Assembly: GCF_003449035.1 (NCBI RefSeq)
Contig: NZ_QRGB01000001.1
Coordinates: forward strand, 2,790,001 to 2,854,000
DNA: 64,000 nucleotides
Direction of reading: 5' to 3'
Source: Pedobacter indicus
GTDB taxonomy: Bacteria; Bacteroidota; Bacteroidia; Sphingobacteriales; Sphingobacteriaceae
The position numbers were made by a program, and so were the translations under genes. This document shows, in pieces, positions 1-64,000 of this stretch. How positions within the stretch are numbered: position 1 is the stretch's first letter; each line of letters starts with the position of its first letter. Under the pieces are notes generated by a model. It was given only the letters and a program-made list of their open reading frames with translations. It did no database searches and was not told the DNA's origin.

Positions 1-536
1 TCTGCCGCACTAAACAGACCCGTTTCAAAAAAATAATTGGCCATTTCAAGTGCATTTCCCTTCGAGTTTTTGTCACATGAAAGGACAATCCAGAGTGGCA
101 TATATTTGTTACGACCCTCAATCCTTATATTGTTTTCATGAGCCAATTTCTTGATTTTATCTATGTCTTCTTCTTTTTTTAATTTTACATAGAATAAATG
201 TGACAGTGTCAAATCTTTATTCGACTTAGAAAAGAAGCTAGGGCCAATATATATGATATTTGATATGCCACTATATAATTCTTGATCGGAAGTATCAATA
301 ATAGTCCAGTAGCGTTCATCCGGTAATGGAGCGAGATCTGACGTGAGACTTTCTATTATCTCAATACTCCCGAGCTCTATTTCTTTAATCTCCGAAACTT
401 CCTTGTCGTTTTTTATAGAATCTTCAGATAATTTTGTTGCTCCGACCTTAGAATCAAAAAGTAAAAATTTCTTTTTTGGATTAGGTACAAGTGATACTTT
501 CTCGCCTTTATACCAATAATAATGCTGTTCTGTCAT
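1..536 (-). CDS. S8 family (subtilisin-like) serine peptidase, N-terminal part, runs off the left edge
   Basis: The minus frame is open from an ATG at 536 to the window edge (178 codons, no stop), so only the N-terminal part is seen and the catalytic domain is outside. The protein begins MTEQHYYWYKGEKVSLVPNP and continues to NYFFETGLFSAA. This pattern matches the prodomain-like N-terminus of Bacteroidota S8 peptidases, where an ETGLF-A-AEPD stretch precedes the catalytic domain; that link is from family knowledge. No signal peptide is visible at this start. It begins 11 bp after a small lipoprotein gene, so the two are probably co-transcribed. The catalytic triad cannot be checked here. Confidence 0.72.
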   Translation of the reverse strand, partial: MTEQHYYWYKGEKVSLVPNPKKKFLLFDSKVGATKLSEDSIKNDKEVSEIKEIELGSIEIIESLTSDLAPLPDERYWTIIDTSDQELYSGISNIIYIGPSFFSKSNKDLTLSHLFYVKLKKEEDIDKIKKLAHENNIRIEGRNKYMPLWIVLSCDKNSKGNALEMANYFFETGLFSAA

Positions 537-547
537 AATTTATTGCT

Positions 548-979
548 TTAGTATGTTATCCGAAAGTCTATTTCATGGTTTATATAAGATAAGGGCACCG
601 AAATCATGAAGTATACTGTGTCCAGTTTTTGACAGTCCTGAATATCAACATCGATTTGATACTGTAGCTTTCGGCCTTTTACAGTTAGGCTTTGATTCGT
701 AAGGTGAGCACATGTATTAAAAGCTCTCCATCCTCCCAGTAAAAAATGTGTATCAAAATTGGCAATCGGTGACCTGTCTTTGCATCCGGTTGCCAATTCG
801 TATTCACTTTGAGATGTTATTACGAACGTTTTCTCTTCCATTCCTTGATTCGGTGTTATGGTTGTACAGAATGCATCATTCACGACCTCAAAATTAACTG
901 GAGTACCGATGTCATTCTTTGAACATGATATGAAAACGATTAACAAGATAGTCTTTAAGAATATATATATTTGCCTCAT
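548..979 (-). CDS. Small lipoprotein paired with the S8 peptidase
   Basis: A 143-residue protein with an N-terminal hydrophobic stretch and a lipobox ending in Cys19 (VFISC), so it is probably lipid-anchored in the envelope. The mature part has several cysteines and a central stretch (FVITSQSEYELATGCKDR) followed by beta-type segments. Its stop lies 11 bp before the peptidase start, which suggests an operon. I recall similar small lipoproteins next to Bacteroidota S8 peptidases, and the layout recalls PrcB-type accessory proteins of dentilisin, so a role as protease partner or inhibitor is possible. That role is inferred from position only. Confidence 0.7.
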   Translation of the reverse strand: MRQIYIFLKTILLIVFISCSKNDIGTPVNFEVVNDAFCTTITPNQGMEEKTFVITSQSEYELATGCKDRSPIANFDTHFLLGGWRAFNTCAHLTNQSLTVKGRKLQYQIDVDIQDCQKLDTVYFMISVPLSYINHEIDFRITY

Positions 980-1397
980 AATTCGATAGGTTTAAATTAT
1001 AGTTTAATGTCCTGACATTTCTTAATTCAGGATTGGCATTTTTGGGTAAAAAACTGGCTCAAAGCATTAAATAGTTGTATTCCGTTGCTATAAATATATA
1101 GATTTTAATTTGCGATAGCAAGAAACACTGTATTTAGAGGAGATAGAGGTATGTGAAATGGGTTTAATTGTTCAATTTTTAGACAATGTAGAGTTTGGTG
1201 ATAAAAAACTGAACGCTGAAAAATAAGGACGTCAAACCTAGAGCTTGTAAAAACTTTGGAGTAACGCTCCCGACTTGAACCGAAAAATTCCACTATGATA
1301 TGCATCGCAATATGTCCGGTAATAACTTTATCGGGCTAATTATTCATCTCAAAAGAAATAGGTATGCCTAAGCTTAACATGATTCAGTGCATTTTTT

Positions 1398-1450
1398 GCA
1401 TTTCATCCTGTCAGATCACTGTTTCATCTCGATAAAAACGCATTTCATCC
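1398..1450. promoter_or_regulatory. Three direct repeats phased at 21 bp
   Basis: TTTCATC occurs at 1401, 1422 and 1443, exactly 21 bp apart. The first and third copies share the longer GCATTTCATCC (1398-1408 and 1440-1450). Direct repeats two helical turns apart are typical of response-regulator sites such as those of LytTR proteins. No gene starts nearby: the next minus-strand gene starts at 979 and the next plus-strand gene at 1949. The rest of 980-1576 holds only a terminator-like hairpin at 1523 and a poorly supported 66-codon frame. Confidence 0.4.
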
Positions 1451-1522
1451 AAAAAACTGAATTTCGGCACGGTGAATTTTTACCTCTACATAAACAATTA
1501 TTTTGTTAATACGCTTGTATCA

Positions 1523-1550
1523 GAACATCCGCCGGGATGTTCAACTTTTT
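1523..1550 (+). terminator. Orphan intrinsic terminator-like hairpin
   Basis: GAACATCC (1523-1530) and GGATGTTC (1535-1542) form a perfect 8-bp inverted repeat around a GCCG tetraloop, followed by AAC and five T's on the plus strand. This is a standard intrinsic terminator shape. No plus-strand gene ends upstream of it, so it may end an unseen small RNA or a lost gene. On the minus strand there is no T-run after the hairpin. Confidence 0.5.
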
Positions 1551-1576
1551 AGTTAGTTTACGAATCATGGAAAGAC

Positions 1577-1840
1577 TCAGTTTTCTTTTGTTGGTACAAC
1601 TAAAAGCTCCTTCCCGCTGGCGGTAATATCAAGCCATGAATCTTCCCATATGGGAGATAGTTGCCGTTCTTTAGGTTTTTTCTTGTCGATATTCCGAAAA
1701 TGCCAGAGCTTAGCCGACTCTATTGTAGCGGTAAGTTGCCCTTCTGGTTTCTTGGCGAGATAATCAACTTCGGTTCGGCAGCCAGATGTCAGTAGTGTGC
1801 TAAATAAGATCGACAATATGAGAAAATTAGTGTTTTTCAT
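1577..1840 (-). CDS. Short lipoprotein, possibly the remnant of a longer one
   Basis: I chose the ATG at 1840 rather than 1861 because it puts a normal lipoprotein signal at the N-terminus (MKNTNFLILSILFSTLLTSGC). That leaves 87 residues with Cys21 as the lipidation site. The mature part ends in ASGKELLVVPTKEN, which reads like the start of a domain that then stops, so this may be the N-terminal fragment of a larger envelope lipoprotein. No domain is recognised. It is transcribed divergently from the esterase gene at 1949. Confidence 0.5.
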   Translation of the reverse strand: MKNTNFLILSILFSTLLTSGCRTEVDYLAKKPEGQLTATIESAKLWHFRNIDKKKPKERQLSPIWEDSWLDITASGKELLVVPTKEN

Positions 1841-1948
1841 AGGTTTGTTATTAAGTGACAATTGGTTACCGTAAATATAATGAATTAAAAAAACTTACTA
1901 CTTTTATATAAATTTAAATAACAAATACTGACCAATAAAAACCAAACC

Positions 1949-3619
1949 ATGAAATTCTTGAAAATAGTTGCTGGAATAATTTTGGCGGTTGGCATAGCCA
2001 TTGGTGCATTTTTCTTATGGCATAAGGTGCAGATGGTGTCAGCTAAATCTGATATTCAGGATGCCTTTATGAAGTATGACCTTGATAATAGTAGCACTTC
2101 GTCACATAAGGATTTATCGTTCCTTAATCCGCTACTTGAGGACAAAGATATCATTGCGTTCGGGGAAGCTACACACGGAACAAAGGAGTTTCACATTGCC
2201 TTTACTCAGTTAGCAAAACACTTAATAGTGGAAGGAAAGGTTAATACACTCGTGTTTGCAGAAAGAAACTTTGCTGACTCATGGAAGGTGAATGAATTTG
2301 TTCTGAGCCTGGGAGATTCCATTTCAGTCGAGCGAGTCTTCCCGTACTCTAGCAAGGAAGAGAAGGAATTAATTAATTGGATTAGGGCTTTTAACAAAGG
2401 AAAAGATTATCACGAACAAGTCTGGGTTGCCGGTGCAGATATGTATCATCCAAAATTCGCCGCTATCAATGCATTGCATTTATTAGGCGATGGTTATGAC
2501 GATCTATCCATAGAGACCCAACATTCGCTCAACAGTTGGGCTAATTCTCCCGTAACTCTCGATTTTTTTATATCCGAAAATGAAAGCGAAACCACGAGGC
2601 AAGAGTTTCAGGCGACCTACGAGCTGTTTTCAGAACGTGTTAAGGCAGAATACTGGCGAACGAGATGGTTTACACAAAGTATAAAAATGCTAAACAAGGT
2701 CACCAGGCACATACGAACGGATCTACAAGACGGTGTAAGAGACTCTGTTATATTCGATCATATAGTGTGGTTGCGCAATATACGGGAAAATTCAAAACTG
2801 CTGATTTTCGCACACAATGCTCACATTGAGAAATATCCAAACAATACGCTTAGCGAAAATGATGCGAGATTGGGATGGTTGATTCAGGAGAAATTTCCAG
2901 AGAACTATTTCACCATTGGATCCGAAGTAAAAGAAGGAAACTACCGTGCTGGTCATGTTCAGAGTTATCATATCCCCCAAAGCTTTATGAAAATTGGCTC
3001 TATCGTCGCTAACGCGGTGGACGCCGACGCCGGATATATAAACCTCCATCATTCGGACGAAGTCCGGGATTTCTTCAACAAAGATTGGTATATGACCTAT
3101 GGTGTTCTGGATACGGGCCGGCCGACATATCCGGTCAGCAAGGAGTTTTCAAATGCTTTTGACGTGCTATTCTGGGTGAAAAACTCTACTCCGCTGTCGG
3201 TATCACCCACAGACGTCTACAACATCGTAGCACCATTTAGCAAAGAAAAGAATCCGGAGATGTTCTCTGACAGCGTAGTAGTTCAAGTGAAAACCGATTT
3301 CAGTTTATTCCCAGTTGACAGTAGAATGTATGACTATCCAGATCTTATATTACTTTCCTTTTCTCATAAGAAACTTGTAGGGCATAGTACGAAGAAAATT
3401 AAGGCAACTGGCTCGCATAGCCTGACCCATCAAAATATGAGAGCAGAGGTTGACAGTCTGGTCGTTTACTTAGGCGGAGATAAATCGCAGTCGTTTACGC
3501 TGGGAGAACTATCAGTTAATAATCATCCGATAGATAAGAAGCACATTCTGTACGGGGGTCCAAACTATGAAAGTGTCGAAAAGACAAACACACTTCTACA
3601 TTTAGTAATAAAAGATTAA
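1949..3619 (+). CDS. Erythromycin esterase family protein, membrane-anchored
   Basis: A 556-residue protein with one hydrophobic segment at about residues 4-24, so it is probably tethered to the membrane and faces the periplasm. Residues 60-400 carry the erythromycin-esterase-family pattern: FGEATHG at 71-77 (Glu73, His76), AERNF near 104-108, and a later AHNAHIEK. In EreA/EreB the equivalent Glu and His residues hydrolyse the macrolide lactone. Most family members in environmental bacteria are uncharacterised hydrolases, so resistance should not be assumed. The C-terminal ~150 residues are an extra region not recognised. It is a single gene, read divergently from the lipoprotein at 1840. Confidence 0.85.
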   Translation: MKFLKIVAGIILAVGIAIGAFFLWHKVQMVSAKSDIQDAFMKYDLDNSSTSSHKDLSFLNPLLEDKDIIAFGEATHGTKEFHIAFTQLAKHLIVEGKVNTLVFAERNFADSWKVNEFVLSLGDSISVERVFPYSSKEEKELINWIRAFNKGKDYHEQVWVAGADMYHPKFAAINALHLLGDGYDDLSIETQHSLNSWANSPVTLDFFISENESETTRQEFQATYELFSERVKAEYWRTRWFTQSIKMLNKVTRHIRTDLQDGVRDSVIFDHIVWLRNIRENSKLLIFAHNAHIEKYPNNTLSENDARLGWLIQEKFPENYFTIGSEVKEGNYRAGHVQSYHIPQSFMKIGSIVANAVDADAGYINLHHSDEVRDFFNKDWYMTYGVLDTGRPTYPVSKEFSNAFDVLFWVKNSTPLSVSPTDVYNIVAPFSKEKNPEMFSDSVVVQVKTDFSLFPVDSRMYDYPDLILLSFSHKKLVGHSTKKIKATGSHSLTHQNMRAEVDSLVVYLGGDKSQSFTLGELSVNNHPIDKKHILYGGPNYESVEKTNTLLHLVIKD

Positions 3620-3628
3620 TAAACCAGT

Positions 3629-3742
3629 TCATACTGACGTATAAGTAGGAAATGTAAAACTCCTATAATGTTCTTTTTCATATTTCTCAACCAGCATTGA
3701 AAGAATTTCCAACTCATCAGATTCTTCCGATTTTATTGGTCT
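3629..3742 (-). pseudogene. HigA-like antitoxin remnant
   Basis: A 37-codon frame without its own start reads RPIKSEE, then SDELEILSMLVEKYEKEHY, and ends at a TGA. HigA antitoxins start with a PIKTEEEYE segment followed by a GDELE-L--LVEAYE-EHYPI segment. Here these two blocks are joined directly, so an internal deletion removed the stretch between them, and the C-terminal HTH is gone. It lies just downstream of the higB-like remnant in the normal higB-higA order and overlaps its last codons. Confidence 0.6.
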
Positions 3743-4060
3743 TAACAGAACTCACTGTTTTTACGTTTATTTTAACATACTCTATATGTGTTCCAAACCA
3801 GACCACAAATACGATTTTTAATCTATGTTCAATATCAACAATCAGCCGATAGGTAGAGCTCAGGGATTCCGTTTTGAAGTAACAATACAAATTCGGTATC
3901 GCCGGCACGGCTGTCCCTGTCCTTAAATTCACCCGGACTCTTGGATGGCCGGGCGGAGAGCAGTATTTTATGACGGTACCGCAGAATGTGTAACAGCTGG
4001 ATAGAATAGATTTTTACAAATTTTCGGATCAATTCAACTATTTCCTTTTATCTACACAAA
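3717..4060 (-). pseudogene. HigB-like (RelE-superfamily mRNA interferase) toxin remnant, frameshifted
   Basis: The C-terminal part (about 3857-3717) reads TYRLIVDIEHRLKIVFVVW followed by FGTHIEYVKIN, which is the signature end of HigB toxins (NYRLI...V-F-GTH-EYDKIN). The N-terminal part lies in another frame (about 4032-3873, containing SPGEFKDRDSRAG and EFVLLLQNG), matching the position of the HigB middle region. At least one frameshift near 3860-3872 separates the halves, and no single frame encodes a full toxin. Together with the HigA remnant this is a dead type II toxin-antitoxin module filling the 560-bp gap between two intact genes. Confidence 0.62.
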
Positions 4061-4181
4061 TTTTTCGTATCAATCAGGCTAAATATATAAATTTTCCATA
4101 TTAGTATTAACAATGCGTCGACAAAAGTTAAGAAATGCTAGCTCTTGATTAACTTGCCTTATAGGGCAGAACTCGTGTTCG

Positions 4182-5930
4182 CTACAATCCCAATGCCTTA
4201 AACGTAAAACCTCCTTTTACAGCCTTCACCTTAATGATATTTTCACCCTGCTTCAAGTCTGCAATAGATACCGGGATGTGTGTCCAGTCAGTTTCGGTAG
4301 TCGTTTGGGGAACTTGAATAAGCTCTTCGACCGCAACATCATTAATAGAAATTCGAATCGTTGAGCCGCCCTTCGGATCGGCAACGTGAAGTAATAAGCG
4401 GTTGATATCGTCTGATACAACATCCACCGTATACTGCAACCATTCCCCATCTTCGATATGGAAAACATGATACCCAGCCGTATCCTCTTTAATATCGACA
4501 CCGTCATTGCGATAAGCCCATCCTCTATTGCCCTGAGTATCCATACCCGGTGTAAAGTGGTAGCTCGCTGTATCGGTATCAAAATAGGCAAATCCTTGTT
4601 TCCCCAGATCAAAATCGACCGCCTGAATGACATCGCCCTTACCGTATTTTTTATTTTTAAACGGACGGGTGTCGTCTGACTGAACCTGCCTGAACATGGC
4701 ATCCACGACATCGTGACGGAGGACGTTATTCTCCAATCGCAAATTAGCAAGCCAAGACCGAAGTGTTTTCATTGCTTCTTCTTTCGAAGGCTTCGAACCC
4801 TTTCCAGACCAATAATCCAATAACCGTTTATAGCCCTCCGGCTCGGGAATCTCATAAGGCTGATTGATGCCCATCTTTTTATTCTGCCACCAAGCCCAAC
4901 CAATACCATTTTCCTCACACAAAGCAATCGCCTCGGTAAACCAGGTATTTGAGTTCTCTCCAGACTCGCCAAGCCAAAGCGGAATATTGTATTGATCACG
5001 TAAATCCAGAAAATGCTGAATAGAAGCCTGAGTATTTGGATTTCCGTACTTGTGAAAGCTGAGCACCAGATTATCATCCCAGTCAGGAACAATACCTCGG
5101 TAATTATTCGCAAAACCATTACCCTCTAAAAAGATGATATGATTGGTATCAACTTCACGTATGGCTTTGGTTACATCCACCAGGAATTTCTTCAACGGCT
5201 CATTTTTGGTCTCATGAACTCCTAGCCTATCTTCCGGATCTTCAAAACCCCAATTCGTTTCATTCAGCACATCATACCCGCCAATCCATTCTTCCTCTGC
5301 ATAACGCTCGGCCAGCTTCTTCCATAAGGCAATCGTTTTTTTTCGATTCGCTTCACTTTCCCAAAACGACGGCTTCTCCGGATTTCGATCAGAAATATTC
5401 AGATCATGACCCTGCCCCCCCGGTGCAGCATGCAAATCCAGAATCAAATACATTTCATTGGCTTTGCACCAGGCCAGCAGACTATCCGTCATCGCAAACC
5501 CTCGCTCCAACCAAGTCTGCTCTCCGGCTACCGGCTCATCTTCCACTGACAATGTGTAGAGATTATAATGCATGGGTAAGCGGATGGAATTAAAACCCAT
5601 TGCTGCCATGGAGTCGATATCCGCTTTCTGCGTATGTACCCTCAGCCACTCGTCGTAAAACTTGTCCGTTTCTTCAGCACCGACAAGGTCCTGAATGTGC
5701 TCACGGATGCGGTATTGCTGACCAATAAAACCAAGTCTGAACATATAACCTTCCTGCAACATCCAACCTCCAAGTCCCATCCCCCTTAACAGGATGGTAT
5801 CGCCTGCACCATTAACAATATGATGTCCTTGGGTTTTTAGCAAATGCTTACCAGTTGCCAGCTCCTTTGATTGCTGACAACTGATAAACAAGCTTGCGAT
5901 GGCAACAAGCAAGAAAATAGTTTTATTCAT
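4182..5930 (-). CDS. GH5 family glucanase lipoprotein with C-terminal CBM6-like module
   Basis: A 582-residue lipoprotein (lipobox Cys18, LFISC). Residues ~35-370 form a GH5-type TIM barrel: LRGMGLGGW near 48, the acid/base Glu224 in VLNETNW, HKYG near 293-296 and the nucleophile Glu322 in LGESGENS. Residues ~440-582 resemble a CBM6-like beta-sandwich (GEWLQYTVDV, then FTFKALGL at the end). GH5 enzymes hydrolyse beta-glycosidic bonds with retention. The GH16 neighbour and the shared operon suggest beta-1,3/1,6- or mixed-linkage glucan, but the subfamily cannot be read by eye. It is the last gene of the Sus-type operon, 2 bp after the GH16 gene, and probably sits on the cell surface. Confidence 0.88.
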   Translation of the reverse strand: MNKTIFLLVAIASLFISCQQSKELATGKHLLKTQGHHIVNGAGDTILLRGMGLGGWMLQEGYMFRLGFIGQQYRIREHIQDLVGAEETDKFYDEWLRVHTQKADIDSMAAMGFNSIRLPMHYNLYTLSVEDEPVAGEQTWLERGFAMTDSLLAWCKANEMYLILDLHAAPGGQGHDLNISDRNPEKPSFWESEANRKKTIALWKKLAERYAEEEWIGGYDVLNETNWGFEDPEDRLGVHETKNEPLKKFLVDVTKAIREVDTNHIIFLEGNGFANNYRGIVPDWDDNLVLSFHKYGNPNTQASIQHFLDLRDQYNIPLWLGESGENSNTWFTEAIALCEENGIGWAWWQNKKMGINQPYEIPEPEGYKRLLDYWSGKGSKPSKEEAMKTLRSWLANLRLENNVLRHDVVDAMFRQVQSDDTRPFKNKKYGKGDVIQAVDFDLGKQGFAYFDTDTASYHFTPGMDTQGNRGWAYRNDGVDIKEDTAGYHVFHIEDGEWLQYTVDVVSDDINRLLLHVADPKGGSTIRISINDVAVEELIQVPQTTTETDWTHIPVSIADLKQGENIIKVKAVKGGFTFKALGL

Positions 5931-5932
5931 TC

Positions 5933-6793
5933 CTATTCCTGCAAGTCGTAAACACGAACATAATCGACTTCCATCTTCGCTGGGAATGCCTCCTCATCTA
6001 TTCCCTGCTGGCCGCCCCAATCGCCGCCCACGGCAAGATTCAGCAACCAGTGAAATTTCTTGTCAAAAGGCCATACCCCAAAACCCTTCCCTTCATTGTC
6101 AAAGTGGAACATCTCATTATCATCCACAAAACCCTTAATATATGCAGGAGTCCAATCTACCCGATAGGTATGAAACTCCGTTGTTGCATTCTGTATTTTC
6201 TTGGTCGCCGTTTTCTGCGTTCCTATACTATGGTTATAAGCTTGGGTATGCATGCTGATGTGAACTACATCCTGATCATAGCCTACATGTTCCAGGATAT
6301 CAATCTCCCCCGAAGCCGGCCAGTCGCCATAAGCCCAGTCGGTCGGCAACATCCAGGCCGCTCCCCAGGTTCCTTTCCCCGGCGGAACCTTGGCGCGCAC
6401 CTCAAACCTGCCGTACAGGAAATCTCCTTTGCCTTTGCTGACCAGTCGCGCAGAGGTATACTCAAGTCCTTCCATATCTTCACGCAAAGCCGTGATGGTC
6501 AACACCCCATCCCCCACATTCACATTGTCCGGATCCGCTTCCGTGTAATATTGGAGCTCATTGTTACCCCAACCATTATTCTGGGAACCTACATCATAGC
6601 CCCACTTTTCCGGATCGGGCAGCCCTTCATAATCGAATTCATCTGCCCAGGAAGGTGTCGCTTTAAAGCTATACTCTTTCGGCTTAATAGGTTCTGGTTC
6701 AGGAATATTCGGCTTCGGGTTCTCGTTTTCAGAACAGGCAATAGACAATAATATAATCGGAATAAGCTTAATCATTGCAATTTGATTTTTCAT
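5933..6793 (-). CDS. GH16 family beta-glucanase (laminarinase-like) lipoprotein
   Basis: The start at 6793 is preferred over upstream ATGs at 6811 and 6850, because it gives a clean lipoprotein signal with Cys20 (LLSIAC); this leaves 286 residues. A proline-rich linker (PNIPEPEPIKPKE) leads to the catalytic jelly roll. The motif SGEIDILEHV at 161-170 carries the E-x-D-x-x-E residues Glu163, Asp165 and Glu168 of the laminarinase-type GH16. WAYGDWPASGEID and the final MEVDYVRVYDLQE are also typical. The enzyme endo-cleaves beta-1,3 or beta-1,3-1,4 glucan. It lies between the PKD lipoprotein gene and the GH5 gene in one operon. Confidence 0.92.
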   Translation of the reverse strand: MKNQIAMIKLIPIILLSIACSENENPKPNIPEPEPIKPKEYSFKATPSWADEFDYEGLPDPEKWGYDVGSQNNGWGNNELQYYTEADPDNVNVGDGVLTITALREDMEGLEYTSARLVSKGKGDFLYGRFEVRAKVPPGKGTWGAAWMLPTDWAYGDWPASGEIDILEHVGYDQDVVHISMHTQAYNHSIGTQKTATKKIQNATTEFHTYRVDWTPAYIKGFVDDNEMFHFDNEGKGFGVWPFDKKFHWLLNLAVGGDWGGQQGIDEEAFPAKMEVDYVRVYDLQE

Positions 6794-6822
6794 TTTATGT
6801 GCATCATTCATTGGTAAAAATA

Positions 6823-7743
6823 TTAATAAGAACGCAAGGTAAATGACCACCAGCCGTCACCACCAATATTAACGCCAATTGTCAGCAGGTCATACCCTTT
6901 TCCTTCTACATTCTTTTCCATGGACAGAATATCATACAAAACATAATCGTTTACCGGACCCGTGGGCGTTTCACCACCGTTATGCGCTTTCTTAACACCA
7001 ATATGTGCCCCTTTGCCCACAAGTCGCAGCTGCCCGAGTTTATTCACTCCCGTTCCTTCAGTTACCACGAAACTAAACGTACCTGAATCCCAAAGTTTTT
7101 GTTCGCCGGTCAAGTTTGTAGCAGGTTCACAGCCGGCGGTTTGGTTCCCCAAATAACCATCTGCAAAGAAATCCCCTTTGTTATCGTAATCGAAAGTTCC
7201 CTCCGCATTAAAAGAGAATGTAAATTCATCGTTAAACTCGCAACTGCGACCTTGAATATCACCAGCACCGCTAGCCCACCATTCACCATTACCCGGACCT
7301 GGTCCTACTTTAAAAGCACCCGCTTCCGGGTTTAGTTTCCACGTTTTTGTGTCGCAACCCGCAATAAAACCCAAAGCTCTATCATCCGAACAAGCCTGTG
7401 GATCGTTTTCACTAATCGAAACCGCTTTAGTCACACTGGACATTCCTCCCTGCGCTACAATACTCAGCTCCACGTCGTAATTGCCAGCAAAGATCAAATT
7501 GGCTTCAACCGTATCACCGCTGAACTTCTGACCGCTGCTCGCGACTGTCCACTGCGCAATTGACGGCGTGCCGGTCGTGTTAATTAAGCGTACTTTACCC
7601 TCACCCAGGTCAACTGCCTCAAAATCCGGTTGGGGAATTGGGTTCAGATGAAGATCCTCGCCCTCAATCTTACATCCCTGCAAGAGCGCAATACCCATCA
7701 GCGCTCCCACAAAGGCATATTTTATTTTATAATTGATTTTCAT
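6823..7743 (-). CDS. Surface lipoprotein with PKD-like domain (SusE/F-position glycan-binding protein)
   Basis: The frame is open from 7941, but the upstream part overlaps susD in another frame. The real start is the ATG at 7743, giving a lipoprotein signal with Cys24 (GIALLQGC) and 306 residues. Residues ~35-115 look like a PKD/immunoglobulin-type fold (WTVASSGQKFSGDTVEANLI). The C-terminal ~180 residues are rich in Trp, Gly and Asp (KTWKLNPEAGAFKVGPGPGN, GEWWASG, DGWWSFTLRSY). This recalls surface lipoproteins that follow SusD and bind glycan. It lies 10 bp after susD, and its position suggests a beta-glucan-binding protein. Confidence 0.75.
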   Translation of the reverse strand: MKINYKIKYAFVGALMGIALLQGCKIEGEDLHLNPIPQPDFEAVDLGEGKVRLINTTGTPSIAQWTVASSGQKFSGDTVEANLIFAGNYDVELSIVAQGGMSSVTKAVSISENDPQACSDDRALGFIAGCDTKTWKLNPEAGAFKVGPGPGNGEWWASGAGDIQGRSCEFNDEFTFSFNAEGTFDYDNKGDFFADGYLGNQTAGCEPATNLTGEQKLWDSGTFSFVVTEGTGVNKLGQLRLVGKGAHIGVKKAHNGGETPTGPVNDYVLYDILSMEKNVEGKGYDLLTIGVNIGGDGWWSFTLRSY

Positions 7744-7753
7744 AACGTTCGTC

Positions 7754-9274
7754 TTATTTTGTACCACCATATTCTTTGTTCTGTTCCAATTGCGTATTAT
7801 CCAACTCCAACAAAGGAATCGGCAATACTTCATGCTTACCTGCCACAAAACCACGATCACCCAGGGCAGCCGCTGCATCGCCCCAACGCACAAGATCAAA
7901 CCAGCGATGACCTTCGCCCGCCAATTCAATACGGCGCTCACGTTTTATATTATCTAGCGTCGCAGCTACAGCACCCAATCCAACTCGTGCACGAACAGCA
8001 TTCAACAAAGCAGCAGCACGAGCCGTATTTCCACCTCCTCTAACAATGGCTTCTGCTTCTAACAAATAAGTGTCCGCCAAACGAATATCATACATGTTTT
8101 GAGGGAAATTCAGCTCAAACGACCCAGCACCTGTCCACCGATCCGATTCCCGTCCGGCAAACTTCTCAAGAAAATAACCCGTATCCATATAACCCGGCGT
8201 ATAGCTTGCTTTGCCTTCCGCTTCCAATTGGTGCATATCAATAATGGTATATGGATAGCGTGGATCGCCTTTCATAAGCTCTGCCAAATCCTCAGTAATT
8301 GGCAAGAAACTCCATCCCGACACATAATCCGGCGCACCCGGACCGGCAGAATAGCCACGCGGGCCAACCATGATATTCAGCACATTTCCTTCTGTACAGT
8401 CGATACAGCCCCAATCACCGACAGATGTATTGGTGAATGATAATTCTAAAATCGATTCGCTGTTAAACTTGTTATCTACAGCGAATAAATCGCTAAAATC
8501 ATCTAGCAAGCGGTAACCGTATTGACTGGTTCCTCCTGGCTCACCGTTCACATCAGCCAGTTGTGCAGCCGCCTCCGAAAATTTCTCTTGTTGTAAATAT
8601 ACCTTTCCTAACAGAGCCTTAGCCGTACCTTCTGATACTCTTCCAGCCTCCGTGCCCGCCGCTACTTTAGTTGGTAAATTTGCTAAAGAAGCCGTTAAGT
8701 CGCTTTCAATAAAGGCATAGATTTCTTGCGGACTTGCCTGAACAACCTCATAAAGCTCATTACCTTGTAACGGATGATCGATTAAAGGGATATTCCGAAA
8801 ATACCGAATCAGGTCGAAATAAAAATATGCACGCAAGAACCTTGCTTCTGCCTCAAAACGTGCTTTCTCGTTTTCATCCATTGAGATATCAGGCAACTTG
8901 GAAAGCAGGATATTCGCCCGGTTAATTCCCATAAAGTTCCTTCTCCACAAATCCTCTTGCGGACCAACCGCTGCGTCCAGATCATAGCTGGACCAAGCCT
9001 GGATATTCGGTATATCCGATGAACCTCCTCCACCGGCATAATGATCATCAGAAGCCGCTGAAGTCGCCAATACCTTGGTAATGTACGAAGGACTCTGGTA
9101 GCCCAGGACATCGTAAACGGCAACCAGACCGTTGTAAGCTTCCTGTCGGTTACGGTAATAATTATCCTCCAGATCGGTACCTTTTGGTTTAAGCTCTAAG
9201 AAACTGTCGCTGCATGCCTGTAGTCCGAACAGAACCAAACACGCAATTATTGATGTATATATATACTTTTTCAT
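7754..9274 (-). CDS. SusD/RagB family outer-membrane nutrient-binding lipoprotein
   Basis: A 506-residue lipoprotein (Cys21, FGLQAC) directly after susC. SusD hallmarks are present: the N-terminal DSFLELKPKG, the TPR-like helical region RANILLSKLPDISMDENE with AEARFLRAYFYFDLIRYF, and the C-terminal LLNAVRARVG, RRIELAGEGHRWFDLVRWG and KHEVLPIP-LELDNT. SusD acts as the hinged lid on the SusC transporter and captures the oligosaccharide. Genes before and after are 11 and 10 bp away, so this is one operon. The sugar cannot be read from the protein; the GH16 and GH5 neighbours point to beta-glucan. Confidence 0.96.
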   Translation of the reverse strand: MKKYIYTSIIACLVLFGLQACSDSFLELKPKGTDLEDNYYRNRQEAYNGLVAVYDVLGYQSPSYITKVLATSAASDDHYAGGGGSSDIPNIQAWSSYDLDAAVGPQEDLWRRNFMGINRANILLSKLPDISMDENEKARFEAEARFLRAYFYFDLIRYFRNIPLIDHPLQGNELYEVVQASPQEIYAFIESDLTASLANLPTKVAAGTEAGRVSEGTAKALLGKVYLQQEKFSEAAAQLADVNGEPGGTSQYGYRLLDDFSDLFAVDNKFNSESILELSFTNTSVGDWGCIDCTEGNVLNIMVGPRGYSAGPGAPDYVSGWSFLPITEDLAELMKGDPRYPYTIIDMHQLEAEGKASYTPGYMDTGYFLEKFAGRESDRWTGAGSFELNFPQNMYDIRLADTYLLEAEAIVRGGGNTARAAALLNAVRARVGLGAVAATLDNIKRERRIELAGEGHRWFDLVRWGDAAAALGDRGFVAGKHEVLPIPLLELDNTQLEQNKEYGGTK

Positions 9275-9285
9275 TGTGTTCTTTG

Positions 9286-12200
9286 TTAAAATGTTACGTT
9301 AAGACCAACCATAAACGACCTAGCTTGCGGATAGATACCGCGGTCGATACTTAAGATTCCGCCCCCTATTTCCGGATCAAAACCAGAATATTTGGTCAGC
9401 GTAAACAGGTTTTCTGACATCACATAGATTCGGGCTTTCTGAAGACCGATCTGATTGGTCCACAATGAAGGAACCGTATATCCCAGTTGTAAAGTTTTCA
9501 GACGGAAGAAATCACCATCCTCCAGATAGAAGTCTGACGGATTCGCAAAGTTATTGTTCGGGTCATTATCACTTAACCTCGGATAGCTACTGGACGAACC
9601 AGCACCTGTCCAACGTCCCAATGCCTTTGTCGAATAATTCGCATTGTTGATGTCCAGTCGTCTCAATCCCTGAAAAATCTTATTTCCGGCAACACCCTGA
9701 CCGAATACCACGGCATCAAAACCTTTGTAGGCTACATTCAGCGTAAAACCAAATGCCCAGGTTGGCGTTGGATCACCAATAAAGGTTCTATCATCTCCGT
9801 CGATCATTCCATCGTTGTTTAAATCCGCCCATTTAAAGTCGCCCGGACGCGCATCGGGCTGAATCAAGCCACCGTCAGCGTTCGTGTAAGCATCGATCTC
9901 CGCTTGTGTCTGAAAGATACCCATGGTTTCGAAACCATAAAATGAATTAAATGGCTGACCCACCATGGTCCGCGTGATGTTGTAGCTGGAAGCCTGGAAG
10001 CTCGCACCATTGATAAAACTTACACCCGCACCGATGTTGGTCACTTCGTTACGCACATAAGAAGCATTTCCGTTCAATGAGAAATCCACTTCGCCCCAAC
10101 GGTTGTTGTAACCGACCTCCAGTTCCACACCCGTATTTTTCATATCCGCTACGTTGGCAGCCGGATTGCCGATGGCGCCAACATAGAACGGAATACGTGG
10201 ATTTTGCAGAATCCCGTTAGTTTTCTTATTGTACCAGTCGAACGTCACACTCACGCGGTTCAAAAAGGTCATATCAAAACCGATATTCGCCTGGCTTGTT
10301 TCTTCCCATTTCAGATCAGGGTTCGACGGTGCATTCGGACTATAGCCTACGGTATACATATCTGTCAGACCGATGGTATAATTTCGTCCGCCACCTACTG
10401 TTGAGATGTAAGCGAAATCTCCGATATTGTCATTACCAACCACACCGTATCCACCGCGGAACTTTAGCATATCAATTGCATCCACATCAGCCAGGAAGTC
10501 CTCTTTCGAAGCCACCCAACCCAAAGAGAATGAAGGGAATACCCCATACTTATTATTCGATCCGAACCGGGATGATCCGTCGCGACGGATCAGGGCTTCC
10601 ACCAGATATTTCTCCTGATAGTTATAATTAACACGAGCAAAAAGAGATGATACCGTATGTCCTGCATTTTCATAACCGTACGAGTTACGTTGATCCGTCG
10701 GTATATTATAATTCAATGAAGCATCGTCAAAATTATCTACCGGTATATCATAATATGTAACGCTCAAACCGGTAGCACGGTTATCGTAATACGCCCCCTG
10801 ACCTAATAAAACCTGAAAACTGTGATCTTCGATCAGTCGTGAATAAGATACGGTGTTCTCCAGATTCCAATCGAAACCTTTATCACGACCTCTGGTGAAA
10901 TTGTTCTGTGCATTCTGGTTGGTAGCATTCAGATAAAATACCGGCGTAAAGCTCTCACCGCCCCAATAGGACAACTTCGATCCTAAAGTCGACCGGAACG
11001 TCAATCCTTCGATCGGAGTCAATTCAGCATACACGTTTCCAACAAAATTATCCGACCATCCGTAGTTTCCTAAGCGTGTTTGCGTGTAGGCAAGCGGATT
11101 CGTCATCTCCTGGGTAACATACTGAGAAATCCCATAGGGATTTCCGAAAGCATCCCTTACAACTGCATTCGATGCGTAAGGACGGTTCGGTGAATTGATA
11201 ATATCGGGGTTTGTTTCAACCACCGGGGTTAGCGGATCCAGATTAATGGCAGCTGATAATGGCCCGCCGAACTCGCTGTTAGTATTTCCGATACCCTGAC
11301 TTCTTTCATGTGAATACCCTAGGTTCTGACCTACCTTCAACCAGTCGCTTATCTTGTGCTCTGAATTCAGACGGATATTCGTCCGTTTAAAATTCGAGAT
11401 ATCCGTCGCGATGATACCATCCTGAGACAGGAATCCAAACGATCCGTAAAAGGTCGACTTCTCATTACCACCGCTAAGGCTCAGTTCGTGGTTATGACGC
11501 TGGGCACTGCGATTGAAAATCTGCTCCTGCCAATCGGTACCCTCACCAAACTCCTGCGGATTTGCAAAAGGAAGTGCATTTCCCGCGGCTAAAGCTGACT
11601 CATTTCTCAGGGTCGCATACTCCGTTCCGTTAAGCAGGCTGAGTTTCCGCGCCGGCTCTGAAGTCCCATAATAAGCATTGTAATTGATTCGCATCGCGCC
11701 AGCCTTACCTTTTTTGGTAGTCACCAAAATTACACCAGCTGCAGCTCGCGCACCGTAGATCGCTTGCGAGGAAGCATCTTTCAGTACTTCGATCGACTCG
11801 ATATCCGACTGATTCAGGTAACTGATCCCGCCAGCATCAATCACAACACCATCCACTACCCAAAGCGGATTGTTATTACCAAATGTTGTGATACCGCGGA
11901 CGCGGATCGTTGCTGCCGAACCCGGTTGCCCGGAATTACTGGCAATCGTCAGCCCCGACGTACGCCCTTGTAATGACTGCTCAATCCGCGTCACCGGCAT
12001 ACTCTCCAAATCGGCTGCTTTAACGCTGCTAATGGCGCCAGTTACCACGCTTTTCTTCTGCGTACCGTAACCTACCACCACTACTTGCTCAAGTTCCGTT
12101 AAATCTTCGCTCAGGCTCACATTGTAAACCCCGGATGAGCTGACAGCTACTTCTTCTGTCAGCATTCCCAGCTGGCGAAATTCCAGAACAACCTCGCTTG

Positions 12201-12405
12201 CTGCAATCGTCAAGCTATACTGCCCATCAGCATCCGTGCTGGTGGAAGTCGTCCCGCCCTTGACAGAAACGGTGACTCCCGGAATTGGACTGTTGTCAGC
12301 CGCTGCGACAACCTGTCCGCTTACCTGCAAGTTCTGAGCTGAAAGCTCCAGTACCGGCAAAAGCAAGCCTAATAACATGAGTACATGTAAAAATCTCTGT
12401 TTCAT
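9286..12405 (-). CDS. SusC/RagA family TonB-dependent outer-membrane transporter
   Basis: A 1039-residue protein with a signal peptide (ending LELSAQ), a carboxypeptidase-D regulatory-like beta-sandwich at ~28-105, and the plug domain starting with VVVVGYGTQKKSVVTGAIS. Typical SusC motifs follow (TIRVRGITTFGNNNPLWVVD, IESIEVLKDASSQAIYGARA). The barrel ends in ARSFMVGLNVTF with the expected terminal aromatic residue. It imports glycan oligomers with SusD using TonB energy. It is the first gene of the operon; the regulator gene lies upstream in the same direction, separated by 222 bp with repeat motifs. Confidence 0.97.
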   Translation of the reverse strand: MKQRFLHVLMLLGLLLPVLELSAQNLQVSGQVVAAADNSPIPGVTVSVKGGTTSTSTDADGQYSLTIAASEVVLEFRQLGMLTEEVAVSSSGVYNVSLSEDLTELEQVVVVGYGTQKKSVVTGAISSVKAADLESMPVTRIEQSLQGRTSGLTIASNSGQPGSAATIRVRGITTFGNNNPLWVVDGVVIDAGGISYLNQSDIESIEVLKDASSQAIYGARAAAGVILVTTKKGKAGAMRINYNAYYGTSEPARKLSLLNGTEYATLRNESALAAGNALPFANPQEFGEGTDWQEQIFNRSAQRHNHELSLSGGNEKSTFYGSFGFLSQDGIIATDISNFKRTNIRLNSEHKISDWLKVGQNLGYSHERSQGIGNTNSEFGGPLSAAINLDPLTPVVETNPDIINSPNRPYASNAVVRDAFGNPYGISQYVTQEMTNPLAYTQTRLGNYGWSDNFVGNVYAELTPIEGLTFRSTLGSKLSYWGGESFTPVFYLNATNQNAQNNFTRGRDKGFDWNLENTVSYSRLIEDHSFQVLLGQGAYYDNRATGLSVTYYDIPVDNFDDASLNYNIPTDQRNSYGYENAGHTVSSLFARVNYNYQEKYLVEALIRRDGSSRFGSNNKYGVFPSFSLGWVASKEDFLADVDAIDMLKFRGGYGVVGNDNIGDFAYISTVGGGRNYTIGLTDMYTVGYSPNAPSNPDLKWEETSQANIGFDMTFLNRVSVTFDWYNKKTNGILQNPRIPFYVGAIGNPAANVADMKNTGVELEVGYNNRWGEVDFSLNGNASYVRNEVTNIGAGVSFINGASFQASSYNITRTMVGQPFNSFYGFETMGIFQTQAEIDAYTNADGGLIQPDARPGDFKWADLNNDGMIDGDDRTFIGDPTPTWAFGFTLNVAYKGFDAVVFGQGVAGNKIFQGLRRLDINNANYSTKALGRWTGAGSSSSYPRLSDNDPNNNFANPSDFYLEDGDFFRLKTLQLGYTVPSLWTNQIGLQKARIYVMSENLFTLTKYSGFDPEIGGGILSIDRGIYPQARSFMVGLNVTF

Positions 12406-12512
12406 AAAATGAAAATGGTTAACATGGTTTAAAAAATTAGTTCTACTCCTCCTTAGGTTAGTTCGTGGAGCACTGGAATAAAAGTAGAGAGAAAGGAAAA
12501 AAAGAAAGATTT

Positions 12513-12575
12513 TAGGCTATCTACAATAGCCCTACAAACTGGGATAACAAACAGATATTACCCCTACATTAACAC
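12513..12575 (-). promoter_or_regulatory. Candidate regulatory region of the susC operon
   Basis: About 110-170 bp upstream of susC there is an inverted repeat GGCTAT-N5-ATAGCC (about 12516-12532) and two direct CCCTACA copies about 25 bp apart. Between the copies is an imperfect palindrome (GGATAAC...TATTACC). A related ACCCCT sequence also occurs in the leader of the regulator gene near 15535. I see no clear TAnnTTTG element here. These repeats are candidates for the binding site of the LuxR-type domain of the neighbouring regulator. The remaining bases between 12406 and 12627 are AT-rich and show nothing else. Confidence 0.35.
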
Positions 12576-12627
12576 TACATGAAATTTATATCAATCTTTA
12601 TATCAGTTAATTATAAACAACCGAACA

Positions 12628-15513
12628 CTATTCTCCAACAAATTGCAATAAATAACTATGCAGATTCGTTTCCGAGTCGATTCCCAGTTTTTTGCGAAGG
12701 CGATAACGGCCAACTTCCACCCCTTTCAGCGTGATGTTCATCAGTTGGGCAATCTCTTTTGAAGACAAGTTCATCCGAAGATAGGCACAAAGTTTCAGCT
12801 CATTGGAAGTCAGGTCCGGGTGTTTCTCTTTTAGTTTGGCAAAGAAGCCCTCGTTCGCATTATTAAAATGGATGCTAAAGTTTTCCCAATCATCGTCTGC
12901 CCGTTCAGCAGCTTTCACCAATCGCATCAGTTGCTTAAAGCCAGTGGGCTCCGCACCTTCGCCATTCTTCTTTTTGATTTCTTCAATCTTGTCTTTGATT
13001 TTTGATAGTACCTCACCCCGTTGCACCAAATGCATAGTCATGCTCACCAGTTCGCGGTTTTTAAAATCCAGATCCGCCTTCAGCTTCTCATTCCGAAGCC
13101 GAACCACCTCTTTTTCCCGCTGATCCAGTTCCAATTGATGCAGATAGATCTCCTTCTCATGCTTGGCGGTCAACTTTTTCTTTTGGATTTTATAATAGTA
13201 ATAGAGAACGGTTAAGAGAACCAGTGCATAAACGATATAAGCCAAGGTGTTTGCATACCAAGCAGGTAGTACGTAAAACGAATAGGAAAGAACCTCTGAT
13301 TCGCTGCCCTTACTGTTTCTGGATTTTACATGAAAGGTATACATGCCCGGCGACAGGTTGGTATATTCTTTATCGCTCCGCTCGCTCCAGGCCGACCAGT
13401 TCTTGTCCAGGCCTTCCATCAGGTAACTGAATTCGACATTCCCCAGCTGATCATAAGGCGTGCTTGAAAAGACAAACTGAAGTGTATTCCGGCGATAACC
13501 CAACCGTGCATTCTCCTCTGGCAGATTCCCATAGCCGCCAAAAAGAAGCATCTCATTCAATTCATTGTCTAGCGCCTTCACGTTCCGCAATAGAATATCC
13601 GGCTTTGCTGTCCGCTCTTTATAGCGATTGTAATTCAGCAGGATACCGCCTTTATCGGCACCGACAAAAATATGGTCATCATCCACTGCATATACCGATT
13701 CATAACCACCTAATACTTTGCCATTTAATTCCGGAAAATAAACAATTGAATACGATGAATTTTCAGTCGGCCTAGAGAAGTCGAGCAAGCCCAGCTTCTT
13801 CTCACTAACAAACCAGATGTTGCCCAACCGATCTTCGTACATGTACTGCACCGGCACGCCTTGTAATGGCTTGTAGAGCTCAGAAGGAACCAGCTTATCG
13901 TCAGTCAGGCTGTATTCGTAAATGCCGTCTGCTGCTGAAACCAGAACACTGTTTTTGATAAAGAAAACAAAATTATTAAGCGGTGAACTCAAGCCTTCCC
14001 CAACACCATACTCCTTCTGCTTAATCACCTTTTTCCAGTCGTCCGATAAAAATAATTTAAATACCCCGCGATAGGGATGCGACACCCATACCGCGTTCTC
14101 ACGGTCGTCAAAATGAATAAAACGAAGCGATTCATTCGAACCCTCCACTGGTTGAGGGTTAGAGAACCTACCGTTTTCATAATGGATGTGCTGAAGCCCC
14201 CAATAAGTTCCTGCGATGATGGTCTGCGACGGGTAGACTCGTGATACCGGCTTAAACAGCCAGGTTCCCGGTGTTGAATAGATTTTCTCAGCCTGATACC
14301 CGCGAATATGAAATGCCCCATCTTCGTGACCCATCAACAGCTCACCATTTACCACATCTAAACCCCATACCTGACCATCCGTACCGGGCACCTTTGAGAA
14401 ACGTGATTCCGCCATTCCGATATCCCTTAAACTCTCTTGCGTAAGATCATTAGCGTACAAACCGTTGGATGTACCTATATAGAGTTTTTGTTCAAAAATA
14501 TGCATAGCATAGGTACTGATGGGATTGTCCACGTCCGGATGAATAAATTTGATCGGACTGTTAATAGCGATAAAGTCGATCCCGTCGTCCAATGCCAGCC
14601 AGACATTATCATCCCGGTCCACAAAGACATCGCGGACATTGTTTTTCTGCAATCCCTCACCGTACACATATTTCTGTCGCACTTTTCCACGCTTATCCAT
14701 TACCAACAAACCCGACGAAGTTGTACCCAAAGCAAAGAGCTCATCAGAAATCCGCTCAGCACAAAACACCCTGCTCGTCGAAAGCAAATCATCCACCTGA
14801 GTCGGCTTCTTGATCAGCTGATCGCCCACCAAATAAAAAAGACCATTCTTTAATGTAGTTACCAACAGCGTATCCCGGTTATACGGGAGCATATGCGTTA
14901 TCGGTGAGCTTTCCAGACCCGGGTGATCAGTCAGCGGTTTCCAAAAGCCGTCATCGAAAAACATCAGACCCTGTCCCTGCCCCTGCGCGTACAACCTCCC
15001 GCCAACTTCGGCCATAAACTGCCACATCCCCTTGGGCTTATCGACCGTAACCTGCTGTCCTTGATAGCGGAATATCCGGTTATTCGTCATAAAGAAAACC
15101 CCGTCGTCCACCACCTCGATACGCCAGACATCGGCAAATTCCTTTTCCGAATCCGCAATCAGCGAAACCAAAGAATGATAACGCAACTCCCCAAACTCAT
15201 TGGCTTCAAAATAACCCAACTCATCCTGCCCGCCAACAAAAACGCGATTGAGACTATCGACCGCCACCGAGCGCACAATCGTGTTGTTAGGCAAGGGATA
15301 GAGAATCCAATGATAACCATCAAAAACCATCAACCCTTCGTTATTCCCGAAATACATAATCCCATTGGCATCCTGATCTATGCTCCAGTTTTGCAATCCA
15401 CCCTTATAAACCTCATTCGAGTAATTAATGATCTGAGGTACGGCGACCGTTCGCTGCGCATAAACGGCAGGAAAAGAAGTTAATAGAAGAAGTATCAGTA
15501 AGTATCGGTTCAT
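12628..15513 (-). CDS. Membrane-spanning Y_Y_Y/beta-propeller regulator with C-terminal LuxR-type HTH
   Basis: A 961-residue protein with a signal peptide (FPAVYA), a periplasmic beta-propeller with repeated W-x-DxxGxxWF-type blades (NIWFVSEKKLGLLDF is one), then a Y_Y_Y immunoglobulin-like domain (SPGMYTFHVKSRNSKGSESE). One transmembrane helix lies at ~750-775 and a charged coiled coil at ~780-850. A LuxR/GerE-type HTH occupies the last ~65 residues (SNELKLCAYLRMNLSSKEIA, VEVGRYRLRKKLG). There is no histidine kinase or receiver, unlike hybrid two-component Sus regulators, so sensing and DNA binding sit on one chain. It lies upstream of susC in the same direction and is the likely inducer-responsive activator of the beta-glucan locus. 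Confidence 0.88.
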   Translation of the reverse strand: MNRYLLILLLLTSFPAVYAQRTVAVPQIINYSNEVYKGGLQNWSIDQDANGIMYFGNNEGLMVFDGYHWILYPLPNNTIVRSVAVDSLNRVFVGGQDELGYFEANEFGELRYHSLVSLIADSEKEFADVWRIEVVDDGVFFMTNNRIFRYQGQQVTVDKPKGMWQFMAEVGGRLYAQGQGQGLMFFDDGFWKPLTDHPGLESSPITHMLPYNRDTLLVTTLKNGLFYLVGDQLIKKPTQVDDLLSTSRVFCAERISDELFALGTTSSGLLVMDKRGKVRQKYVYGEGLQKNNVRDVFVDRDDNVWLALDDGIDFIAINSPIKFIHPDVDNPISTYAMHIFEQKLYIGTSNGLYANDLTQESLRDIGMAESRFSKVPGTDGQVWGLDVVNGELLMGHEDGAFHIRGYQAEKIYSTPGTWLFKPVSRVYPSQTIIAGTYWGLQHIHYENGRFSNPQPVEGSNESLRFIHFDDRENAVWVSHPYRGVFKLFLSDDWKKVIKQKEYGVGEGLSSPLNNFVFFIKNSVLVSAADGIYEYSLTDDKLVPSELYKPLQGVPVQYMYEDRLGNIWFVSEKKLGLLDFSRPTENSSYSIVYFPELNGKVLGGYESVYAVDDDHIFVGADKGGILLNYNRYKERTAKPDILLRNVKALDNELNEMLLFGGYGNLPEENARLGYRRNTLQFVFSSTPYDQLGNVEFSYLMEGLDKNWSAWSERSDKEYTNLSPGMYTFHVKSRNSKGSESEVLSYSFYVLPAWYANTLAYIVYALVLLTVLYYYYKIQKKKLTAKHEKEIYLHQLELDQREKEVVRLRNEKLKADLDFKNRELVSMTMHLVQRGEVLSKIKDKIEEIKKKNGEGAEPTGFKQLMRLVKAAERADDDWENFSIHFNNANEGFFAKLKEKHPDLTSNELKLCAYLRMNLSSKEIAQLMNITLKGVEVGRYRLRKKLGIDSETNLHSYLLQFVGE

Positions 15514-15556
15514 TTAGTATAATTGGCTTCGTAACTACCCCTCAAACAACGAATTT

Positions 15557-15564
15557 CAAAGATA
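15557..15564 (-). promoter_or_regulatory. Candidate -7 element of the regulator gene
   Basis: On the minus strand the bases read TATCTTTG, an exact TAnnTTTG Bacteroidota -7 element, 43 bp upstream of the start codon at 15513. No good TTTG -33 element sits about 20 bp further up, so the call is tentative. Confidence 0.35.
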
Positions 15565-15655
15565 TAAATTTTAACCCATTCCAGACGAGGGATTGAATTT
15601 TCAGAGATTTCGTCCTATTAACCTAAAAGAAATGTTATTAACTTGTTCAAGAAGA

Positions 15656-15729
15656 ACAGTGGTCAAACAGTCCTCTAACAGTCCCCTAACTGTCCTCAAG
15701 CTGTGGTAAAAGGACTGTTTGACCACTGT
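15656..15729. repeat. 19-bp perfect inverted repeat enclosing 11-bp GTCC tandem units
   Basis: ACAGTGGTCAAACAGTCCT (15656-15674) is repeated exactly as its reverse complement at 15711-15729, with a 36-base centre. Running from the left arm through the centre are 11-base units: AACAGTCCTCT, AACAGTCCCCT, AACTGTCCTCA, then the weaker AGCTGTGGTAA. It sits between the terminator of the DUF4097 gene and the promoter of the Y_Y_Y regulator. The long loop and missing T-run argue against a simple terminator. A related element lies at 32919. No open frame crosses it. Confidence 0.75.
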
Positions 15730-15782
15730 ATAACCACTGTTAAAGGAATGTACATTATAACGGAGATTAAAAAAAATGTAGA

Positions 15783-15812
15783 TTAAAATAAAAAGGGGCC
15801 ATTACGACCCCT
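15783..15812 (-). terminator. Intrinsic terminator after the DUF4097 gene
   Basis: On the minus strand the sequence reads AGGGGTC-GTAAT-GGCCCCT followed by TTTTATTTTA. The stem is 7 bp including one G-T pair, with a 5-base loop and a T-run. It begins 28 bp after the stop codon at 15840 and should end that transcript before the repeat element. Confidence 0.8.
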
Positions 15813-15839
15813 CCTTAACACATAAAACATAAAACATCA

Positions 15840-16835
15840 CTAATTAACCCGCAAGTTCACCGAACCGGCGCTGGTAGACGCGGATATTTGTTTTCCGCCA
15901 CCATTCATGCTTCCGATAAGCTTACCCTTGCTATTAGTACCTTTAAAATTATTTAGATTGTTAGCGTTCACGCGCATTCCTTTTAGATTCAGATCAGCCG
16001 CTGCATTTCGCGGGATTGTAAGATTAACCGATCCGGCGGAGGTTGATAAGTTCACATCGCCCGGCAACTTCATCAGGCTGGCTGTCACACTGCCTCCGGA
16101 TGTTGAAGCATCTAAGACACATGTAAGGCTACCCAGGTCAATGCTTCCTCCCGATGTTGAGGCATGGAGAGCTCCATCAATACGATCACCCTTGATACTC
16201 CCACCACTGGTTTTCACATCAATGTTTCCGCTCAGATTATCCAACCGGATAGAACCCCCTGATGTGGACAAGTGGATATCACCATCCAGATTATTCGCCT
16301 TGATACTACCGCCGCTGGTTTGCCCGTCAATATTACCGCGAATGTTGCTAACCGTTAGACCACCGCCGCTAGTTTTAAAATTCTGGTGACCATCAAGATT
16401 TGCAATATGAATGCTACCTCCGCTGGTTTTCAGGTTGGAGGCAACGTTTTTCCCAGTCTTCACACGAAAAGAGATATTGAGGGCATTCCGCCAGTTTCCC
16501 TGATTCTTTCTTTTAGCAAAAGCCTCAACCGTATTACCTTTCTGGGCAATGGATATTTCATAATCACGATCCAGAATTTCCTGAATTTCAGATTTTGATA
16601 GATTACGATTATTATTCGGCCGTACATGCATCTCTACCGTTGTTTCACTACCCCCGTTGCCGTCCACCTCGATAGAGCCACCCGAAGTGTTAATCGTCAG
16701 GTTTTTAACCTGCGAGCTCGAAAATTTCTTTGTCGCCATCAATACCGCATCATTCATCGTATTAAAAGCGAAGGCTGTCGAACTAACTACGAGTAGAACG
16801 AAGCCGATTATTCTTTGTTTAGCTATGGTATTCAT
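15840..16835 (-). CDS. DUF4097-type secreted protein of TSGGS beta repeats
   Basis: The start at 16835 is chosen because it gives a signal peptide (IIGFVLLVVSSTAFA); the upstream extension to 17030 covers a permease remnant and is not expected to be translated. The 331-residue protein contains about nine repeats of ~18-21 residues, each with a T-SGGS or TSAGS turn (INTSGGSIEVDG, LKTSGGSIHIANLDG, VKTSGGSIKGD). This is the DUF4097/putative auto-transporter adhesin-like beta-helix pattern. Its role is unknown; such proteins occur in the Bacteroidota envelope, often near MacB-type permeases and anti-sigma-like genes. Here a permease remnant and the paired GTTCG operator lie just upstream. A terminator follows it. 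Confidence 0.85.
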   Translation of the reverse strand: MNTIAKQRIIGFVLLVVSSTAFAFNTMNDAVLMATKKFSSSQVKNLTINTSGGSIEVDGNGGSETTVEMHVRPNNNRNLSKSEIQEILDRDYEISIAQKGNTVEAFAKRKNQGNWRNALNISFRVKTGKNVASNLKTSGGSIHIANLDGHQNFKTSGGGLTVSNIRGNIDGQTSGGSIKANNLDGDIHLSTSGGSIRLDNLSGNIDVKTSGGSIKGDRIDGALHASTSGGSIDLGSLTCVLDASTSGGSVTASLMKLPGDVNLSTSAGSVNLTIPRNAAADLNLKGMRVNANNLNNFKGTNSKGKLIGSMNGGGKQISASTSAGSVNLRVN

Positions 16836-16908
16836 TGGTTTATACCTAATTGTTTTGATAATTTGAGTATTGAATTGATTTATTGTTACAAATATTTTAT
16901 GATTTTGC

Positions 16909-16983
16909 TTATTCTGTCGCAATTGCCTTAATCGGGTTGGCCTTTGCGGCTCGAATTGCCTTGAACCAGATAGGCTTGCTATA
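16909..16983 (-). pseudogene. C-terminal remnant of a MacB/FtsX-type ABC permease
   Basis: A 24-codon minus-strand frame reads YSKPIWFKAIRAAKANPIKA then IATE and a stop. This matches the conserved C-terminus of FtsX-like permeases, which end in a WF-A--AA-ANPVKSLR-E pattern. The three complete permeases in this window end in AIANPVDSLRDE. A stop lies in frame immediately upstream, so only the tail survives. It sits 74 bp upstream of the DUF4097 start and downstream of a paired operator, consistent with deletion of a permease that once led this operon. Confidence 0.6.
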
Positions 16984-17012
16984 TTAGCTATTCTGTAAGC
17001 CATACACGATAG

Positions 17013-17029
17013 TACAAACAAACGTACCA
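17013..17029 (-). promoter_or_regulatory. Sigma-54-like promoter candidate, imperfect spacing
   Basis: The minus strand reads TGGTACGTTTGTTTGTA. TGGTACG closely matches the -24 element of sigma-54 promoters and TTGTA resembles the -12 element, but the spacing is one base longer than canonical. It lies between the paired operator at 17084-17119 and the permease remnant/DUF4097 gene, which is where an enhancer-driven promoter would be. Confidence 0.3.
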
Positions 17030-17083
17030 AAATTACAAAAACCTAACAATCAATAAATTAATATCTGTCTGAGTCATCAAGGT

Positions 17084-17119
17084 GTTCGATAACGAACAAG
17101 CTAACGTTCATTATTGAAC
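17084..17119. promoter_or_regulatory. Paired GTTCx-N4-xGAAC palindromes
   Basis: Two perfect palindromes, GTTCGATAACGAAC (17084-17097) and GTTCATTATTGAAC (17106-17119), have centres 22 bp apart, about two helical turns. An almost identical arrangement lies upstream of the efflux operon at 32713-32747. Such phased pairs fit a dimeric regulator binding cooperatively, for example a sigma-54 enhancer-binding protein. The rest of 16836-17221 holds only the permease remnant and a promoter candidate. Confidence 0.6.
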
Positions 17120-17221
17120 ATGGTAAGATAATTTCAAGTCCGTTAATTATTGTGTAGCGAGAGCCAACAAAAAGCAGTTCTATTTGTAGGTTTAATAATA
17201 TTTGATGAAAAACTTAACGTT

Positions 17222-17560
17222 ATGAAGCAAAGAAATTGGTTTAGCGCATTGGCAATTGTGATGGTAGCAGCGTTATCTGCATGTGGCCCCGGTGGCGAAA
17301 CAATTAAAGGAATATATACTTATGGTGATCAAGCCAATATGTTGGAAGACTGTACAACGGGGAACATGTATGTGATTTCTGATCAAGAACTTGAAGAAAA
17401 ATACATTTCATTTAATTTTGAGGACCCCTATGTACCGGTTTACGTAGAACTGAAAGGCATCATCCGAGAACCCAAAGCGAATGAGGCGGATGAGATGTCA
17501 TATATTGAAGTTAAAGAGATTGTTACTGTTAGTGAGGATACCAGTCTTTGTGGACAATAG
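17222..17560 (+). CDS. Small lipoprotein of unknown function
   Basis: The ATG at 17222 is preferred to the in-frame start at 17150, because it begins a lipoprotein signal (MKQRNWFSALAIVMVAALSAC, Cys21). The 112-residue product has an acidic mature part (EDCTTGNMYVISDQELEEKY, then a beta-strand-like stretch ending YIEVKEIVTVSEDTSLCG). The two cysteines in the mature domain could form a disulfide. It resembles small NlpE/META-like beta lipoproteins only in general form; no family is assigned. It stands alone, divergent from the DUF4097 locus and convergent with the PIN gene. Confidence 0.65.
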   Translation: MKQRNWFSALAIVMVAALSACGPGGETIKGIYTYGDQANMLEDCTTGNMYVISDQELEEKYISFNFEDPYVPVYVELKGIIREPKANEADEMSYIEVKEIVTVSEDTSLCGQ

Positions 17561-17580
17561 CTGCTTATAGCACACAGCTT

Positions 17581-17994
17581 TTACCTGTTTCTTGTGAGAT
17601 ATTCTTTTGCTGTGAATATTGGGATACTTTGTCTTGTAAAATCTCTTTTATTTCGTGTAATGATCATATCCACATTATTTTCTATAGCAGTATAATATTG
17701 AATTGCATCTTCACAATCCCTTAAATCCGAAGTGAGTGCTAAATCTATTATCTTGTCATCCATCAGCAATACCTCCACCAGGACTTTGAACTTGGCTAAG
17801 ACTTTCCTTAGATCGTCGGTACTATAGTGCTTCGTAAGTATAAAGTGTGTATTCGCTATCGTTAACGACGAAATAAACAGTTTAACCTTCCGCTTGTCCG
17901 CCAAAGTAAATAAACCCTGTGCATCTTCGTAAAACTCTGCCCGCTTTTGAAGCAGATCGATTACGATATTAGTATCTACGAAAAGGCGATCCAT
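17581..17994 (-). CDS. PIN-domain ribonuclease toxin (VapC-like)
   Basis: A 137-residue PIN protein. LFVDTNIVIDLL at the N-terminus gives the first metal-binding Asp. Further acidic residues follow in DLRDCEDAIQYYTA (the central acidic pair) and TRNKRDF near the C-terminus (the final Asp). All the usual PIN acidic positions appear present, so the nuclease should be active, probably on tRNA or another RNA. Its start overlaps the stop of the antitoxin gene by one base (TAATG), the normal translational coupling of a type II toxin-antitoxin pair. Confidence 0.88.
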   Translation of the reverse strand: MDRLFVDTNIVIDLLQKRAEFYEDAQGLFTLADKRKVKLFISSLTIANTHFILTKHYSTDDLRKVLAKFKVLVEVLLMDDKIIDLALTSDLRDCEDAIQYYTAIENNVDMIITRNKRDFTRQSIPIFTAKEYLTRNR

Positions 17995-18239
17995 TAAGAG
18001 TATTTTCTATTCAAATAATCATAATAATCTTCCTTATGGTCATTTACACTGTCACTGGGAATTATCCCGGTCAAGCTTTCTACCAACGGACTCACTTCGA
18101 TATCTTTTTTATTTTTCCTGGTTAAAGAGCTTAAATAATTTTCAACAAGTTGAGACAAACTTATTTTATTAATCTTAGCATAAGCTTTGGCGTCCTCAAT
18201 GACGTGCTTTTCAATATTTAATGTCAGCTTTGTGTTCAT
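17994..18239 (-). CDS. DUF6364-type antitoxin of the PIN toxin
   Basis: An 81-residue protein that begins MNTKLTLNIEKHVIEDAKAY. This is the ribbon-helix-helix-like N-terminus of DUF6364 antitoxins (KLTL-I---VIE-AK-YA), followed by ISLSQLVENYLSSL and a flexible acidic tail that would wrap the toxin. It is the first gene of the pair. Its promoter lies within an inverted repeat (18262-18294), consistent with autorepression by the antitoxin or the complex. Confidence 0.82.
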   Translation of the reverse strand: MNTKLTLNIEKHVIEDAKAYAKINKISLSQLVENYLSSLTRKNKKDIEVSPLVESLTGIIPSDSVNDHKEDYYDYLNRKYS

Positions 18240-18261
18240 ATCTTTGCTATCCGCGCTTTAC

Positions 18262-18301
18262 TATACGTACAAAAATACAAAAATATTACGTATAACGCAA
18301 A
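18262..18301 (-). promoter_or_regulatory. Promoter and operator of the DUF6364/PIN module
   Basis: On the minus strand there is TTTG (plus positions 18298-18301), then 20 bases, then TATTTTTG (18277-18270). This is an exact Bacteroidota TTTG-N20-TAnnTTTG promoter, about 31 bp before the ATG at 18239. A 7-bp inverted repeat, TATACGT (18262-18268) and ACGTATA (18288-18294), brackets the -7 element, so a bound repressor would block it. Confidence 0.65.
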
Positions 18302-18406
18302 ATAGGTAAACGCAGTCTAATATGATTGAGAAACAAGCTTTCTATTTATCTGACACAACGACCTCTGATACAATAGTAGCTCTGAAATCAGCTATTCCCG
18401 TGCTAT

Positions 18407-18458
18407 TTTGATTTGATATTCAAATATTTGTATATTTGTGTACCAAAACGTGTACACA
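18407..18458 (+). promoter_or_regulatory. Promoter and operator of the Phd/RelB-type antitoxin
   Basis: TTTG at 18407-18410, a 20-base spacer and TATATTTG at 18431-18438 form a consensus Bacteroidota promoter. Right behind it, GTGTAC occurs twice (starting about 18438 and 18450), each with a palindromic GTAC core, between the expected start site and the ATG at 18459. This is the usual place for antitoxin autoregulation. The preceding bases back to 18302 show nothing else. Confidence 0.6.
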
Positions 18459-18719
18459 ATGGGCATCATAGAGACAACTAGCAGACAGTTTAGAGAACGT
18501 CAAAAGGACTTTTTCGACATGGCAGATAAAGGTGAAAAAGTGGTTATAAAAAGAGGCGGCAAACAAGCTTACGTTTTAACCCCCGTATCAGACGATGATA
18601 TGTATTTCACCCCTAAGATGGTTCAGCGAATCAAGGATTCAGAGCAAGAAGTCAAGGAAGGGAAAGGTATTACAATAAAAACCAAAGAAGATTTAGACGC
18701 CTATTTCGATAGTTTGTAA
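18459..18719 (+). CDS. Phd/RelB-family antitoxin (type II)
   Basis: The ATG at 18459 is chosen over 18438 because the latter lies inside the promoter. The 86-residue protein begins MGIIETTSRQFRERQKDFFD, the YefM/Phd-like DNA-binding fold, continues with KVVIKRGGKQAYVLTPVSDD, and ends in an acidic helix (TKEDLDAYFDSL) that would neutralise the toxin. It is intact. The gene that follows, overlapping by one base (TAATG), is a YoeB-like toxin broken by a frameshift. The antitoxin may persist as a DNA-binding protein or as protection against related toxins. Confidence 0.82.
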   Translation: MGIIETTSRQFRERQKDFFDMADKGEKVVIKRGGKQAYVLTPVSDDDMYFTPKMVQRIKDSEQEVKEGKGITIKTKEDLDAYFDSL

Positions 18720-18989
18720 TGTATACCGTTATTATATCTCCGAATGCTGACCTAGATAAAAGCGCTAAAAAGGTCTGAGCCGCAAGCTTATAAGAAGGCA
18801 ACATCACTTATAAAAGAATTAGCTGAGCATCCGAAAACTGGCCGAGGCAAACCCTCACTTAAGAAATATGGTTTAGCTGGCCCCTATGCGCGTAAGATTA
18901 CAGATAAACATAGGTTAGTTTACGCGATCGATGACGAAAGCATTACAGTTATCGTTGTAGCCGCACGTGGACACTATAAAGACAAATAA
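18719..18989 (+). pseudogene. YoeB/Txe-like toxin with a one-base frameshift
   Basis: From the ATG overlapping the antitoxin stop, translation gives MYTVIISPNADLDKSAKKV and then a TGA at ~18776. Shifting one base gives a continuous frame from near 18760 to a TAA at 18987-18989: QAYKKATSLIKELAEHPKTG, then KPSLKKYGLAGPYARKI, HRLVYAIDDE and VVAARGHYKDK. These are the hallmark YoeB/Txe segments, including the HRLVY catalytic region and the final GHY. The extra base lies around AAAAGCGCTAAAAAGG. The toxin is therefore probably inactive, unless a +1 slip at GTC TGA restores the frame. Confidence 0.78.
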
Positions 18990-19065
18990 ACCCTACAAAG
19001 CCATGCCATAGTCCAAAATATCGCAATTTACTTTTGTAAACGACGAAAAACAGCAAAAGGCCAAA

Positions 19066-19539
19066 CTAACAACAGCCTGACCCCGGAGTACAAGAATTAC
19101 CGATCGACACCAATTGAATCTTTGGTTTTTCGCTTGACTCAATTGGGGGAACGCCACAAGCATCTTCAGCTAAACAAGCAGTTTGCTTATTCTTAAGAAT
19201 GAAATGTTTACCGTTAAACTCTAAATCGTACTTACCGATCGTTTCCGCTTGATACTCCACTTCTATTTCAGCGTCTTCGATTCCTAATTTATCTTCTGAT
19301 AGCTCGATGATGTTCAGAAGTTTACCTGGTTTTAAGCGGTGTTCAAGGTCATTAGCGTTCCACAATTGAAAGTTGACAACTTTCTCATCACGGACAACGC
19401 CGCCGCAGTCAATAAACTTTTTGCTTATCTGTCCAACTTCAGTAACGTGAAAATGCTCCGGAACAAAAGATCCGTTTTCTAGTTGGAACTCGACATTTTC
19501 CAATGTCGGTAAAATTTTTTTGATTTCTGATAGTTTCAT
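19066..19539 (-). CDS. DUF6428 family protein of an ars-type operon
   Basis: A 157-residue cytoplasmic protein starting MKLSEIKKILPTLENVEFQL. It contains VPEHFHVTEVGQISKKFIDC and FQLWNANDLEHRLKPGKLL, the DUF6428 pattern that accompanies ArsR in Bacteroidota arsenic operons. It ends in SCTPGSGCC; with other cysteines this could bind As(III) or another metal. That role is inference, as the family is uncharacterised. It lies 12 bp downstream of arsR in the same direction. The reductase/phosphatase and transporter genes that normally follow are absent; the next sequence is the toxin-antitoxin region. Confidence 0.82.
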   Translation of the reverse strand: MKLSEIKKILPTLENVEFQLENGSFVPEHFHVTEVGQISKKFIDCGGVVRDEKVVNFQLWNANDLEHRLKPGKLLNIIELSEDKLGIEDAEIEVEYQAETIGKYDLEFNGKHFILKNKQTACLAEDACGVPPIESSEKPKIQLVSIGNSCTPGSGCC

Positions 19540-19551
19540 AATAGAGATATT

Positions 19552-19881
19552 TTAGCAGCAGGATTTAACCGTAACATCCTGCTCAAAGAATGTATGAAAT
19601 TCGTTTTTTATTTGCTCCCAGACATGCTCATCAATGCAATAACATACCGACTTTCCTTCTATCGTTCCCTTAATAATGCCGATCGACTTCAGCTCTTTCA
19701 GATGCTGGGAAATAGTTGCCTGCGCTAAACCCAGTTCATCGACAAGATCGTTGCAGATACATTTATGCTGATTAATAATGTGTTGAAGGATTGCTACTCG
19801 AGCTGGATGACCTAGAACTTTGAAAAGCGAAGCGATTTTGTTCTGATCATTCGTGAAGATCTCGGTCTTGGTAATTCCCAT
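19552..19881 (-). CDS. ArsR/SmtB family metalloregulatory repressor
   Basis: A 109-residue winged-helix protein: KIASLFKVLGHPARVAILQH (helices 1-3), HKCICNDLVDELGLAQATIS with the recognition helix QATISQHLKELKSIG, and the wing IIKGTIEGKSVCYCID. CIC before the recognition helix recalls the CxC As(III) site of ArsR, and the C-terminus ends in SCC, adding potential ligands. It would repress its own operon until arsenite binds. A near-perfect palindrome 16 bp upstream of its start is the likely operator. Confidence 0.9.
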   Translation of the reverse strand: MGITKTEIFTNDQNKIASLFKVLGHPARVAILQHIINQHKCICNDLVDELGLAQATISQHLKELKSIGIIKGTIEGKSVCYCIDEHVWEQIKNEFHTFFEQDVTVKSCC

Positions 19882-19896
19882 GATGGATGTTTTATA

Positions 19897-19912
19897 ATCG
19901 CAATATTACGAT
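19897..19912 (-). promoter_or_regulatory. ArsR operator candidate
   Basis: ATCGCAATATTACGAT is a 16-base palindrome with one mismatched pair, centred on AATATT, lying 16-31 bp upstream of the arsR start. The size, symmetry and position fit an autoregulatory ArsR/SmtB site. The remaining bases to 20095 are AT-rich; a half-site-like TTGCGATCATAAT is visible near 19998, nothing more. Confidence 0.65.
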
Positions 19913-20095
19913 AATAAAATTTATTCTAAAACATTTTTTTGAGATTGCATGTGGATCTCTCTATTAATAGAGTATCATTTCGTAACTTAGTGTATGTTAT
20001 TGCGATCATAATTTCATTAAATTTTCTATGAAATATTTCGACCTATTAGCGTATTGAGTAAATCATCAAAACCGAAAAGAAGTTGAAATAAGGAA

Positions 20096-20920
20096 TTGGC
20101 GGGGGCGCAGTTCAAAGTAGCTTTGGGTCAGGATATGAATGTTCGCACCTATGACTATGGTCTATTCGCAGGTTCGATTAAAGAACCGATTCAATTATTA
20201 TTACGGGATTCGCAAGGAAAGACGAAAAAACATACTGTTTATCGAGTAAAATCAGAAATGCGTTCTAAGAAATTGGTGATACCTGCATTTGAATATAAAA
20301 TATTGGCCGACAGCATTGCCTATGTGGTATTTAATTCATTTTCTACTGATTCTGCTGAAAACGCATTTATCACACATTTCGAAGAAATCTCAAAATCTAA
20401 AGCCATCATCTTTGATATCCGGAACAATGGGGGCGGCACTACACCTTTGAGAGCCCTCCGTTACCTTATTCAACAGCCTCAGACGATCCATAAGTGGTAT
20501 ACGAGAGTCTATAAACCAGCATTTCGAGCCTGGGGACGGAAACAGGAAACTTACGGTGGCCAAAACACGCTGAATCCGAACGGTGAATTTATTTATGACA
20601 AGCCAGTAATCGTACTAACTAGCGTTAGAACATTTTCAGCCGCTGAAGATTTTGTCGGGGCATTCAGATCTCTCAACAGAGGATTGTTAATTGGCGAAGC
20701 AACAGGAGGCAGTACCGGACAGCCTTTAACGATTTCCTTACCCGGAAATTTAACCGCTCGTATCTGTACGAAGCGGGACATGTTTGGAAATGGTGAAGAT
20801 TTTGTAGGCAAGGGAGTCATACCAGACATATCTGTTGCTCCAACAGTATCTGATGTCAGGAATGGCCGAGATCCTGTATTAGAAGCTGCAATTCTGGAAT
20901 TAACCGGAGATAATAAATAA
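20096..20920 (+). pseudogene. 5'-truncated S41 family peptidase
   Basis: The frame opens at a TTG at 20096 just after an in-frame stop (20084-20086) and has no signal peptide. The 274 residues correspond to the C-terminal part of secreted S41 (C-terminal-processing-type) peptidases: the end of a PDZ-like region (FAGSIKEPIQLLLRDSQGK), SIAYVVFNSFS, the IFDIRNNGGGTTP core, TFSAAEDFV with the nucleophile Ser, and LIGEATGGSTGQP. The general-base region is kept, but the N-terminus, export signal and first domain are missing. It is more likely a remnant than a functional enzyme. The neighbouring genes are unrelated. Confidence 0.7.
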
Positions 20921-21034
20921 ATCGTTGTTTCTAAATGAACTTAAGATTTTTATTAAACGTAGGAATCCGACCTAATTGCTGGCTGAACTTATGTAAAGAC
21001 ATGAAACATCTTTAATTTGCTTAAATTTGTGGGG

Positions 21035-22054
21035 ATGACGAACTCTCGAACCTTTATTCTATCAATCGCTTTATTCCTTGTCTCGACTTCTAGCAGCAGT
21101 TTATTAGCTCAAACCCATTACCCCTCTACTAAGGAAATACGAAAAGAACAAAAAGATCGCAATTTAAAAATATTGTTGATTTCCGATCTGAATGATAGCT
21201 ATGGATCGGTGACTTATAGCGAGGAAGTTCATGACGTAATTGGTAAAATTGAAGAGATCAATCCCGATATTATTCTATGCGGCGGCGATATGGTAGCCGG
21301 ACAAAAAGCATCCTTATCAAGGTCTGAAATTAATGCAATGTGGAATGGATTCGACTCTTCTGTCTTGACACCTATTTATAAACTGGATAAGCCTTTCGGC
21401 TTCACTGTCGGCAATCATGATGCTTCTCCTAATTACCATAAAGACCGCGCTGCAGCGTCTGATTTTTGGGTAGCCAACAAAGACAAGGTAAACCTGACCT
21501 TTGTTGACGACAAACACTTCCCCTACTTCTTTTCTTATATTAAAAACAATATCTTTTTCATTAGTTGGGATGCTTCCTCAGCGCAGATATCAGCAGAGGT
21601 GAAAATATGGATGGAACAGCAGCTGTCCTCTAAAATTGCTCGTAAGGCAAAAGGACGCATCGTATTAGGACATCTGCCTCTTTACGCAATTGTTGCATCA
21701 AAAAACAAACCGGGTGAGGTATTGGACAATGCGGATGAAACATTAGAATTTCTTAAAGACCACAAGGTCGACATGTATATCTCGGGGCATCAACATGCCT
21801 ACTTCCCTGCCACAAAACAAAAAGTAACTTTATTACACAGCGGCTGTTTAGGCGGCGGACCAAGGCAGCTGTTAGGTGACGATCATCCAGCACAAAAGAC
21901 TTATGCGATTATTGAGATCAGCAAAACTGATGACGTTTCAAATGCTCGGATCACTGGTATACAAGCAGAAGATCATACAGAAATTTCATTAGATGCTCTG
22001 CCCGATTCGATACGAGGGTTCAATGGTGTGGTGAAGCGAATAATTGAATACTAA
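21035..22054 (+). CDS. Secreted calcineurin-like metallophosphoesterase
   Basis: The ATG at 21035 (MTNSRTFILSIALFLVSTSS) is preferred to a TTG at 21017 and gives a signal peptide ending near LLAQ. The 339-residue protein has the metallophosphoesterase blocks in order: ISDLNDSYGS (motif I), CGGDMVAGQ (GD), VGNHDAS (GNHD), LGHLPLYA and SGHQHAY (GHxH). In motif I the usual D-x-H is D-x-N, a change at a metal-ligand position. It is probably periplasmic; the substrate is unknown. The gene stands alone between the truncated peptidase and the AAA ATPase. Confidence 0.83.
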   Translation: MTNSRTFILSIALFLVSTSSSSLLAQTHYPSTKEIRKEQKDRNLKILLISDLNDSYGSVTYSEEVHDVIGKIEEINPDIILCGGDMVAGQKASLSRSEINAMWNGFDSSVLTPIYKLDKPFGFTVGNHDASPNYHKDRAAASDFWVANKDKVNLTFVDDKHFPYFFSYIKNNIFFISWDASSAQISAEVKIWMEQQLSSKIARKAKGRIVLGHLPLYAIVASKNKPGEVLDNADETLEFLKDHKVDMYISGHQHAYFPATKQKVTLLHSGCLGGGPRQLLGDDHPAQKTYAIIEISKTDDVSNARITGIQAEDHTEISLDALPDSIRGFNGVVKRIIEY

Positions 22055-22060
22055 AACATT

Positions 22061-22128
22061 TTGCAGTTTAAAAACTACAGTTTTATGTATATTTTGTTGT
22101 TTTAAAACTGCAATTTAATGTATATTTG
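22061..22128 (+). promoter_or_regulatory. Promoter with AAACTRCAR half-sites for the ATPase gene
   Basis: TATATTTG at 22121-22128 is an exact -7 element ending 18 bp before the ATG at 22147; TTG/TTTG copies at 22093-22099 could serve as -33. The same region holds TTGCAGTTT (22061-22069) and its exact reverse complement AAACTGCAA (22105-22113), with a third half-site AAACTACAG between them. The blocks AAAACTACAGTTTTATGTAT and AAAACTGCAATTTAATGTAT are also near-direct repeats. This looks like a repressor-controlled promoter. Confidence 0.5.
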
Positions 22129-22146
22129 TTGAATAGAAACTACAAA

Positions 22147-23340
22147 ATGCAGGCTTTAATAGATTTTCAAGACATATTGCTTCAAAACGTTGACAATAGC
22201 TTTCGTCGCTTTCTCCATCAAAAGATAAATTGGAACCAACGAATGATAGGTATAAAGGGCCCTCGTGGAGCAGGGAAAACTACACTTCTTTTGCAGCATC
22301 TTAAGTTTGACTTAAGTAACTTAACCGATAAGGGGCTCTATATCACTGCAGATCATACTTGGTTCTATAACCATAGTTTATTAGATACTGCAATGGACTG
22401 GTATCAGCAAGGTGGAAAAGTTTTGTTGATTGATGAGGTACATAAATATCCAAACTGGTCGAGGGAACTAAAAAATATTTACGATGGGATTCCTCAACTT
22501 CAAGTTATATTTTCAGCTTCATCGGCATTGGATATCTATAGAGGACAGGCAGATCTTAGTCGTCGTGTTATTAGTTATTCGTTGCCGGGTCTATCTTTCA
22601 GAGAATATCTAGCTTTCACTGGCGTGTCTGTATATCCGACTATTTCTCTTGAAGATATACAAAGCAGACATCGAGAATTCAGCCAAGAAATCGTAGCGAA
22701 TATCCGCCCCCTACCGGTTTTTCAGAACTATTTAAAAGGTGGCTATTTACCCATTTTTACTGAAGGAGAAAGTGAGTACTTACCAAAACTGGATCAGATA
22801 ATTAACACAGTAGTAGATACGGATCTGGCCTATATATCTTCTTATAACGCCGGAACCGCTGTTAAAGTAAAACGGCTTTTAGCAGTAATTGCTGAGTCGG
22901 CACCTTTTAAACCCAATATATCGGCACTTGCTGGAAAGCTAGACATCTCACGTGATAGAATACTTAAATACATCTATCAATTGCGTGATGCGGGTCTCTT
23001 AAACATTCTATCTATCGAAGGGAAAGGAGTCTCACGCTTACAAAAACCCGACAAGATCTTTCTGGAAAACACGAATCTATCCTATGCTCTCCGGCCGAGC
23101 CCCAATAGGGGTAATTTGAGAGAAACGTTTCTTCTTAATCAATTATTGAATGCCGGCCATGATGTTTCAGAACCTACTAGCGGAGACTTTCTGGTCAATG
23201 GAACTACGATTGAAGTTGGCGGAAAAAACAAATCTATAAAACAGGTTCAGCACGCCGAGTCATATATCATAGCCGCAGACGATATTGAATCTGGATTTGG
23301 AACAAAAGTCCCCTTGTGGGTGTTTGGATTTATGTATTGA
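22147..23340 (+). CDS. AAA ATPase with DUF4143 C-terminal domain
   Basis: The ATG at 22147 is chosen because it directly follows the promoter; a TTG at 22126 lies inside it. The 397-residue protein has Walker A GPRGAGKTT near residue 38, Walker B KVLLIDEVHKYPNW near 95, and a sensor-like SASSALDIYRG with ADLSRR. The C-terminal half is the DUF4143 region with a winged-helix part (ISRDRILKYIYQLRDAGLL) and a PD-(D/E)xK-like end (GDFLVNGTTIEVGGKNK). Such ATPases are widespread, variable accessory genes of unsettled function. It stands alone. Confidence 0.85.
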   Translation: MQALIDFQDILLQNVDNSFRRFLHQKINWNQRMIGIKGPRGAGKTTLLLQHLKFDLSNLTDKGLYITADHTWFYNHSLLDTAMDWYQQGGKVLLIDEVHKYPNWSRELKNIYDGIPQLQVIFSASSALDIYRGQADLSRRVISYSLPGLSFREYLAFTGVSVYPTISLEDIQSRHREFSQEIVANIRPLPVFQNYLKGGYLPIFTEGESEYLPKLDQIINTVVDTDLAYISSYNAGTAVKVKRLLAVIAESAPFKPNISALAGKLDISRDRILKYIYQLRDAGLLNILSIEGKGVSRLQKPDKIFLENTNLSYALRPSPNRGNLRETFLLNQLLNAGHDVSEPTSGDFLVNGTTIEVGGKNKSIKQVQHAESYIIAADDIESGFGTKVPLWVFGFMY

Positions 23341-23358
23341 TTAATTATCAGCTTTATT

Positions 23359-25737
23359 TTACTCATCCCTCAAACTATCCACTGGGTTAGCGATAGCTAC
23401 TTTAATGGCTTGGGAGCTAACCGTGACCAAAGCAATCGCTAAAGCAGCCAAACCCGCCAAAACAAACATCCACCATTGCATTTCTATTCTATAAGCAAAA
23501 TCGTCAAGCCAGCTGTTCATTGCCCACCAGGCTATCGGAGATGCAATAACGATAGCAATCAATACCAACTTGATAAAATCCTTTGAAAGCAGGCTTACAA
23601 TCCCGGACACGGATGCCCCTAGCACCTTGCGAATACCGATTTCTTTACTTCGCTGCTGAGTAGTGTAAGCAACAAGTCCTAATAGACCGAGACAGGCAAT
23701 TAAAATGGCAAGTCCAGAAAACACAGAAGTTAACGAGGCTATTTGCTGCTGTTTTGCAAATTTCCGAGTATAAGCTTCATCGGCAAACTGATAGTCGAAA
23801 GGGTAATTGGGATTGTATTTCTCAAAGATTTCTTTCATCTTTTCGATATTACCCAACATATTGTTATGGGCGTTCAATCTAATATGTATATACCTAGCCC
23901 AACTCGGACCAAAGATCATCATAGGCTCCACTTCTTCATAAGGAGAATTAAGGATAAAATCTTTGACAACACCCACAACGTGCCAAGTCTGTGGATTGTC
24001 ATCTTCTATGTTGCGATGTATTTCAGCGTTGAGAGGATCGGTTAACCTCATACGTTTTACGGCAGTCTCATTTAGCAAAATAGCCTTTGAATCTGAAGGA
24101 TGCTTATACACATCAATATCCCTCCCTTCTTTCAATGTCACACCCATCGTTTCTACGAAGTTGGCATCCGAAGTCATAGTAAAAAACACCACGTTGTAAT
24201 CTTCCGGCTTGCTATTAGCCCAATTATAGCCCCAACTATCCATATTCGGTCTCGTTATCGATCCTGATGAAATGTTTACACTTTCAGCAACATTGGAGCT
24301 TAGCAATTCATTTTTTATTACTTCATAATTTTTCTCTAAATCGCCTTGTAATGAGATATACACCAGGTTATCTTGATTATATCCATTATCTCGATCTTGC
24401 CCGTATTGAATTTGTCGTGATACGATGAGCGTACAAATAATAAGGCAGATTGAAAAGGTAAACTGCAAAACCACCAAGATTCTTCGTGGTGTGATGTTAC
24501 CAATATCAGAAGTTGAAGTACCCTTGAGGGTTTTAATTACTTTAAACGAAGAAAGGAAAAACGCAGGATATATTCCCGCAAAGAAACCCGTAAATAATGT
24601 AAACACAATAAATAGTATCCAGAAAACTGGTTGATTGAAATTAACAACCAATTCTTCACCCATAATCTTATTAAAAACGGGAAGACTTACTATGGTCAAC
24701 ATCAAGGATAGAATGGCCGCAATACTCGCTAATAGAATAGACTCAGAAAGAAACTGTCCAATCAGCGAGGTTTTACGAGCCCCAACTACTTTTCGCACAC
24801 CGACTTCTTTCGCTCGCTTCTCACCTTTGGCTGTACTCAGGTTGACGAAGTTGATACATGCTATAATGAGAATGAACACGCCAACCAGAGCAAAGAGCCG
24901 CACCGTGTTTATTTGACCAGCGACCATCTCGCCGTTGACTGACTTATCGTACAAATGCCATTTACTGGCGGGGTGCAAGAAAATCGTAGCAGCTGTTTCA
25001 CCGTTTGAGTGATCAACTACTAGATTCTTAATTTTCTGGTTCACTGCGTTGTGAGAGACCTTACCATTTAATAATACAAAGGTTTCATAGTTATAGCCAG
25101 TCCAGTACTGATAGTTTACAGAACCTCGTTGATCGAGATAGGACCAGCTACGAAAATACTCTATCTGATGAAAGCGTGAATTATGAGGGATGTCCTCAAT
25201 AACTCCGGTGACGGTCAAACTTGCGGTTGTATCAATTTGAATGGTCTCCCCGACCACATCTGTTTTCCCAAAGAACTTGTTTGCTAAGGAAGCGGTGATA
25301 ACTACATCATTGGGATTTAGGATGGCTTTCTCACTGTTGCCATGAAAGAATTTAAAATCAAATAGCTTAAAAAAGGACGAATCAGCCGCCACTCCAGCAG
25401 CATTAAACCGTTTGTCCCCGATATGCAACAATCCACCAATCCGATAAGTCCGTACCACCTCATCTATTTCAGGATGTTCTTGCTTGAGAACCGGGCCTAG
25501 AATACCTGGTGTAGCACCCCAAGCATGCTTTTCCCCGTCAAACTCGTCGGAAGTAAATACCTGATACAATCGATCCGTAGTACCATAGAACCGGTCGTAC
25601 GTAACCTCATTCTGTATCCAAAGAGCAATCAACGTTGACACCGTCAGACCTAAGGCTAGCCCGAAGATGTTAATAGCTGAGAAAACCTTATTCTTCCAAA
25701 GGTTCCGCCAAGCTATTTTTAAATAATTCCTAATCAT
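23359..25737 (-). CDS. MacB/FtsX-type ABC transporter permease (third of three)
   Basis: A 792-residue inner-membrane protein of the double-FtsX type: N-terminal helix (WKNKVFSAINIFGLALGLTV), a periplasmic MacB core domain, three helices beginning VRLFALVGVFILIIACINFV and GEKRAKEVGVRKVVGARK, then a second core domain and a second FtsX block (QRSKEIGIRKVLGASVSGIV). It ends in NPVDSLRDE. It pairs with the ATPase and HlyD-type adaptor encoded upstream. Such systems use ATP to move periplasmic substrates or peptides. It is the last gene of the operon, 11 bp after the previous one, and clearly paralogous to its two neighbours. Confidence 0.92.
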   Translation of the reverse strand: MIRNYLKIAWRNLWKNKVFSAINIFGLALGLTVSTLIALWIQNEVTYDRFYGTTDRLYQVFTSDEFDGEKHAWGATPGILGPVLKQEHPEIDEVVRTYRIGGLLHIGDKRFNAAGVAADSSFFKLFDFKFFHGNSEKAILNPNDVVITASLANKFFGKTDVVGETIQIDTTASLTVTGVIEDIPHNSRFHQIEYFRSWSYLDQRGSVNYQYWTGYNYETFVLLNGKVSHNAVNQKIKNLVVDHSNGETAATIFLHPASKWHLYDKSVNGEMVAGQINTVRLFALVGVFILIIACINFVNLSTAKGEKRAKEVGVRKVVGARKTSLIGQFLSESILLASIAAILSLMLTIVSLPVFNKIMGEELVVNFNQPVFWILFIVFTLFTGFFAGIYPAFFLSSFKVIKTLKGTSTSDIGNITPRRILVVLQFTFSICLIICTLIVSRQIQYGQDRDNGYNQDNLVYISLQGDLEKNYEVIKNELLSSNVAESVNISSGSITRPNMDSWGYNWANSKPEDYNVVFFTMTSDANFVETMGVTLKEGRDIDVYKHPSDSKAILLNETAVKRMRLTDPLNAEIHRNIEDDNPQTWHVVGVVKDFILNSPYEEVEPMMIFGPSWARYIHIRLNAHNNMLGNIEKMKEIFEKYNPNYPFDYQFADEAYTRKFAKQQQIASLTSVFSGLAILIACLGLLGLVAYTTQQRSKEIGIRKVLGASVSGIVSLLSKDFIKLVLIAIVIASPIAWWAMNSWLDDFAYRIEMQWWMFVLAGLAALAIALVTVSSQAIKVAIANPVDSLRDE

Positions 25738-25748
25738 AATTGGTTTCT

Positions 25749-28181
25749 TTATTCGTCTCGTAAACTATCCACCGGATTCGCTATAGCAGCTTTAATTGCT
25801 TGCGAACTTACCGTAATCAACGCTATTGCAATGGCTAATACTCCTGCTACACCAAACATCCACCACTGTACTTCTATTCTATAAGCAAAATCTTCCAGCC
25901 ATTTATTCATTGCCCACCAAGCTATGGGCGAAGCAATGAGGATGGCGATTAAAACCAGCTTGACAAAGTCGATTGAAAGCAAGCGCACGATTCCCGAAAT
26001 GGACGCACCGAGTACTTTCCGAACACCGATCTCTTTGGTTCGCTGAAATGCTGTCAATGTAGCCAAGCCAAAAAGCCCCAGACAACTGATAATGATGCAA
26101 ACCGTAGTTGCAAGTGTTATCAGCTTAGCCATCTTTCTTTCCGACTCATACAGGTTCTCGATGGTATCATCATAGAAACTGTATTCAAAAGGCGTTTCGG
26201 TATAGATTGCCTCCCATTCCTTTTCAATCAATTTAATAGTCTCGCTCCATTGACCGGGGTTTGATGCGGCAAGTTTGATATTGATTGAATTTAATTGGTT
26301 TTTTGCGGCTACGATAACCACGGGTTCAATCTTAGATGAAAAGTGATGTTGATGAAAATCTGCAACAACCCCAACAATGGTGTGTAAATTTTGATCGCCG
26401 TCAGCAAGTACTTGCCCAATAGCATCTTGCGGGCTCTTATAGCCAAAGGCTTTGATTAATGTTTCATTGACAACATACTCCTCAAGGCTGTCTTTTACGA
26501 CGCCTGACCTTCCGGCCAAAAATTCAAATCGATAGAGATCAGTATAATCTTCATCTCCAAACTTAAAATTAGCGCTTACTTGGGTTGTTACGGTGTCTAC
26601 CTGCCGGAATAGCATATCACCCCATCTGCTGTTATTTAATGGTCGATGGCCGAGCGAAACCATCGCGATTTCCGGATATTTTTCAAGCGCATGCTTAAAC
26701 ACAAAGGGGTCTTTATCCTTATCGGTATATTTGTAGGGTAAGGAAGCTGTAATAATGGCTTCATGGTTGAAGCCCATGTCTTTGTTCATCGAGTACTGCA
26801 ATTGCTGACCCATAATCAAAGCTGAAACGATAAACACCTGTGCAATTATGAATTGAAAAACAATCAAGCTTTTCCGCAATGTCAGTTTGGTACCATGTAA
26901 CTTCTTATCTGTCTGGCCTTTTAATACTTCAACCGTTTGAACGCGGGTGATTAGCCAAGCGGGATAAACGCTTGATATAAAAGTTATAAGCACTAGCAAT
27001 CCACCGACAAAAAGAATGAGATTAGGGTAATTACTAAAATCGTTGAAACCATCAGGGATGAATTCAGTAAAGGTGGTAATAAACAAGATTGATAGCGGAA
27101 CCGATAATAAAAAAGCAAAGAAAACAATCACAAAGGTCTCTAGCATAAAATGAGAGATAAGTGTTCTCGGATTACCTCCCAATGTTTTGCGGACACCAAT
27201 TTCTTTGGAACGCTGTGGTAACTGCGATGTACTTAGATTAATGTAATTGATGCCCGCCAGAATCAATAGAAAGGCAGCAATGCCTATCAATCCATAAAGA
27301 ACTTTTTTATTGGCTGTCCGATCGCGTCCAGCGTATTGAGGTTCAAAATGCTTCTCTGCCAGTGGCAAAACTTCATACCAGTTTTTGAATTTATACTTTT
27401 CCCGAAATTCGCGGGTGAGCTCTTCATTCTTATTATTAATAAAATTTAGCACATACGGTATACTTTGACTATCCTTGACTTTAACAAACAATACATTATC
27501 AGAATTCATGCTAGACCAATTGGTTGCTGTCAAATAATCTTTAGTAAGGCCTACAAATTCCTCTGAATCGAAACTGCTGGGATAGTCAAGATCCTTTACG
27601 ATACCGGAAATTACGCGTGTTACCGTATCACCCATGGTATAATAAGTTAGGGATTTATGAGCGACGGATTCAATAGTTTCACCCGGAAAATATTCACGTG
27701 CTCTACTCTCCGTCAGAACAACCTTGTCAGGTGCGTCCAACGCGGTTTGAGGACTTCCTACTAACCATTTATGTTGCACCATTTTAAAATAATCGGCTGT
27801 AGTCGCGGTTAAGTTTTCAGGCTCTTCAAAGACGAGATCTGGTTGCCCGTTTTTCTGTGGAGCGTCCACTTTTACGACGTAGCGATGATAAACTGGTACT
27901 GCCAGCTCTAATCCCTCGATACTTTTATCCAGCGCGGGATAAATTGCAAGCGGGACACCACCAAATCCGCTTTCTTCACCTTCGAAAACCGCCCGGTTAG
28001 TAATCTGATAAATCCGCTCGCCATCAGGATGTTTCTTGTCGAAGCTAAATTCATAATCGACAATACGAAAGATAACCCAACAGGCACAGATACCGATGCT
28101 TAAGCCCAAGATGTTCAAAGCTGTGAACAATCGATTTCTCCACAGATACCGGAGGGTGATTTTAATATAATTTAGGATCAT
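25749..28181 (-). CDS. MacB/FtsX-type ABC transporter permease (second of three)
   Basis: An 810-residue double-FtsX permease. The N-terminus (WRNRLFTALNILGLSIGICA) and the first FtsX block (QLPQRSKEIGVRKTLGGNPR) are followed by a central KGQTDKKLHGTKLTLRKSLI segment that starts the second half. The second FtsX block (FQRTKEIGVRKVLGASISGI) leads to the C-terminus NPVDSLRDE. The last ~60 residues are nearly the same as in the downstream permease, indicating recent duplication or gene conversion of the 3' ends. The substrate is unknown. It lies 33 bp downstream of the first permease. Confidence 0.92.
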   Translation of the reverse strand: MILNYIKITLRYLWRNRLFTALNILGLSIGICACWVIFRIVDYEFSFDKKHPDGERIYQITNRAVFEGEESGFGGVPLAIYPALDKSIEGLELAVPVYHRYVVKVDAPQKNGQPDLVFEEPENLTATTADYFKMVQHKWLVGSPQTALDAPDKVVLTESRAREYFPGETIESVAHKSLTYYTMGDTVTRVISGIVKDLDYPSSFDSEEFVGLTKDYLTATNWSSMNSDNVLFVKVKDSQSIPYVLNFINNKNEELTREFREKYKFKNWYEVLPLAEKHFEPQYAGRDRTANKKVLYGLIGIAAFLLILAGINYINLSTSQLPQRSKEIGVRKTLGGNPRTLISHFMLETFVIVFFAFLLSVPLSILFITTFTEFIPDGFNDFSNYPNLILFVGGLLVLITFISSVYPAWLITRVQTVEVLKGQTDKKLHGTKLTLRKSLIVFQFIIAQVFIVSALIMGQQLQYSMNKDMGFNHEAIITASLPYKYTDKDKDPFVFKHALEKYPEIAMVSLGHRPLNNSRWGDMLFRQVDTVTTQVSANFKFGDEDYTDLYRFEFLAGRSGVVKDSLEEYVVNETLIKAFGYKSPQDAIGQVLADGDQNLHTIVGVVADFHQHHFSSKIEPVVIVAAKNQLNSINIKLAASNPGQWSETIKLIEKEWEAIYTETPFEYSFYDDTIENLYESERKMAKLITLATTVCIIISCLGLFGLATLTAFQRTKEIGVRKVLGASISGIVRLLSIDFVKLVLIAILIASPIAWWAMNKWLEDFAYRIEVQWWMFGVAGVLAIAIALITVSSQAIKAAIANPVDSLRDE

Positions 28182-28214
28182 AATCGGTTTCTATTTATTC
28201 ATCCTTTAATTCTT

Positions 28215-30617
28215 TTATTCATCTCGTAAACTATCCACCGGATTGGTCAAGGCGGTTTTAATGGTCTGGAAACTAACCGTAAATATCGCTACAACAATGG
28301 CCATCAAAGCTACAAGCCCGAAAAGCCACCAAGGGACATGGACCCGGTAAACAAAGTTTTCTAACCAAGAGCTAGAGAACCACCAGGCTAACGGTATGAC
28401 AATGATGATTGCAACGACAACCAACTTAACGAAGCTGACAGAAATCAACTTCATAATCGACATCATAGACGCTCCTAATACCTTGCGAACACCAATTTCC
28501 TTAACTCGTTGCCTGATAACTAAACTGGAAAGTGCAAAGAGACCTAAACAAGATACCAATACCGTTGCGATGGAAAATAAGGTCAAGATCTTAGAGGTTT
28601 GTTCTTCAGATTTATATAAGGCATTAAACTCCTCATCTAAAAAATGATAGTCGAATAACTTATTGGGATTGTGGGTTTTCCATAGAGTTTCTATTTGTCC
28701 GATAACTGATGTCATATTCTCTGTCTGATTCACTTTGACAAACATCTTTCCGAACCAGTTGTATTCAAGAAACATAACAATAGGGCCAATCTCGTTATGG
28801 AAAGAAGAGAAATTGAAATCTTCTGTAATGATTTTGATTTTCCCTCTTCGTCCATTAAGATTCGCCCACTTGCCTATGGCTTCTTCCGAAGTCCACTCCA
28901 ATGCTTTTAAAGCTGTTTCATTAATAGCGAAGGCGTATTCGGGTTCTTGATCATCAGCCGACTGTGAACGGGCCACATCACCTTGGTTAAAGGGTTCTCC
29001 TGCTACGAGGTCAATATCAAAGACGGAAAGAAAATCTTTTTCTACGGGAACGCCCGTTACACTAAGAGTAAAATCACCCGCTTTTCCGTCAACCGACAGA
29101 CTATATCCTCCTTTTACATCAACTGGAGAATGATAGGAGGCGGTAACTCCGGCAATAGAGGACTGGCTGCCTAATGCATTTTTAAAGGATAGCAACCCGG
29201 AGCTAGTCATGTCCGAAGCATCCAAAACCAAAACTTGCGAACGACTGATACCAGTATCCTTGTCTTGCATATAATGGATCTGACGATGAACGACGACCGT
29301 GCCTAATACAAACAACAAAGAAATACAAAACTGAAAGATAATCAATCCTTTACGAAGGATTACAGCCTTTGAAGTCTGATGAACTTTCCCCTTCAGGCTA
29401 TCGGTAGGTTTGAGAGCTGATAAAACAAGTGCTGGCCCTCCTCCGGCAATGAGTGATATGACGATGAAGAGAACTAACATCGTGATCAAGAACCATCCGC
29501 CGGACCAGGATTCTAAACTGAGTGGAATACCCGTATAAGTATTGAAGAAAGGTATAAGTAAAATAGCGACAGCTAAACCCAATATTAGCGCGAGAGCAGC
29601 GGTTACAAATGATTCAAAAACGAACTGGAAGAACAAATGCCTGCGCAAGGCTCCCATCACTTTTTTTACGCCGATTTCATGTGATCTCTCGGCAGAACGA
29701 GCCATCACGAGGTTAGTAAAGTTGATACAGGCTATCAGCAAAAGCGCAATGGCCATCACGCCCAACACATAGAGATACAAGGGTTTGATACCAGGCATAA
29801 CGTCCGAATGCAAACGAACATCGGTGAGCTTCTGAATTGGAAATCTCACCTCATAACCTGCAGCAATTTCCTCAGCGTATTTATCGCCTATTAGCTGACC
29901 AATCTTTTGGTTCAAACCATCAAACCCCTCAGGCGACTTAAGAAGAAGGTAGGAAATATCGTTGGCCGCTCCCCAGTTTTCTTGCTTGGACCGCGGCAAC
30001 GTAGAATACGCTCCCAAAAGATTGAATTGCAATTGCGAATAAGGCGGAATATCTTCTATAACACCTGTGACTTTCCATGGCTCATCATCTATGATCAGAC
30101 TTTTACCTAAAGCTGCCTCATCACCAAAATATTGCTTCGCTGAAGACTTTGTCAAAACAAGTGAATAAGGATCTTTAAGCGCTTCCGCGGGGTTACCACT
30201 GATAAAGTCGAAACTGAAAATGGAAAAGAAGGAATCATCAGCCAAGACAAAGCTCCCTTCATTAAACAGTTTGTCTTCATGTCGAACGCTGATCGTCTGC
30301 TCGCCACCCGTCCGCTGATAAATACGAACGCCATCTTCTACCTCTGGAAAGGCCTGTTTGAAACTAGGGACAACGGCCGTCGGTGTGTTGGCTGTCTTTG
30401 TAAACTCTGAATCGTTCGGGTTCTTATACTCGAATGATACATAGGCAATCCGATCTGCATTCTTGTGGAAACGATCGTAACGCAACTCATTGATGATATA
30501 GGTACTCAATAAAAAGAAACAGCATATACCAAGAGCCAATCCTCCAATATTGATAATGGAGGAAAGCTTATTTTTTAACAGGTTTCGCCAGGTTGTTTTT
30601 AAAAGATTCTTTATCAT
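28215..30617 (-). CDS. MacB/FtsX-type ABC transporter permease (first of three)
   Basis: An 800-residue double-FtsX permease. Its N-terminus is WRNLLKNKLSSIINIGGLAL, the first FtsX block is ARSAERSHEIGVKKVMGALR, and the second is IRQRVKEIGVRKVLGASMMS. It ends in NPVDSLRDE. It differs more from the other two in its periplasmic domains, so the three may form different heterodimers with the one ATPase. A short remnant of a further permease lies immediately upstream, between this gene and the ATPase gene. Confidence 0.92.
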   Translation of the reverse strand: MIKNLLKTTWRNLLKNKLSSIINIGGLALGICCFFLLSTYIINELRYDRFHKNADRIAYVSFEYKNPNDSEFTKTANTPTAVVPSFKQAFPEVEDGVRIYQRTGGEQTISVRHEDKLFNEGSFVLADDSFFSIFSFDFISGNPAEALKDPYSLVLTKSSAKQYFGDEAALGKSLIIDDEPWKVTGVIEDIPPYSQLQFNLLGAYSTLPRSKQENWGAANDISYLLLKSPEGFDGLNQKIGQLIGDKYAEEIAAGYEVRFPIQKLTDVRLHSDVMPGIKPLYLYVLGVMAIALLLIACINFTNLVMARSAERSHEIGVKKVMGALRRHLFFQFVFESFVTAALALILGLAVAILLIPFFNTYTGIPLSLESWSGGWFLITMLVLFIVISLIAGGGPALVLSALKPTDSLKGKVHQTSKAVILRKGLIIFQFCISLLFVLGTVVVHRQIHYMQDKDTGISRSQVLVLDASDMTSSGLLSFKNALGSQSSIAGVTASYHSPVDVKGGYSLSVDGKAGDFTLSVTGVPVEKDFLSVFDIDLVAGEPFNQGDVARSQSADDQEPEYAFAINETALKALEWTSEEAIGKWANLNGRRGKIKIITEDFNFSSFHNEIGPIVMFLEYNWFGKMFVKVNQTENMTSVIGQIETLWKTHNPNKLFDYHFLDEEFNALYKSEEQTSKILTLFSIATVLVSCLGLFALSSLVIRQRVKEIGVRKVLGASMMSIMKLISVSFVKLVVVAIIIVIPLAWWFSSSWLENFVYRVHVPWWLFGLVALMAIVVAIFTVSFQTIKTALTNPVDSLRDE

Positions 30618-30629
30618 AATTCTATACGT

Positions 30630-30686
30630 TTATTCGTCTCGAAAACTATCTACCGGATTGGCAATGGCTACTTTGACAACGAGCAG
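30630..30686 (-). pseudogene. C-terminal remnant of a fourth ABC permease
   Basis: Directly after the ATPase stop codon the minus strand reads LLVVKVAIANPVDSFRDE and a TAA. This matches the last ~18 residues of the permeases in this operon (AIANPVDSLRDE). No other part of the gene is left. A deletion joining the end of the ATPase gene to the last 54 bases of a permease gene explains the arrangement, so the ancestral operon probably had four permeases. Confidence 0.75.
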
Positions 30687-31361
30687 TTAGCCTACAACTT
30701 CCATTACCACTTGCCCATCGAGCATCCGAATAATCCGATCGCTAAAACGGGCGTCGTGTTCGCTGTGGGTTACCATCACGATGGTGGTTCCTTGTTCATT
30801 TAATTCGGTAAGAAGCTGCATCACTTCATTACCATTATTCGAGTCAAGATTACCCGTAGGCTCATCGGCAAGGATGAGCTTTGGATTGTTAACAACAGCC
30901 CGTGCAACAGCAACGCGTTGCTGTTGCCCCCCCGATAGCTGTTGCGGAAAATGATTACGACGGTGCATAATCTGTACTTTTTCAAGAACCTCCTCTACTC
31001 TTTTTTTACGCTCTGAAGCGGGAACTTTGGTATAAATCAGAGGCAACTCAACATTTTCAAATACCGTAAGCTCGTCGATCAGGTTAAAACTTTGAAAGAC
31101 GAAACCAATGTTATGCTTTCGTAGGTCCGAACGCTTCCGCTCGTTGAATTTGGCGACCTCAATATCGTTAAAGAGGTAACTGCCGCCATCCATATCATCC
31201 AAAAGACCAATGATATTTAACAGGGTCGACTTACCACAACCCGAAGGACCCATAACGGCAACAAATTCGCCTTTTTTAACTTGCATTGACAAATCGTTCA
31301 AAGCAATGGTCTCTACTTCTTCGGTGCGGTAGAATTTTTTAAGATCAGTTATTTTTATCAT
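30687..31361 (-). CDS. MacB/LolD-type ABC transporter ATP-binding protein
   Basis: A 224-residue nucleotide-binding protein with Walker A GPSGCGKST, the Q-loop FVFQSFNLIDEL, signature LSGGQQQRVAVARAVV, Walker B LILADEPTGNLDS, and the H-loop MVTHSEHDARFSD. The EPTGNLDS sequence and small size are typical of the MacB/LolD/FtsE subfamily. It powers the permeases encoded downstream. The start at 31361 fits the family N-terminus (MIKITDLKKFYRTEEVETIA). It lies 17 bp after the adaptor gene. Confidence 0.95.
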   Translation of the reverse strand: MIKITDLKKFYRTEEVETIALNDLSMQVKKGEFVAVMGPSGCGKSTLLNIIGLLDDMDGGSYLFNDIEVAKFNERKRSDLRKHNIGFVFQSFNLIDELTVFENVELPLIYTKVPASERKKRVEEVLEKVQIMHRRNHFPQQLSGGQQQRVAVARAVVNNPKLILADEPTGNLDSNNGNEVMQLLTELNEQGTTIVMVTHSEHDARFSDRIIRMLDGQVVMEVVG

Positions 31362-31378
31362 GTTTATCTGGTTATCAT

Positions 31379-32629
31379 CTATTTAATCACGAGTTCTTGT
31401 ACTTTCTCGTAGGTTTCATAACTCGAAGTTATAACTTTATCGCCCGGCTCCAATCCTTGGATAACTTCATAATAGTCAGGATTTTGACGTCCAAGCTGAA
31501 TATCCACACGGTAAGCAGATTTCCCATCCTTATCGAGCTTAAATATCCAGTTACCACCTGTTTGCTGATAGAAACCTCCCTTGGGAACTAACAATGCCTT
31601 GGTTTCGTCACTTAACGCCAGGCGAATCTGGAGCGTTTGCCCCCTTCTGATACCCTCAGGTACCTCATCCACAAATTCCATATCTACTTGAAAACGCCCG
31701 TTGGTAACCTGTGTATATACTTTTTTGATGCGCAATTTATAAGACTTGCCGGCAAGAGTAAATTCACCTTCCAAATCTGGGTAAATCCTGGTAATATAAT
31801 GTTCATCGATATCGGCTCTTACTTTAAATCCGCTAAGTACGTCAATCTGACCAAGACGCTCACCAGGGTTTTTATTCTGCCCAATTTCTGCATCAAAGGA
31901 AGTCAGCTGCCCATCGACAGGTGCCCGGACAATCAGGTCGCCTACTTTTTGACGCATAAGTTCAAGGGCGCTGCGCGTACGATCGTAAGTCTGCTGACTT
32001 TGTTTGAGGGACTGCTGAGTAGATACTGAATCTTGTCTTAAGATCTGTTTGGTTAACCTGATACGCTCCTTCTGATAATTATATTCGTTGACCGTTTTTT
32101 CAAACTCTTGTCTGGAAATTACCTTACGGTCATATAACTTCTTGTTCATGTCATAGATCCGTTTTGCTTCACGGTAGGCATTTTCAACGTCGGCCATCTG
32201 ATTCAAATGCATCACGGTATTCTGCTGAGCATTCGTTTTGGCAATCTCCATTTGTGTAAGCAAGTTAAGAACCTGTGTCTCCTGATTTACCAAACTAAGT
32301 TCTTGATCTGTATTCGATAAACGCATAATAGGATCATCTTTTTTCAGAACAGCGCCGTCCTCAACAAACTTTTCCTCTACCCGGCCGCCAACAGATGCAT
32401 CGAGATAGATGGTACTAATCGGTAACACGTTTCCGTTCACCGGAATAAATTCACGGAACGAGCCATTTTTAACCTCTGCGATACTGATACGTTCCTGATC
32501 TACATTTAACCTCGAATTTCCACTCGTAAAATAGTAGCTCGCTCCAATTAACAAGATAATTCCCGCGATACCAGCTACGGTGGTTATCCGCTTATTATTC
32601 CATTTCTTTTTGGGTAATGCTCTGTCCAT
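31379..32629 (-). CDS. Periplasmic adaptor (HlyD/MacA-type membrane fusion protein)
   Basis: A 416-residue protein with one N-terminal membrane helix at ~17-33 (ITTVAGIAGIILLIGASYYF). A barrel-sandwich half-motif (VNGNVLPISTIYLDASVGGR) is followed by a long coiled-coil hairpin at ~105-215 rich in Gln and Arg, the second lipoyl half (DLIVRAPVDGQLTSFDAEIG), and C-terminal beta-barrel and membrane-proximal domains (LEPGDKVITSSYE). It would link the ABC permeases to an outer-membrane channel, which is not encoded here. It is the first gene of the operon. The paired palindromes at 32713-32747 lie ~85 bp upstream. Confidence 0.93.
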   Translation of the reverse strand: MDRALPKKKWNNKRITTVAGIAGIILLIGASYYFTSGNSRLNVDQERISIAEVKNGSFREFIPVNGNVLPISTIYLDASVGGRVEEKFVEDGAVLKKDDPIMRLSNTDQELSLVNQETQVLNLLTQMEIAKTNAQQNTVMHLNQMADVENAYREAKRIYDMNKKLYDRKVISRQEFEKTVNEYNYQKERIRLTKQILRQDSVSTQQSLKQSQQTYDRTRSALELMRQKVGDLIVRAPVDGQLTSFDAEIGQNKNPGERLGQIDVLSGFKVRADIDEHYITRIYPDLEGEFTLAGKSYKLRIKKVYTQVTNGRFQVDMEFVDEVPEGIRRGQTLQIRLALSDETKALLVPKGGFYQQTGGNWIFKLDKDGKSAYRVDIQLGRQNPDYYEVIQGLEPGDKVITSSYETYEKVQELVIK

Positions 32630-32643
32630 ACATGCTTTTTATA

Positions 32644-32658
32644 TACAAGCTTATGCCA
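32644..32658 (-). promoter_or_regulatory. Sigma-54-like promoter candidate of the efflux operon, weak
   Basis: The minus strand reads TGGCATAAGCTTGTA. TGGCA matches a -24 element and TTGTA resembles a -12 element, but the spacing is one base short. A start site here would lie only a few bases before the ATG at 32629. It is listed because the enhancer-like palindromes lie at the right distance upstream. Confidence 0.2.
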
Positions 32659-32700
32659 TAATTATATATATCTTATTGTCAGCAACTTATGAAAGTCCAG

Positions 32701-32747
32701 GTTCGTAAAAGTGTTCGTTTTCGAACAGGCATTGTTCGAAAATGAAT
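32701..32747. promoter_or_regulatory. Paired GTTCG-N4-CGAAC palindromes of the efflux operon
   Basis: GTTCGTTTTCGAAC (32713-32726) is a perfect palindrome. GTTCGAAAATGAAT (32734-32747) is a degenerate copy with its centre 21 bp away, and an extra GTTCG half-site begins at 32701. The same unit in the same phase lies upstream of the DUF4097/permease-remnant locus (17084-17119). A dimeric activator or repressor specific to these transporter loci is the simplest reading. Confidence 0.6.
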
Positions 32748-32918
32748 GCTTGAAAACAATGAAGCTACCATCCTACTCCAACTCGAAGTTTATTTTCGCG
32801 CTACTTCACACTTTCTTTATAGCTAAATTTGCTTTACCGATCGCTAATCCTTCTTCAAGGTATCTAAGGTAAAAATCTCGCTAATTTGATATATAAATGT
32901 GGCTAATTTATGCTAGTT

Positions 32919-32994
32919 TAAGACGGACTTCAGTCGGACATTATTCGGACCTTCTTCGGACATTGGTCGTGTGAACACGACTAAACTCCGACTT
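32919..32994. repeat. Element of 11-bp GTCC/GGAC tandem units with hairpin
   Basis: Read on the minus strand there are four 11-base units: AATGTCCGAAG, AAGGTCCGAAT, AATGTCCGACT, GAAGTCCGTCT. Next to them is a perfect hairpin, GTCGTGT-N2-ACACGAC, with AGTCGGAG beyond. The architecture (11-bp units around GTCC plus inverted repeats) is like the element at 15656-15729 although the sequence differs. It lies in the divergent gap between the efflux operon and the small ORF. Apart from this element, the operator and the small ORF, 32630-33310 shows only AT-rich DNA. Confidence 0.65.
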
Positions 32995-33136
32995 ATATAC
33001 GTTTAATCTCCGTAGTACTTCTGAGTTAATATAAAGTACGGGAACAATATTAATTAAACAGATATTTATTTAACTGAAACGATTTTGTTAAATTTTATTC
33101 AGTAAGAAAAATATTTTGTAGCAATCGGATGAGATT

Positions 33137-33162
33137 AATCGTTACGTCTTTAGTAAACGATT
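33137..33162 (+). promoter_or_regulatory. Inverted repeat upstream of the small ORF
   Basis: AATCGTT (33137-33143) and AACGATT (33156-33162) form a perfect 7-bp inverted repeat, ending 22 bp before the ATG of the 35-residue ORF. It could be an operator for the small ORF and the FAD oxidoreductase gene. A TATTTTG sequence near 33113 might be a degenerate -7 element. Confidence 0.3.
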
Positions 33163-33184
33163 GTAATGATTTAAATGAAATACA

Positions 33185-33292
33185 ATGGCGGAAGAAATTC
33201 TCAATGAAGCAATGGACAGATTCTTGGCTGGTGAGATATCTGTAAATGAACTGTTCGAGGCGCTAAGCATCGCACAGCTGGTTGTTGTCTAA
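33185..33292 (+). CDS. Candidate 35-residue small protein upstream of the FAD oxidoreductase
   Basis: ATG at 33185 opens a 35-codon frame ending at TAA 33290-33292, 18 bp before the oxidoreductase start. The peptide begins MAEEILNEAMDRFLAGEISV and continues NELFEALSIAQLVVV: an acidic amphipathic helix followed by a hydrophobic end. It contains no Cys, His-rich or Gly-leader motif, so it does not look like a typical peptide precursor. It may be a small subunit, a leader peptide coupled to the next gene, or chance; codon use and helix-like pattern favour a real product only moderately. Confidence 0.4.
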   Translation: MAEEILNEAMDRFLAGEISVNELFEALSIAQLVVV

Positions 33293-33310
33293 AATGCGTT
33301 CGGTTTATTT

Positions 33311-34513
33311 ATGAAAATAACTTCTTTTGAGCCTTTTTGGTTGGTCAAAAATGGCCTTATCCAATCCTACCCTTCACTTAAGGAAGACTTGAAGGCCGAG
33401 GTGTTAATTGTTGGCGGAGGAATAACCGGAAGTTTGATTGCTCACCAATGTATTGCAGATGGCTACAATACGGTATTAATTGATAAACGGGAGATTGCCC
33501 ATGGCAGTACTTCGGCGACAACGTCTATGCTTCAATATGAGATCGACGTTCCCCTCTATAAATTAATCGATCTGATCGGTGAAAATAATGCCGTTAAAAG
33601 TTATAAAGCATGTTATAACTCCATTGACCGCCTAGAGAAAATTGTTCGCGAAATTGATTCTACTTGCGGATTTAAAAAGAAAGAGTCGCTCTATTTTGCA
33701 GCTTCTAAAAAGGATAGCAAATGGCTATACGAAGAATTTGAAGCGAGAAAGAAATACGGGCTGGAGGTTAGCTGGCTAACAGATGCTGATATTCGTGATC
33801 GATACCGCATTCAGAAAACATACGGTGGAATTCTATCTAAACAGGCAGCAAGTATCGATGCTTTCCAATTCACCCATGACATCTTGAAGTACAATGCAGA
33901 TAAGGGTCTTCGCATTTTTGATAAAACGGATCTTACTGCAATTCGCTATGCGGACAACCGTGTTTACGCTGAAGTAGAATCAAAACAAGTAATCGAAGCC
34001 CAAAAAATCATTTATTGTACCGGTTATGAAACAACGAATCTTATTGAGGAAAATTTCGTTGATCTGTTTAACACCTATGCAATCGTGGGGGAACAGAATG
34101 AAGACGACCAGTCAGATTTAAATGAAACTTTGTTTTGGAATACGGCATCGCCCTATATTTATATGAGAACGACTGATGACAACAGGCTATTGATCGGTGG
34201 TGAAGATGAAAAATTTGGGAAAGTAACCAACGGAAGGCTGATAGAAAAGAAATCTGAAAAACTCAAAAAATATATAAACAAACACCTACCCCATTATGAT
34301 TTTACAATAGATTTTTCATGGGCTGGGAGATTCGGAGAAACCAAAGATGGAAATCCTTACATTGGTGAACATAAGGATTTCCCAAATAGCATTTTTGTGT
34401 TAGGTTTTGGGGGTAATGGCATTACATTTTCAGTAATAGGAATGGATATTGTTTCCAAATTATTGAAGAACCAAACACATGAACTGGTCAATATTTATCG
34501 ATTTGGGCGCTAG
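33311..34513 (+). CDS. FAD-dependent oxidoreductase of the DAO (D-amino-acid/glycine oxidase) family
   Basis: A 400-residue cytoplasmic flavoprotein. AEVLIVGGGITGSLIAHQCI near residue 29-48 is the FAD-binding Rossmann GxGxxG motif, followed by the acidic end of strand 2 in LIDKREIAHGSTSATTSML. The C-terminal FAD-contacting region WAGRFGETKDGNPYIG and FGGNGITFSVIG is typical of DAO-fold oxidases such as DadA, ThiO and PuuB. The substrate is unknown. It converges on the TPP-controlled operon, overlapping the last gene by four bases. This may be chance, although ThiO (glycine oxidase) of thiazole synthesis belongs to the same fold. Confidence 0.85.
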   Translation: MKITSFEPFWLVKNGLIQSYPSLKEDLKAEVLIVGGGITGSLIAHQCIADGYNTVLIDKREIAHGSTSATTSMLQYEIDVPLYKLIDLIGENNAVKSYKACYNSIDRLEKIVREIDSTCGFKKKESLYFAASKKDSKWLYEEFEARKKYGLEVSWLTDADIRDRYRIQKTYGGILSKQAASIDAFQFTHDILKYNADKGLRIFDKTDLTAIRYADNRVYAEVESKQVIEAQKIIYCTGYETTNLIEENFVDLFNTYAIVGEQNEDDQSDLNETLFWNTASPYIYMRTTDDNRLLIGGEDEKFGKVTNGRLIEKKSEKLKKYINKHLPHYDFTIDFSWAGRFGETKDGNPYIGEHKDFPNSIFVLGFGGNGITFSVIGMDIVSKLLKNQTHELVNIYRFGR

Positions 34514-34776
34514 TCAATCAGTTTGAAATCTTGAACATCAGGGATGTCCGAAAGGTATTTCCAACTTTTTAGATGCGGTTCTTCTAATTGAAATTCACGA
34601 TATTCATCTGGGTTCATAATAGGAACTCCTTTGATGATCGGATAATAACGCTTACAATAATTACAGGTCAGCATTCCTTCGTGAATATTTTCTTCTAAAT
34701 CTTGTGTAATAATTTTAAGTGTTAAGTCTGCCTTGTCAAAAGGACAACAAAGTTTATCGATTGTTGATAGTCTCAT
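34510..34776 (-). CDS. Trm112-like small zinc-binding protein
   Basis: An 88-residue protein with LCCPFDKADLTL near residue 8 and LTCNYCKRYYPIIKGVPIMN near 36-55. The paired cysteines and the YPI-GVP-M motif are those of the Trm112/YcaR zinc-binding fold. Trm112 proteins in eukaryotes and archaea bind and activate SAM methyltransferases, and this operon begins with such a methyltransferase, so a partner role is plausible. It lies one base after the ThiE-like gene and is the last gene of the TPP-controlled unit. Its 3' end overlaps the convergent oxidoreductase gene. Confidence 0.75.
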   Translation of the reverse strand: MRLSTIDKLCCPFDKADLTLKIITQDLEENIHEGMLTCNYCKRYYPIIKGVPIMNPDEYREFQLEEPHLKSWKYLSDIPDVQDFKLID

Positions 34777-34777
34777 C

Positions 34778-35425
34778 TTAATTCTTATTTAATTGTTCAA
34801 TATATTGTAAAACAGCTTTTTCTGGGTCATTTGAACCCATAATACCCGATATAAGTGCAACGCCTTGGTAGTCGACACCCTCAAACGCATCCATGTTATC
34901 CGGACGGATACCTCCGGCTAGGAAAATAGGCAGGTTGGTTATTGATCTCGCTTTATGCAAAGACTCTAGGGATACGAGCTCACAACTGGTACTCGTTGTG
35001 GAAGGGAACATGGAGCAGAAAGAAAGGTAGTCTATCCGCTTGTCATCTGCCCAATGGATAATCTCCATATCATTATTACAGGTGATCCCATAAATAGGCT
35101 TATTCGACAAACTAGCTTCTAGTACCCTTTGAATATCATCGAAGTTAGCTGGTATCTCATCAAAATGCACACCGTCTAAGGGAAAGCTTCTTAATAAGCT
35201 CCAATCATTATTGATCAGCAAAGGGACATCGTGTTTTGAGCATAGTTCGATTAATTTGATGATAATGGTTTCTTTCTCTGCATCTTCTTGCCAATTATCC
35301 CAGATTTGGATGGCTGAAATGCGGGTTTTCATTGCTTTTTCAAGTCGTTCAAACAGGAGATCCCGCTCCATCGAAGGGTCTATTACCAGATAAACGCCTT
35401 CACGAATATTTCTTTTTTTTCTCAT
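34778..35425 (-). CDS. ThiE-like TIM-barrel protein (thiamine phosphate synthase family, divergent)
   Basis: The frame extends to 35563, but the start is the ATG at 35425, overlapping the upstream stop (ATGA); the extension would overlap the AIR-synthase-like gene. The 215-residue protein keeps the ThiE outline: PLLINNDWSLLRSFPLDGVH, YGITCNNDME, YLSFCSMFPSTTSTSC, FLAGGIRPDN, and GVALISGIMGSNDPEKAV. But the substrate-binding segment that reads LR-K in true ThiE enzymes is IQIWDNW here, so the basic diphosphate-contacting residues appear changed. It may act on a thiamine-related but different substrate. Control by a TPP riboswitch supports a link to thiamine metabolism. Confidence 0.75.
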   Translation of the reverse strand: MRKKRNIREGVYLVIDPSMERDLLFERLEKAMKTRISAIQIWDNWQEDAEKETIIIKLIELCSKHDVPLLINNDWSLLRSFPLDGVHFDEIPANFDDIQRVLEASLSNKPIYGITCNNDMEIIHWADDKRIDYLSFCSMFPSTTSTSCELVSLESLHKARSITNLPIFLAGGIRPDNMDAFEGVDYQGVALISGIMGSNDPEKAVLQYIEQLNKN

Positions 35426-36477
35426 GTCCATCCCTTCTTTTTTGCTGTAAAAAATGCGGACCAATAAGGATCGGTCTCGAAATAGGGTATATTTTTCTTT
35501 TCGCCGTCTTCTATAAGTTTTATTCCATCTTCTTTTTCTGTTAGTTCTCCTACGACGGCACATTCGATCTCTGCTTCCTTCAGTCTCGCGATCACTCGTT
35601 CTTCTGCGCCATTTTCAATCGCTAACACCATCGAACCCGCGCCAATAACATAGCGTGGATCAATAGAAAAGAGCTGGCAAATTTCAGCTTGGGCGCGACC
35701 GACTGGCAATAAATCGTTTTGAATGAGCACTCCGCAATCACACGCAGTCGCCATCTCATAAATAGCGCCCAATACACCTCCTTCGGTTACATCATGCATC
35801 GCAACAACATCCGGATAACGCTCTTCTTTTCCTACCGCCGCAACAGCATCATGGATGCTGGAAGTCTGATAAAAAAGCTCGCAGCCTTGGCGATAGACTT
35901 CCTCCCCTACTTTGTTTCGAACCGTATCGGGAAAGCTCTTCGCTAAAATAGCAGTTGAGGAGATAGCGCATTGCTTGGTGACCAAAATAAGATTCCCTGG
36001 TCTGGCTTTATTGGAGGTTAAGACATGTTTTTTCTCTACGATGCTGATCATTGTACCGCCACCGGCAATGGTTGAATTTTGCCCTTCGATAAACCCGGTA
36101 TGTCCGCCGACAATGGCAACACCCATCTCACTGCAAAAACGGCTGATATGATTCCAATACACTTTAAAGTCGGAACCCGAAAAACCTGCTGGCAGATTTA
36201 AAACAAATTGTGCATACATGGGAAGGTAACCTGTTGTGGCTATGTCATTCGCCATCAGGCAAACCGAAAGCCATGCAGACTCCTCAAGCCCTAAAGAGGG
36301 GATCAATGACAGCGGATCACTCGCACTTACCATCGCTAAGTTGTTCTTCAAATCGACCACCGCTACATCAACTCCAAATGCAGGACCACATGATACTTCG
36401 GGTCGAGGGTAGCCACAGCTGGAGAGGATCGCATCTTCGAAGAAATCTTTCTGTATTTTTCCGAGTTCTTTGGTCAT
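35422..36477 (-). CDS. AIR synthase-related (PurM/HypE/ThiL superfamily) protein
   Basis: A 351-residue cytoplasmic protein with the PurM-type ATP-binding fold: FGVDVAVVDLKN (the GDDAAV-like region), ASDPLSL, LMANDIATTGYLPMY (the NDI-A-G-xP motif), IVGGHTGFIEGQNSTIAGGG and MHDVTEGGVLGAIYEMA. The last motif is typical of HypE-like AIRS proteins. It lacks the C-terminal Cys needed for HypE carbamoyl transfer, ending in KKKGWT, and the first Asp of the ThiL GDDAAV motif is replaced. It is probably an ATP-dependent kinase- or amidine-forming-type enzyme with an unknown substrate. Start and stop overlap both neighbours (TAATG, ATGA). Confidence 0.82.
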   Translation of the reverse strand: MTKELGKIQKDFFEDAILSSCGYPRPEVSCGPAFGVDVAVVDLKNNLAMVSASDPLSLIPSLGLEESAWLSVCLMANDIATTGYLPMYAQFVLNLPAGFSGSDFKVYWNHISRFCSEMGVAIVGGHTGFIEGQNSTIAGGGTMISIVEKKHVLTSNKARPGNLILVTKQCAISSTAILAKSFPDTVRNKVGEEVYRQGCELFYQTSSIHDAVAAVGKEERYPDVVAMHDVTEGGVLGAIYEMATACDCGVLIQNDLLPVGRAQAEICQLFSIDPRYVIGAGSMVLAIENGAEERVIARLKEAEIECAVVGELTEKEDGIKLIEDGEKKNIPYFETDPYWSAFFTAKKKGWT

Positions 36478-37199
36478 TATGGAACATCATTAAATTTAAC
36501 GTAAAGACCAAAGAAATCACCGTAAGGAATGCTCCATTGTTGAACAGGGAACCATTTCGGCAGACCTGTGCAAGACCATTCTATTGAATATTCGCGTCCT
36601 GCAAGAGCTTCATCTATAATTGCAATTAGTTTTTGAGGCGTATAGAATGTTGCTGTCACATAAAACGGGTTTTTCCCGAATGCCTGCTGGACTCTTCGTC
36701 GAAATACTTTCGGTGAATTGCGGTTCATCATGCCCATGGCAATACCGTATTTGGCAACGCGGGCAGATTCACGTATGACTTTTACCGGGTCTTTATAATA
36801 TTCAAAAGTGGTGATGAATGCCAGTGAATCAAAAGTATGGTCTTTAAATGGCATATGGTGAGAGTCGGCCATCACCAAGTCCCCCTGAAACAGATGAATC
36901 GCCTGAGAGAGCATCAACGGGGAAATATCCCCACCCGTAGCCTCAATGCCGATCTCTTTCCACCATCTGGTAAACCGAGTTGTTCCGCAACCAAACTCCA
37001 ATAGGGTTTTTACACGTTTATCTTTCGATACCAACTGCTCCATGACCTTTTTCTGCCATATTTCAGCGCGTTTGTACCTGCCTTCATACCACTGCTCGTA
37101 AGTATCGGTGTGTTCACGATTAAAGAACCACTCGGTTCTGCCCTGCCAGTTGCGATCGTTTTTAGGGATAAGAATTTGATCTGTTTTTTGGATTTCCAT
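36477..37199 (-). CDS. Class I SAM-dependent methyltransferase, first gene of the TPP-regulated operon
   Basis: A 240-residue Rossmann-fold methyltransferase. Motif I is LLEFGCGTTRFTRWW near residues 66-80, the acidic residue ending strand 2 is in ATGGDISPLML, motif II/III region is LVMADSHHMPFKDHTFDSLA and the post-motif strand is AKYGIAMGMMNRNSP. It belongs to the methyltransferase-11 type (small molecule or cofactor substrates). The start codon follows the riboswitch terminator by 12 bp, and its stop overlaps the next start by one base. The Trm112-like protein encoded at the end of the operon may be its activator. The acceptor is unknown. Confidence 0.87.
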   Translation of the reverse strand: MEIQKTDQILIPKNDRNWQGRTEWFFNREHTDTYEQWYEGRYKRAEIWQKKVMEQLVSKDKRVKTLLEFGCGTTRFTRWWKEIGIEATGGDISPLMLSQAIHLFQGDLVMADSHHMPFKDHTFDSLAFITTFEYYKDPVKVIRESARVAKYGIAMGMMNRNSPKVFRRRVQQAFGKNPFYVTATFYTPQKLIAIIDEALAGREYSIEWSCTGLPKWFPVQQWSIPYGDFFGLYVKFNDVP

Positions 37200-37210
37200 T
37201 TTAAATTTTG

Positions 37211-37257
37211 TTAAAAATTAAAAAGCTCCGATTCTTTCAATACCAAAAGAATGGAGC
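37211..37257 (-). terminator. Intrinsic terminator of the TPP riboswitch (expression platform)
   Basis: On the minus strand GCTCCATTCTTT pairs with AAAGAATCGGAGC (one bulged base) around an 8-base loop, followed by TTTTTAATTTTT. It lies between the aptamer and the start codon at 37199. Terminators placed here are switched by TPP binding, so high TPP should stop transcription before the four genes. Confidence 0.88.
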
Positions 37258-37279
37258 CATAAAATGGAAATTCTTACGT

Positions 37280-37362
37280 GCTGCATCCCTACGTTGGCAT
37301 TGTCCAAATCAGGTATCGGGTATTTTCTCAGCTCACTCTAAGGTGGGCACCCCGTGCATTTA
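37280..37362 (-). promoter_or_regulatory. TPP riboswitch (THI element)
   Basis: On the minus strand the conserved THI-box segments appear in order: ACGGGGTGCCC, then GCTGAGAAAATACCCG, ACCTGATTTGGACAATGCC and CGTAGGGATGCAG. These are the invariant pieces of the TPP aptamer: the pyrimidine-sensing CUGAGA loop and the diphosphate-binding ACCUGA/GGAUAAUGCC arm. P1 can form between the ATGCA ends. It is followed by a strong terminator and a four-gene operon. It controls expression negatively in response to thiamine diphosphate. Confidence 0.95.
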
Positions 37363-37407
37363 TACCGCAAGGTACGAATAATTATACGATAAAAGGCTAT
37401 TTCATAA

Positions 37408-39315
37408 TCATAGGCTTTTCTTTTTGAGAACAAGTCTGCTCTTATCTGCTTCAGCTATCTGCCGAAAAAAACCAACCAGCTCGTTATATTGTTCGCGATT
37501 ATACTGTCCCTGATTCATCTGGATCTTACGCGAGTAAAGCAATTCTTGCCCATTCTGCTCAAACTCCATTGAGAAAATACCAAAAGGATGCTCCAGTGAA
37601 ATTTCATTAGGCAGCCGTTCTACCGTAAACCCTTCTGGCAGTTCGTAAACAATTGAGTCTACGTCGATATAACCCCGGTTAATATATAGATCGTTCTCCC
37701 TGCTTCGTAATTCCGGAGGTAGCGGACTCTGATTTACTTTATTAAGCGGAACGAACATCAGATCAGCGTTCGCAGCACCATAATTACGTGCTGTAAAACT
37801 AAGCTTCTCGACTGTTTTCGGATTATTACCCTTTTGTTGATCGACGGTGTAGTTGGCAACCGTAAGGTTGCCTATCGGGTAGATTTTAGGCACCTCTTTA
37901 AGCTGTTCGCGCAAGGGCTCTCCGATAAGAAAGTTTCGGTTATCATATTGCCAGCCTTCAAATTCGGTCACGATCTCCCCTTTGATTGCGCCTTCCTCGT
38001 TTAGGCTCATCCTGCCCGTCCTAATTTGCTTACTGTTATCGGCCAGATAACGTGGAGTGCGGACTAGCTCTCCTCCATTTTCAGTACAGGCAACGGCAAG
38101 CCGATCATCTGTAAAGGTACCCAGGTAATCGAAAGGATTATCCTTGCTTGTACAATCGACCCAAGCGGTATCTGACTCAAATGGGATTCGCAGGATTACA
38201 TGATCGAATTGATTGATGCTTGCAAAATCAGGGATGGCGTTCTTTTTCTTATCACCTGATGCGACAACAACATAATCAGACGGAATACCTACAACCGCCA
38301 GAAGCCCTTGCGTATAATTAACCAGCGCTTTACAATCCCCATATCCGGTCTGATCTACTTGACTTGCAAGAAAAGGTTGAAAACCACCAATACCAACCTG
38401 TATACTCACGTAACGGGTTTTTTTCTGAACAAATTCATAAATCGCCTTTGCTTTCTCCCACGGATCAGCCATGTCAGCTGTCAAATTTCGGATATGCGAT
38501 GCCGTTTGTGGCGGAATCTCATTTCGCCCTTGCAGCAGGGCATCATACATCCACTTGCCATATTCTTCCCAATTCGAAAAACTACCAGTGACTTTTTCAT
38601 AGCTAAAATGCTCGGGAGCCAACCTTACCGAAGTAAGGAATGTCTCGGGAGCGGGACTATAGGGCTCGTCTTTGAGAGCTTGTTTATTCGTAGTTTCCCA
38701 GTGATAGGTTTTGATGCCGTCAGCCTCACTCGCTTCTACTGAACCGGGATAATTAACCTCTTTGTACCGTAAAGGAAAACCAGAACTGGTATTTACAACC
38801 AAGGTAGCTTTTTCAAGTGAAACACCTGATGAACCTACAGGATACCAATCTGGCAAATTCAGTGTCTGCTTAGAACGTATCTCATATTCGATCTCGAGTG
38901 TATAAGGGTACATAGTCGGGTTAGGTCTAAAAACTTTTAACCGGGAATCTAAAAACAGTGAATTGTTATCACTCGCGCTGATATCGCTAAATGATTTTTC
39001 AGAAATCTTGGCGGTTTGTCTACCAAACTGATCATAGACCGCGCCGCGGATTGAACGAATTTGGCGGCTTTTATCATACCATATACGAATAGCTGCGTCT
39101 TCATTGCCATTCTCATTGAGCACCGTAATAACACGTTTAACAGTATAGCTGAATTGATCGGTATTCTTTATGTCGATATTCATATCCATTGTGCGGATAA
39201 CCGAACTTGCCCGAGCCAAGAGGTTCTTGTTGATGTGATCAACGGCATAATTGTTCTGTGCAAGAAGCGTAGCAGGAAGAAGAAAAAGAAAGAATATAAA
39301 GCAAATTTTTCTCAT
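37408..39315 (-). CDS. DUF3857 and transglutaminase-like domain protein (second of pair)
   Basis: A 635-residue exported protein (signal peptide ending LPATLLAQ). Residues ~50-210 are the DUF3857 beta-rich domain (YEIRSKQTLNLPDWYPVGSS). Residues ~270-370 are transglutaminase-like, with KAIYEFVQKKTRYVSIQVGI and TGYGDCKALVNYTQGLL, where the Cys of GYGDCK is the catalytic residue, and VDCTSKDNPFDYLG as the Asp region. The C-terminal ~170 residues are a further beta domain. It may act on envelope protein or peptide amide bonds, but its function is unproven. Its start overlaps the stop of the upstream paralogue by 4 bp (ATGA). Confidence 0.85.
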   Translation of the reverse strand: MRKICFIFFLFLLPATLLAQNNYAVDHINKNLLARASSVIRTMDMNIDIKNTDQFSYTVKRVITVLNENGNEDAAIRIWYDKSRQIRSIRGAVYDQFGRQTAKISEKSFSDISASDNNSLFLDSRLKVFRPNPTMYPYTLEIEYEIRSKQTLNLPDWYPVGSSGVSLEKATLVVNTSSGFPLRYKEVNYPGSVEASEADGIKTYHWETTNKQALKDEPYSPAPETFLTSVRLAPEHFSYEKVTGSFSNWEEYGKWMYDALLQGRNEIPPQTASHIRNLTADMADPWEKAKAIYEFVQKKTRYVSIQVGIGGFQPFLASQVDQTGYGDCKALVNYTQGLLAVVGIPSDYVVVASGDKKKNAIPDFASINQFDHVILRIPFESDTAWVDCTSKDNPFDYLGTFTDDRLAVACTENGGELVRTPRYLADNSKQIRTGRMSLNEEGAIKGEIVTEFEGWQYDNRNFLIGEPLREQLKEVPKIYPIGNLTVANYTVDQQKGNNPKTVEKLSFTARNYGAANADLMFVPLNKVNQSPLPPELRSRENDLYINRGYIDVDSIVYELPEGFTVERLPNEISLEHPFGIFSMEFEQNGQELLYSRKIQMNQGQYNREQYNELVGFFRQIAEADKSRLVLKKKSL

Positions 39316-41279
39316 GATTTCTTTTTAAAAATTACATCGGTCTTTTGAAGTTGAATAATCCGGTTGAAAAGCTCCTTTAGCGCTGGATACTCCTCGGGCT
39401 GATAGATACTTTTCTCCAGTTCCATGCTTTGGGAAAACTGCACTTTGTTTCCGATAACCTCCGTTCTATTTAAAAACCTACCGCCTTTGTTAGGCAGGGC
39501 TAAGGATACATCTCGTGGCTTAACAACCATCTCATATTCTTCGGGTATGCGAAGACTGATAATAATTCGTGAGTTTATAGGAGCGCCTAGGTCTACGGGA
39601 TATGTCCTTTCCGCTAATTTGAACGGGTTCTCATCCATTTTATCCATAAAAAAAGGGTTGAAAAAGAGCTGATCATAGGAAAGTGAATCGAAAGCAGCGA
39701 TTTCAACTTCATAAGCTTCTTCAAGAGTCCGCTCAATGCTATCCAGGTTTGTGATCGCATAATCCAAAATCCTGATATTCGGCATGTTTTCGTCTTTGTT
39801 TTCGACAAATTCATCGATGCTGTTAAATTTCTTTATTTCATGTCGCTGATAAAAGGCCGCATAGCCCATTTTATAATTTTTGACCGAGCCGACAATCTTA
39901 CCGTCGGCCTGCAATTCGAGCTCTAATGAATACACATCGCTTCGTTTTTGAGAAGCTACCAGATCGATCCATTCAGACGGCTTATTCATGCTCATGATTC
40001 TTCCCTGACCATTCATACACCTCATGGGCAATAATCCGAAAGGTAATAAAGGATCAGTGGCGTCTAACAAATAACTCCTTCCATCAATATTTACCATCGC
40101 TACCACATAATTAAAATCAGATATCACCGGGTATAACTGATGGACGACCCCATTTTCTCTCGTGGAAAGTACAACAGCGTCTGCATCTAAATCTGCGGCT
40201 CCCAGAGCAGCAATCAGAGCAAGATTAATATCCGCTACATTCCCTGCTCTATTTTCAATGGCTTTCTTCAGACCTTCGTCAGTAAAATGACCATAGCGGT
40301 TATTCCATTTAACCCGAGACTGAATGTATGAATAGATCGTTTTGGCCTTTTCCAGGTCGCTTTCATCCCCTTTAAGAATTGTCGGCAAAATTTTCTTGAA
40401 AATATCGTCGCGTCGCAGCTGTTTTCCGAAGTACTCATGCTTTTTCATTTCGTAATCCACGTCTTTCCACTCCTTCGTGATTTTTTCTTTACTGCCGTTC
40501 AGTAATGTCATTTCCGAAAGTTCAAAATTAATGGCTGAAATGAAATTCTTCGGTGATGTCATGTAATCTTCTTCAATAAAGGCAGGAACATCATTCATCG
40601 CATAGGTGAGTTCCGAACAATCGATGCGGTGCGCACCCGGCTGGAAGCACTCTTTTTTAACCTTACCATCACTTTTATCCAACTTGAGCGCGCCGATTAG
40701 CGAAACATTGTACACAAAGACGGCTGGAATAAGTGCGACATACTCACTATAGATTTTCGGAATATCCCATTGAAATTGCCAAGGGTGGTAATTGAAGATA
40801 TAAGGGGTCTCGATTTCATATTCATACTCAACCACGCTCCCGTCAACGATATTTGGCATAGCAAACTTGACTAGCTCCAAGTGTTCGGAAGATTTCTCAC
40901 GAATAATACTTTTTTTATCTAATTCAGCTTTTTGGAGTCCGCCATCCGGTCCGGGATAATAAACAATACCTCTTATTTTATCCACACTTTCATACCTTGT
41001 TGATGATCCCTGATATAGCGGGATAACCACGTCGCCACGGGTAAAGCGGGCACTGTTAAATACTTTTATCCGTACGTGATATCGATGCCGGATTTTATTG
41101 CCATCATGTAAGAAACTTGTCGTGCCAAATTCCCTTACTACAACGGCAGCCGCACTGGTGTCTTTATCGTAGGAAGTCATCGTAATTGCATTACGATCCA
41201 TCTCTCCGAATGGAAAATCTTGAGCCTTTGATTGCAAAACTGAGCTCACTATCAAGCAAATAAGTAATAGCTTTTTCAC
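39312..41279 (-). CDS. DUF3857 and transglutaminase-like domain protein (first of pair)
   Basis: The start is taken as GTG at 41279, giving [20 protein letters not shown], a clean signal peptide; the frame extends to 41345 but that part lies in the promoter of the divergent helicase gene. The 655-residue protein has DUF3857 at ~40-210 ([20 protein letters not shown]) and a transglutaminase-like core at ~290-390 ([33 protein letters not shown]). The catalytic Cys expected in the NxxDC/GDC motif reads AGNVADIN here, so the nucleophile seems missing. It may be a non-catalytic paralogue paired with the downstream gene. Confidence 0.82.
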
Positions 41280-41331
41280 GAATATAGGTTTATAATAGTT
41301 TATCGTATCTGGCTCGAAAATAATGTAAAAA

Positions 41332-41364
41332 TTGATACTTTCCAAGGTATATTATCTACCTTTG
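41332..41364 (+). promoter_or_regulatory. Promoter of the RNA helicase gene
   Basis: TACCTTTG at 41357-41364 is an exact TAnnTTTG -7 element, with TTG at 41332-41334 as a -33 candidate 22 bp upstream. The helicase start at 41385 follows after 20 bp. Confidence 0.5.
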
Positions 41365-41384
41365 CGAAAATAATATATATCAAT

Positions 41385-42623
41385 TTGTCATTTGAAAATC
41401 TTAATCTCAGCAGGTCTTTATTAAGGGCAATCGAGACCGAAGGGTACACACAACCCACCCCAATCCAAGAACAATCTATCCCAATAGCATTAAACAAGAG
41501 AGATTTACTAGCGATAGCACAAACAGGTACAGGTAAAACCGCTGCTTTCGCCTTGCCTATTTTGCAACTTTTGGAAAATAACAATCGAAAAGGAATCAAG
41601 GCTCTTATTGTTAGTCCCACTCGTGAGTTGGCTATCCAAATCAGTGAAAGCTTCGTTGCTTATGGAAAGTATTCTTCACTTAAGCAGGCAGTTGTATTTG
41701 GCGGTGTGCCAATAGGCAACCAAATTAGCGCATTAAAAAAAGGTGTCGATATTTTAATTGCAACACCGGGCCGATTGCTTGATTTGGTGAATCAAAAAGC
41801 AGTTTCACTGTCTCAGATTGAAATATTTGTACTGGATGAAGCTGACCGCATGCTTGATATGGGGTTCATCAATGATGTAAAAAAGATAATAACAAAAATT
41901 CCAGAAAAAAGACAGACATTGTTCTTTTCAGCGACCATGCCTCAGGAAATAACGGGGTTAGCGAATGGGATATTGACAAATCCTTTAAAAGTGGAGGTTA
42001 CACCTGTCTCTACAACGGCCGAAAAAGTAACGCAGGCTATTTACCCTGTCGCTAAAAAAGATAAAGCATCTCTATTAATACATTTATTAAAAGACCCACA
42101 GATTAAGAGTGTACTGGTGTTCAGTCGGACAAAATATGGCGCGGATAAAATCGTGAAAATCTTGGGACGTGTTTCGATCCAGGCAGCAGCCATACACGGA
42201 AACAAATCTCAGAATGCAAGACAGAAAGCCCTTAGTTCATTTAAAACGGGAAAAATCCGAGTACTGGTCGCGACAGATATCGCTGCGAGAGGTATCGATA
42301 TCGACCAACTGAATTACGTGCTGAACTACGATTTACCCAATCAGCCAGAAACCTACGTGCACCGGATTGGGCGTACAGGTCGCGCGGGTTTAAGCGGTAC
42401 GGCCTGGTCATTTTGTGACCAGGAAGAAAAACCATACCTGGATGATATTAATAAACTGACCGGACAGAATATTCGTATCGTTGAGGACCATCCATATGCA
42501 TTAGTCTTTACGCCCACTCTGGCTACCAGTAAAACACAACAAAAGTCAAATAATAAAAATCGAAAACAAAACTTTCGTAAGTCGAGAAAACCACAATATA
42601 AAGAGAAAAAAAGACACGTATAA
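41385..42623 (+). CDS. DEAD-box RNA helicase (RhlE-like)
   Basis: A 412-residue helicase. The start is a TTG at 41385 ([20 protein letters not shown]), because the Q-motif region begins here and no ATG precedes it. Motifs: TQPTPIQEQ (Q), [10 protein letters not shown] (I), PTRELAIQ (Ia), [15 protein letters not shown] (Ib), [13 protein letters not shown] (II, DEAD), FSATMP (III), [12 protein letters not shown] (V), and [12 protein letters not shown] (VI). A basic C-terminal tail ([20 protein letters not shown]) follows, as in RhlE-type proteins. It would remodel RNA or ribosomal particles, often during cold stress. It is a single-gene unit, divergent from the DUF3857 pair. Confidence 0.93.
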
Positions 42624-42788
42624 GCGAGGAATAAACACTGAACCTTCCTTTCATTGCAGCCAACTAGATACTTTCGTATTATTTCGTTTTATATTTGCCT
42701 TTGTTTGTATTATTTTATAATATTGCTTTTAGTTTCTTCTTAACAAGAAACCACATTTATACATTTCAATATATTTCGACCGGCAAAT

Positions 42789-44339
42789 ATGAAGACTCAA
42801 TCTTCTCAATTCAATCGCAATTTATCTATCGAAAAACTGCAGCAGGAACCTCTTTGGGATTTTATAATCATTGGCGGAGGGGCTACTGGTTTGGGTGTCG
42901 CTCTTGATGCTGCTTCTCGCGGTTATAAAACCCTACTTCTGGAACAATCTGATTTTGCGAAAGGGACATCGAGCCGGAGCACTAAGCTTGTCCATGGAGG
43001 GGTTCGTTACCTTGCCCAAGGGGATATTGCGCTGGTGCGAGAGGCATTGAAAGAACGTGGACTTTTACTAAACAATGCCCCTCATCTGGTTAAGAAGCAA
43101 GCATTTATCATCCCTTGTTTCTCATGGTTCTCTAAGATGAAGTACTTAATCGGCTTAACCTTATATGATTGGCTATCGGGAAAATACAGTTTTGGAAAAT
43201 CAACTTCCATGTCAAAAGAGGAAGTGAAAGCGGCAATACCTGATGTCAATTCGACTGATTTGAAAGGTGGGGTAGAATATTACGACGGACAATTTGATGA
43301 TTCACGACTAGCCATCGATCTTGCAAAAACAGCCGCGTTATATGATGGCGTGTTAATCAACTATATGAAAGTAAAAGGCTTTCTAAAGAACAGCGCCGGA
43401 AAAGTTGACGGGGTAATAGCGCATGATATTGAGGGAGAGAATGATTATACGATTAGAGGTAAAGTTATCATTAATGCTACTGGGGTTTTTGTGGACGATA
43501 TATTACGAATGGATCATCCAGAAAAAAAACCAATGACAAGACCTAGTCAGGGAATCCATCTGGTGCTTGACCGGTCGTTTTGGGATAGCGATAAAGCATT
43601 GATGATACCAAAAACATCTGACGGTCGTGTTCTTTTTGCAGTGCCTTGGCACAAGCATTTATTATTAGGCACCACAGATACTCCACTAGATGAGCATAGC
43701 ATAGAACCGATCGCTTTAGAAAGCGAGATAAAATTTATATTGAAAACCGCTCGGCAGTATTTAAGCAAGAAACCCGAGCGAGAGGATGTACTTTCTGTTT
43801 TCGCGGGACTGCGACCTTTAGCAGCTCCAGATAAAGATGTGAACAGCACCAAAGAGATTTCCAGAAGTCATAAAATCTATGTTGAGCCTTCCGATCTGAT
43901 TACAATCACGGGTGGCAAATGGACAACCTATCGAAAAATGGCTGAAGATACCGTTAATAAAGCAATCAAGATAGGTGGACTAGATAAACGTATGTGCAGA
44001 ACCTACGATCTGAAGATTGGCGAAAACACGAATGCAACTTCGGGTAATCAGACCAATAAAACATCCGATCAAGCTCTGCATGCGAACTACCCGATCAGCG
44101 AGTCGGCTATTATTGATGCTGTCAGAAATGAAATGGCAAGAACAGTAGAAGATGTACTGGCCAGACGATTTCGAATTCTCTTTCTCGATGCTCACGTTGC
44201 GCTGCAACTAGCGCCACAGGTAGCAAAAGTTATGGCGGAAGAGCTCGGTAGGGATGCAGTATGGATCAGCAAACAAGTTGCTGATTTCAAATCAATTGCA
44301 GAGCCTTACCTAATTGAACATTTTAATGCCTTTGAGTAA
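42789..44339 (+). CDS. glpD: Glycerol-3-phosphate dehydrogenase/oxidase (FAD-dependent)
   Basis: A 516-residue flavoprotein. FIIIGGGATGLGVALDAASR at ~25-45 is the FAD Rossmann motif and DFAKGTSSRSTKLVHGGVRY is the GlpD signature after strand 2. TGVFVDDILRMDHPEKKPMT, WHKHLLLGTTDTPLDE and TITGGKWTTYRKMAEDT are typical of GlpD/GlpO. The C-terminal ~100 residues form the helical GlpO domain (EDVLARRFRILFLDAHVAL). It oxidises glycerol-3-phosphate to dihydroxyacetone phosphate at the membrane, passing electrons to quinone. The next gene encodes the G3P transporter, 89 bp downstream, so the two form a glycerol-phosphate utilisation unit. Confidence 0.95.
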   Translation: MKTQSSQFNRNLSIEKLQQEPLWDFIIIGGGATGLGVALDAASRGYKTLLLEQSDFAKGTSSRSTKLVHGGVRYLAQGDIALVREALKERGLLLNNAPHLVKKQAFIIPCFSWFSKMKYLIGLTLYDWLSGKYSFGKSTSMSKEEVKAAIPDVNSTDLKGGVEYYDGQFDDSRLAIDLAKTAALYDGVLINYMKVKGFLKNSAGKVDGVIAHDIEGENDYTIRGKVIINATGVFVDDILRMDHPEKKPMTRPSQGIHLVLDRSFWDSDKALMIPKTSDGRVLFAVPWHKHLLLGTTDTPLDEHSIEPIALESEIKFILKTARQYLSKKPEREDVLSVFAGLRPLAAPDKDVNSTKEISRSHKIYVEPSDLITITGGKWTTYRKMAEDTVNKAIKIGGLDKRMCRTYDLKIGENTNATSGNQTNKTSDQALHANYPISESAIIDAVRNEMARTVEDVLARRFRILFLDAHVALQLAPQVAKVMAEELGRDAVWISKQVADFKSIAEPYLIEHFNAFE

Positions 44340-44428
44340 GAATATGCGTCATAACAATATCCAATTAACATAATTCAGTTTTTATGAAAGGGTACCTTAA
44401 TTTGTTTTTCGAATAAAAGCTAGAAACA

Positions 44429-45760
44429 ATGAATTTATTTAAACCAGCTCCTCATATTGATGCAAAATCTCTTGACCGCATCGACCCTGAATATAAAAAG
44501 CTTAGACTTCAAGTATTCCTTGGAATTTTTATCGGTTATGCAGGCTACTATTTGGTTAGGAAGAACTTTTCTCTTGCCATGCCGGACCTGATTGACCAAG
44601 GCTTCAGCAAAGGAGATCTGGGTCTTGCTCTTTCCGGCGTATCGATCGCATACGGCTTAAGTAAATTCTTGATGGGAAACGTTTCCGACAGAAGTAATGC
44701 CAGGGTGTTTTTACCTGCCGGCTTGGCTTTGTCTGCCGTGACGATGATTCTGATGGGGCTATTCCCTTTCGCAACAGGCTCATTAACCATTATGTTTGTG
44801 TTACTATTTATCAATGGTTGGTTTCAGGGAATGGGTTGGCCTGCGTCTGGACGCGTAATGGTACATTGGTTTTCTACAAAAGAAAGAGGCACCAAAATGT
44901 CGGTCTGGAATGTAGCACATAACGTTGGTGGTGGCTTAGTTGGTCCGCTTGCAATCATGGCTGTAGCTATTTTTGGTGACTGGCAAAGCAAGCTCTATTT
45001 CCCAGGCTTTGTGGCCCTCTTTATCGCTCTCATAGGCTATCTATTAATTCGGGATACTCCCCAATCATGCGGGTTGCCGCCAATCGAAAAATACAAAAAC
45101 GATTACCCTTCCGATTATTCGGAAGAGAAAGAAAAAGAACTGACAGCTAAGCAGATTTTTTTTAATTACGTTCTTAATAACCGCTTGTTATGGTATATTG
45201 CCTTTGCAAATGCATTTGTCTATTTAGTTCGATATGGCATCCTCGACTGGGCTCCCACCTTTCTTGAGGAAGCAAAAGGGTTTTCTGTTAAACAGTCGGG
45301 CTGGGCTTATTTCGCTTATGAGTACGCTGGAATTCCGGGTACGCTTCTCTGCGGTTGGATCAGCGACCGGGTGTTTAAGGGCCGACGGGCGCCTGCAACC
45401 ATTATCTATATGCTGCTGGTATTAGTGGCGGTGGTAATCTATTGGAAAAACCCCGCAGGCAATATCTGGGTTGACAATGTCGCGTTAATAGCAATCGGCT
45501 TTTTGATTTATGGCCCCGTCATGTTGATAGGCGTGCAGGCGCTAGATTTAGCGCCTAAAAAAGCGGCAGGAACTGCGGCAGGACTTACTGGTCTTTTTGG
45601 TTACATGGGCGGAGCGCTATTTGCTAATATTGCAATGGGGTTTGTTGTGGATCATTGGAGTTGGGACGGTGGTTTCGCTATCTTGATATTGAGCTGTATT
45701 TTGTCTATTTTCTTTACTGCACTAACCTGGAAGAGAGAGAAACAACACTTGAATTTATAG
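44429..45760 (+). CDS. glpT: Glycerol-3-phosphate transporter, MFS organophosphate:phosphate antiporter family
   Basis: A 443-residue major facilitator with 12 predicted helices. The N-terminal [31 protein letters not shown] matches the GlpT/UhpT family, with the conserved Arg near the first helix that contacts phosphate. [17 protein letters not shown] is the loop 2-3 motif and [33 protein letters not shown] the central signature. It exchanges glycerol-3-phosphate for phosphate. Position after glpD supports glpT over the hexose-phosphate or phosphoglycerate members. Confidence 0.9.
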
Positions 45761-45917
45761 TCTGACGCAAACATTTCGACGCTGGAAAGGTTTTTATATC
45801 ATGATTTTCAATATTCATACCATATAAAATACCAATTATCGTCGTTTAACGTTAATACTATTAAATTATTTCAAGGTTTTATCTAAAACTCACTCTGCTA
45901 TTAAAATTTGACAAAAT

Positions 45918-46733
45918 ATGAACGTAAAGAAAAAAGACAATTCAAATTGGCTACATGTTGCCATTTCTTGGGGGGCTAGTATTGTGATTATTGGGGTTTT
46001 ATTCAAGATCCTCTATATCGGTGGATCCTTAGCCAACTATATGATCGGCATCGGGTTAGGTGTTGAAGCGATCCTCTTCTTTTTGATGGGTTTCAACCCT
46101 CCGCCAAAAGAGCCTGAGTGGGCAAGGGTTTACCCTGAACTGGATGATAACTATCAGGGTGAGTTGCCAACAAGTTCATTTCGTGCAAGCAATGTACCGG
46201 CTAACCCTCCCACCACTGCTGCCTTAGACAAGATGTTCGCAGACGCAAATATTGAGCCCGCTACGATCGAAAGCCTTGGAAGAGGACTACGTGATTTTGG
46301 GGATAAGGTTTCGGCAATCAATCAAATATCTGATGTGTCTTTCGCTGCGAATGAGTTTACTGAGAAATTACGGAATGCTTCTTCTAAGTTTGATAATCTT
46401 AGTGTTGCATTCGAAAAAGCATCCGCAAATTTGGTTGCGATGTCTAATACCAATACCGATACCACTAATTATCATGAGCAAGTTCAACAACTTACCAGCA
46501 ATCTGCGCTCATTGAACAACATGTATGAACGTGAGCTAAGGGATTCAGCTTCCCATTTACAGTCCATGAACCATTTCTATGAAAACCTGAGTTATACAAT
46601 GAAAAACTTCAACGAATCTTTAGACGATTCTAAAGTATTCAAAGAAGAAGTCAACAAACTCGCGAAAAACTTAACTGCTTTAAATTCGATCTACGGCAAT
46701 ATGTTAAGTGCAATGAACCAACCGCGCGGTTAA
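45918..46733 (+). CDS. gldL: GldL, inner-membrane motor protein of the type IX secretion system/gliding machinery
   Basis: A 271-residue protein with two N-terminal helices (HVAISWGASIVIIGVLFKIL at ~13-32 and NYMIGIGLGVEAILFFLMGF at ~40-59). Glu50 in the second helix corresponds to the conserved Glu of GldL/PorL implicated in proton flow. The C-terminal ~200 residues are cytoplasmic and coiled-coil-rich (TSNLRSLNNMYERELRDSAS). GldL forms the ring around GldM that drives secretion and gliding. gldM follows 32 bp downstream. gldK does not precede it, unlike the usual gldK-L-M-N order. Confidence 0.95.
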   Translation: MNVKKKDNSNWLHVAISWGASIVIIGVLFKILYIGGSLANYMIGIGLGVEAILFFLMGFNPPPKEPEWARVYPELDDNYQGELPTSSFRASNVPANPPTTAALDKMFADANIEPATIESLGRGLRDFGDKVSAINQISDVSFAANEFTEKLRNASSKFDNLSVAFEKASANLVAMSNTNTDTTNYHEQVQQLTSNLRSLNNMYERELRDSASHLQSMNHFYENLSYTMKNFNESLDDSKVFKEEVNKLAKNLTALNSIYGNMLSAMNQPRG

Positions 46734-46765
46734 TCAATCCTTTCATTTTATAACAAACATAGACT

Positions 46766-48298
46766 ATGGCTATAGGAAGAGAGACTCCCAGACAGCGGAT
46801 GATCAATATATTGTACTTGGTATTACTAGCCTTACTCGCGTTAAACGTACCGAACTCTATATTGGACGCTTTCAGGAATATAAATAACAGCCTGGAAACT
46901 TCTAAATCGAATGTAGATAACTCAGTCGACCAACTATTTGCTGCGTTTGAAGCAACCAAATTAAAAGAAGAACCCGAAAGAGCTAAACCCATCTACGATA
47001 AAGCAAAACAAGCAAGAGCGGTTGTAGGTGAATTGGATGAGATGATCGTTTCCTTGAAAAAGGAATTGGAGGCACAAGGTGGTGGATATAATGAAGATAC
47101 GGGCGATTTACTAAGACGTGAGAATCCAGACATCGCACCTAACTTAATGATTAACAAAAAGAAAGGTGCTGAATTAAAGGAAAAGATAAATCAGACGAGA
47201 GAGAAATTATTGGCTCTCTTGGGGCCAGAAGACCAAGGTGCGGTGTCATTTTCGTTGGAAGCGAGTGACGCAAGCAAAGCAGTAAATGGGAAGAGAAAAT
47301 GGGAAGAAATTAATTTTGGTAGCGGAACGCCCCTTACCGCGGCGATGACTATTCTTACCAAAATCCAAACTGATGCAACCAACGCGGAATCGGACGTCGT
47401 AAAATTGATTCTTGGAAAGATGGATCAGGCCGTCGTGAACCTTGATAAATTTGCTGCAGTAGCAGTGGCGCCTACCTCCTACCTGGTTCAGGGGCAACCC
47501 TATACGGCAGAAGTATTTCTAACGGCTTCCGACTCCAAATCGGAACCTTCTATTACAGTCAACGGGACAGAACTACCGATTGTAGACGGTAAAGGAGTTT
47601 ACACTGTACCAACCAATCAGGAAGGTATATTTACGTGGACTGGAACGATTCAAGTAAAACAAACGGATGGTACAGTTAAAGAATATCGTACGCCCGAACA
47701 AACGTTCCAGGTAGCGCGACCATCGGCGGTCGTATCACCAGATAAGATGAATGTTCTTTATATCGGCGTAAATAATCCGGTATCCGTATCTGCACCAGGA
47801 ACACCGACGGATAAAATCAACGTCAGTATGAGTGGCGGTAGTATCTCTGGATCAGGAGGAAAATACAATGTCCGGGTAACTTCACCGGGAACGGCGCGCA
47901 TATCGGTATCCGCAGAGGTAGCTCCCGGAAAGACTCAGACACTGAGTACAACTGAGTTCCGTGTAAAAAGGATACCTGACCCAATTGCTAAATTTGCTGG
48001 AAAGACAGGTGGAACGATGGCAACCGTTGCACTGAAAGCACAAAATGCGGTCTTTGCGTCGTTAGAGAACTTCGATTTTGATGCAAAATTCAATATTACC
48101 AAATTCAGCATGATCATTGCGAAACCTAGGGCAGATGCAATTGTACTATCGACGAATGGAAATAACCTGAGTGGAAGTATGAAATCTGCACTGAATGGCA
48201 TAGTTCCGGGAACCAGAGTAATATTTGACAACATCATTGCGGTGGGACCTGACGGTTCACCCAGACAATTAAATGCTGTAGCACTAACTGCTAATTAG
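46766..48298 (+). CDS. gldM: GldM, periplasm-spanning motor shaft of the type IX secretion system
   Basis: A 510-residue protein with the signature N-terminus GRETPRQRMINILYLVLLAL, a single helix at ~12-30 inserted in the GldL ring. The first periplasmic domain is helical (KPIYDKAKQARAVVGELDEM). Beta domains D2-D4 follow (YLVQGQPYTAEVFLTASDSK, NVLYIGVNNPVSVSAPGTPT, KFSMIIAKPRADAIVLSTNG). GldM transmits motor rotation to the GldK/GldN ring. The gene ends convergently 31 bp from gldN, with a hairpin between them. Confidence 0.95.
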   Translation: MAIGRETPRQRMINILYLVLLALLALNVPNSILDAFRNINNSLETSKSNVDNSVDQLFAAFEATKLKEEPERAKPIYDKAKQARAVVGELDEMIVSLKKELEAQGGGYNEDTGDLLRRENPDIAPNLMINKKKGAELKEKINQTREKLLALLGPEDQGAVSFSLEASDASKAVNGKRKWEEINFGSGTPLTAAMTILTKIQTDATNAESDVVKLILGKMDQAVVNLDKFAAVAVAPTSYLVQGQPYTAEVFLTASDSKSEPSITVNGTELPIVDGKGVYTVPTNQEGIFTWTGTIQVKQTDGTVKEYRTPEQTFQVARPSAVVSPDKMNVLYIGVNNPVSVSAPGTPTDKINVSMSGGSISGSGGKYNVRVTSPGTARISVSAEVAPGKTQTLSTTEFRVKRIPDPIAKFAGKTGGTMATVALKAQNAVFASLENFDFDAKFNITKFSMIIAKPRADAIVLSTNGNNLSGSMKSALNGIVPGTRVIFDNIIAVGPDGSPRQLNAVALTAN

Positions 48299-48320
48299 TA
48301 CCACAGCATTTAATATTTTA
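48268..48320 (+). terminator. Hairpin between gldM and gldN
   Basis: ATTAAATGCTGT (48268-48279) and ACAGCATTTAAT (48303-48314) form a perfect 12-bp inverted repeat around a 23-base loop holding the gldM stop codon, followed by ATTTTATTAT on the plus strand. It probably ends the gldLM transcript and may also slow convergent transcription from gldKN. It is AT-rich, so strength is uncertain. Confidence 0.5.
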
Positions 48321-48329
48321 TTATAAAAC

Positions 48330-49415
48330 TTACTGGATTGGGGTCGGCTCTTCAGAAACGGGGGCCGACTCTTCTATTACAGGTTGTTCTACGGCTTCAC
48401 TATTTGGAGCTGCCTGCTCAGCCTCATACCCTTCTAACTCTTCGGGGTTAATACCTTTAGGAGCTGACCAAAGTCGTTCTTTGTAAGCTTCCAACTTATC
48501 TTCGATTTCACGTGCATCTTGAACTTGTTGTTCGGCTGTTTCAGCATATTGAAAGTTCTGTTGCATACCAGGAGATGATTCACGAATAATCGTACTGGCA
48601 AACTTACGCTGTACAAATAGATCGTCCATACTCATGTCATAGAGCCCACGATCGGGATCCGACACGTCAACTTTCACTAAAGTATAGCGAAGTTGTGGGA
48701 AATAGAGCCAAAAGGCAGGTGTGGCACCGACTGACTGAGCTAACTCTGCTGACGAATTTATATCCATTAACGGAGCGACGCCGATAATACGCGTTTCCAG
48801 ACGACCTCTTTGCTTATCAAAGAAAATATCCTCTTTAATCCTGAACTTGGTTACACGTTCTGGGTTAAACTCATTTAATGCCATCTGTGCGTCAATCTGA
48901 TTTCCTTCATCATCAAAAATAGGCACTAACACACTGTCTGCAAAGCGGGCAACCCCTTCTTTCGCAGTCATTTTGGTTTGAAAAGAATCATCTTCGGGAC
49001 TATAGGGCGTTAATTTCCCTTCATTAATCCCTTTCATAATTGCCTCAATTAAGGAAGAGCCAGGCGTTGCAAAAATATAGTTCTCTTCATTCGATAAATC
49101 AATATCTCTCCATACGCGCTTATAAAAACGAATATTTTTCATGTTTATCGCCGGGTACGCAAAAGGCACAGCATCTTCCAAGTTGTTAGCCTGGTAGAAG
49201 CCATCTGTAACCGGAATTGTGTCGATAAGAAGATCGCCAGCAGCCGTGTCTGTCGGCGTTCTCTGCATGACAACTCCACCTTCTTCAAAAACAGGTTCTG
49301 TTGTTGTCATGGTATCTTGCTCTGAAACTGGTTGTTGGGGCGGAACATCAACTTCCTGTTGAGCCATTGCCTGACTAAACCCAAATAATAAAGCAGTTGC
49401 TACTAATATTTTCAT
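48330..49415 (-). CDS. gldN: GldN, periplasmic ring component of the type IX secretion system
   Basis: A 361-residue exported protein (signal peptide ending SQAMAQ). The GldN core begins at FYQANNLEDAVPFAYPAINM and includes NIRFYKRVWRDIDLSNEENY, RFADSVLVPIFDDEGNQIDA, FRIKEDIFFDKQRGRLETRI-IGVAP, and VDVSDPDRGLYDMSMDDLF. The first ~60 and last ~50 residues are low-complexity Pro/Glu/Gln regions. It assembles with the GldK lipoprotein into a ring below the outer membrane. It follows gldK by 23 bp, with no gldL or gldM between them. Confidence 0.94.
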   Translation of the reverse strand: MKILVATALLFGFSQAMAQQEVDVPPQQPVSEQDTMTTTEPVFEEGGVVMQRTPTDTAAGDLLIDTIPVTDGFYQANNLEDAVPFAYPAINMKNIRFYKRVWRDIDLSNEENYIFATPGSSLIEAIMKGINEGKLTPYSPEDDSFQTKMTAKEGVARFADSVLVPIFDDEGNQIDAQMALNEFNPERVTKFRIKEDIFFDKQRGRLETRIIGVAPLMDINSSAELAQSVGATPAFWLYFPQLRYTLVKVDVSDPDRGLYDMSMDDLFVQRKFASTIIRESSPGMQQNFQYAETAEQQVQDAREIEDKLEAYKERLWSAPKGINPEELEGYEAEQAAPNSEAVEQPVIEESAPVSEEPTPIQ

Positions 49416-49438
49416 CTGTTGGTATTTTAATTCTACAC

Positions 49439-50737
49439 TTAATATCTTCTTGTCTTGCTTTGGCTTGTCGGCATCTCAAATGCAGACATCACACAACGGA
49501 AACCTATATATGAATGAGGTTCGTAATCAACCACATAATTACGGGTTTCACTATTCAGCTGTTCGCCATTATCTTTCCAGGAACCACCGCGTACAACTTT
49601 CCTTTTCAGAGCATCACTATCTTCTTGATCTGCATCGTAAAGAAGCACGGGATTTAAATCATTTACGAAAGCAACGGCAGACGGGCTATAAGCATCCAGT
49701 GTCCATTCGGCAACATTTCCTGCCATGTTATATATTCCAAAAGCATTGGGTGTATAAGATTTTACCGGAACGGTAAATGTTGCTCCATCTCGAGAATAAG
49801 TACCTTCACCTTGTTTATAGTTCACTGCTAATTTTTTCTTACCCCCCTCTCCCTCAATCGTCATGCGCGTTCCAGACGCCGTATCCCGAGGGTCTAATTT
49901 ACCTTCTGCAGCGTACTGCCATTGTGCTTCTGTGGGGAGACTGAATGTAAGTTGATATCCACTTAAATAGGAATTTTTCATCAGGGTTGCCATCAGTTCT
50001 TTACCCCGCCAGTCTGTGTACGCCCGGGCTTGTCTCCAGGTAACGCCAACAACCGGATAATAATCAAAGGATTCGTGTGTAAAGTAGTTGGCATCCATTG
50101 AGACCAGCTGAGAGTTCGGAAAGTCTTTAGACCAAATATCTTCAACCGGCATCACGGAAACAGTATCCGTAACGTATTCCTTCTCCAGATTACCTTGAGA
50201 TTTTAAATAGGAAAAACGATATTTAACAACATCTTCATTCAAGGCTCTTCTTGATCCTTTCATAACGATCATCGGAGCTAAACGCTCCTGAATGGAGGGG
50301 TCGTTGCTTCTCCATAGAGGGGAAACTTTCCTGACACGTTCCCAATTAATCTGCCTTTCGCCAATCTCCTCACCTGTAACGTCCAGAAAATATTGGTCAT
50401 CGTTTAAATAATCAGTCACCGCAATCGAGTCTGCAACCCAATTTACAAAGGCTCTGTATTGCTTGTTAGTAACTTCAGTTTCATCGATAAAGAAAGCGCT
50501 CAAACTTATATTCTTACCAACGTTCCCACTGTCCAATGAGCTTTTATACAAGATCGTCCCAGAGGGAACATACACCATTCCCGGAGGCGCGGGAAGTTCG
50601 CCGCCCCTAAAAGCTGAAACCTTTGGTGCTTTATAAAAGTTATTTGATTTACAAGCCGCAACAAAGGTAATAAAGGCCAAAAAGCCAGCAATATACAAAT
50701 GAGACTTGAACCTATGTTTCAGATTTTTCTTATCCAT
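49439..50737 (-). CDS. gldK: GldK, SUMF1/FGE-type lipoprotein of the type IX secretion ring
   Basis: A 432-residue lipoprotein (Cys29, AFITFVAAC). It has the formylglycine-enzyme-like sulfatase-modifying fold: PPGMVYVPSGTILYKSSLDS, FFIDETEVTNKQYRAFVNW, DYYPVVGVTWRQARAYTDWR, LPTEAQWQYAAEGKLDPRDT, NAFGIYNMAGNVAEWTLDAY, VVRGGSWKDN and YIGFRCVMSAFE. GldK uses the fold structurally, not as an enzyme. It anchors the GldK/GldN ring to the outer membrane. In this window it heads a gldK-gldN pair, downstream of an outer-membrane protein gene and convergent to gldLM. Confidence 0.95.
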   Translation of the reverse strand: MDKKNLKHRFKSHLYIAGFLAFITFVAACKSNNFYKAPKVSAFRGGELPAPPGMVYVPSGTILYKSSLDSGNVGKNISLSAFFIDETEVTNKQYRAFVNWVADSIAVTDYLNDDQYFLDVTGEEIGERQINWERVRKVSPLWRSNDPSIQERLAPMIVMKGSRRALNEDVVKYRFSYLKSQGNLEKEYVTDTVSVMPVEDIWSKDFPNSQLVSMDANYFTHESFDYYPVVGVTWRQARAYTDWRGKELMATLMKNSYLSGYQLTFSLPTEAQWQYAAEGKLDPRDTASGTRMTIEGEGGKKKLAVNYKQGEGTYSRDGATFTVPVKSYTPNAFGIYNMAGNVAEWTLDAYSPSAVAFVNDLNPVLLYDADQEDSDALKRKVVRGGSWKDNGEQLNSETRNYVVDYEPHSYIGFRCVMSAFEMPTSQSKTRRY

Positions 50738-50763
50738 ATGTTATAGTTTATGTGCTTTATATA

Positions 50764-51453
50764 TTATCGATTAAATAATGCCATTTTAACGCCTAAAGAC
50801 AAATAGGAGTACTGATCATTTTTTTTGTTGATAACACCATCCAAATTATCCTTCGGTAGCAAAGAATGTTGATAATTTAAATTAATAGCCCATTTTGGGC
50901 CATAAAGTGAACGTCCTAACGGAATATCCAAACCAATATTCAAAGGAATCACCAAGTTCTCAGAATTCAGGTCATCGGTAATTTCGCCGCCCATATTGCT
51001 GATGGATTCGACGTAATTAGGGTCGATGCTATTTTCTATCGAATTTTTAATAAAACCAACACCTCCACCCAAGTAGATATTTGCTAAAATCTGATTTAAG
51101 ATGCTGGCACGAAGTGTATAATTACTGTAATTATCAGGGAGAGAAAGAAATTGACCCAGACGCACTTTAACGTTCCCGCTAAGTGTGTAGTAGCGATTTT
51201 CAAAGTCACTATTCCATCCATAGGCACTTAGAATACCTTTTTCACCATGTATACCAACGGAAATGAATGGTGTAATTAATCCGTCTACATCGACATGCCC
51301 AGCGAAACGGATGTCACTGTTACCTAAATCAGCCAAACTTAATGTACCGCCTGCTCCGACACCCACGCTTACGGGACGCGAGAATTGTGCAAAGGCAGTA
51401 TTTACGAAGAAAAGGGAAACTATCCCAAAAACTAAAAATACACTTTTTTTCAT
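50764..51453 (-). CDS. Small outer-membrane beta-barrel protein upstream of gldK
   Basis: A 229-residue exported protein (signal peptide ending VNTAFAQ). Alternating hydrophobic strands and conserved Gly (VSVGVGAGGTLSLADLGNSD, ANIYLGGGVGFIKNSIENSI, YSYLSLGVKMALFNR) suggest an 8-strand barrel of the OmpA/OMP_b-brl type. In P. gingivalis PorP, an OM protein upstream of PorK, occupies this position; this protein is shorter and is not clearly PorP/SprF. It lies 26 bp before gldK in the same direction, so a T9SS role is possible but unproven. Confidence 0.75.
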   Translation of the reverse strand: MKKSVFLVFGIVSLFFVNTAFAQFSRPVSVGVGAGGTLSLADLGNSDIRFAGHVDVDGLITPFISVGIHGEKGILSAYGWNSDFENRYYTLSGNVKVRLGQFLSLPDNYSNYTLRASILNQILANIYLGGGVGFIKNSIENSIDPNYVESISNMGGEITDDLNSENLVIPLNIGLDIPLGRSLYGPKWAINLNYQHSLLPKDNLDGVINKKNDQYSYLSLGVKMALFNR

Positions 51454-51492
51454 ATGTTATTTTTCTATTTAAAACCGTTATCCCTAAATCAT

Positions 51493-51960
51493 TTATAGAG
51501 TATTATTAATGGTATAACTTATACCATTAAACGAAAAGGAACTGTTTTTATTTTTCCCATTGAAAATTTGTCCAAGAGGCGACGCAGGCGATAATACCAT
51601 AACTTTGTGGCCATCAACGAGCAGCTGCCCCAGACTGATCGATAAATAAAACAACCCTCGGTTCGTATCGATCAGTGAACCAAGGACAACCTGATCATTG
51701 GAGTTTATATCCTCAAGCTGCTCCAGTTGAAAAAGTGCTTTCTTTGCTTCCAATAACTGAGATTGATTTCGTTCAATTTCTTGTTGCATCATTTCTCGTG
51801 TTGTCTCATACTTATCACCGGCACTGCTTTTGGTATCCTCGGCACCAGCATGCTCTGCTTGTTCGATGGCTACCTCGATGTTTGCTACCCTTTCCCTAAT
51901 TTGCTGATGACAAGATTGGAAAACCAGCTTTTTGAGTTCATCATTTATTTGTGAATTCAT
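51493..51960 (-). CDS. GreA/GreB-like transcription-factor-related protein
   Basis: A 155-residue protein with an N-terminal coiled coil (DKYETTREMMQQEIERNQSQ, LLEAKKALFQLEQL) and a C-terminal FKBP-like end (VMVLSPASPLGQIFNGKNKN). Both parts recall GreA/GreB, where SP-SPIG--L-GK is the signature. The tip acidic residues of real Gre factors are not clearly present, so it may bind RNA polymerase without cleavage stimulation. Databases often label such Bacteroidota proteins as 3-oxoacyl-ACP synthase, which the sequence does not support. It is the first gene of the OMP-gldK-gldN unit. Confidence 0.7.
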   Translation of the reverse strand: MNSQINDELKKLVFQSCHQQIRERVANIEVAIEQAEHAGAEDTKSSAGDKYETTREMMQQEIERNQSQLLEAKKALFQLEQLEDINSNDQVVLGSLIDTNRGLFYLSISLGQLLVDGHKVMVLSPASPLGQIFNGKNKNSSFSFNGISYTINNTL

Positions 51961-52053
51961 TATTTATTTGCTCCATTTAAATCCCGCTCCATAGATTATC
52001 CAGAAAAACTTAAAACAACAAGCAATTACCCTGCCTTAATTCACCCCTCGACT

Positions 52054-53796
52054 TTACTTCCGTTCGCCTACCTGTTGGCGCCACATTGCATAATAAAGTC
52101 CTTTCTGTTCTAACAATTCCACATGAGAGCCTACCTCAGACACTTTTCCCCGCTCAAGCACATAAATCAGATCAGCATGCATGATCGTTGATAATCGATG
52201 GGCAATCAATATCGTAATCCGCTCTTTGCTCAAAGAAAGTTCACGAATAGTCTGTGTAATTTCATCTTCCGTCAATGAATCCAATGCAGAAGTCGCTTCA
52301 TCAAAAATAAGTAAACGCGGCTGTCGTAATAAAGCACGGGCAATAGAAATACGCTGCTTTTCGCCCCCGGACAGCTTTAATCCGCTTTCTCCAAGAACCG
52401 TATTAATCCCATCTTCGGATCGTGCTAATAAATGATCACATGAAGCTTTGTGAAGCGCATCTAAAATCTCGTCGTCAGTAGCATCTCCTTTAACAAAAAG
52501 CAGGTTCTCTTTAATCGTACCAGCGAAAAGCTGGGTGTCTTGCGTAACAAAGCCAATTTGCCGGCGTAAAACATTATAGCGTATTTCCGATGATAAATAT
52601 TCGTTAAACAAAATATTCCCTTGTACTGGCCGGTATAAGCCTACCAACAATTTGACAAGTGTAGACTTTCCAGAACCAGAAGGCCCCACAAAGGCAACAG
52701 TCTGACCTAAATCCACGTGAAAAGAAATACCGTCAATTGCATTTACTGCGGAACTTCGATGCCTGAACACAACATCGTTAAAAGAAATACGAGTTAGCGC
52801 ACCCAGCTCTTTTGGGTTTTCGGGCCTTCGTTCAATCGGCTTTTGCATCAATTCGTCAAAATTGTTGACCGAAGCTTCGACTTCGCGGTAACTAAGAATA
52901 ATATTTCCCAAATCCTGCAATGGAACAAAAATCGAAGTCGAAATAAATTGCATGGTTATTAATTCCCCTGTGGTTAAAATATCACGAAAGATTAGCCATA
53001 AGAGTATAAACAAGATAGACTGACGCAAAATATTTAGTGTTGTTCCCTGCAAAAAAGAAAGAGTTCTCACTCTTTTGGTTTTTAACATTTCCAACTCGTA
53101 AATACTTCTCGTTTGTGCGTTTAACTTTCTTATTTCAGGAAATGTCAAGCCTAAACTTTTCACCAATTCGATGTTTCTAAGTGATTCAGTAATCACTCCA
53201 GCCATTTTATTGGTTTCTCGGTTAATTGTTCGCTGCACCGTCTTAATCTTCTTACTAAGCATACCTGTTAATGATCCGAGCAATAGTATCCCAATAACAA
53301 AGACAGGTACCAGTAGCCAATTTTTACTTACCGAGTACCAAACAAGAAAACCTAAACCGACGATAGAAGAAAACAGTATATTGATGAAAGAGTTTAAGAA
53401 GCGTTCCGTATCCACCTTTACTTTTTGTAACACCGAAAGAGTTTCCCCGCTTCGCTGTTCTTCGTATTCCTGAAATGATAATCGAAGAGTTTGTTTGAGC
53501 CCATCGTTAAATATCTGCATCCCGAAGCGCTGTACCGCTAGCCGGGTAAAATATTCCTGAAAAGCCTTTGCTAACCTGGCTGCCAAAGCAAAGGCAACGG
53601 CTATACCTAGCCAGTAAAGCACCCCGTCGATACGCTCTTGTTCAGAAAGGTTATTTATATTATTAGCATATTCATCAACAATCTTCCCAAAGATAATAGG
53701 GTCAATAAGCGTTAGTAGCTGTGCAACACCTGCCAGCAACAAAGCGAGAAGAATCCACCATCTTTGCACTTTAAAATATTTCCAAAGGATACGCAT
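52054..53796 (-). CDS. ABC exporter half-transporter (MsbA/MdlB type)
   Basis: A 580-residue protein with a six-helix exporter domain at ~1-310 (ILLALLLAGVAQLLTLIDPI, FGKIVDEY) and an ATPase domain at ~335-575. Walker A is GPSGSGKSTLVKL, the Q-loop IGFVTQDTQLFAG, signature LSGGEKQRISIARALL, Walker B LLIFDEATSALDS, and the H-loop ILIAHRLST. The full fused layout and lack of a peptidase domain suggest a lipid, drug or peptide exporter acting as a homodimer. It is followed by no related gene; the MBL-fold gene upstream ends 37 bp away. Confidence 0.92.
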   Translation of the reverse strand: MRILWKYFKVQRWWILLALLLAGVAQLLTLIDPIIFGKIVDEYANNINNLSEQERIDGVLYWLGIAVAFALAARLAKAFQEYFTRLAVQRFGMQIFNDGLKQTLRLSFQEYEEQRSGETLSVLQKVKVDTERFLNSFINILFSSIVGLGFLVWYSVSKNWLLVPVFVIGILLLGSLTGMLSKKIKTVQRTINRETNKMAGVITESLRNIELVKSLGLTFPEIRKLNAQTRSIYELEMLKTKRVRTLSFLQGTTLNILRQSILFILLWLIFRDILTTGELITMQFISTSIFVPLQDLGNIILSYREVEASVNNFDELMQKPIERRPENPKELGALTRISFNDVVFRHRSSAVNAIDGISFHVDLGQTVAFVGPSGSGKSTLVKLLVGLYRPVQGNILFNEYLSSEIRYNVLRRQIGFVTQDTQLFAGTIKENLLFVKGDATDDEILDALHKASCDHLLARSEDGINTVLGESGLKLSGGEKQRISIARALLRQPRLLIFDEATSALDSLTEDEITQTIRELSLSKERITILIAHRLSTIMHADLIYVLERGKVSEVGSHVELLEQKGLYYAMWRQQVGERK

Positions 53797-53833
53797 AGGC
53801 TATTAAACAAAAATAAACGGCATAAAACTAGAA

Positions 53834-54577
53834 TCAGACCACAACCTGAAGTCCATCGTATGCATATTCGATAGCTAGCAAATCGAGTCTTTCCAGCATC
53901 TCGTTATCAAAATGAGTCAATAACATTCGCTTACAAGACAATTCACTAACATGCTCCAATAGAACCTGGTAGCTCATATGTCCCGGAATCTTCTTCTCGT
54001 AAAAATTACATTCGCAGATAAACAGATTTGTATCTTTCGCCAACGATATCAACGTTGGAGTCCACTCCGTATCACCTGAATAAGCAATTACCCTATCTCC
54101 CAGAGCGATCCGTAACCCATGAGGAAGCGATTCGGCTTTGTGGACGACTCGCATTGCGGTAACCTCTAGACCCTTTACCATAAAGGGTGCATCATCAGAA
54201 TATACATGGAATTGTAAATCTAGTTTTGAAAGAAATTCAGTACCAGGGTATAAGAGCTTGGCTAGCTTTTCAAGCTTTTTCTTACAGCCTTCAGGTGCGA
54301 TAATAGAGATAGGCGTCGTCCTCTGGTAAACGGCGGCCTCCAGAAGTAAAAAAGGGAGACCACCGAAATGGTCTCCGTGCAAATGAGATATAAAAATAAG
54401 GTCAATATCATTGACCGAAAGTTTATTGCTTTTCAATCCCTGTAATGTGTTTACACCACAGTCAATCAGAAAGTTTAATGATTTAGTGGTTACGTGAAAA
54501 CAAGTTTGTCTTCTGCCACCACTATTAAAAGCATCTCCACTTCCAATAACTGTCAAGCTAATATCTTCAGTTCTCAA
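53834..54577 (-). CDS. MBL-fold metallo-hydrolase (RNase Z-like)
   Basis: A 247-residue metallo-beta-lactamase-fold protein. LTVIGSGDAFNSGGRRQTCF is the RNase Z-like start, NFLIDCGVNTLQGL follows, and FISHLHGDHFGGLPFLLLEA is the HxHxDH zinc motif. YSGDTEWTPTLISLAKDTNL provides the later metal Asp and LLTHFDNEML the last His. Length is shorter than tRNase Z and the exosite arm is missing, so it is more likely a small-molecule phosphodiesterase or lactonase. Same strand as the ABC exporter, 37 bp before it. Confidence 0.87.
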   Translation of the reverse strand: MRTEDISLTVIGSGDAFNSGGRRQTCFHVTTKSLNFLIDCGVNTLQGLKSNKLSVNDIDLIFISHLHGDHFGGLPFLLLEAAVYQRTTPISIIAPEGCKKKLEKLAKLLYPGTEFLSKLDLQFHVYSDDAPFMVKGLEVTAMRVVHKAESLPHGLRIALGDRVIAYSGDTEWTPTLISLAKDTNLFICECNFYEKKIPGHMSYQVLLEHVSELSCKRMLLTHFDNEMLERLDLLAIEYAYDGLQVVV

Positions 54578-54647
54578 ATTTCTAAGGGTTTTCCTAAAAG
54601 AACGATTAAAACCCTTTCTTGTTTGAACACATTAGCAGACAGCATAA

Positions 54648-55088
54648 CTATTCATCCACACAAGGGTTATTGTAATCAAAGTTGATCATCCAGTGAACCC
54701 CAAATTGATCTTTGAAGCTACCGTAATAAGCACCCCAAAAGGTATCTTCCAGAGGCATCTCAATGGTGCCTCCTGCGGATAAACCATTAAATAAACGATC
54801 AGCCTCTTCTTTGCTGGTCGGATGCAAAGAAATATAATTATTATTTCCTTCAACTAAGGTATGCCCCATAGAAGGAACAATATCCGAGGCCATTAAAAAT
54901 AGATCGTCAGATATACGTAGAGAGACATGCATAACACGGTTTTTTTCCTCGTCAGATAAATCTTCAGTACCCGGCGCGTCACCCATCTTAGACATACCAC
55001 CAACAAACTCACCACCGAAAACAGATTTGTAAAAATTGAATGCTTCTTCAGCCTTGCCGTCGAAATTCAAATAAGGATGTATTTTCAT
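54648..55088 (-). CDS. VOC/PhnB-like glyoxalase-superfamily protein
   Basis: A 146-residue protein with the PhnB pattern: MKIHPYLNFDGKAEEAFNFY, KSVFGGEFVGGMSKMGDAPG, ISDDLFLMASDIV, and WGAYYGSFKDQFGVHWMINF at the end. The fold is vicinal-oxygen-chelate. PhnB-type proteins are usually of unknown activity. It is a single gene between the MBL-fold and sulfatase genes. A double-domain relative is encoded at 57702. Confidence 0.88.
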   Translation of the reverse strand: MKIHPYLNFDGKAEEAFNFYKSVFGGEFVGGMSKMGDAPGTEDLSDEEKNRVMHVSLRISDDLFLMASDIVPSMGHTLVEGNNNYISLHPTSKEEADRLFNGLSAGGTIEMPLEDTFWGAYYGSFKDQFGVHWMINFDYNNPCVDE

Positions 55089-55215
55089 AATTTTAATGTT
55101 TTCTATTTATATGATAAAAGTAGGACACATTTTAAATATTCCAGGTGGCAGAAAACGTCATTAAAAGAGGTGATAGCGACAAACATTCTTACTACACCAC
55201 TCGCTTAATGGGTTA

Positions 55216-56826
55216 TTACCTCTTCTTTGTGGCTTCCAGATACAGGTTCAAAAAGCGTTCGTTATTTTCATCAGAGTCGCCGTATTTAGTGCGGGTCTGT
55301 TCAAGTTTTTCATGCATTTCTCGCCTTACTTCAGCATATTTTGGATCGTCATACACATTTCGTAATTCTTGGGGGTCTTTTTCAAGATCATATAGCTCCC
55401 ATTCGTCTATATCATAATAAAAATGAATCAGTTTATAACGATCCGTCCGTATCCCATAATGCCGCTTCACCATATGGATAGACGGGTATTCGTAGTAGGT
55501 ATAATAAATTGCATCTCGCCATTCCGATGTCTCTCCCGAAACCAGATCTTTGAACGATTCGCCCTGCATATCCGATGGAATATCGACACCTGCATATTCC
55601 AAGAATGTCGGTGCAAAATCCAGATTCTGCACCAATGCATCGATCGTGGTCCCCGCTTCAATTTCTTTCGGATAGCGAATCAAAAGCGGCGTTCGCAATG
55701 ACTCTTCATACATGAAGCGTTTGTCAAACCAACCATGTTCTCCCAAATAGAAACCTTGATCCGAAGTATAAACAACAATGGTATTCTCTGCCAATCCATT
55801 TTTTTCTAAATAGTCCAATAACTCCCCCACACCCTCATCGACTGATGCGATGCTCCCCATATAATCTTGCATGTATCGCTGATAGCGCCAATGCATCAAG
55901 TCCTCTCTCGACATATTCGCATAGCGCTTTTTAAAATCCTCATTAATCGGGTCATAAACGGCATCCCAAGCTGCACGTTGGTCTTTGGTCATCCTACCTA
56001 AGTTGTTATTATAAGCACCTTTATCCCATTCCATATACTCCTCGATTCCTAATTCATCCATAAGCTCTGGTCGTATCTTGGAATCGCCGGCCCAGTTCAT
56101 ATGATCTAATAGATTCATTTCTGCAGATCTTGCAGCCCGTCCACGCCCTTCAAAATCATCAAAAAGTGTTCTTGGCTCTCTAAAAGTCATGCTTGTATAT
56201 TCTTTTAGATGTCTTAATGCGGGGAGCCATTCTCGATGTGGGGCTTTCTGGTGATAGAGTAAAACAAATGGTTTGTTAGGATCTCTTTTATCAAGCCAGT
56301 TTAGGGCTAGTTCAGTCGTTATATCTGTAACATAGCCTGGTATGCGCTTTTTTTTACCGTCGATAATGAAGTCCGGATTATAATAATGCCCTTGACCCGG
56401 CAAGACAGCGGAATAATCAAAACCTTGTGGCAGTCCGTCCATATGTATTTTACCTACCATTGCAGTCTGATAACCAGCCCTCTGAAGTAGTTTTACGAAA
56501 TTATCCTGATCCCAGTCGAACGGTTGCATATTATCGACTTTCCCATTCACAAAACTATGTTTTCCGGTTAACAGAACTGCGCGACTCGGGGCACACAAAG
56601 AATTCGTCACACTTGCACGTGTAAATAGGGCACCTTCTTCTGCCAGACGATCAATATTAGGTGTTTTATTCAAATCATAACCATAAGCGCTTACTGCCTG
56701 ATAGGCGTGGTCGTCGCTCATGATATAAATAATATTAGGTTGTGATTCCTGTGCCTTCAATGTCACGAAAAACACGAGAATAAAACAACCTATAAAAACA
56801 GAACGGAGGTAAAAAACGTTTCTCAT
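55216..56826 (-). CDS. Secreted sulfatase (arylsulfatase family, formylglycine-dependent)
   Basis: The start at 56826 gives a signal peptide (VFIGCFILVFFVTLKAQ); the extension to 56958 overlaps the divergent Usp gene. The 536-residue protein has NIIYIMSDDHAYQAVSAYGY with the metal-binding Asp38/Asp39, then SLCAPSRAVLLTGKH, where Cys78 in C-x-P-S-R is oxidised to formylglycine. VYTSDQGFYLGEHGWFDK provides the Asp-Gln/His metal region. The maturase (anSME or FGE) is not encoded here. It probably removes sulfate from polysaccharides or glycans. It lies near the CocE hydrolase and sugar genes. Confidence 0.93.
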   Translation of the reverse strand: MRNVFYLRSVFIGCFILVFFVTLKAQESQPNIIYIMSDDHAYQAVSAYGYDLNKTPNIDRLAEEGALFTRASVTNSLCAPSRAVLLTGKHSFVNGKVDNMQPFDWDQDNFVKLLQRAGYQTAMVGKIHMDGLPQGFDYSAVLPGQGHYYNPDFIIDGKKKRIPGYVTDITTELALNWLDKRDPNKPFVLLYHQKAPHREWLPALRHLKEYTSMTFREPRTLFDDFEGRGRAARSAEMNLLDHMNWAGDSKIRPELMDELGIEEYMEWDKGAYNNNLGRMTKDQRAAWDAVYDPINEDFKKRYANMSREDLMHWRYQRYMQDYMGSIASVDEGVGELLDYLEKNGLAENTIVVYTSDQGFYLGEHGWFDKRFMYEESLRTPLLIRYPKEIEAGTTIDALVQNLDFAPTFLEYAGVDIPSDMQGESFKDLVSGETSEWRDAIYYTYYEYPSIHMVKRHYGIRTDRYKLIHFYYDIDEWELYDLEKDPQELRNVYDDPKYAEVRREMHEKLEQTRTKYGDSDENNERFLNLYLEATKKR

Positions 56827-56866
56827 AATAAAGCGGTTTATAGTTCTTATAATTAATATTATTGTC

Positions 56867-57709
56867 ATGGATACTCTAATTATTGCTACCAATTTCTCGG
56901 ATTCATGCACAAATGCAGCAAAATACGGCGCAGCCCTTAGTGAACAATTGGCTGTCAAAGAAATTGTGCTGCTTAATTCTTATGAGCTACCTATTACATC
57001 AGAAGTAAGCATAGCCGATTCTTCTCATATAACAATGCTACGTGATCGTAGTTTGGAAAAACTTGGGGATTTGCAAAAACAGCTGATGCCTCTTCTAGCT
57101 GAAGACATAAATATCAATATAATCGCGAGTGATATATCTATCTTAAAAAGTTTAGAGTTATTGAGGAAAAAATCACCCAATAGTATCGTAATCATGGGCG
57201 CAAGCCGTAAAGGAAGAATCGAAAAACTAATTATGGGTAGTACGACCAGCAGCTTGGTCAGGAACGCGCCTTTACCCCTATTAATTATCCCTCAAGATTC
57301 ACACTTTGTCCTAATAAAAAAAGCAGTATATGCAGTTAACTTTAAAAAGTTAACCAAAAACACACCAATCCAAACAATTACAACAATTGTCCGGCAACTT
57401 AACGCTCAGGTTTTAGTATTAAACGTTGGCCATAATGAGGGCGACAACTTGAAACCAGATCTTACTGAAGACATCTATGAACTCGATAATTTTATGGAGA
57501 GCGAGAAGCCCCAATATTATTACACTGAAAATAAAAACATTGCAGATGGTATATTATCTTTTTCTGACGAACAGGAAGCAGATTTATTAATCACAGTACC
57601 AAAGGATTATGCACTTTTTGAAAGTATATTCCACAAAAGCACCAGTAAGGTTTTAGCTAATAAGACCCATTTACCCTTATTAATATTAAAAGAGAAAAAA
57701 GATGAATGA
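56867..57709 (+). CDS. Universal stress protein with two Usp domains
   Basis: A 280-residue tandem Usp protein. Domain 1 begins MDTLIIATNFSDSCTNAAKY and carries the ATP-binding GASRKGRIEKLIMGSTTSSL pattern (G-2x-G-9x-G-S/T) near 120-140. Domain 2 (~145-280) lacks a clear nucleotide motif and ends LPLLILKEK. Tandem Usp proteins are typical of Bacteroidota and respond to starvation or redox stress. Its stop overlaps the start of the VOC gene by 8 bp, so the two are translationally coupled. It diverges from the sulfatase gene with only 40 bp between them. Confidence 0.9.
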   Translation: MDTLIIATNFSDSCTNAAKYGAALSEQLAVKEIVLLNSYELPITSEVSIADSSHITMLRDRSLEKLGDLQKQLMPLLAEDININIIASDISILKSLELLRKKSPNSIVIMGASRKGRIEKLIMGSTTSSLVRNAPLPLLIIPQDSHFVLIKKAVYAVNFKKLTKNTPIQTITTIVRQLNAQVLVLNVGHNEGDNLKPDLTEDIYELDNFMESEKPQYYYTENKNIADGILSFSDEQEADLLITVPKDYALFESIFHKSTSKVLANKTHLPLLILKEKKDE

Positions 57710-58541
57710 TTCGATTTATCCCTGTCTTTGGTTTGACAATCAGGCAGCTGAAGCCGCCGATTTCTACGGTTCGGTATTCAAAGAAACAGAAGTAACACAG
57801 AAGAGTCCCGTTGCTATAAACATGGAGCTTCATGGACAACGATTTATGCTGCTCAATGGCGGCCCGATGTTTACTGTGAACCCCTCAATATCCTTTTTCG
57901 TTGTATTCGAAACTGATAAAGAACTCGTATATGCTTGGGAGAAACTACGAGAAGGTGGTACTGAGCTCATGGCACTAGACGAGTACCCATGGAGTAAAAA
58001 ATACGGTTGGGTACAAGATCGCTACCATGTTAGCTGGCAATTATCCTACGGAAAACTTGCCGACGTAGGTCAAAAATTCACACCATCCTTGATGTTCGTC
58101 GGAGAACAAAATGGCAAAGCGGAAGAAGCTATCCATTTTTACATGTCGATCTTCGATGAGTCAAAAATTCACGGCATCTTAAACTATTCAGAAGAAGATC
58201 CTGATACAGAAGGGAATGTCAAACATGCACAATTTAATATAAGAAACTATGTTTTAATGGCAATGGACAGTTCTCTGGATCATAACTTCTCCTTCAACGA
58301 AGGAATTTCTCTGGTAGTATCCTGTAAGACTCAAGAGGAAATAGATTATTTTTGGGCAAAACTAACCAAGGGCGGACAAGAAGGCATGTGCGGATGGCTA
58401 AAAGATAAGTACGGCGTTTCATGGCAGATCGTGCCTGCTATCTTAGACAATCTAATGACAGATGAAGATAAGGCTCCTCGTGTTATGGAAGCTTTCTTAA
58501 AAATGAAGAAATTTGATATCGAAACGCTGGTTAAAGCCTGA
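57702..58541 (+). CDS. Double-domain VOC/PhnB-like protein
   Basis: A 279-residue protein with two consecutive 3-dmu-9_3-mt/PhnB domains. The first is IYPCLWFDNQAAEAADFYGS to YGWVQDRYHVSWQLSYGKLA and the second SLMFVGEQNGKAEEAIHFYM to WLKDKYGVSWQIVPAILDNL. Both repeats keep the F-x-N--AEEA-xFY start and W-xD-YGVSWQ end. The start overlaps the Usp stop, so it is expressed with it. Function unknown. Confidence 0.9.
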   Translation: MNDSIYPCLWFDNQAAEAADFYGSVFKETEVTQKSPVAINMELHGQRFMLLNGGPMFTVNPSISFFVVFETDKELVYAWEKLREGGTELMALDEYPWSKKYGWVQDRYHVSWQLSYGKLADVGQKFTPSLMFVGEQNGKAEEAIHFYMSIFDESKIHGILNYSEEDPDTEGNVKHAQFNIRNYVLMAMDSSLDHNFSFNEGISLVVSCKTQEEIDYFWAKLTKGGQEGMCGWLKDKYGVSWQIVPAILDNLMTDEDKAPRVMEAFLKMKKFDIETLVKA

Positions 58542-58545
58542 CCGT

Positions 58546-60420
58546 TTATAACAGCTCAACTTCAATAAACGAAGCGTTTTCTTGATCGTGGTAAATGCGG
58601 TGTGTAGCTTTCTGAAAGTCTGAATCTTCCGCATCACTGTAAATATCTATAAATTTCTGTGGGTTTCGGTCGACTAACGGAAACCATGAATTCTGAACCT
58701 GGATCATGATGCGATGTCCCTTTTTAAATGTGTGTGCCACATCAGGTAACGTATAATCTACGGAAGTCACCTCACCTGGAACAAAAGGTTCTGGTTTTTC
58801 AAAGCTATTGCGAAATTTACCACGTAATACCTCTCCACGTACTAGCATTTGGTAGCCGCCCATAATAATATCAGGATTATGTTGGGGAGCCTGAGCACCC
58901 TGAGGGTATACGTCAATAAGCTTTACAATGTAATCAGCATCCGTGCCTGTCGTTGAAACCTTCAACTTTGCTTTTAACGGACCGACAAGTGTCACATCCT
59001 CAGTCAACACCTCGCTTTGGTAAACCATGACATCTGGTCGCTTCGACGCAAAACGTTGATCATCGATCATATATTCTCTGCTACGCGTCTTATGAACGCC
59101 CTGCTGATAAGGAACTGGTGAACTTGGGTCACTGATATATTCGTCAAAGCTTTCCACTTCTTTTGGAGCGTCAAAACTTAAACTGCCGTTTTTATGAAGA
59201 AATAGTTTCTTGGTTGTTGTACCCTCTGGAGGCCAGGCATTAAAGTTCTTCCACTGATTGCTTCCGGTGAGAAAAACAGTTGCCTCTGCAGCATTAAACT
59301 CACCTTCCCCTTTTAAATAATAATTGAAAAACGGGATTTCTATATTTTTTTGATACCAGGTACCCGTCTCCGATCCAAACTCTATATCACCGAAATAACT
59401 TCCATCGCTTCTCACCCACCCACCATGAAACCAAGGACCCATTACTAAACGATTATCAGCGTGGGGGTTTTGCTTTTCAATCATTTTATATGTATGGAAT
59501 CCACCGAATGTATCTTCTGCATCAAACAATCCGCCAACAACCAATACCGCAGGTTTAATATCGTATAAGTGTCTCACTATTTCACGAGCTTTCCAAAAAG
59601 TATCAAGCGTGCCATGCTCTACCACATCATTCCAAAACCTGATACTGTCGCCGAAATATTCATCTTTGATATTTTTAACCGGCCCTAATTCCATAAAAAA
59701 CTCATAATTATCATTCATCAGGAACTCTACTGACGGTGGAGCGTCTGCACGTGTAACAGGTTTAGGTCTAGGAACACCGAAGCTACTATAAAAGTTAAAT
59801 GCATCAGTCAGAAACAAAGCACCGTTATGATGAAAATCATCCCCTCGGAACCAATCAGTCACCGGGGCCTGCGGCGACACCGCTTTAAGCGCAGGATGTG
59901 CATCTGGCAATGCAGCAGTAGAATAAAATCCAGGATAGGAAATCCCGTACATACCAACCTTCCCATTGTCACTATCCAGGTTTTTCAATAACCAGTCGAT
60001 TGTGTCATAGGTGTCGCTCCCTTCATCAATCTGACTCTTGTCCTTTTTGTCTGCAATGTGTGGTCTGATATCTTCAAATTCCCCTTCACTCATCCACTTA
60101 CCTCTAACATCTTGATATACAAAAATATATCCTTCTCTAACAAATCCGGGACTGGGACCAAGTGTCGTCTTAAACTCATTTTCACCATAGGGAGACACGG
60201 TATAGGGAGTGCGATTTAACAAAATCGGATACTTCTTGCCCTGATCTTTTGGAATGTAGATTGACGTAAAAAGTTTTACGCCATCTCTCATCGGAATCAA
60301 CCGCTCAATTTTTGTATAATTCTCTCGAATATACAGAGAGTCAGAAACCTCTTGAGCGGAAGAAACGTAACCGGCAAATAAAGAAACGAGTAATAACAAT
60401 GATCTTATTTTCATAACCAA
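58546..60420 (-). CDS. CocE/NonD family secreted hydrolase (X-Pro dipeptidyl-peptidase/acylase superfamily)
   Basis: A 624-residue exported protein (signal peptide ending FAGYVSSAQ; an internal ATG at 60414 is equally possible). RDGVKLFTSIYIPKDQGKKY opens the alpha/beta hydrolase domain, and GMYGISYPGFYSTAALPDAH contains the nucleophile Ser161 (GxSYxG). VVGGLFDAEDTFGGFHTYKM holds the expected Asp and GPWFHGGW the His. The C-terminal ~220 residues form the jelly-roll domain (DYTLPDVAHTFKKGHRIMIQ). Relatives include cocaine esterase, alpha-amino-acid ester hydrolases and glutaryl acylases; the substrate is unknown. The LacI gene precedes it by 44 bp on the same strand. Confidence 0.9.
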   Translation of the reverse strand: MVMKIRSLLLLVSLFAGYVSSAQEVSDSLYIRENYTKIERLIPMRDGVKLFTSIYIPKDQGKKYPILLNRTPYTVSPYGENEFKTTLGPSPGFVREGYIFVYQDVRGKWMSEGEFEDIRPHIADKKDKSQIDEGSDTYDTIDWLLKNLDSDNGKVGMYGISYPGFYSTAALPDAHPALKAVSPQAPVTDWFRGDDFHHNGALFLTDAFNFYSSFGVPRPKPVTRADAPPSVEFLMNDNYEFFMELGPVKNIKDEYFGDSIRFWNDVVEHGTLDTFWKAREIVRHLYDIKPAVLVVGGLFDAEDTFGGFHTYKMIEKQNPHADNRLVMGPWFHGGWVRSDGSYFGDIEFGSETGTWYQKNIEIPFFNYYLKGEGEFNAAEATVFLTGSNQWKNFNAWPPEGTTTKKLFLHKNGSLSFDAPKEVESFDEYISDPSSPVPYQQGVHKTRSREYMIDDQRFASKRPDVMVYQSEVLTEDVTLVGPLKAKLKVSTTGTDADYIVKLIDVYPQGAQAPQHNPDIIMGGYQMLVRGEVLRGKFRNSFEKPEPFVPGEVTSVDYTLPDVAHTFKKGHRIMIQVQNSWFPLVDRNPQKFIDIYSDAEDSDFQKATHRIYHDQENASFIEVELL

Positions 60421-60464
60421 GGATTATTGATTGAGTTCAAAGGTATGAAAAATAGAAAAAAGCT

Positions 60465-61484
60465 TTATGCTCCAGAGGATTTTCTTATAACCAACTCTGA
60501 TGCGATCACAATCTCTTCTTTAGGCTTTTGAGGGTCATTGATTTGGTTTAGTAGCACATTCACAGCTTTGCTAGCCACATCAAATAGCGGTTGATATACG
60601 TGGGTTAAGGGTGAATAAAAGAAATCAAATGCATCCCCTTCATCAAAACAAACAATCCCCAGATCATCTGGAATCTTATAATCTAATGCATTGATATATT
60701 TCAGCCCATTTAGAGCCAAGGTATTGGTAGCGAAGAAAATGGAATCAACCGGATCTTTAGCATTCAAGAGCTTGTCAATCTGCGCGGAAATATCCTCTTC
60801 GATATTACCAAAACGGATCTCTGCTATTTGGGAGGGGTCGAGAGACAAACCGCGTTGTCGCAGCGCTTCTTCAGATCCTCTTCTCCGTTCACAAATATGA
60901 ATCAAATTACTTTGATAAGTCACTAGTCCAACTTTCTTATATCCACAGTCCACCAAATGATGTACGGCGTCAACCGATGCTTTATAATTATCCGTCACTA
61001 CATAATTTGTCGGTATATCCGGGAAATAACGGTCAATTAAAACAAGCGGGATTCCTCTGTCCTCAAGGTTTTGAATTTGTTCCTCAGAATTTTCAGTAGG
61101 TGCAATAATAAACCCGTCTACCTGTCGGTTTATTAATACGTCGATCAAATCTTTTGATTTTTCTGCATTCTCGTCAGAACTGCCGAAGATCACGGTATAA
61201 TTATTCTTTTTAGCCTCATCTTCAATTGTTCGGGCAATATTTGAGAAGAAAGGATTCGATATATCAGCTACTATGAGTCCGATGGTATAAGATTTTCCAC
61301 TCTTGAGGCTCTTCGCCAGTTGGTTTGGCTGATAATTTAGCTGTTTGGCAATCTCTCTGATTTTAATAGCCATTTCCTTTCCAACGCGCGCTTCTTTCTC
61401 CTTATTGTTTAAGACATAAGAAACCAGGGCTGTCGATACTCCCGCCGCTTCTGCTATATCTTTTATTGAAACCCTTTTTTTCAT
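60465..61484 (-). CDS. LacI family transcriptional regulator
   Basis: A 339-residue regulator. The N-terminal HTH is SIKDIAEAAGVSTALVSYVL with the hinge LNYQPNQLAKSLKSGKSYTI. The ligand-binding periplasmic-protein-like core runs from IGLIVADISNPFFSNIARTI to ASELVIRKSSGA. It likely binds a sugar and controls nearby carbohydrate genes. It lies 31 bp after the alpha-toroid protein gene, which itself overlaps the ribulokinase-like gene, so it may be the local arabinose or ribulose-type regulator. No operator could be picked out with confidence. Confidence 0.93.
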   Translation of the reverse strand: MKKRVSIKDIAEAAGVSTALVSYVLNNKEKEARVGKEMAIKIREIAKQLNYQPNQLAKSLKSGKSYTIGLIVADISNPFFSNIARTIEDEAKKNNYTVIFGSSDENAEKSKDLIDVLINRQVDGFIIAPTENSEEQIQNLEDRGIPLVLIDRYFPDIPTNYVVTDNYKASVDAVHHLVDCGYKKVGLVTYQSNLIHICERRRGSEEALRQRGLSLDPSQIAEIRFGNIEEDISAQIDKLLNAKDPVDSIFFATNTLALNGLKYINALDYKIPDDLGIVCFDEGDAFDFFYSPLTHVYQPLFDVASKAVNVLLNQINDPQKPKEEIVIASELVIRKSSGA

Positions 61485-61515
61485 CTATTATTGATAAGAA
61501 CCAATCCTTTTAATA

Positions 61516-63597
61516 TTAATTTTCTAAAATAAACTTTTTACCATAATGATCTACAATTCGATTGTAAGCCTCTGCCGCCGCACCATTCCCCCAATCATAT
61601 ATCGTAAACTCACCAATCCCTAAGCCCTGACCGTCGGTTTGTCCACCGTGACCATAGTTTTCCATCATAAACCCATAATCTTCCTCACCGAAAAACGGCC
61701 ACCTTAGCTCCCACTGCTCTTTTGTTTTCTCATTATAAGGCGAATACATCATTAAAAAAGATGCCCGCAAAGCAGCAAGCCCCCGTTGAATATATTGACG
61801 TTCACCAAGCTCTAAACCATAGCGAATAATCAATTCTGCAAATAAGCTTTGTCGTGAGTCATTCCACTCAGCATCAGCGTTCATCACGCCGAAGCCACCA
61901 AATGCATGCACATATATAAAAGGCGGCTGCCAAATTGCCTGCGCCATAAGCAGCTCGTCTAACGTACGCTGTCCATATTTTCTGTAATCTTTCTTTCCCG
62001 TGGCATTATAAGCATCCAGCAAAGCTTCAGCAGTCCAATACATACTTAGTGTATTCTGCTTGTACATGTTATTTCGTTCCACCCTCTTCCCCACCAGGTC
62101 ATTCTGACCATAGGTACTACAGGACCAGTAAGTTTCGAAATCTTCCCAACGACCGTCCATAATCACATCTTCTATAACAGCATCCATTGCTTTCAATGCT
62201 GCATTTAAGTATCTTTCATCTTGATCAAGCTCGTATAGCTTAAGCAAAAAAGTTACCGACATCGATGTTTCAGGTGATTGTTCGAGAACTTCATAGGGTT
62301 TGAGGTCATCAGTAGACAGCCAAGCAGGGAAAAAGCCATCTGAATCCTGAATATTTATTAAAGCTTCCGCATAGTTCTTAGCGTATTCTAGCAAGCGTTT
62401 ATCATCTTCTAACTCATCATACCAATTCAACATGAGCCAAGCTGTATAACTCATATCTAGGATGTGAAAAGGAGCCAGTCTGGCATCACGGACTATTGGG
62501 TTTCTATCGGAGTTCCCCCAATAATAAGTATCCCAACCTGTTGAGCGATGATAATATTCACCGTCAATTTCTTTACGTTCCATTTCGGTAGCAATGAGTC
62601 CATAGAAAAACCCATTCTTTTGAGGGAAGGATAAGGCTAGTTCTTTGGTTAGCTGAGCATATCCCATTAGCTCTTCGTTTTCTGTCCGTCTGGCATAACG
62701 AAACAAGCCCTGTGCGGAACGCAATGAACTAAACCAAGCTTGATTCCAAATTGAACGAAACTCTCGTTCATTAACAAGACCCGGATAATTTGGACTTTGC
62801 GTAACATTCACAATAAAAGTCGGCGCACCTACTGTTTTCCCCTCTAATTCAAACACTTGTGGAACGCTCTCTTTCCAGGTATTAAATGCCCAATTATACG
62901 TATCTTTTACATAAGGGCTCAAGATGGTTTTATCACTTTGTTCGTATGCTTCATGTCCCCAATGATTCCAAAGAAAATCAAGAGCCTGCTTCCATGGGTT
63001 AAACAGCTCGTTCTTACTATCATTCAATAAAATATAAAAACCCAACCGAACCTTTCCAGGTGGGTATGCAGCTCCATCTTTTTTAACAAAAAGAACATGT
63101 TCTTTTACAGCAGACTTGCTCATACCCAAGGTCAGTTTATTTTCCACCGCATCAAGGTCCATATACCAGTCGGGTCCTTGATGATTGTTCAATACAGATA
63201 AATCTGGAATAACAATCACTTGTTGCGATTTATCTGCCATAATCATCGCCGGCGCCCTAAAAACATGTTGAGCAATAATGTGCTCACTCGTCGGCGTCAG
63301 ATGTGGCGACCAATGAAAGTCAGGCTTAAAAATAGGCGTTAATTCAATTCTCCAATCATCTTGCCACACCGTATCCGTTATGGTGAAATCTACCGTCACT
63401 TGCGCCCATTTCAAATGCGTGGGCACAAATATATTAACATCTGCTTTTTGTCCACCCAAAGAATCGACCGATACGGATTCAATAAATTTGTTTAAACGCT
63501 TTATCGACTTCAGATTAATTTCATCTGAAGCAAAAACGATCGATACGTTTGTTATTATTGCTAAAACAAAGAGCCCTAACTTCACGAATCCAGACAT
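61516..63597 (-). CDS. Unrecognised secreted (alpha/alpha) toroid protein, possible glycosidase
   Basis: A 693-residue exported protein (signal peptide ending VSIVFA). An N-terminal beta region (~30-190) is followed by repeated helical hairpins from ~270 on, with WFSSLRSAQGLFRYARRTEN, WYDELEDDKRLLEYAKNYAE and YELDQDERYLNAALKAMDAV, and a Gly-rich end GYGHGGQTDGQGLGIGEF. The pattern fits an (alpha/alpha)6/7-toroid glycosidase or lyase, as in several GH and PL families; I cannot name the family. The start overlaps the stop of the upstream ribulokinase-like gene by 16 bp (a GTG at 63585 is an alternative). It is followed by LacI. Confidence 0.65.
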   Translation of the reverse strand: MSGFVKLGLFVLAIITNVSIVFASDEINLKSIKRLNKFIESVSVDSLGGQKADVNIFVPTHLKWAQVTVDFTITDTVWQDDWRIELTPIFKPDFHWSPHLTPTSEHIIAQHVFRAPAMIMADKSQQVIVIPDLSVLNNHQGPDWYMDLDAVENKLTLGMSKSAVKEHVLFVKKDGAAYPPGKVRLGFYILLNDSKNELFNPWKQALDFLWNHWGHEAYEQSDKTILSPYVKDTYNWAFNTWKESVPQVFELEGKTVGAPTFIVNVTQSPNYPGLVNEREFRSIWNQAWFSSLRSAQGLFRYARRTENEELMGYAQLTKELALSFPQKNGFFYGLIATEMERKEIDGEYYHRSTGWDTYYWGNSDRNPIVRDARLAPFHILDMSYTAWLMLNWYDELEDDKRLLEYAKNYAEALINIQDSDGFFPAWLSTDDLKPYEVLEQSPETSMSVTFLLKLYELDQDERYLNAALKAMDAVIEDVIMDGRWEDFETYWSCSTYGQNDLVGKRVERNNMYKQNTLSMYWTAEALLDAYNATGKKDYRKYGQRTLDELLMAQAIWQPPFIYVHAFGGFGVMNADAEWNDSRQSLFAELIIRYGLELGERQYIQRGLAALRASFLMMYSPYNEKTKEQWELRWPFFGEEDYGFMMENYGHGGQTDGQGLGIGEFTIYDWGNGAAAEAYNRIVDHYGKKFILEN

Positions 63598-64000
63598 AAG
63601 CCTAGGCTTTTATATTGTTGATAACGAATATTATAGATAGCCGTACGTTCGGGTACGGGCAGATATTCCCGATTAAAACCTTTACCCATCGCTGCCATCG
63701 CGTCCTCTACCCGTTCATATACACCCCCTACCGTCGCAGCAAACATTGCAGCCCCGAGGGCAGAAGTTTGTTCTGATGAATGGACTCGAATCGGCATATT
63801 CATGATATCGGCTAACATCTGCATGACAAACGATGATTTCTGTGCAATTCCACCCACGCCTATCAAGCCCTTTACAGGCACACCCTCTTCTAAAAATCGC
63901 TCTACGATCATCTTCGCCCCGAAGCAAGTCGCTTCTACGAGCGACCTAAAGATTTTCGGAGCATCCGTACCTAATGTCAAACCGCTTATTGCTCCTTTCA
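63582..64000 (-). CDS. Ribulokinase-like FGGY carbohydrate kinase, C-terminal part, runs off the right edge
   Basis: The frame is open to the window edge (about 139 codons), so the N-terminus lies outside. LTLGTDAPKIFRSLVEATCF, GAKMIVERFLEEGV, LIGVGGIAQKSSFVMQMLAD and RVHSSEQTSALGAAMFAATV are the conserved C-terminal FGGY region, matching AraB ribulokinase closely (GGIA-KS-FVMQ--AD). The enzyme phosphorylates L-ribulose in arabinose catabolism, or another ketose. Its stop overlaps the next start, so the two are coupled. AraB rather than another FGGY kinase is likely but unproven without the N-terminal half. Confidence 0.82.
   Translation of the reverse strand, partial: KGAISGLTLGTDAPKIFRSLVEATCFGAKMIVERFLEEGVPVKGLIGVGGIAQKSSFVMQMLADIMNMPIRVHSSEQTSALGAAMFAATVGGVYERVEDAMAAMGKGFNREYLPVPERTAIYNIRYQQYKSLGLCLDS

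Follow-up and report, generated by a model that had tools for sequence, protein, structure and literature searches.

A riboswitch-preceded four-gene operon of Pedobacter indicus and its relatives probably represents an undescribed route to vitamin B1

Several described systems resemble parts of the locus considered here. In Bacteroides thetaiotaomicron, the pnuT-tnr3 and OMthi operons are Bacteroidetes thiamine salvage operons under TPP riboswitches, according to excerpts of one study (PMC5613172). The bacimethrin cluster of Clostridium botulinum, as outlined in part of another source, combines a methyltransferase gene with genes for a thymidylate synthase, ThiD2, a thiamin pyridinylase and a transporter (PMC12345177). 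For Trm112 proteins, extracts of a review name methyltransferases of RNA and translation factors as the known partners, give the signature [C/D]PX[C/D]X19-36CX2C for an archaeal subfamily, and state that the function of the bacterial proteins is unknown (PMC5372719). In the genome table of Sun et al. 2013, in the portion available, Bacteroidaceae are the only group of Bacteroidetes proper (PMC3766115).

The locus lies in a 64,000-nt stretch of the P. indicus genome, which we call the window, and reads on the minus strand throughout. Its first gene (36477..37199) encodes a class I SAM-dependent methyltransferase of 240 aa (PF08241, Methyltransf_11, 61.8 bits); it is followed by a gene (35422..36477) for a presumably ATP-dependent, 351-aa member of the PurM/HypE/SelD/ThiL superfamily (PF02769, AIRS_C, 65.5 bits; PF00586, AIRS, 42.7 bits), by one (34778..35425) for a 215-aa TIM barrel resembling ThiE and TenI (PF02581, TMP-TENI, 105.9 bits) but lacking the presumed diphosphate site, and by one (34510..34776) for a Trm112-like zinc-binding protein of 88 aa (PF03966, Trm112p, 31.1 bits). 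All these Pfam matches exceed their cut-offs, which bears out the four identities assigned in the original prediction, and the junctions (a 1-base overlap, a 4-base overlap and a 1-base gap, in that order) agree with its description of genes that overlap or lie within one base of each other. Upstream, a TPP riboswitch aptamer, or THI element (37269..37364, minus strand), matches the full RF00059 model without truncation at 60.4 bits (gathering 54.3; E 2.3e-9) and is the only Rfam match above gathering in the window. An intrinsic-terminator-like element (37213..37258, minus strand) stands between the aptamer and the first start codon, and consists of a hairpin at 37258-37224 followed by the T-rich tract UUUUUAAUUUUU. 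The hairpin folds at -16.1 kcal/mol; of 200 shuffled sequences, 5 do as well or better (z -2.48). Aptamer and terminator were thus correctly anticipated; the extent first given, 34510-37362, covers the operon, but the aptamer begins at 37364, two bases past that end. Control of the operon by TPP is predicted here from the covariance-model score. Elsewhere in the same genome, a second TPP match, below gathering at 41.0 bits, precedes a TonB-receptor-like gene and has the same placement in relatives.

The four genes occur in the same order in all 41 distinct loci found (the window's own, five and a further 35), corresponding to 36 of 301 genomes of the family and 4 of 395 of the class. Locus L032, which has no genome handle, falls outside these 40 carrier genomes, and L031 and L033 were excluded from the 41 because their contigs match G519:C7 and G590:C2 (L097, L109) in length. 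The original prediction staked its thiamine link on THI elements recurring before these genes, and this survey strongly supports it: RF00059 scores above gathering just upstream of the operon in all 40 further loci, hence in 41/41, so that a chance riboswitch can be rejected. A simple script found a hairpin and T-run upstream of the start in 30/41 loci and missed them in 11, in at least 2 of which it had misplaced the aptamer end. The operon does not belong to a conserved larger cluster: flanks differ among loci, each flanking family being shared by at most 9/41, as compared over about 3-5 kb per side (less than 1 kb for L002 and L003). The convergent DAO oxidoreductase gene at 33311-34513 was likewise rejected as a part of it, being absent as a recurring neighbour. 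Carriage on plasmids or viruses was also rejected, since a plasmid collection gave no methyltransferase match at E 1e-20 and none of 17 pattern matches in viral contigs was confirmed. The methyltransferase is 76-89% identical to seven other rows of alignment A3 and keeps a GCG motif in 41/41 loci. Between the window and a genus-mate, pN of the four genes is only 0.08-0.30 against a pS of 0.63-0.89, which indicates that selection keeps all four.

Most carriers lack the normal pathway. ThiC is absent from 38 of 40, and strong matches to ThiG (above 350 bits) and ThiD (at least 88 bits, one in two pieces) occur in 2/40 and 3/40, respectively. Another TMP-TENI protein exceeds its cut-off in 8/40, and 31/40 lack all four of these (ThiC, a strong ThiG match, a strong ThiD match and a second ThiE-family protein above cut-off). 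Weaker, partial matches above the Pfam cut-offs (PF08543 in 54/69 genomes, PF05690 in 29/69, carriers included) were taken for related kinases and barrels. ThiL exceeds its cut-off in all 40 carriers and in 69/69 genomes overall, so its presence is not specific to carriers; that of the window's genome (G000:C1:656250-657242, 315.7 bits) is separate from the operon. A thiamine pyrophosphokinase (TPK) homologue is present in 36/40 carriers; in the other four, the window's genome among them, none was found by Pfam, a single-sequence search or a 27-row profile. Because these four do have ThiL, the operon is their only candidate source of thiamine monophosphate (TMP) among the genes searched (ThiC, ThiG, ThiD, the ThiE family, ThiL and TPK). 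The operon is usually not the sole route, given those 36 TPK homologues and two carriers, G458 and G582, in which it accompanies ThiC, ThiG, a match to ThiD and an additional member of the ThiE family. Nor does loss of the pathway depend on the operon, as ThiC is often missing from operon-free relatives in the carriers' genera (5/5 in g15, 3/5 in g14). The 29 operon-free genomes were hand-picked rather than random (14 from the carriers' genera, 15 from others, the less complete G009, G010, G023 and G024 omitted); ThiC is present in 2/40 carriers versus 11/29 of them (Fisher p 0.001), a value to which we give no weight because relatedness is uncorrected and no g15 genome of either kind has ThiC.

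A riboswitch before the same four genes in every carrier found, mostly without the normal pathway, suggests that the operon is probably an undescribed route to vitamin B1. With moderate confidence, we propose that it is a self-contained, TPP-repressed operon providing an alternative thiamine supply that ends in TMP. We infer a route of salvage, synthesis or modification, one of its steps being a methylation. At low TPP the terminator would not form and the four proteins would be made. Instead of HMP-diphosphate, the route may start from a scavenged compound that resembles thiamine or derives from it. The ThiE-like barrel would handle the thiazole-phosphate half, the PurM-fold enzyme would spend ATP on one intermediate, either phosphorylating it or activating the oxygen of a carbonyl or amide, and the methyltransferase with its Trm112-like partner would transfer a methyl group. 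The resulting TMP could then be converted to TPP by the cell's ordinary ThiL.

The PurM-fold enzyme allows a different emphasis, in which it would phosphorylate thiamine (or thiazole alcohol) and take over from TPK in supplying ThiL, while the other three genes would deal with thiamine that has been damaged or modified (by ring opening, oxidation or alkylation). Its predicted structure (pLDDT 94.3) matches the structure of ThiL in complex with TMP and a nucleotide analogue at Z 28.4 over 296 residues, and residues D37, D54, D78, H126 and D229 are kept in 41/41 loci. The absence of TPK from four carriers also favours a kinase, as do relatives of the enzyme at 29% identity on 3/3 Haloarcula plasmids opened, which lie divergently next to genes for a thiamine-binding protein and for a thiamine ABC substrate-binding protein; this placement also favours the supply route. 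Such relatives have no adjoining thiamine gene on the plasmids opened from Halobacterium, Haloferax and Acaryochloris, which speaks against that route. A kinase alone would, however, be redundant in the 36 carriers with a TPK homologue, and the enzyme is nearer to HypE than to ThiL both by score (96.4 of the 251.6 bits required by TIGR02124 versus 70.5 of 184.15 for TIGR01379) and by structure, HypE being the best match (Z 34.6, rmsd 2.6 over 322). We consider this explanation rather unlikely. In the other comparisons, SelD matches at Z 29.2 (50.7 of 125 bits, TIGR00476) and an archaeal AIR synthetase at Z 23.3 (21.1 of 236.35 bits for PurM, TIGR00878). In HypE, a C-terminal Cys takes the carbamoyl group; this Cys is found in 0/41 operon proteins and the score is below the cut-off, and a role in HypE maturation was rejected. 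Eight distant loci of this family in class relatives have no methyltransferase, ThiE-like or Trm112-like neighbour within 2-4 kb; by eye, some of their neighbours resemble hyp genes.

Judged by its residues, the barrel is not a normal ThiE. It scores 105.9 bits against a gathering threshold of 27 for PF02581 but 100 of the 145.1 bits required for the ThiE equivalog TIGR00693. Its predicted structure (pLDDT 94.8) matches Bacillus subtilis ThiE at Z 23.8 (rmsd 2.5 over 207) and TenI at Z 20.5. Three columns, which we take to be the ThiE diphosphate/Mg site acting on HMP-diphosphate, are occupied by Arg, Asp and Lys in 20/20, 18/20 and 19/20 comparators, respectively, versus 0/41 operon proteins in each case. 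These comparators are a hand-picked subset of the non-operon TMP-TENI matches; six (L192-L197, QYR type), three of which adjoin a TPK-like gene, and a seventh (L182) come from genomes without ThiC. With these residues missing, there is no support for a condensation that follows the known ThiE mechanism. A normal thiE-thiL pair was rejected, as cut-offs and active-site columns fail and a separate ThiL exists. Alternatively, the operon may spare thiamine, its product standing in for a TPP-dependent reaction under TPP shortage; B12 riboswitches, for example, control B12-independent isozymes. A TPP riboswitch built as an off-switch, with its terminator-like hairpin, would suit this idea, as would the lost diphosphate site, but the barrel keeps its thiazole-phosphate-side glycines, Gln40, His87 and Thr115 in 41/41 loci and the Pfam and NCBIfam matches of the four proteins include no recognised TPP-independent isozyme family, which makes sparing distinctly improbable. 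There is also a slim chance of a diphosphate-independent thiamin phosphate synthase system, in which a scavenged pyrimidine conjugate (a thioether or amine) would be methylated by the methyltransferase-Trm112 pair into a cationic leaving group and joined to thiazole phosphate by the barrel, with Trp42 replacing the diphosphate-binding Arg and the PurM-fold enzyme supplying phosphate or another activating step. If true, the thiamine C-N bond would be formed in an entirely new manner.

The Trm112-like protein is likely, judging by its sequence, the partner of the methyltransferase. It exceeds the PF03966 gathering threshold (31.1 versus 22 bits), falls short of the narrower NCBIfam model NF038101 (59.1 of 77), and carries the zinc signature in 40/41 loci. 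A methyltransferase also belongs to the C. botulinum bacimethrin cluster (PMC12345177, in part), which could point to production of a bacimethrin-like antivitamin or a secreted thiamine derivative; this seems highly improbable, since the thymidylate synthase, ThiD2, thiamin pyridinylase and transporter genes of that cluster are absent from the operon and the five window neighbours scanned. Specifically, neither a thymidylate synthase homologue nor ThiD2 adjoins the methyltransferase in that span; neighbours in other loci were compared by clustering. We would give as little credence to modification of translation components with a purely regulatory thiamine link, for although the known Trm112 partners methylate RNA and translation factors, the same review, as excerpted, calls bacterial Trm112 function unknown (PMC5372719), and ThiE-like and PurM-fold genes accompany this methyltransferase in 41/41 loci.

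Which microbes can live on their own is shaped by the supply of vitamin B1. Because 38 of 40 carriers lack ThiC, standard gene lists would likely score them as thiamine auxotrophs, and the operon, in 36 of 301 sampled family genomes, may be a missing thiamine route. In that case, predictions of auxotrophy would have to be revised for these Bacteroidota, and a function would be gained for four protein families, including a bacterial Trm112-like protein. The gene set is undescribed among the matches listed in the openly licensed literature, supplementary files aside, which is weak evidence of novelty given that scope. Family cut-offs, active-site columns and listed papers that point to nothing alike together support the original prediction that these genes match none of the known thiamine sets.

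The operon shares TPP riboswitch control and phylum with pnuT-tnr3 and OMthi but, relative to those operons as excerpted (PMC5613172), has no transporter or pyrophosphokinase and draws on enzymes of other families. Like the bacimethrin clusters, in the part of that account available, it is a thiamine-related cluster with a methyltransferase, whereas the remaining genes differ (PMC12345177). The PurM-fold protein shares the fold of the ThiL, HypE, SelD and PurM superfamily, yet scores below each equivalog cut-off, has no C-terminal Cys and coexists with a separate ThiL. The barrel shares family (PF02581), fold and thiazole-phosphate-side glycines with ThiE and TenI, but differs from them in its QxR to QxW change, its lost presumed diphosphate-site Asp and Lys, its invariant Cys137 and Cys148 and its score below the TIGR00693 cut-off. 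Finally, the methyltransferase and the zinc-signature protein are encoded together as in Trm112-methyltransferase holoenzymes, and differ from them in being a pair without a known substrate.

In the window, the original prediction had a THI-box aptamer and terminator preceding four tightly packed genes, and this arrangement is borne out by our searches. A full TPP aptamer lies at 37364-37269 on the minus strand (RF00059, 60.4 bits), the sole Rfam match above gathering in the window, and is separated from the first start codon by a hairpin (-16.1 kcal/mol) and then a T-rich tract, which together suggest the anatomy of a transcriptional off-switch. Downstream on the same strand follow genes for a SAM methyltransferase (MT), a PurM-fold ATPase-like protein (AIRS), a ThiE-like protein and a Trm112-like zinc protein, with overlaps of 1 and 4 bases at the first two junctions and a 1-base gap at the third. 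All four proteins score above a Pfam cut-off, yet fall under every NCBIfam cut-off in their table. The 3' end of a FAD-dependent DAO-family oxidoreductase gene (33311-34513, plus strand) overlaps the operon end by 4 bases; this neighbor does not recur at the other operon loci.

A profile search with an 8-row MT alignment (A3) found matches in 36 of 301 Sphingobacteriaceae genomes, spanning 6 of 25 genera, and in 4 of 395 Bacteroidia genomes, two of the four outside the family. We compared 41 distinct loci including the window, three of them (L032, L034 and L035) added from a protein scan; because loci were collected via the MT or AIRS protein, our counts hold for loci having one of these two. 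The four genes stand in the same order at 41/41 loci, and the THI element, far from being mostly absent ahead of them in relatives, is present above the RF00059 gathering score at all 41. The four-gene unit looks autonomous because its flanks do not recur: the commonest flanking cluster, counting either side and either orientation, is found at 9/41 loci. A quick tree built from the concatenated proteins shows mostly clustered genus labels (11 changes versus a minimum of 9 and a shuffled mean of 20.1), with genera g4 and g17 intermixed; carriers of other families (Runella, g156 and g193) fall among the family's rows under midpoint rooting. Such a pattern is compatible with vertical descent plus losses and some transfer, and is proof of neither.

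The MT is the best conserved member, with 76-89% identity to the window's protein in A3 and its SAM motif kept in 41/41. Compared with a genus-mate, the window's genes show pS of 0.63-0.89, near saturation, against pN of 0.08 in the MT and 0.21-0.30 in the remaining three. The search flagged one in-frame stop each within the MT matches of G397 (TGA) and G557 (TAA); full-length MT frames without stops were nevertheless read at L060/L091 and L083/L112, and the reported stop probably sits at the match end. The zinc signature is present in 40/41 Trm112-like proteins. A review reports that bacterial Trm112 proteins have no known function and that some are fused to methyltransferase domains (PMC5372719).

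The ThiE-like protein has the predicted fold of ThiE (pLDDT 94.8; Bacillus subtilis ThiE at Z 23.8, rmsd 2.5 over 207 residues) with an altered active site. In a comparison of 41 operon proteins with 20 non-operon family members, the QxR Arg of 20/20 comparators is Trp in 41/41 ThiE-like proteins, the Asp lying five positions beyond the invariant His (18/20) is absent from all 41, with Pro there in 36, and the TxTK-loop Lys (19/20) is likewise absent from all 41. Gln40, His87, Gly113, Gly171, Gly172, Gly188 and Ala190 are retained. The lost residues are presumably those that hold the HMP-PP diphosphate and magnesium in ThiE, and the glycines those that hold the thiazole phosphate; the presumed diphosphate site is thus replaced. 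Two cysteines are invariant in the 41 proteins: Cys137, which is Gly in 19/20 comparators, and Cys148, which is Cys in 0/20 in the alignment.

The AIRS model (pLDDT 94.3) is a PurM fold whose best structural match is HypE (Z 34.6), followed by SelD (29.2) and ThiL (28.4), these two being tied, but it lacks the HypE-type terminal Cys. D37, D54, D78, H126 and D229 are invariant in all 41. In annotated neighborhoods, relatives at 29% identity adjoin thiamine-binding and thiamine-transport genes on 3/3 Haloarcula plasmids inspected, and no thiamine gene stands beside those on the plasmids inspected from Halobacterium, Haloferax and Acaryochloris; the Acetoanaerobium record bears no annotation there. 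At the Haloarcula loci (L132, L137 and L138), the AIR-synthase-family gene is divergent from genes for a thiamine-binding protein and a thiamine ABC substrate-binding protein, with katG on its other side.

An RF00059 search of seven carriers gave eight matches beyond the operon's own element, five of them under gathering. In 7/8 of these regions the adjoining gene is a long TonB-receptor-like ORF (family scans on two), similar to the OMthi arrangement described for Bacteroides (PMC5613172). These carriers therefore probably import a thiamine compound. A third match in one carrier, G001 (L052, 1752-1847, 64.7 bits), has no recognized thiamine gene directly downstream on the same strand. At two Mucilaginibacter loci, L055 and L056, a weak match (39.2 and 37.5 bits, respectively) precedes a gene row at about 1000-8200: TonB-receptor-like, PnuC/PnuT-like transporter, acyl-CoA-dehydrogenase-like and type I phosphodiesterase genes, then a TMP-TENI gene (L055) or a divergent candidate thiamine pyrophosphokinase (TPK) gene (L056).

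Across 69 genomes, ThiC occurs in 2/40 carriers versus 11/29 hand-picked operon-free genomes (in one of these, G020, as two pieces with stops), and ThiG above 350 bits occurs in exactly the 13 genomes having ThiC. ThiD of at least 88 bits is found in 3/40 carriers and a further TMP-TENI protein above cut-off in 8/40; 31/40 have none of these four. A route yielding HMP alone or HET alone is unlikely, since these 31 lack both a strong ThiD and another ThiE-family protein above cut-off.

A pure thiamine kinase is also unlikely as the full explanation, because a TPK homolog occurs in 36/40 carriers. The PF04263 TPK model, which misses a divergent TPK-like protein in this family, hits 3/69 genomes, all carriers. 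We took the 190-aa protein of L056 (7071-7643), which has no Pfam or NCBIfam match, for a divergent TPK because in these three (G062, G063 and G276) its matches lie at the same loci as the PF04263 hits. The protein or a match to it occurs in 61/69 genomes (single-sequence search; loci L139-L175). With a 27-row TPK profile, seven of the remaining eight gave no match and the eighth a stop-ridden one (E 0.376). Four of the eight are operon-free, three with ThiC and ThiG and the small genome G011 with neither; the others are carriers, namely the window's own genome (G000), G001, G004 and G462. In these four carriers, only the operon could thus lead to TMP among the genes searched (ThiC, ThiG, ThiD, TMP-TENI proteins, ThiL and TPK); TMP uptake is another possible source.

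Thiamine synthesis and uptake operons under TPP riboswitches are well known. Titles and abstract openings among the literature matches listed do not suggest this gene set under such control, nor do the available parts of PMC5613172, PMC12345177, PMC12074574 and PMC3766115. A genome paper (PMC12074574) reports thiamine biosynthesis as common to its Mucilaginibacter strains, but ThiC is found in 0/25 genomes checked of genus g15, judged to include two Mucilaginibacter genomes; an alternative route could explain this conflict, as could loose annotation.

With the regulatory element, the operon, its conservation, its genome setting and the replaced presumed diphosphate site all demonstrated, we propose that low TPP would open operon expression, that the operon enzymes may convert a scavenged thiamine-like compound to TMP, and that ThiL, above cut-off in 69/69 genomes, would complete the step to TPP. 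We know of no counterpart to a methylation step in standard thiamine synthesis. In the boldest reading consistent with our data, methylation would create a leaving group, the role played by diphosphate in ThiE.
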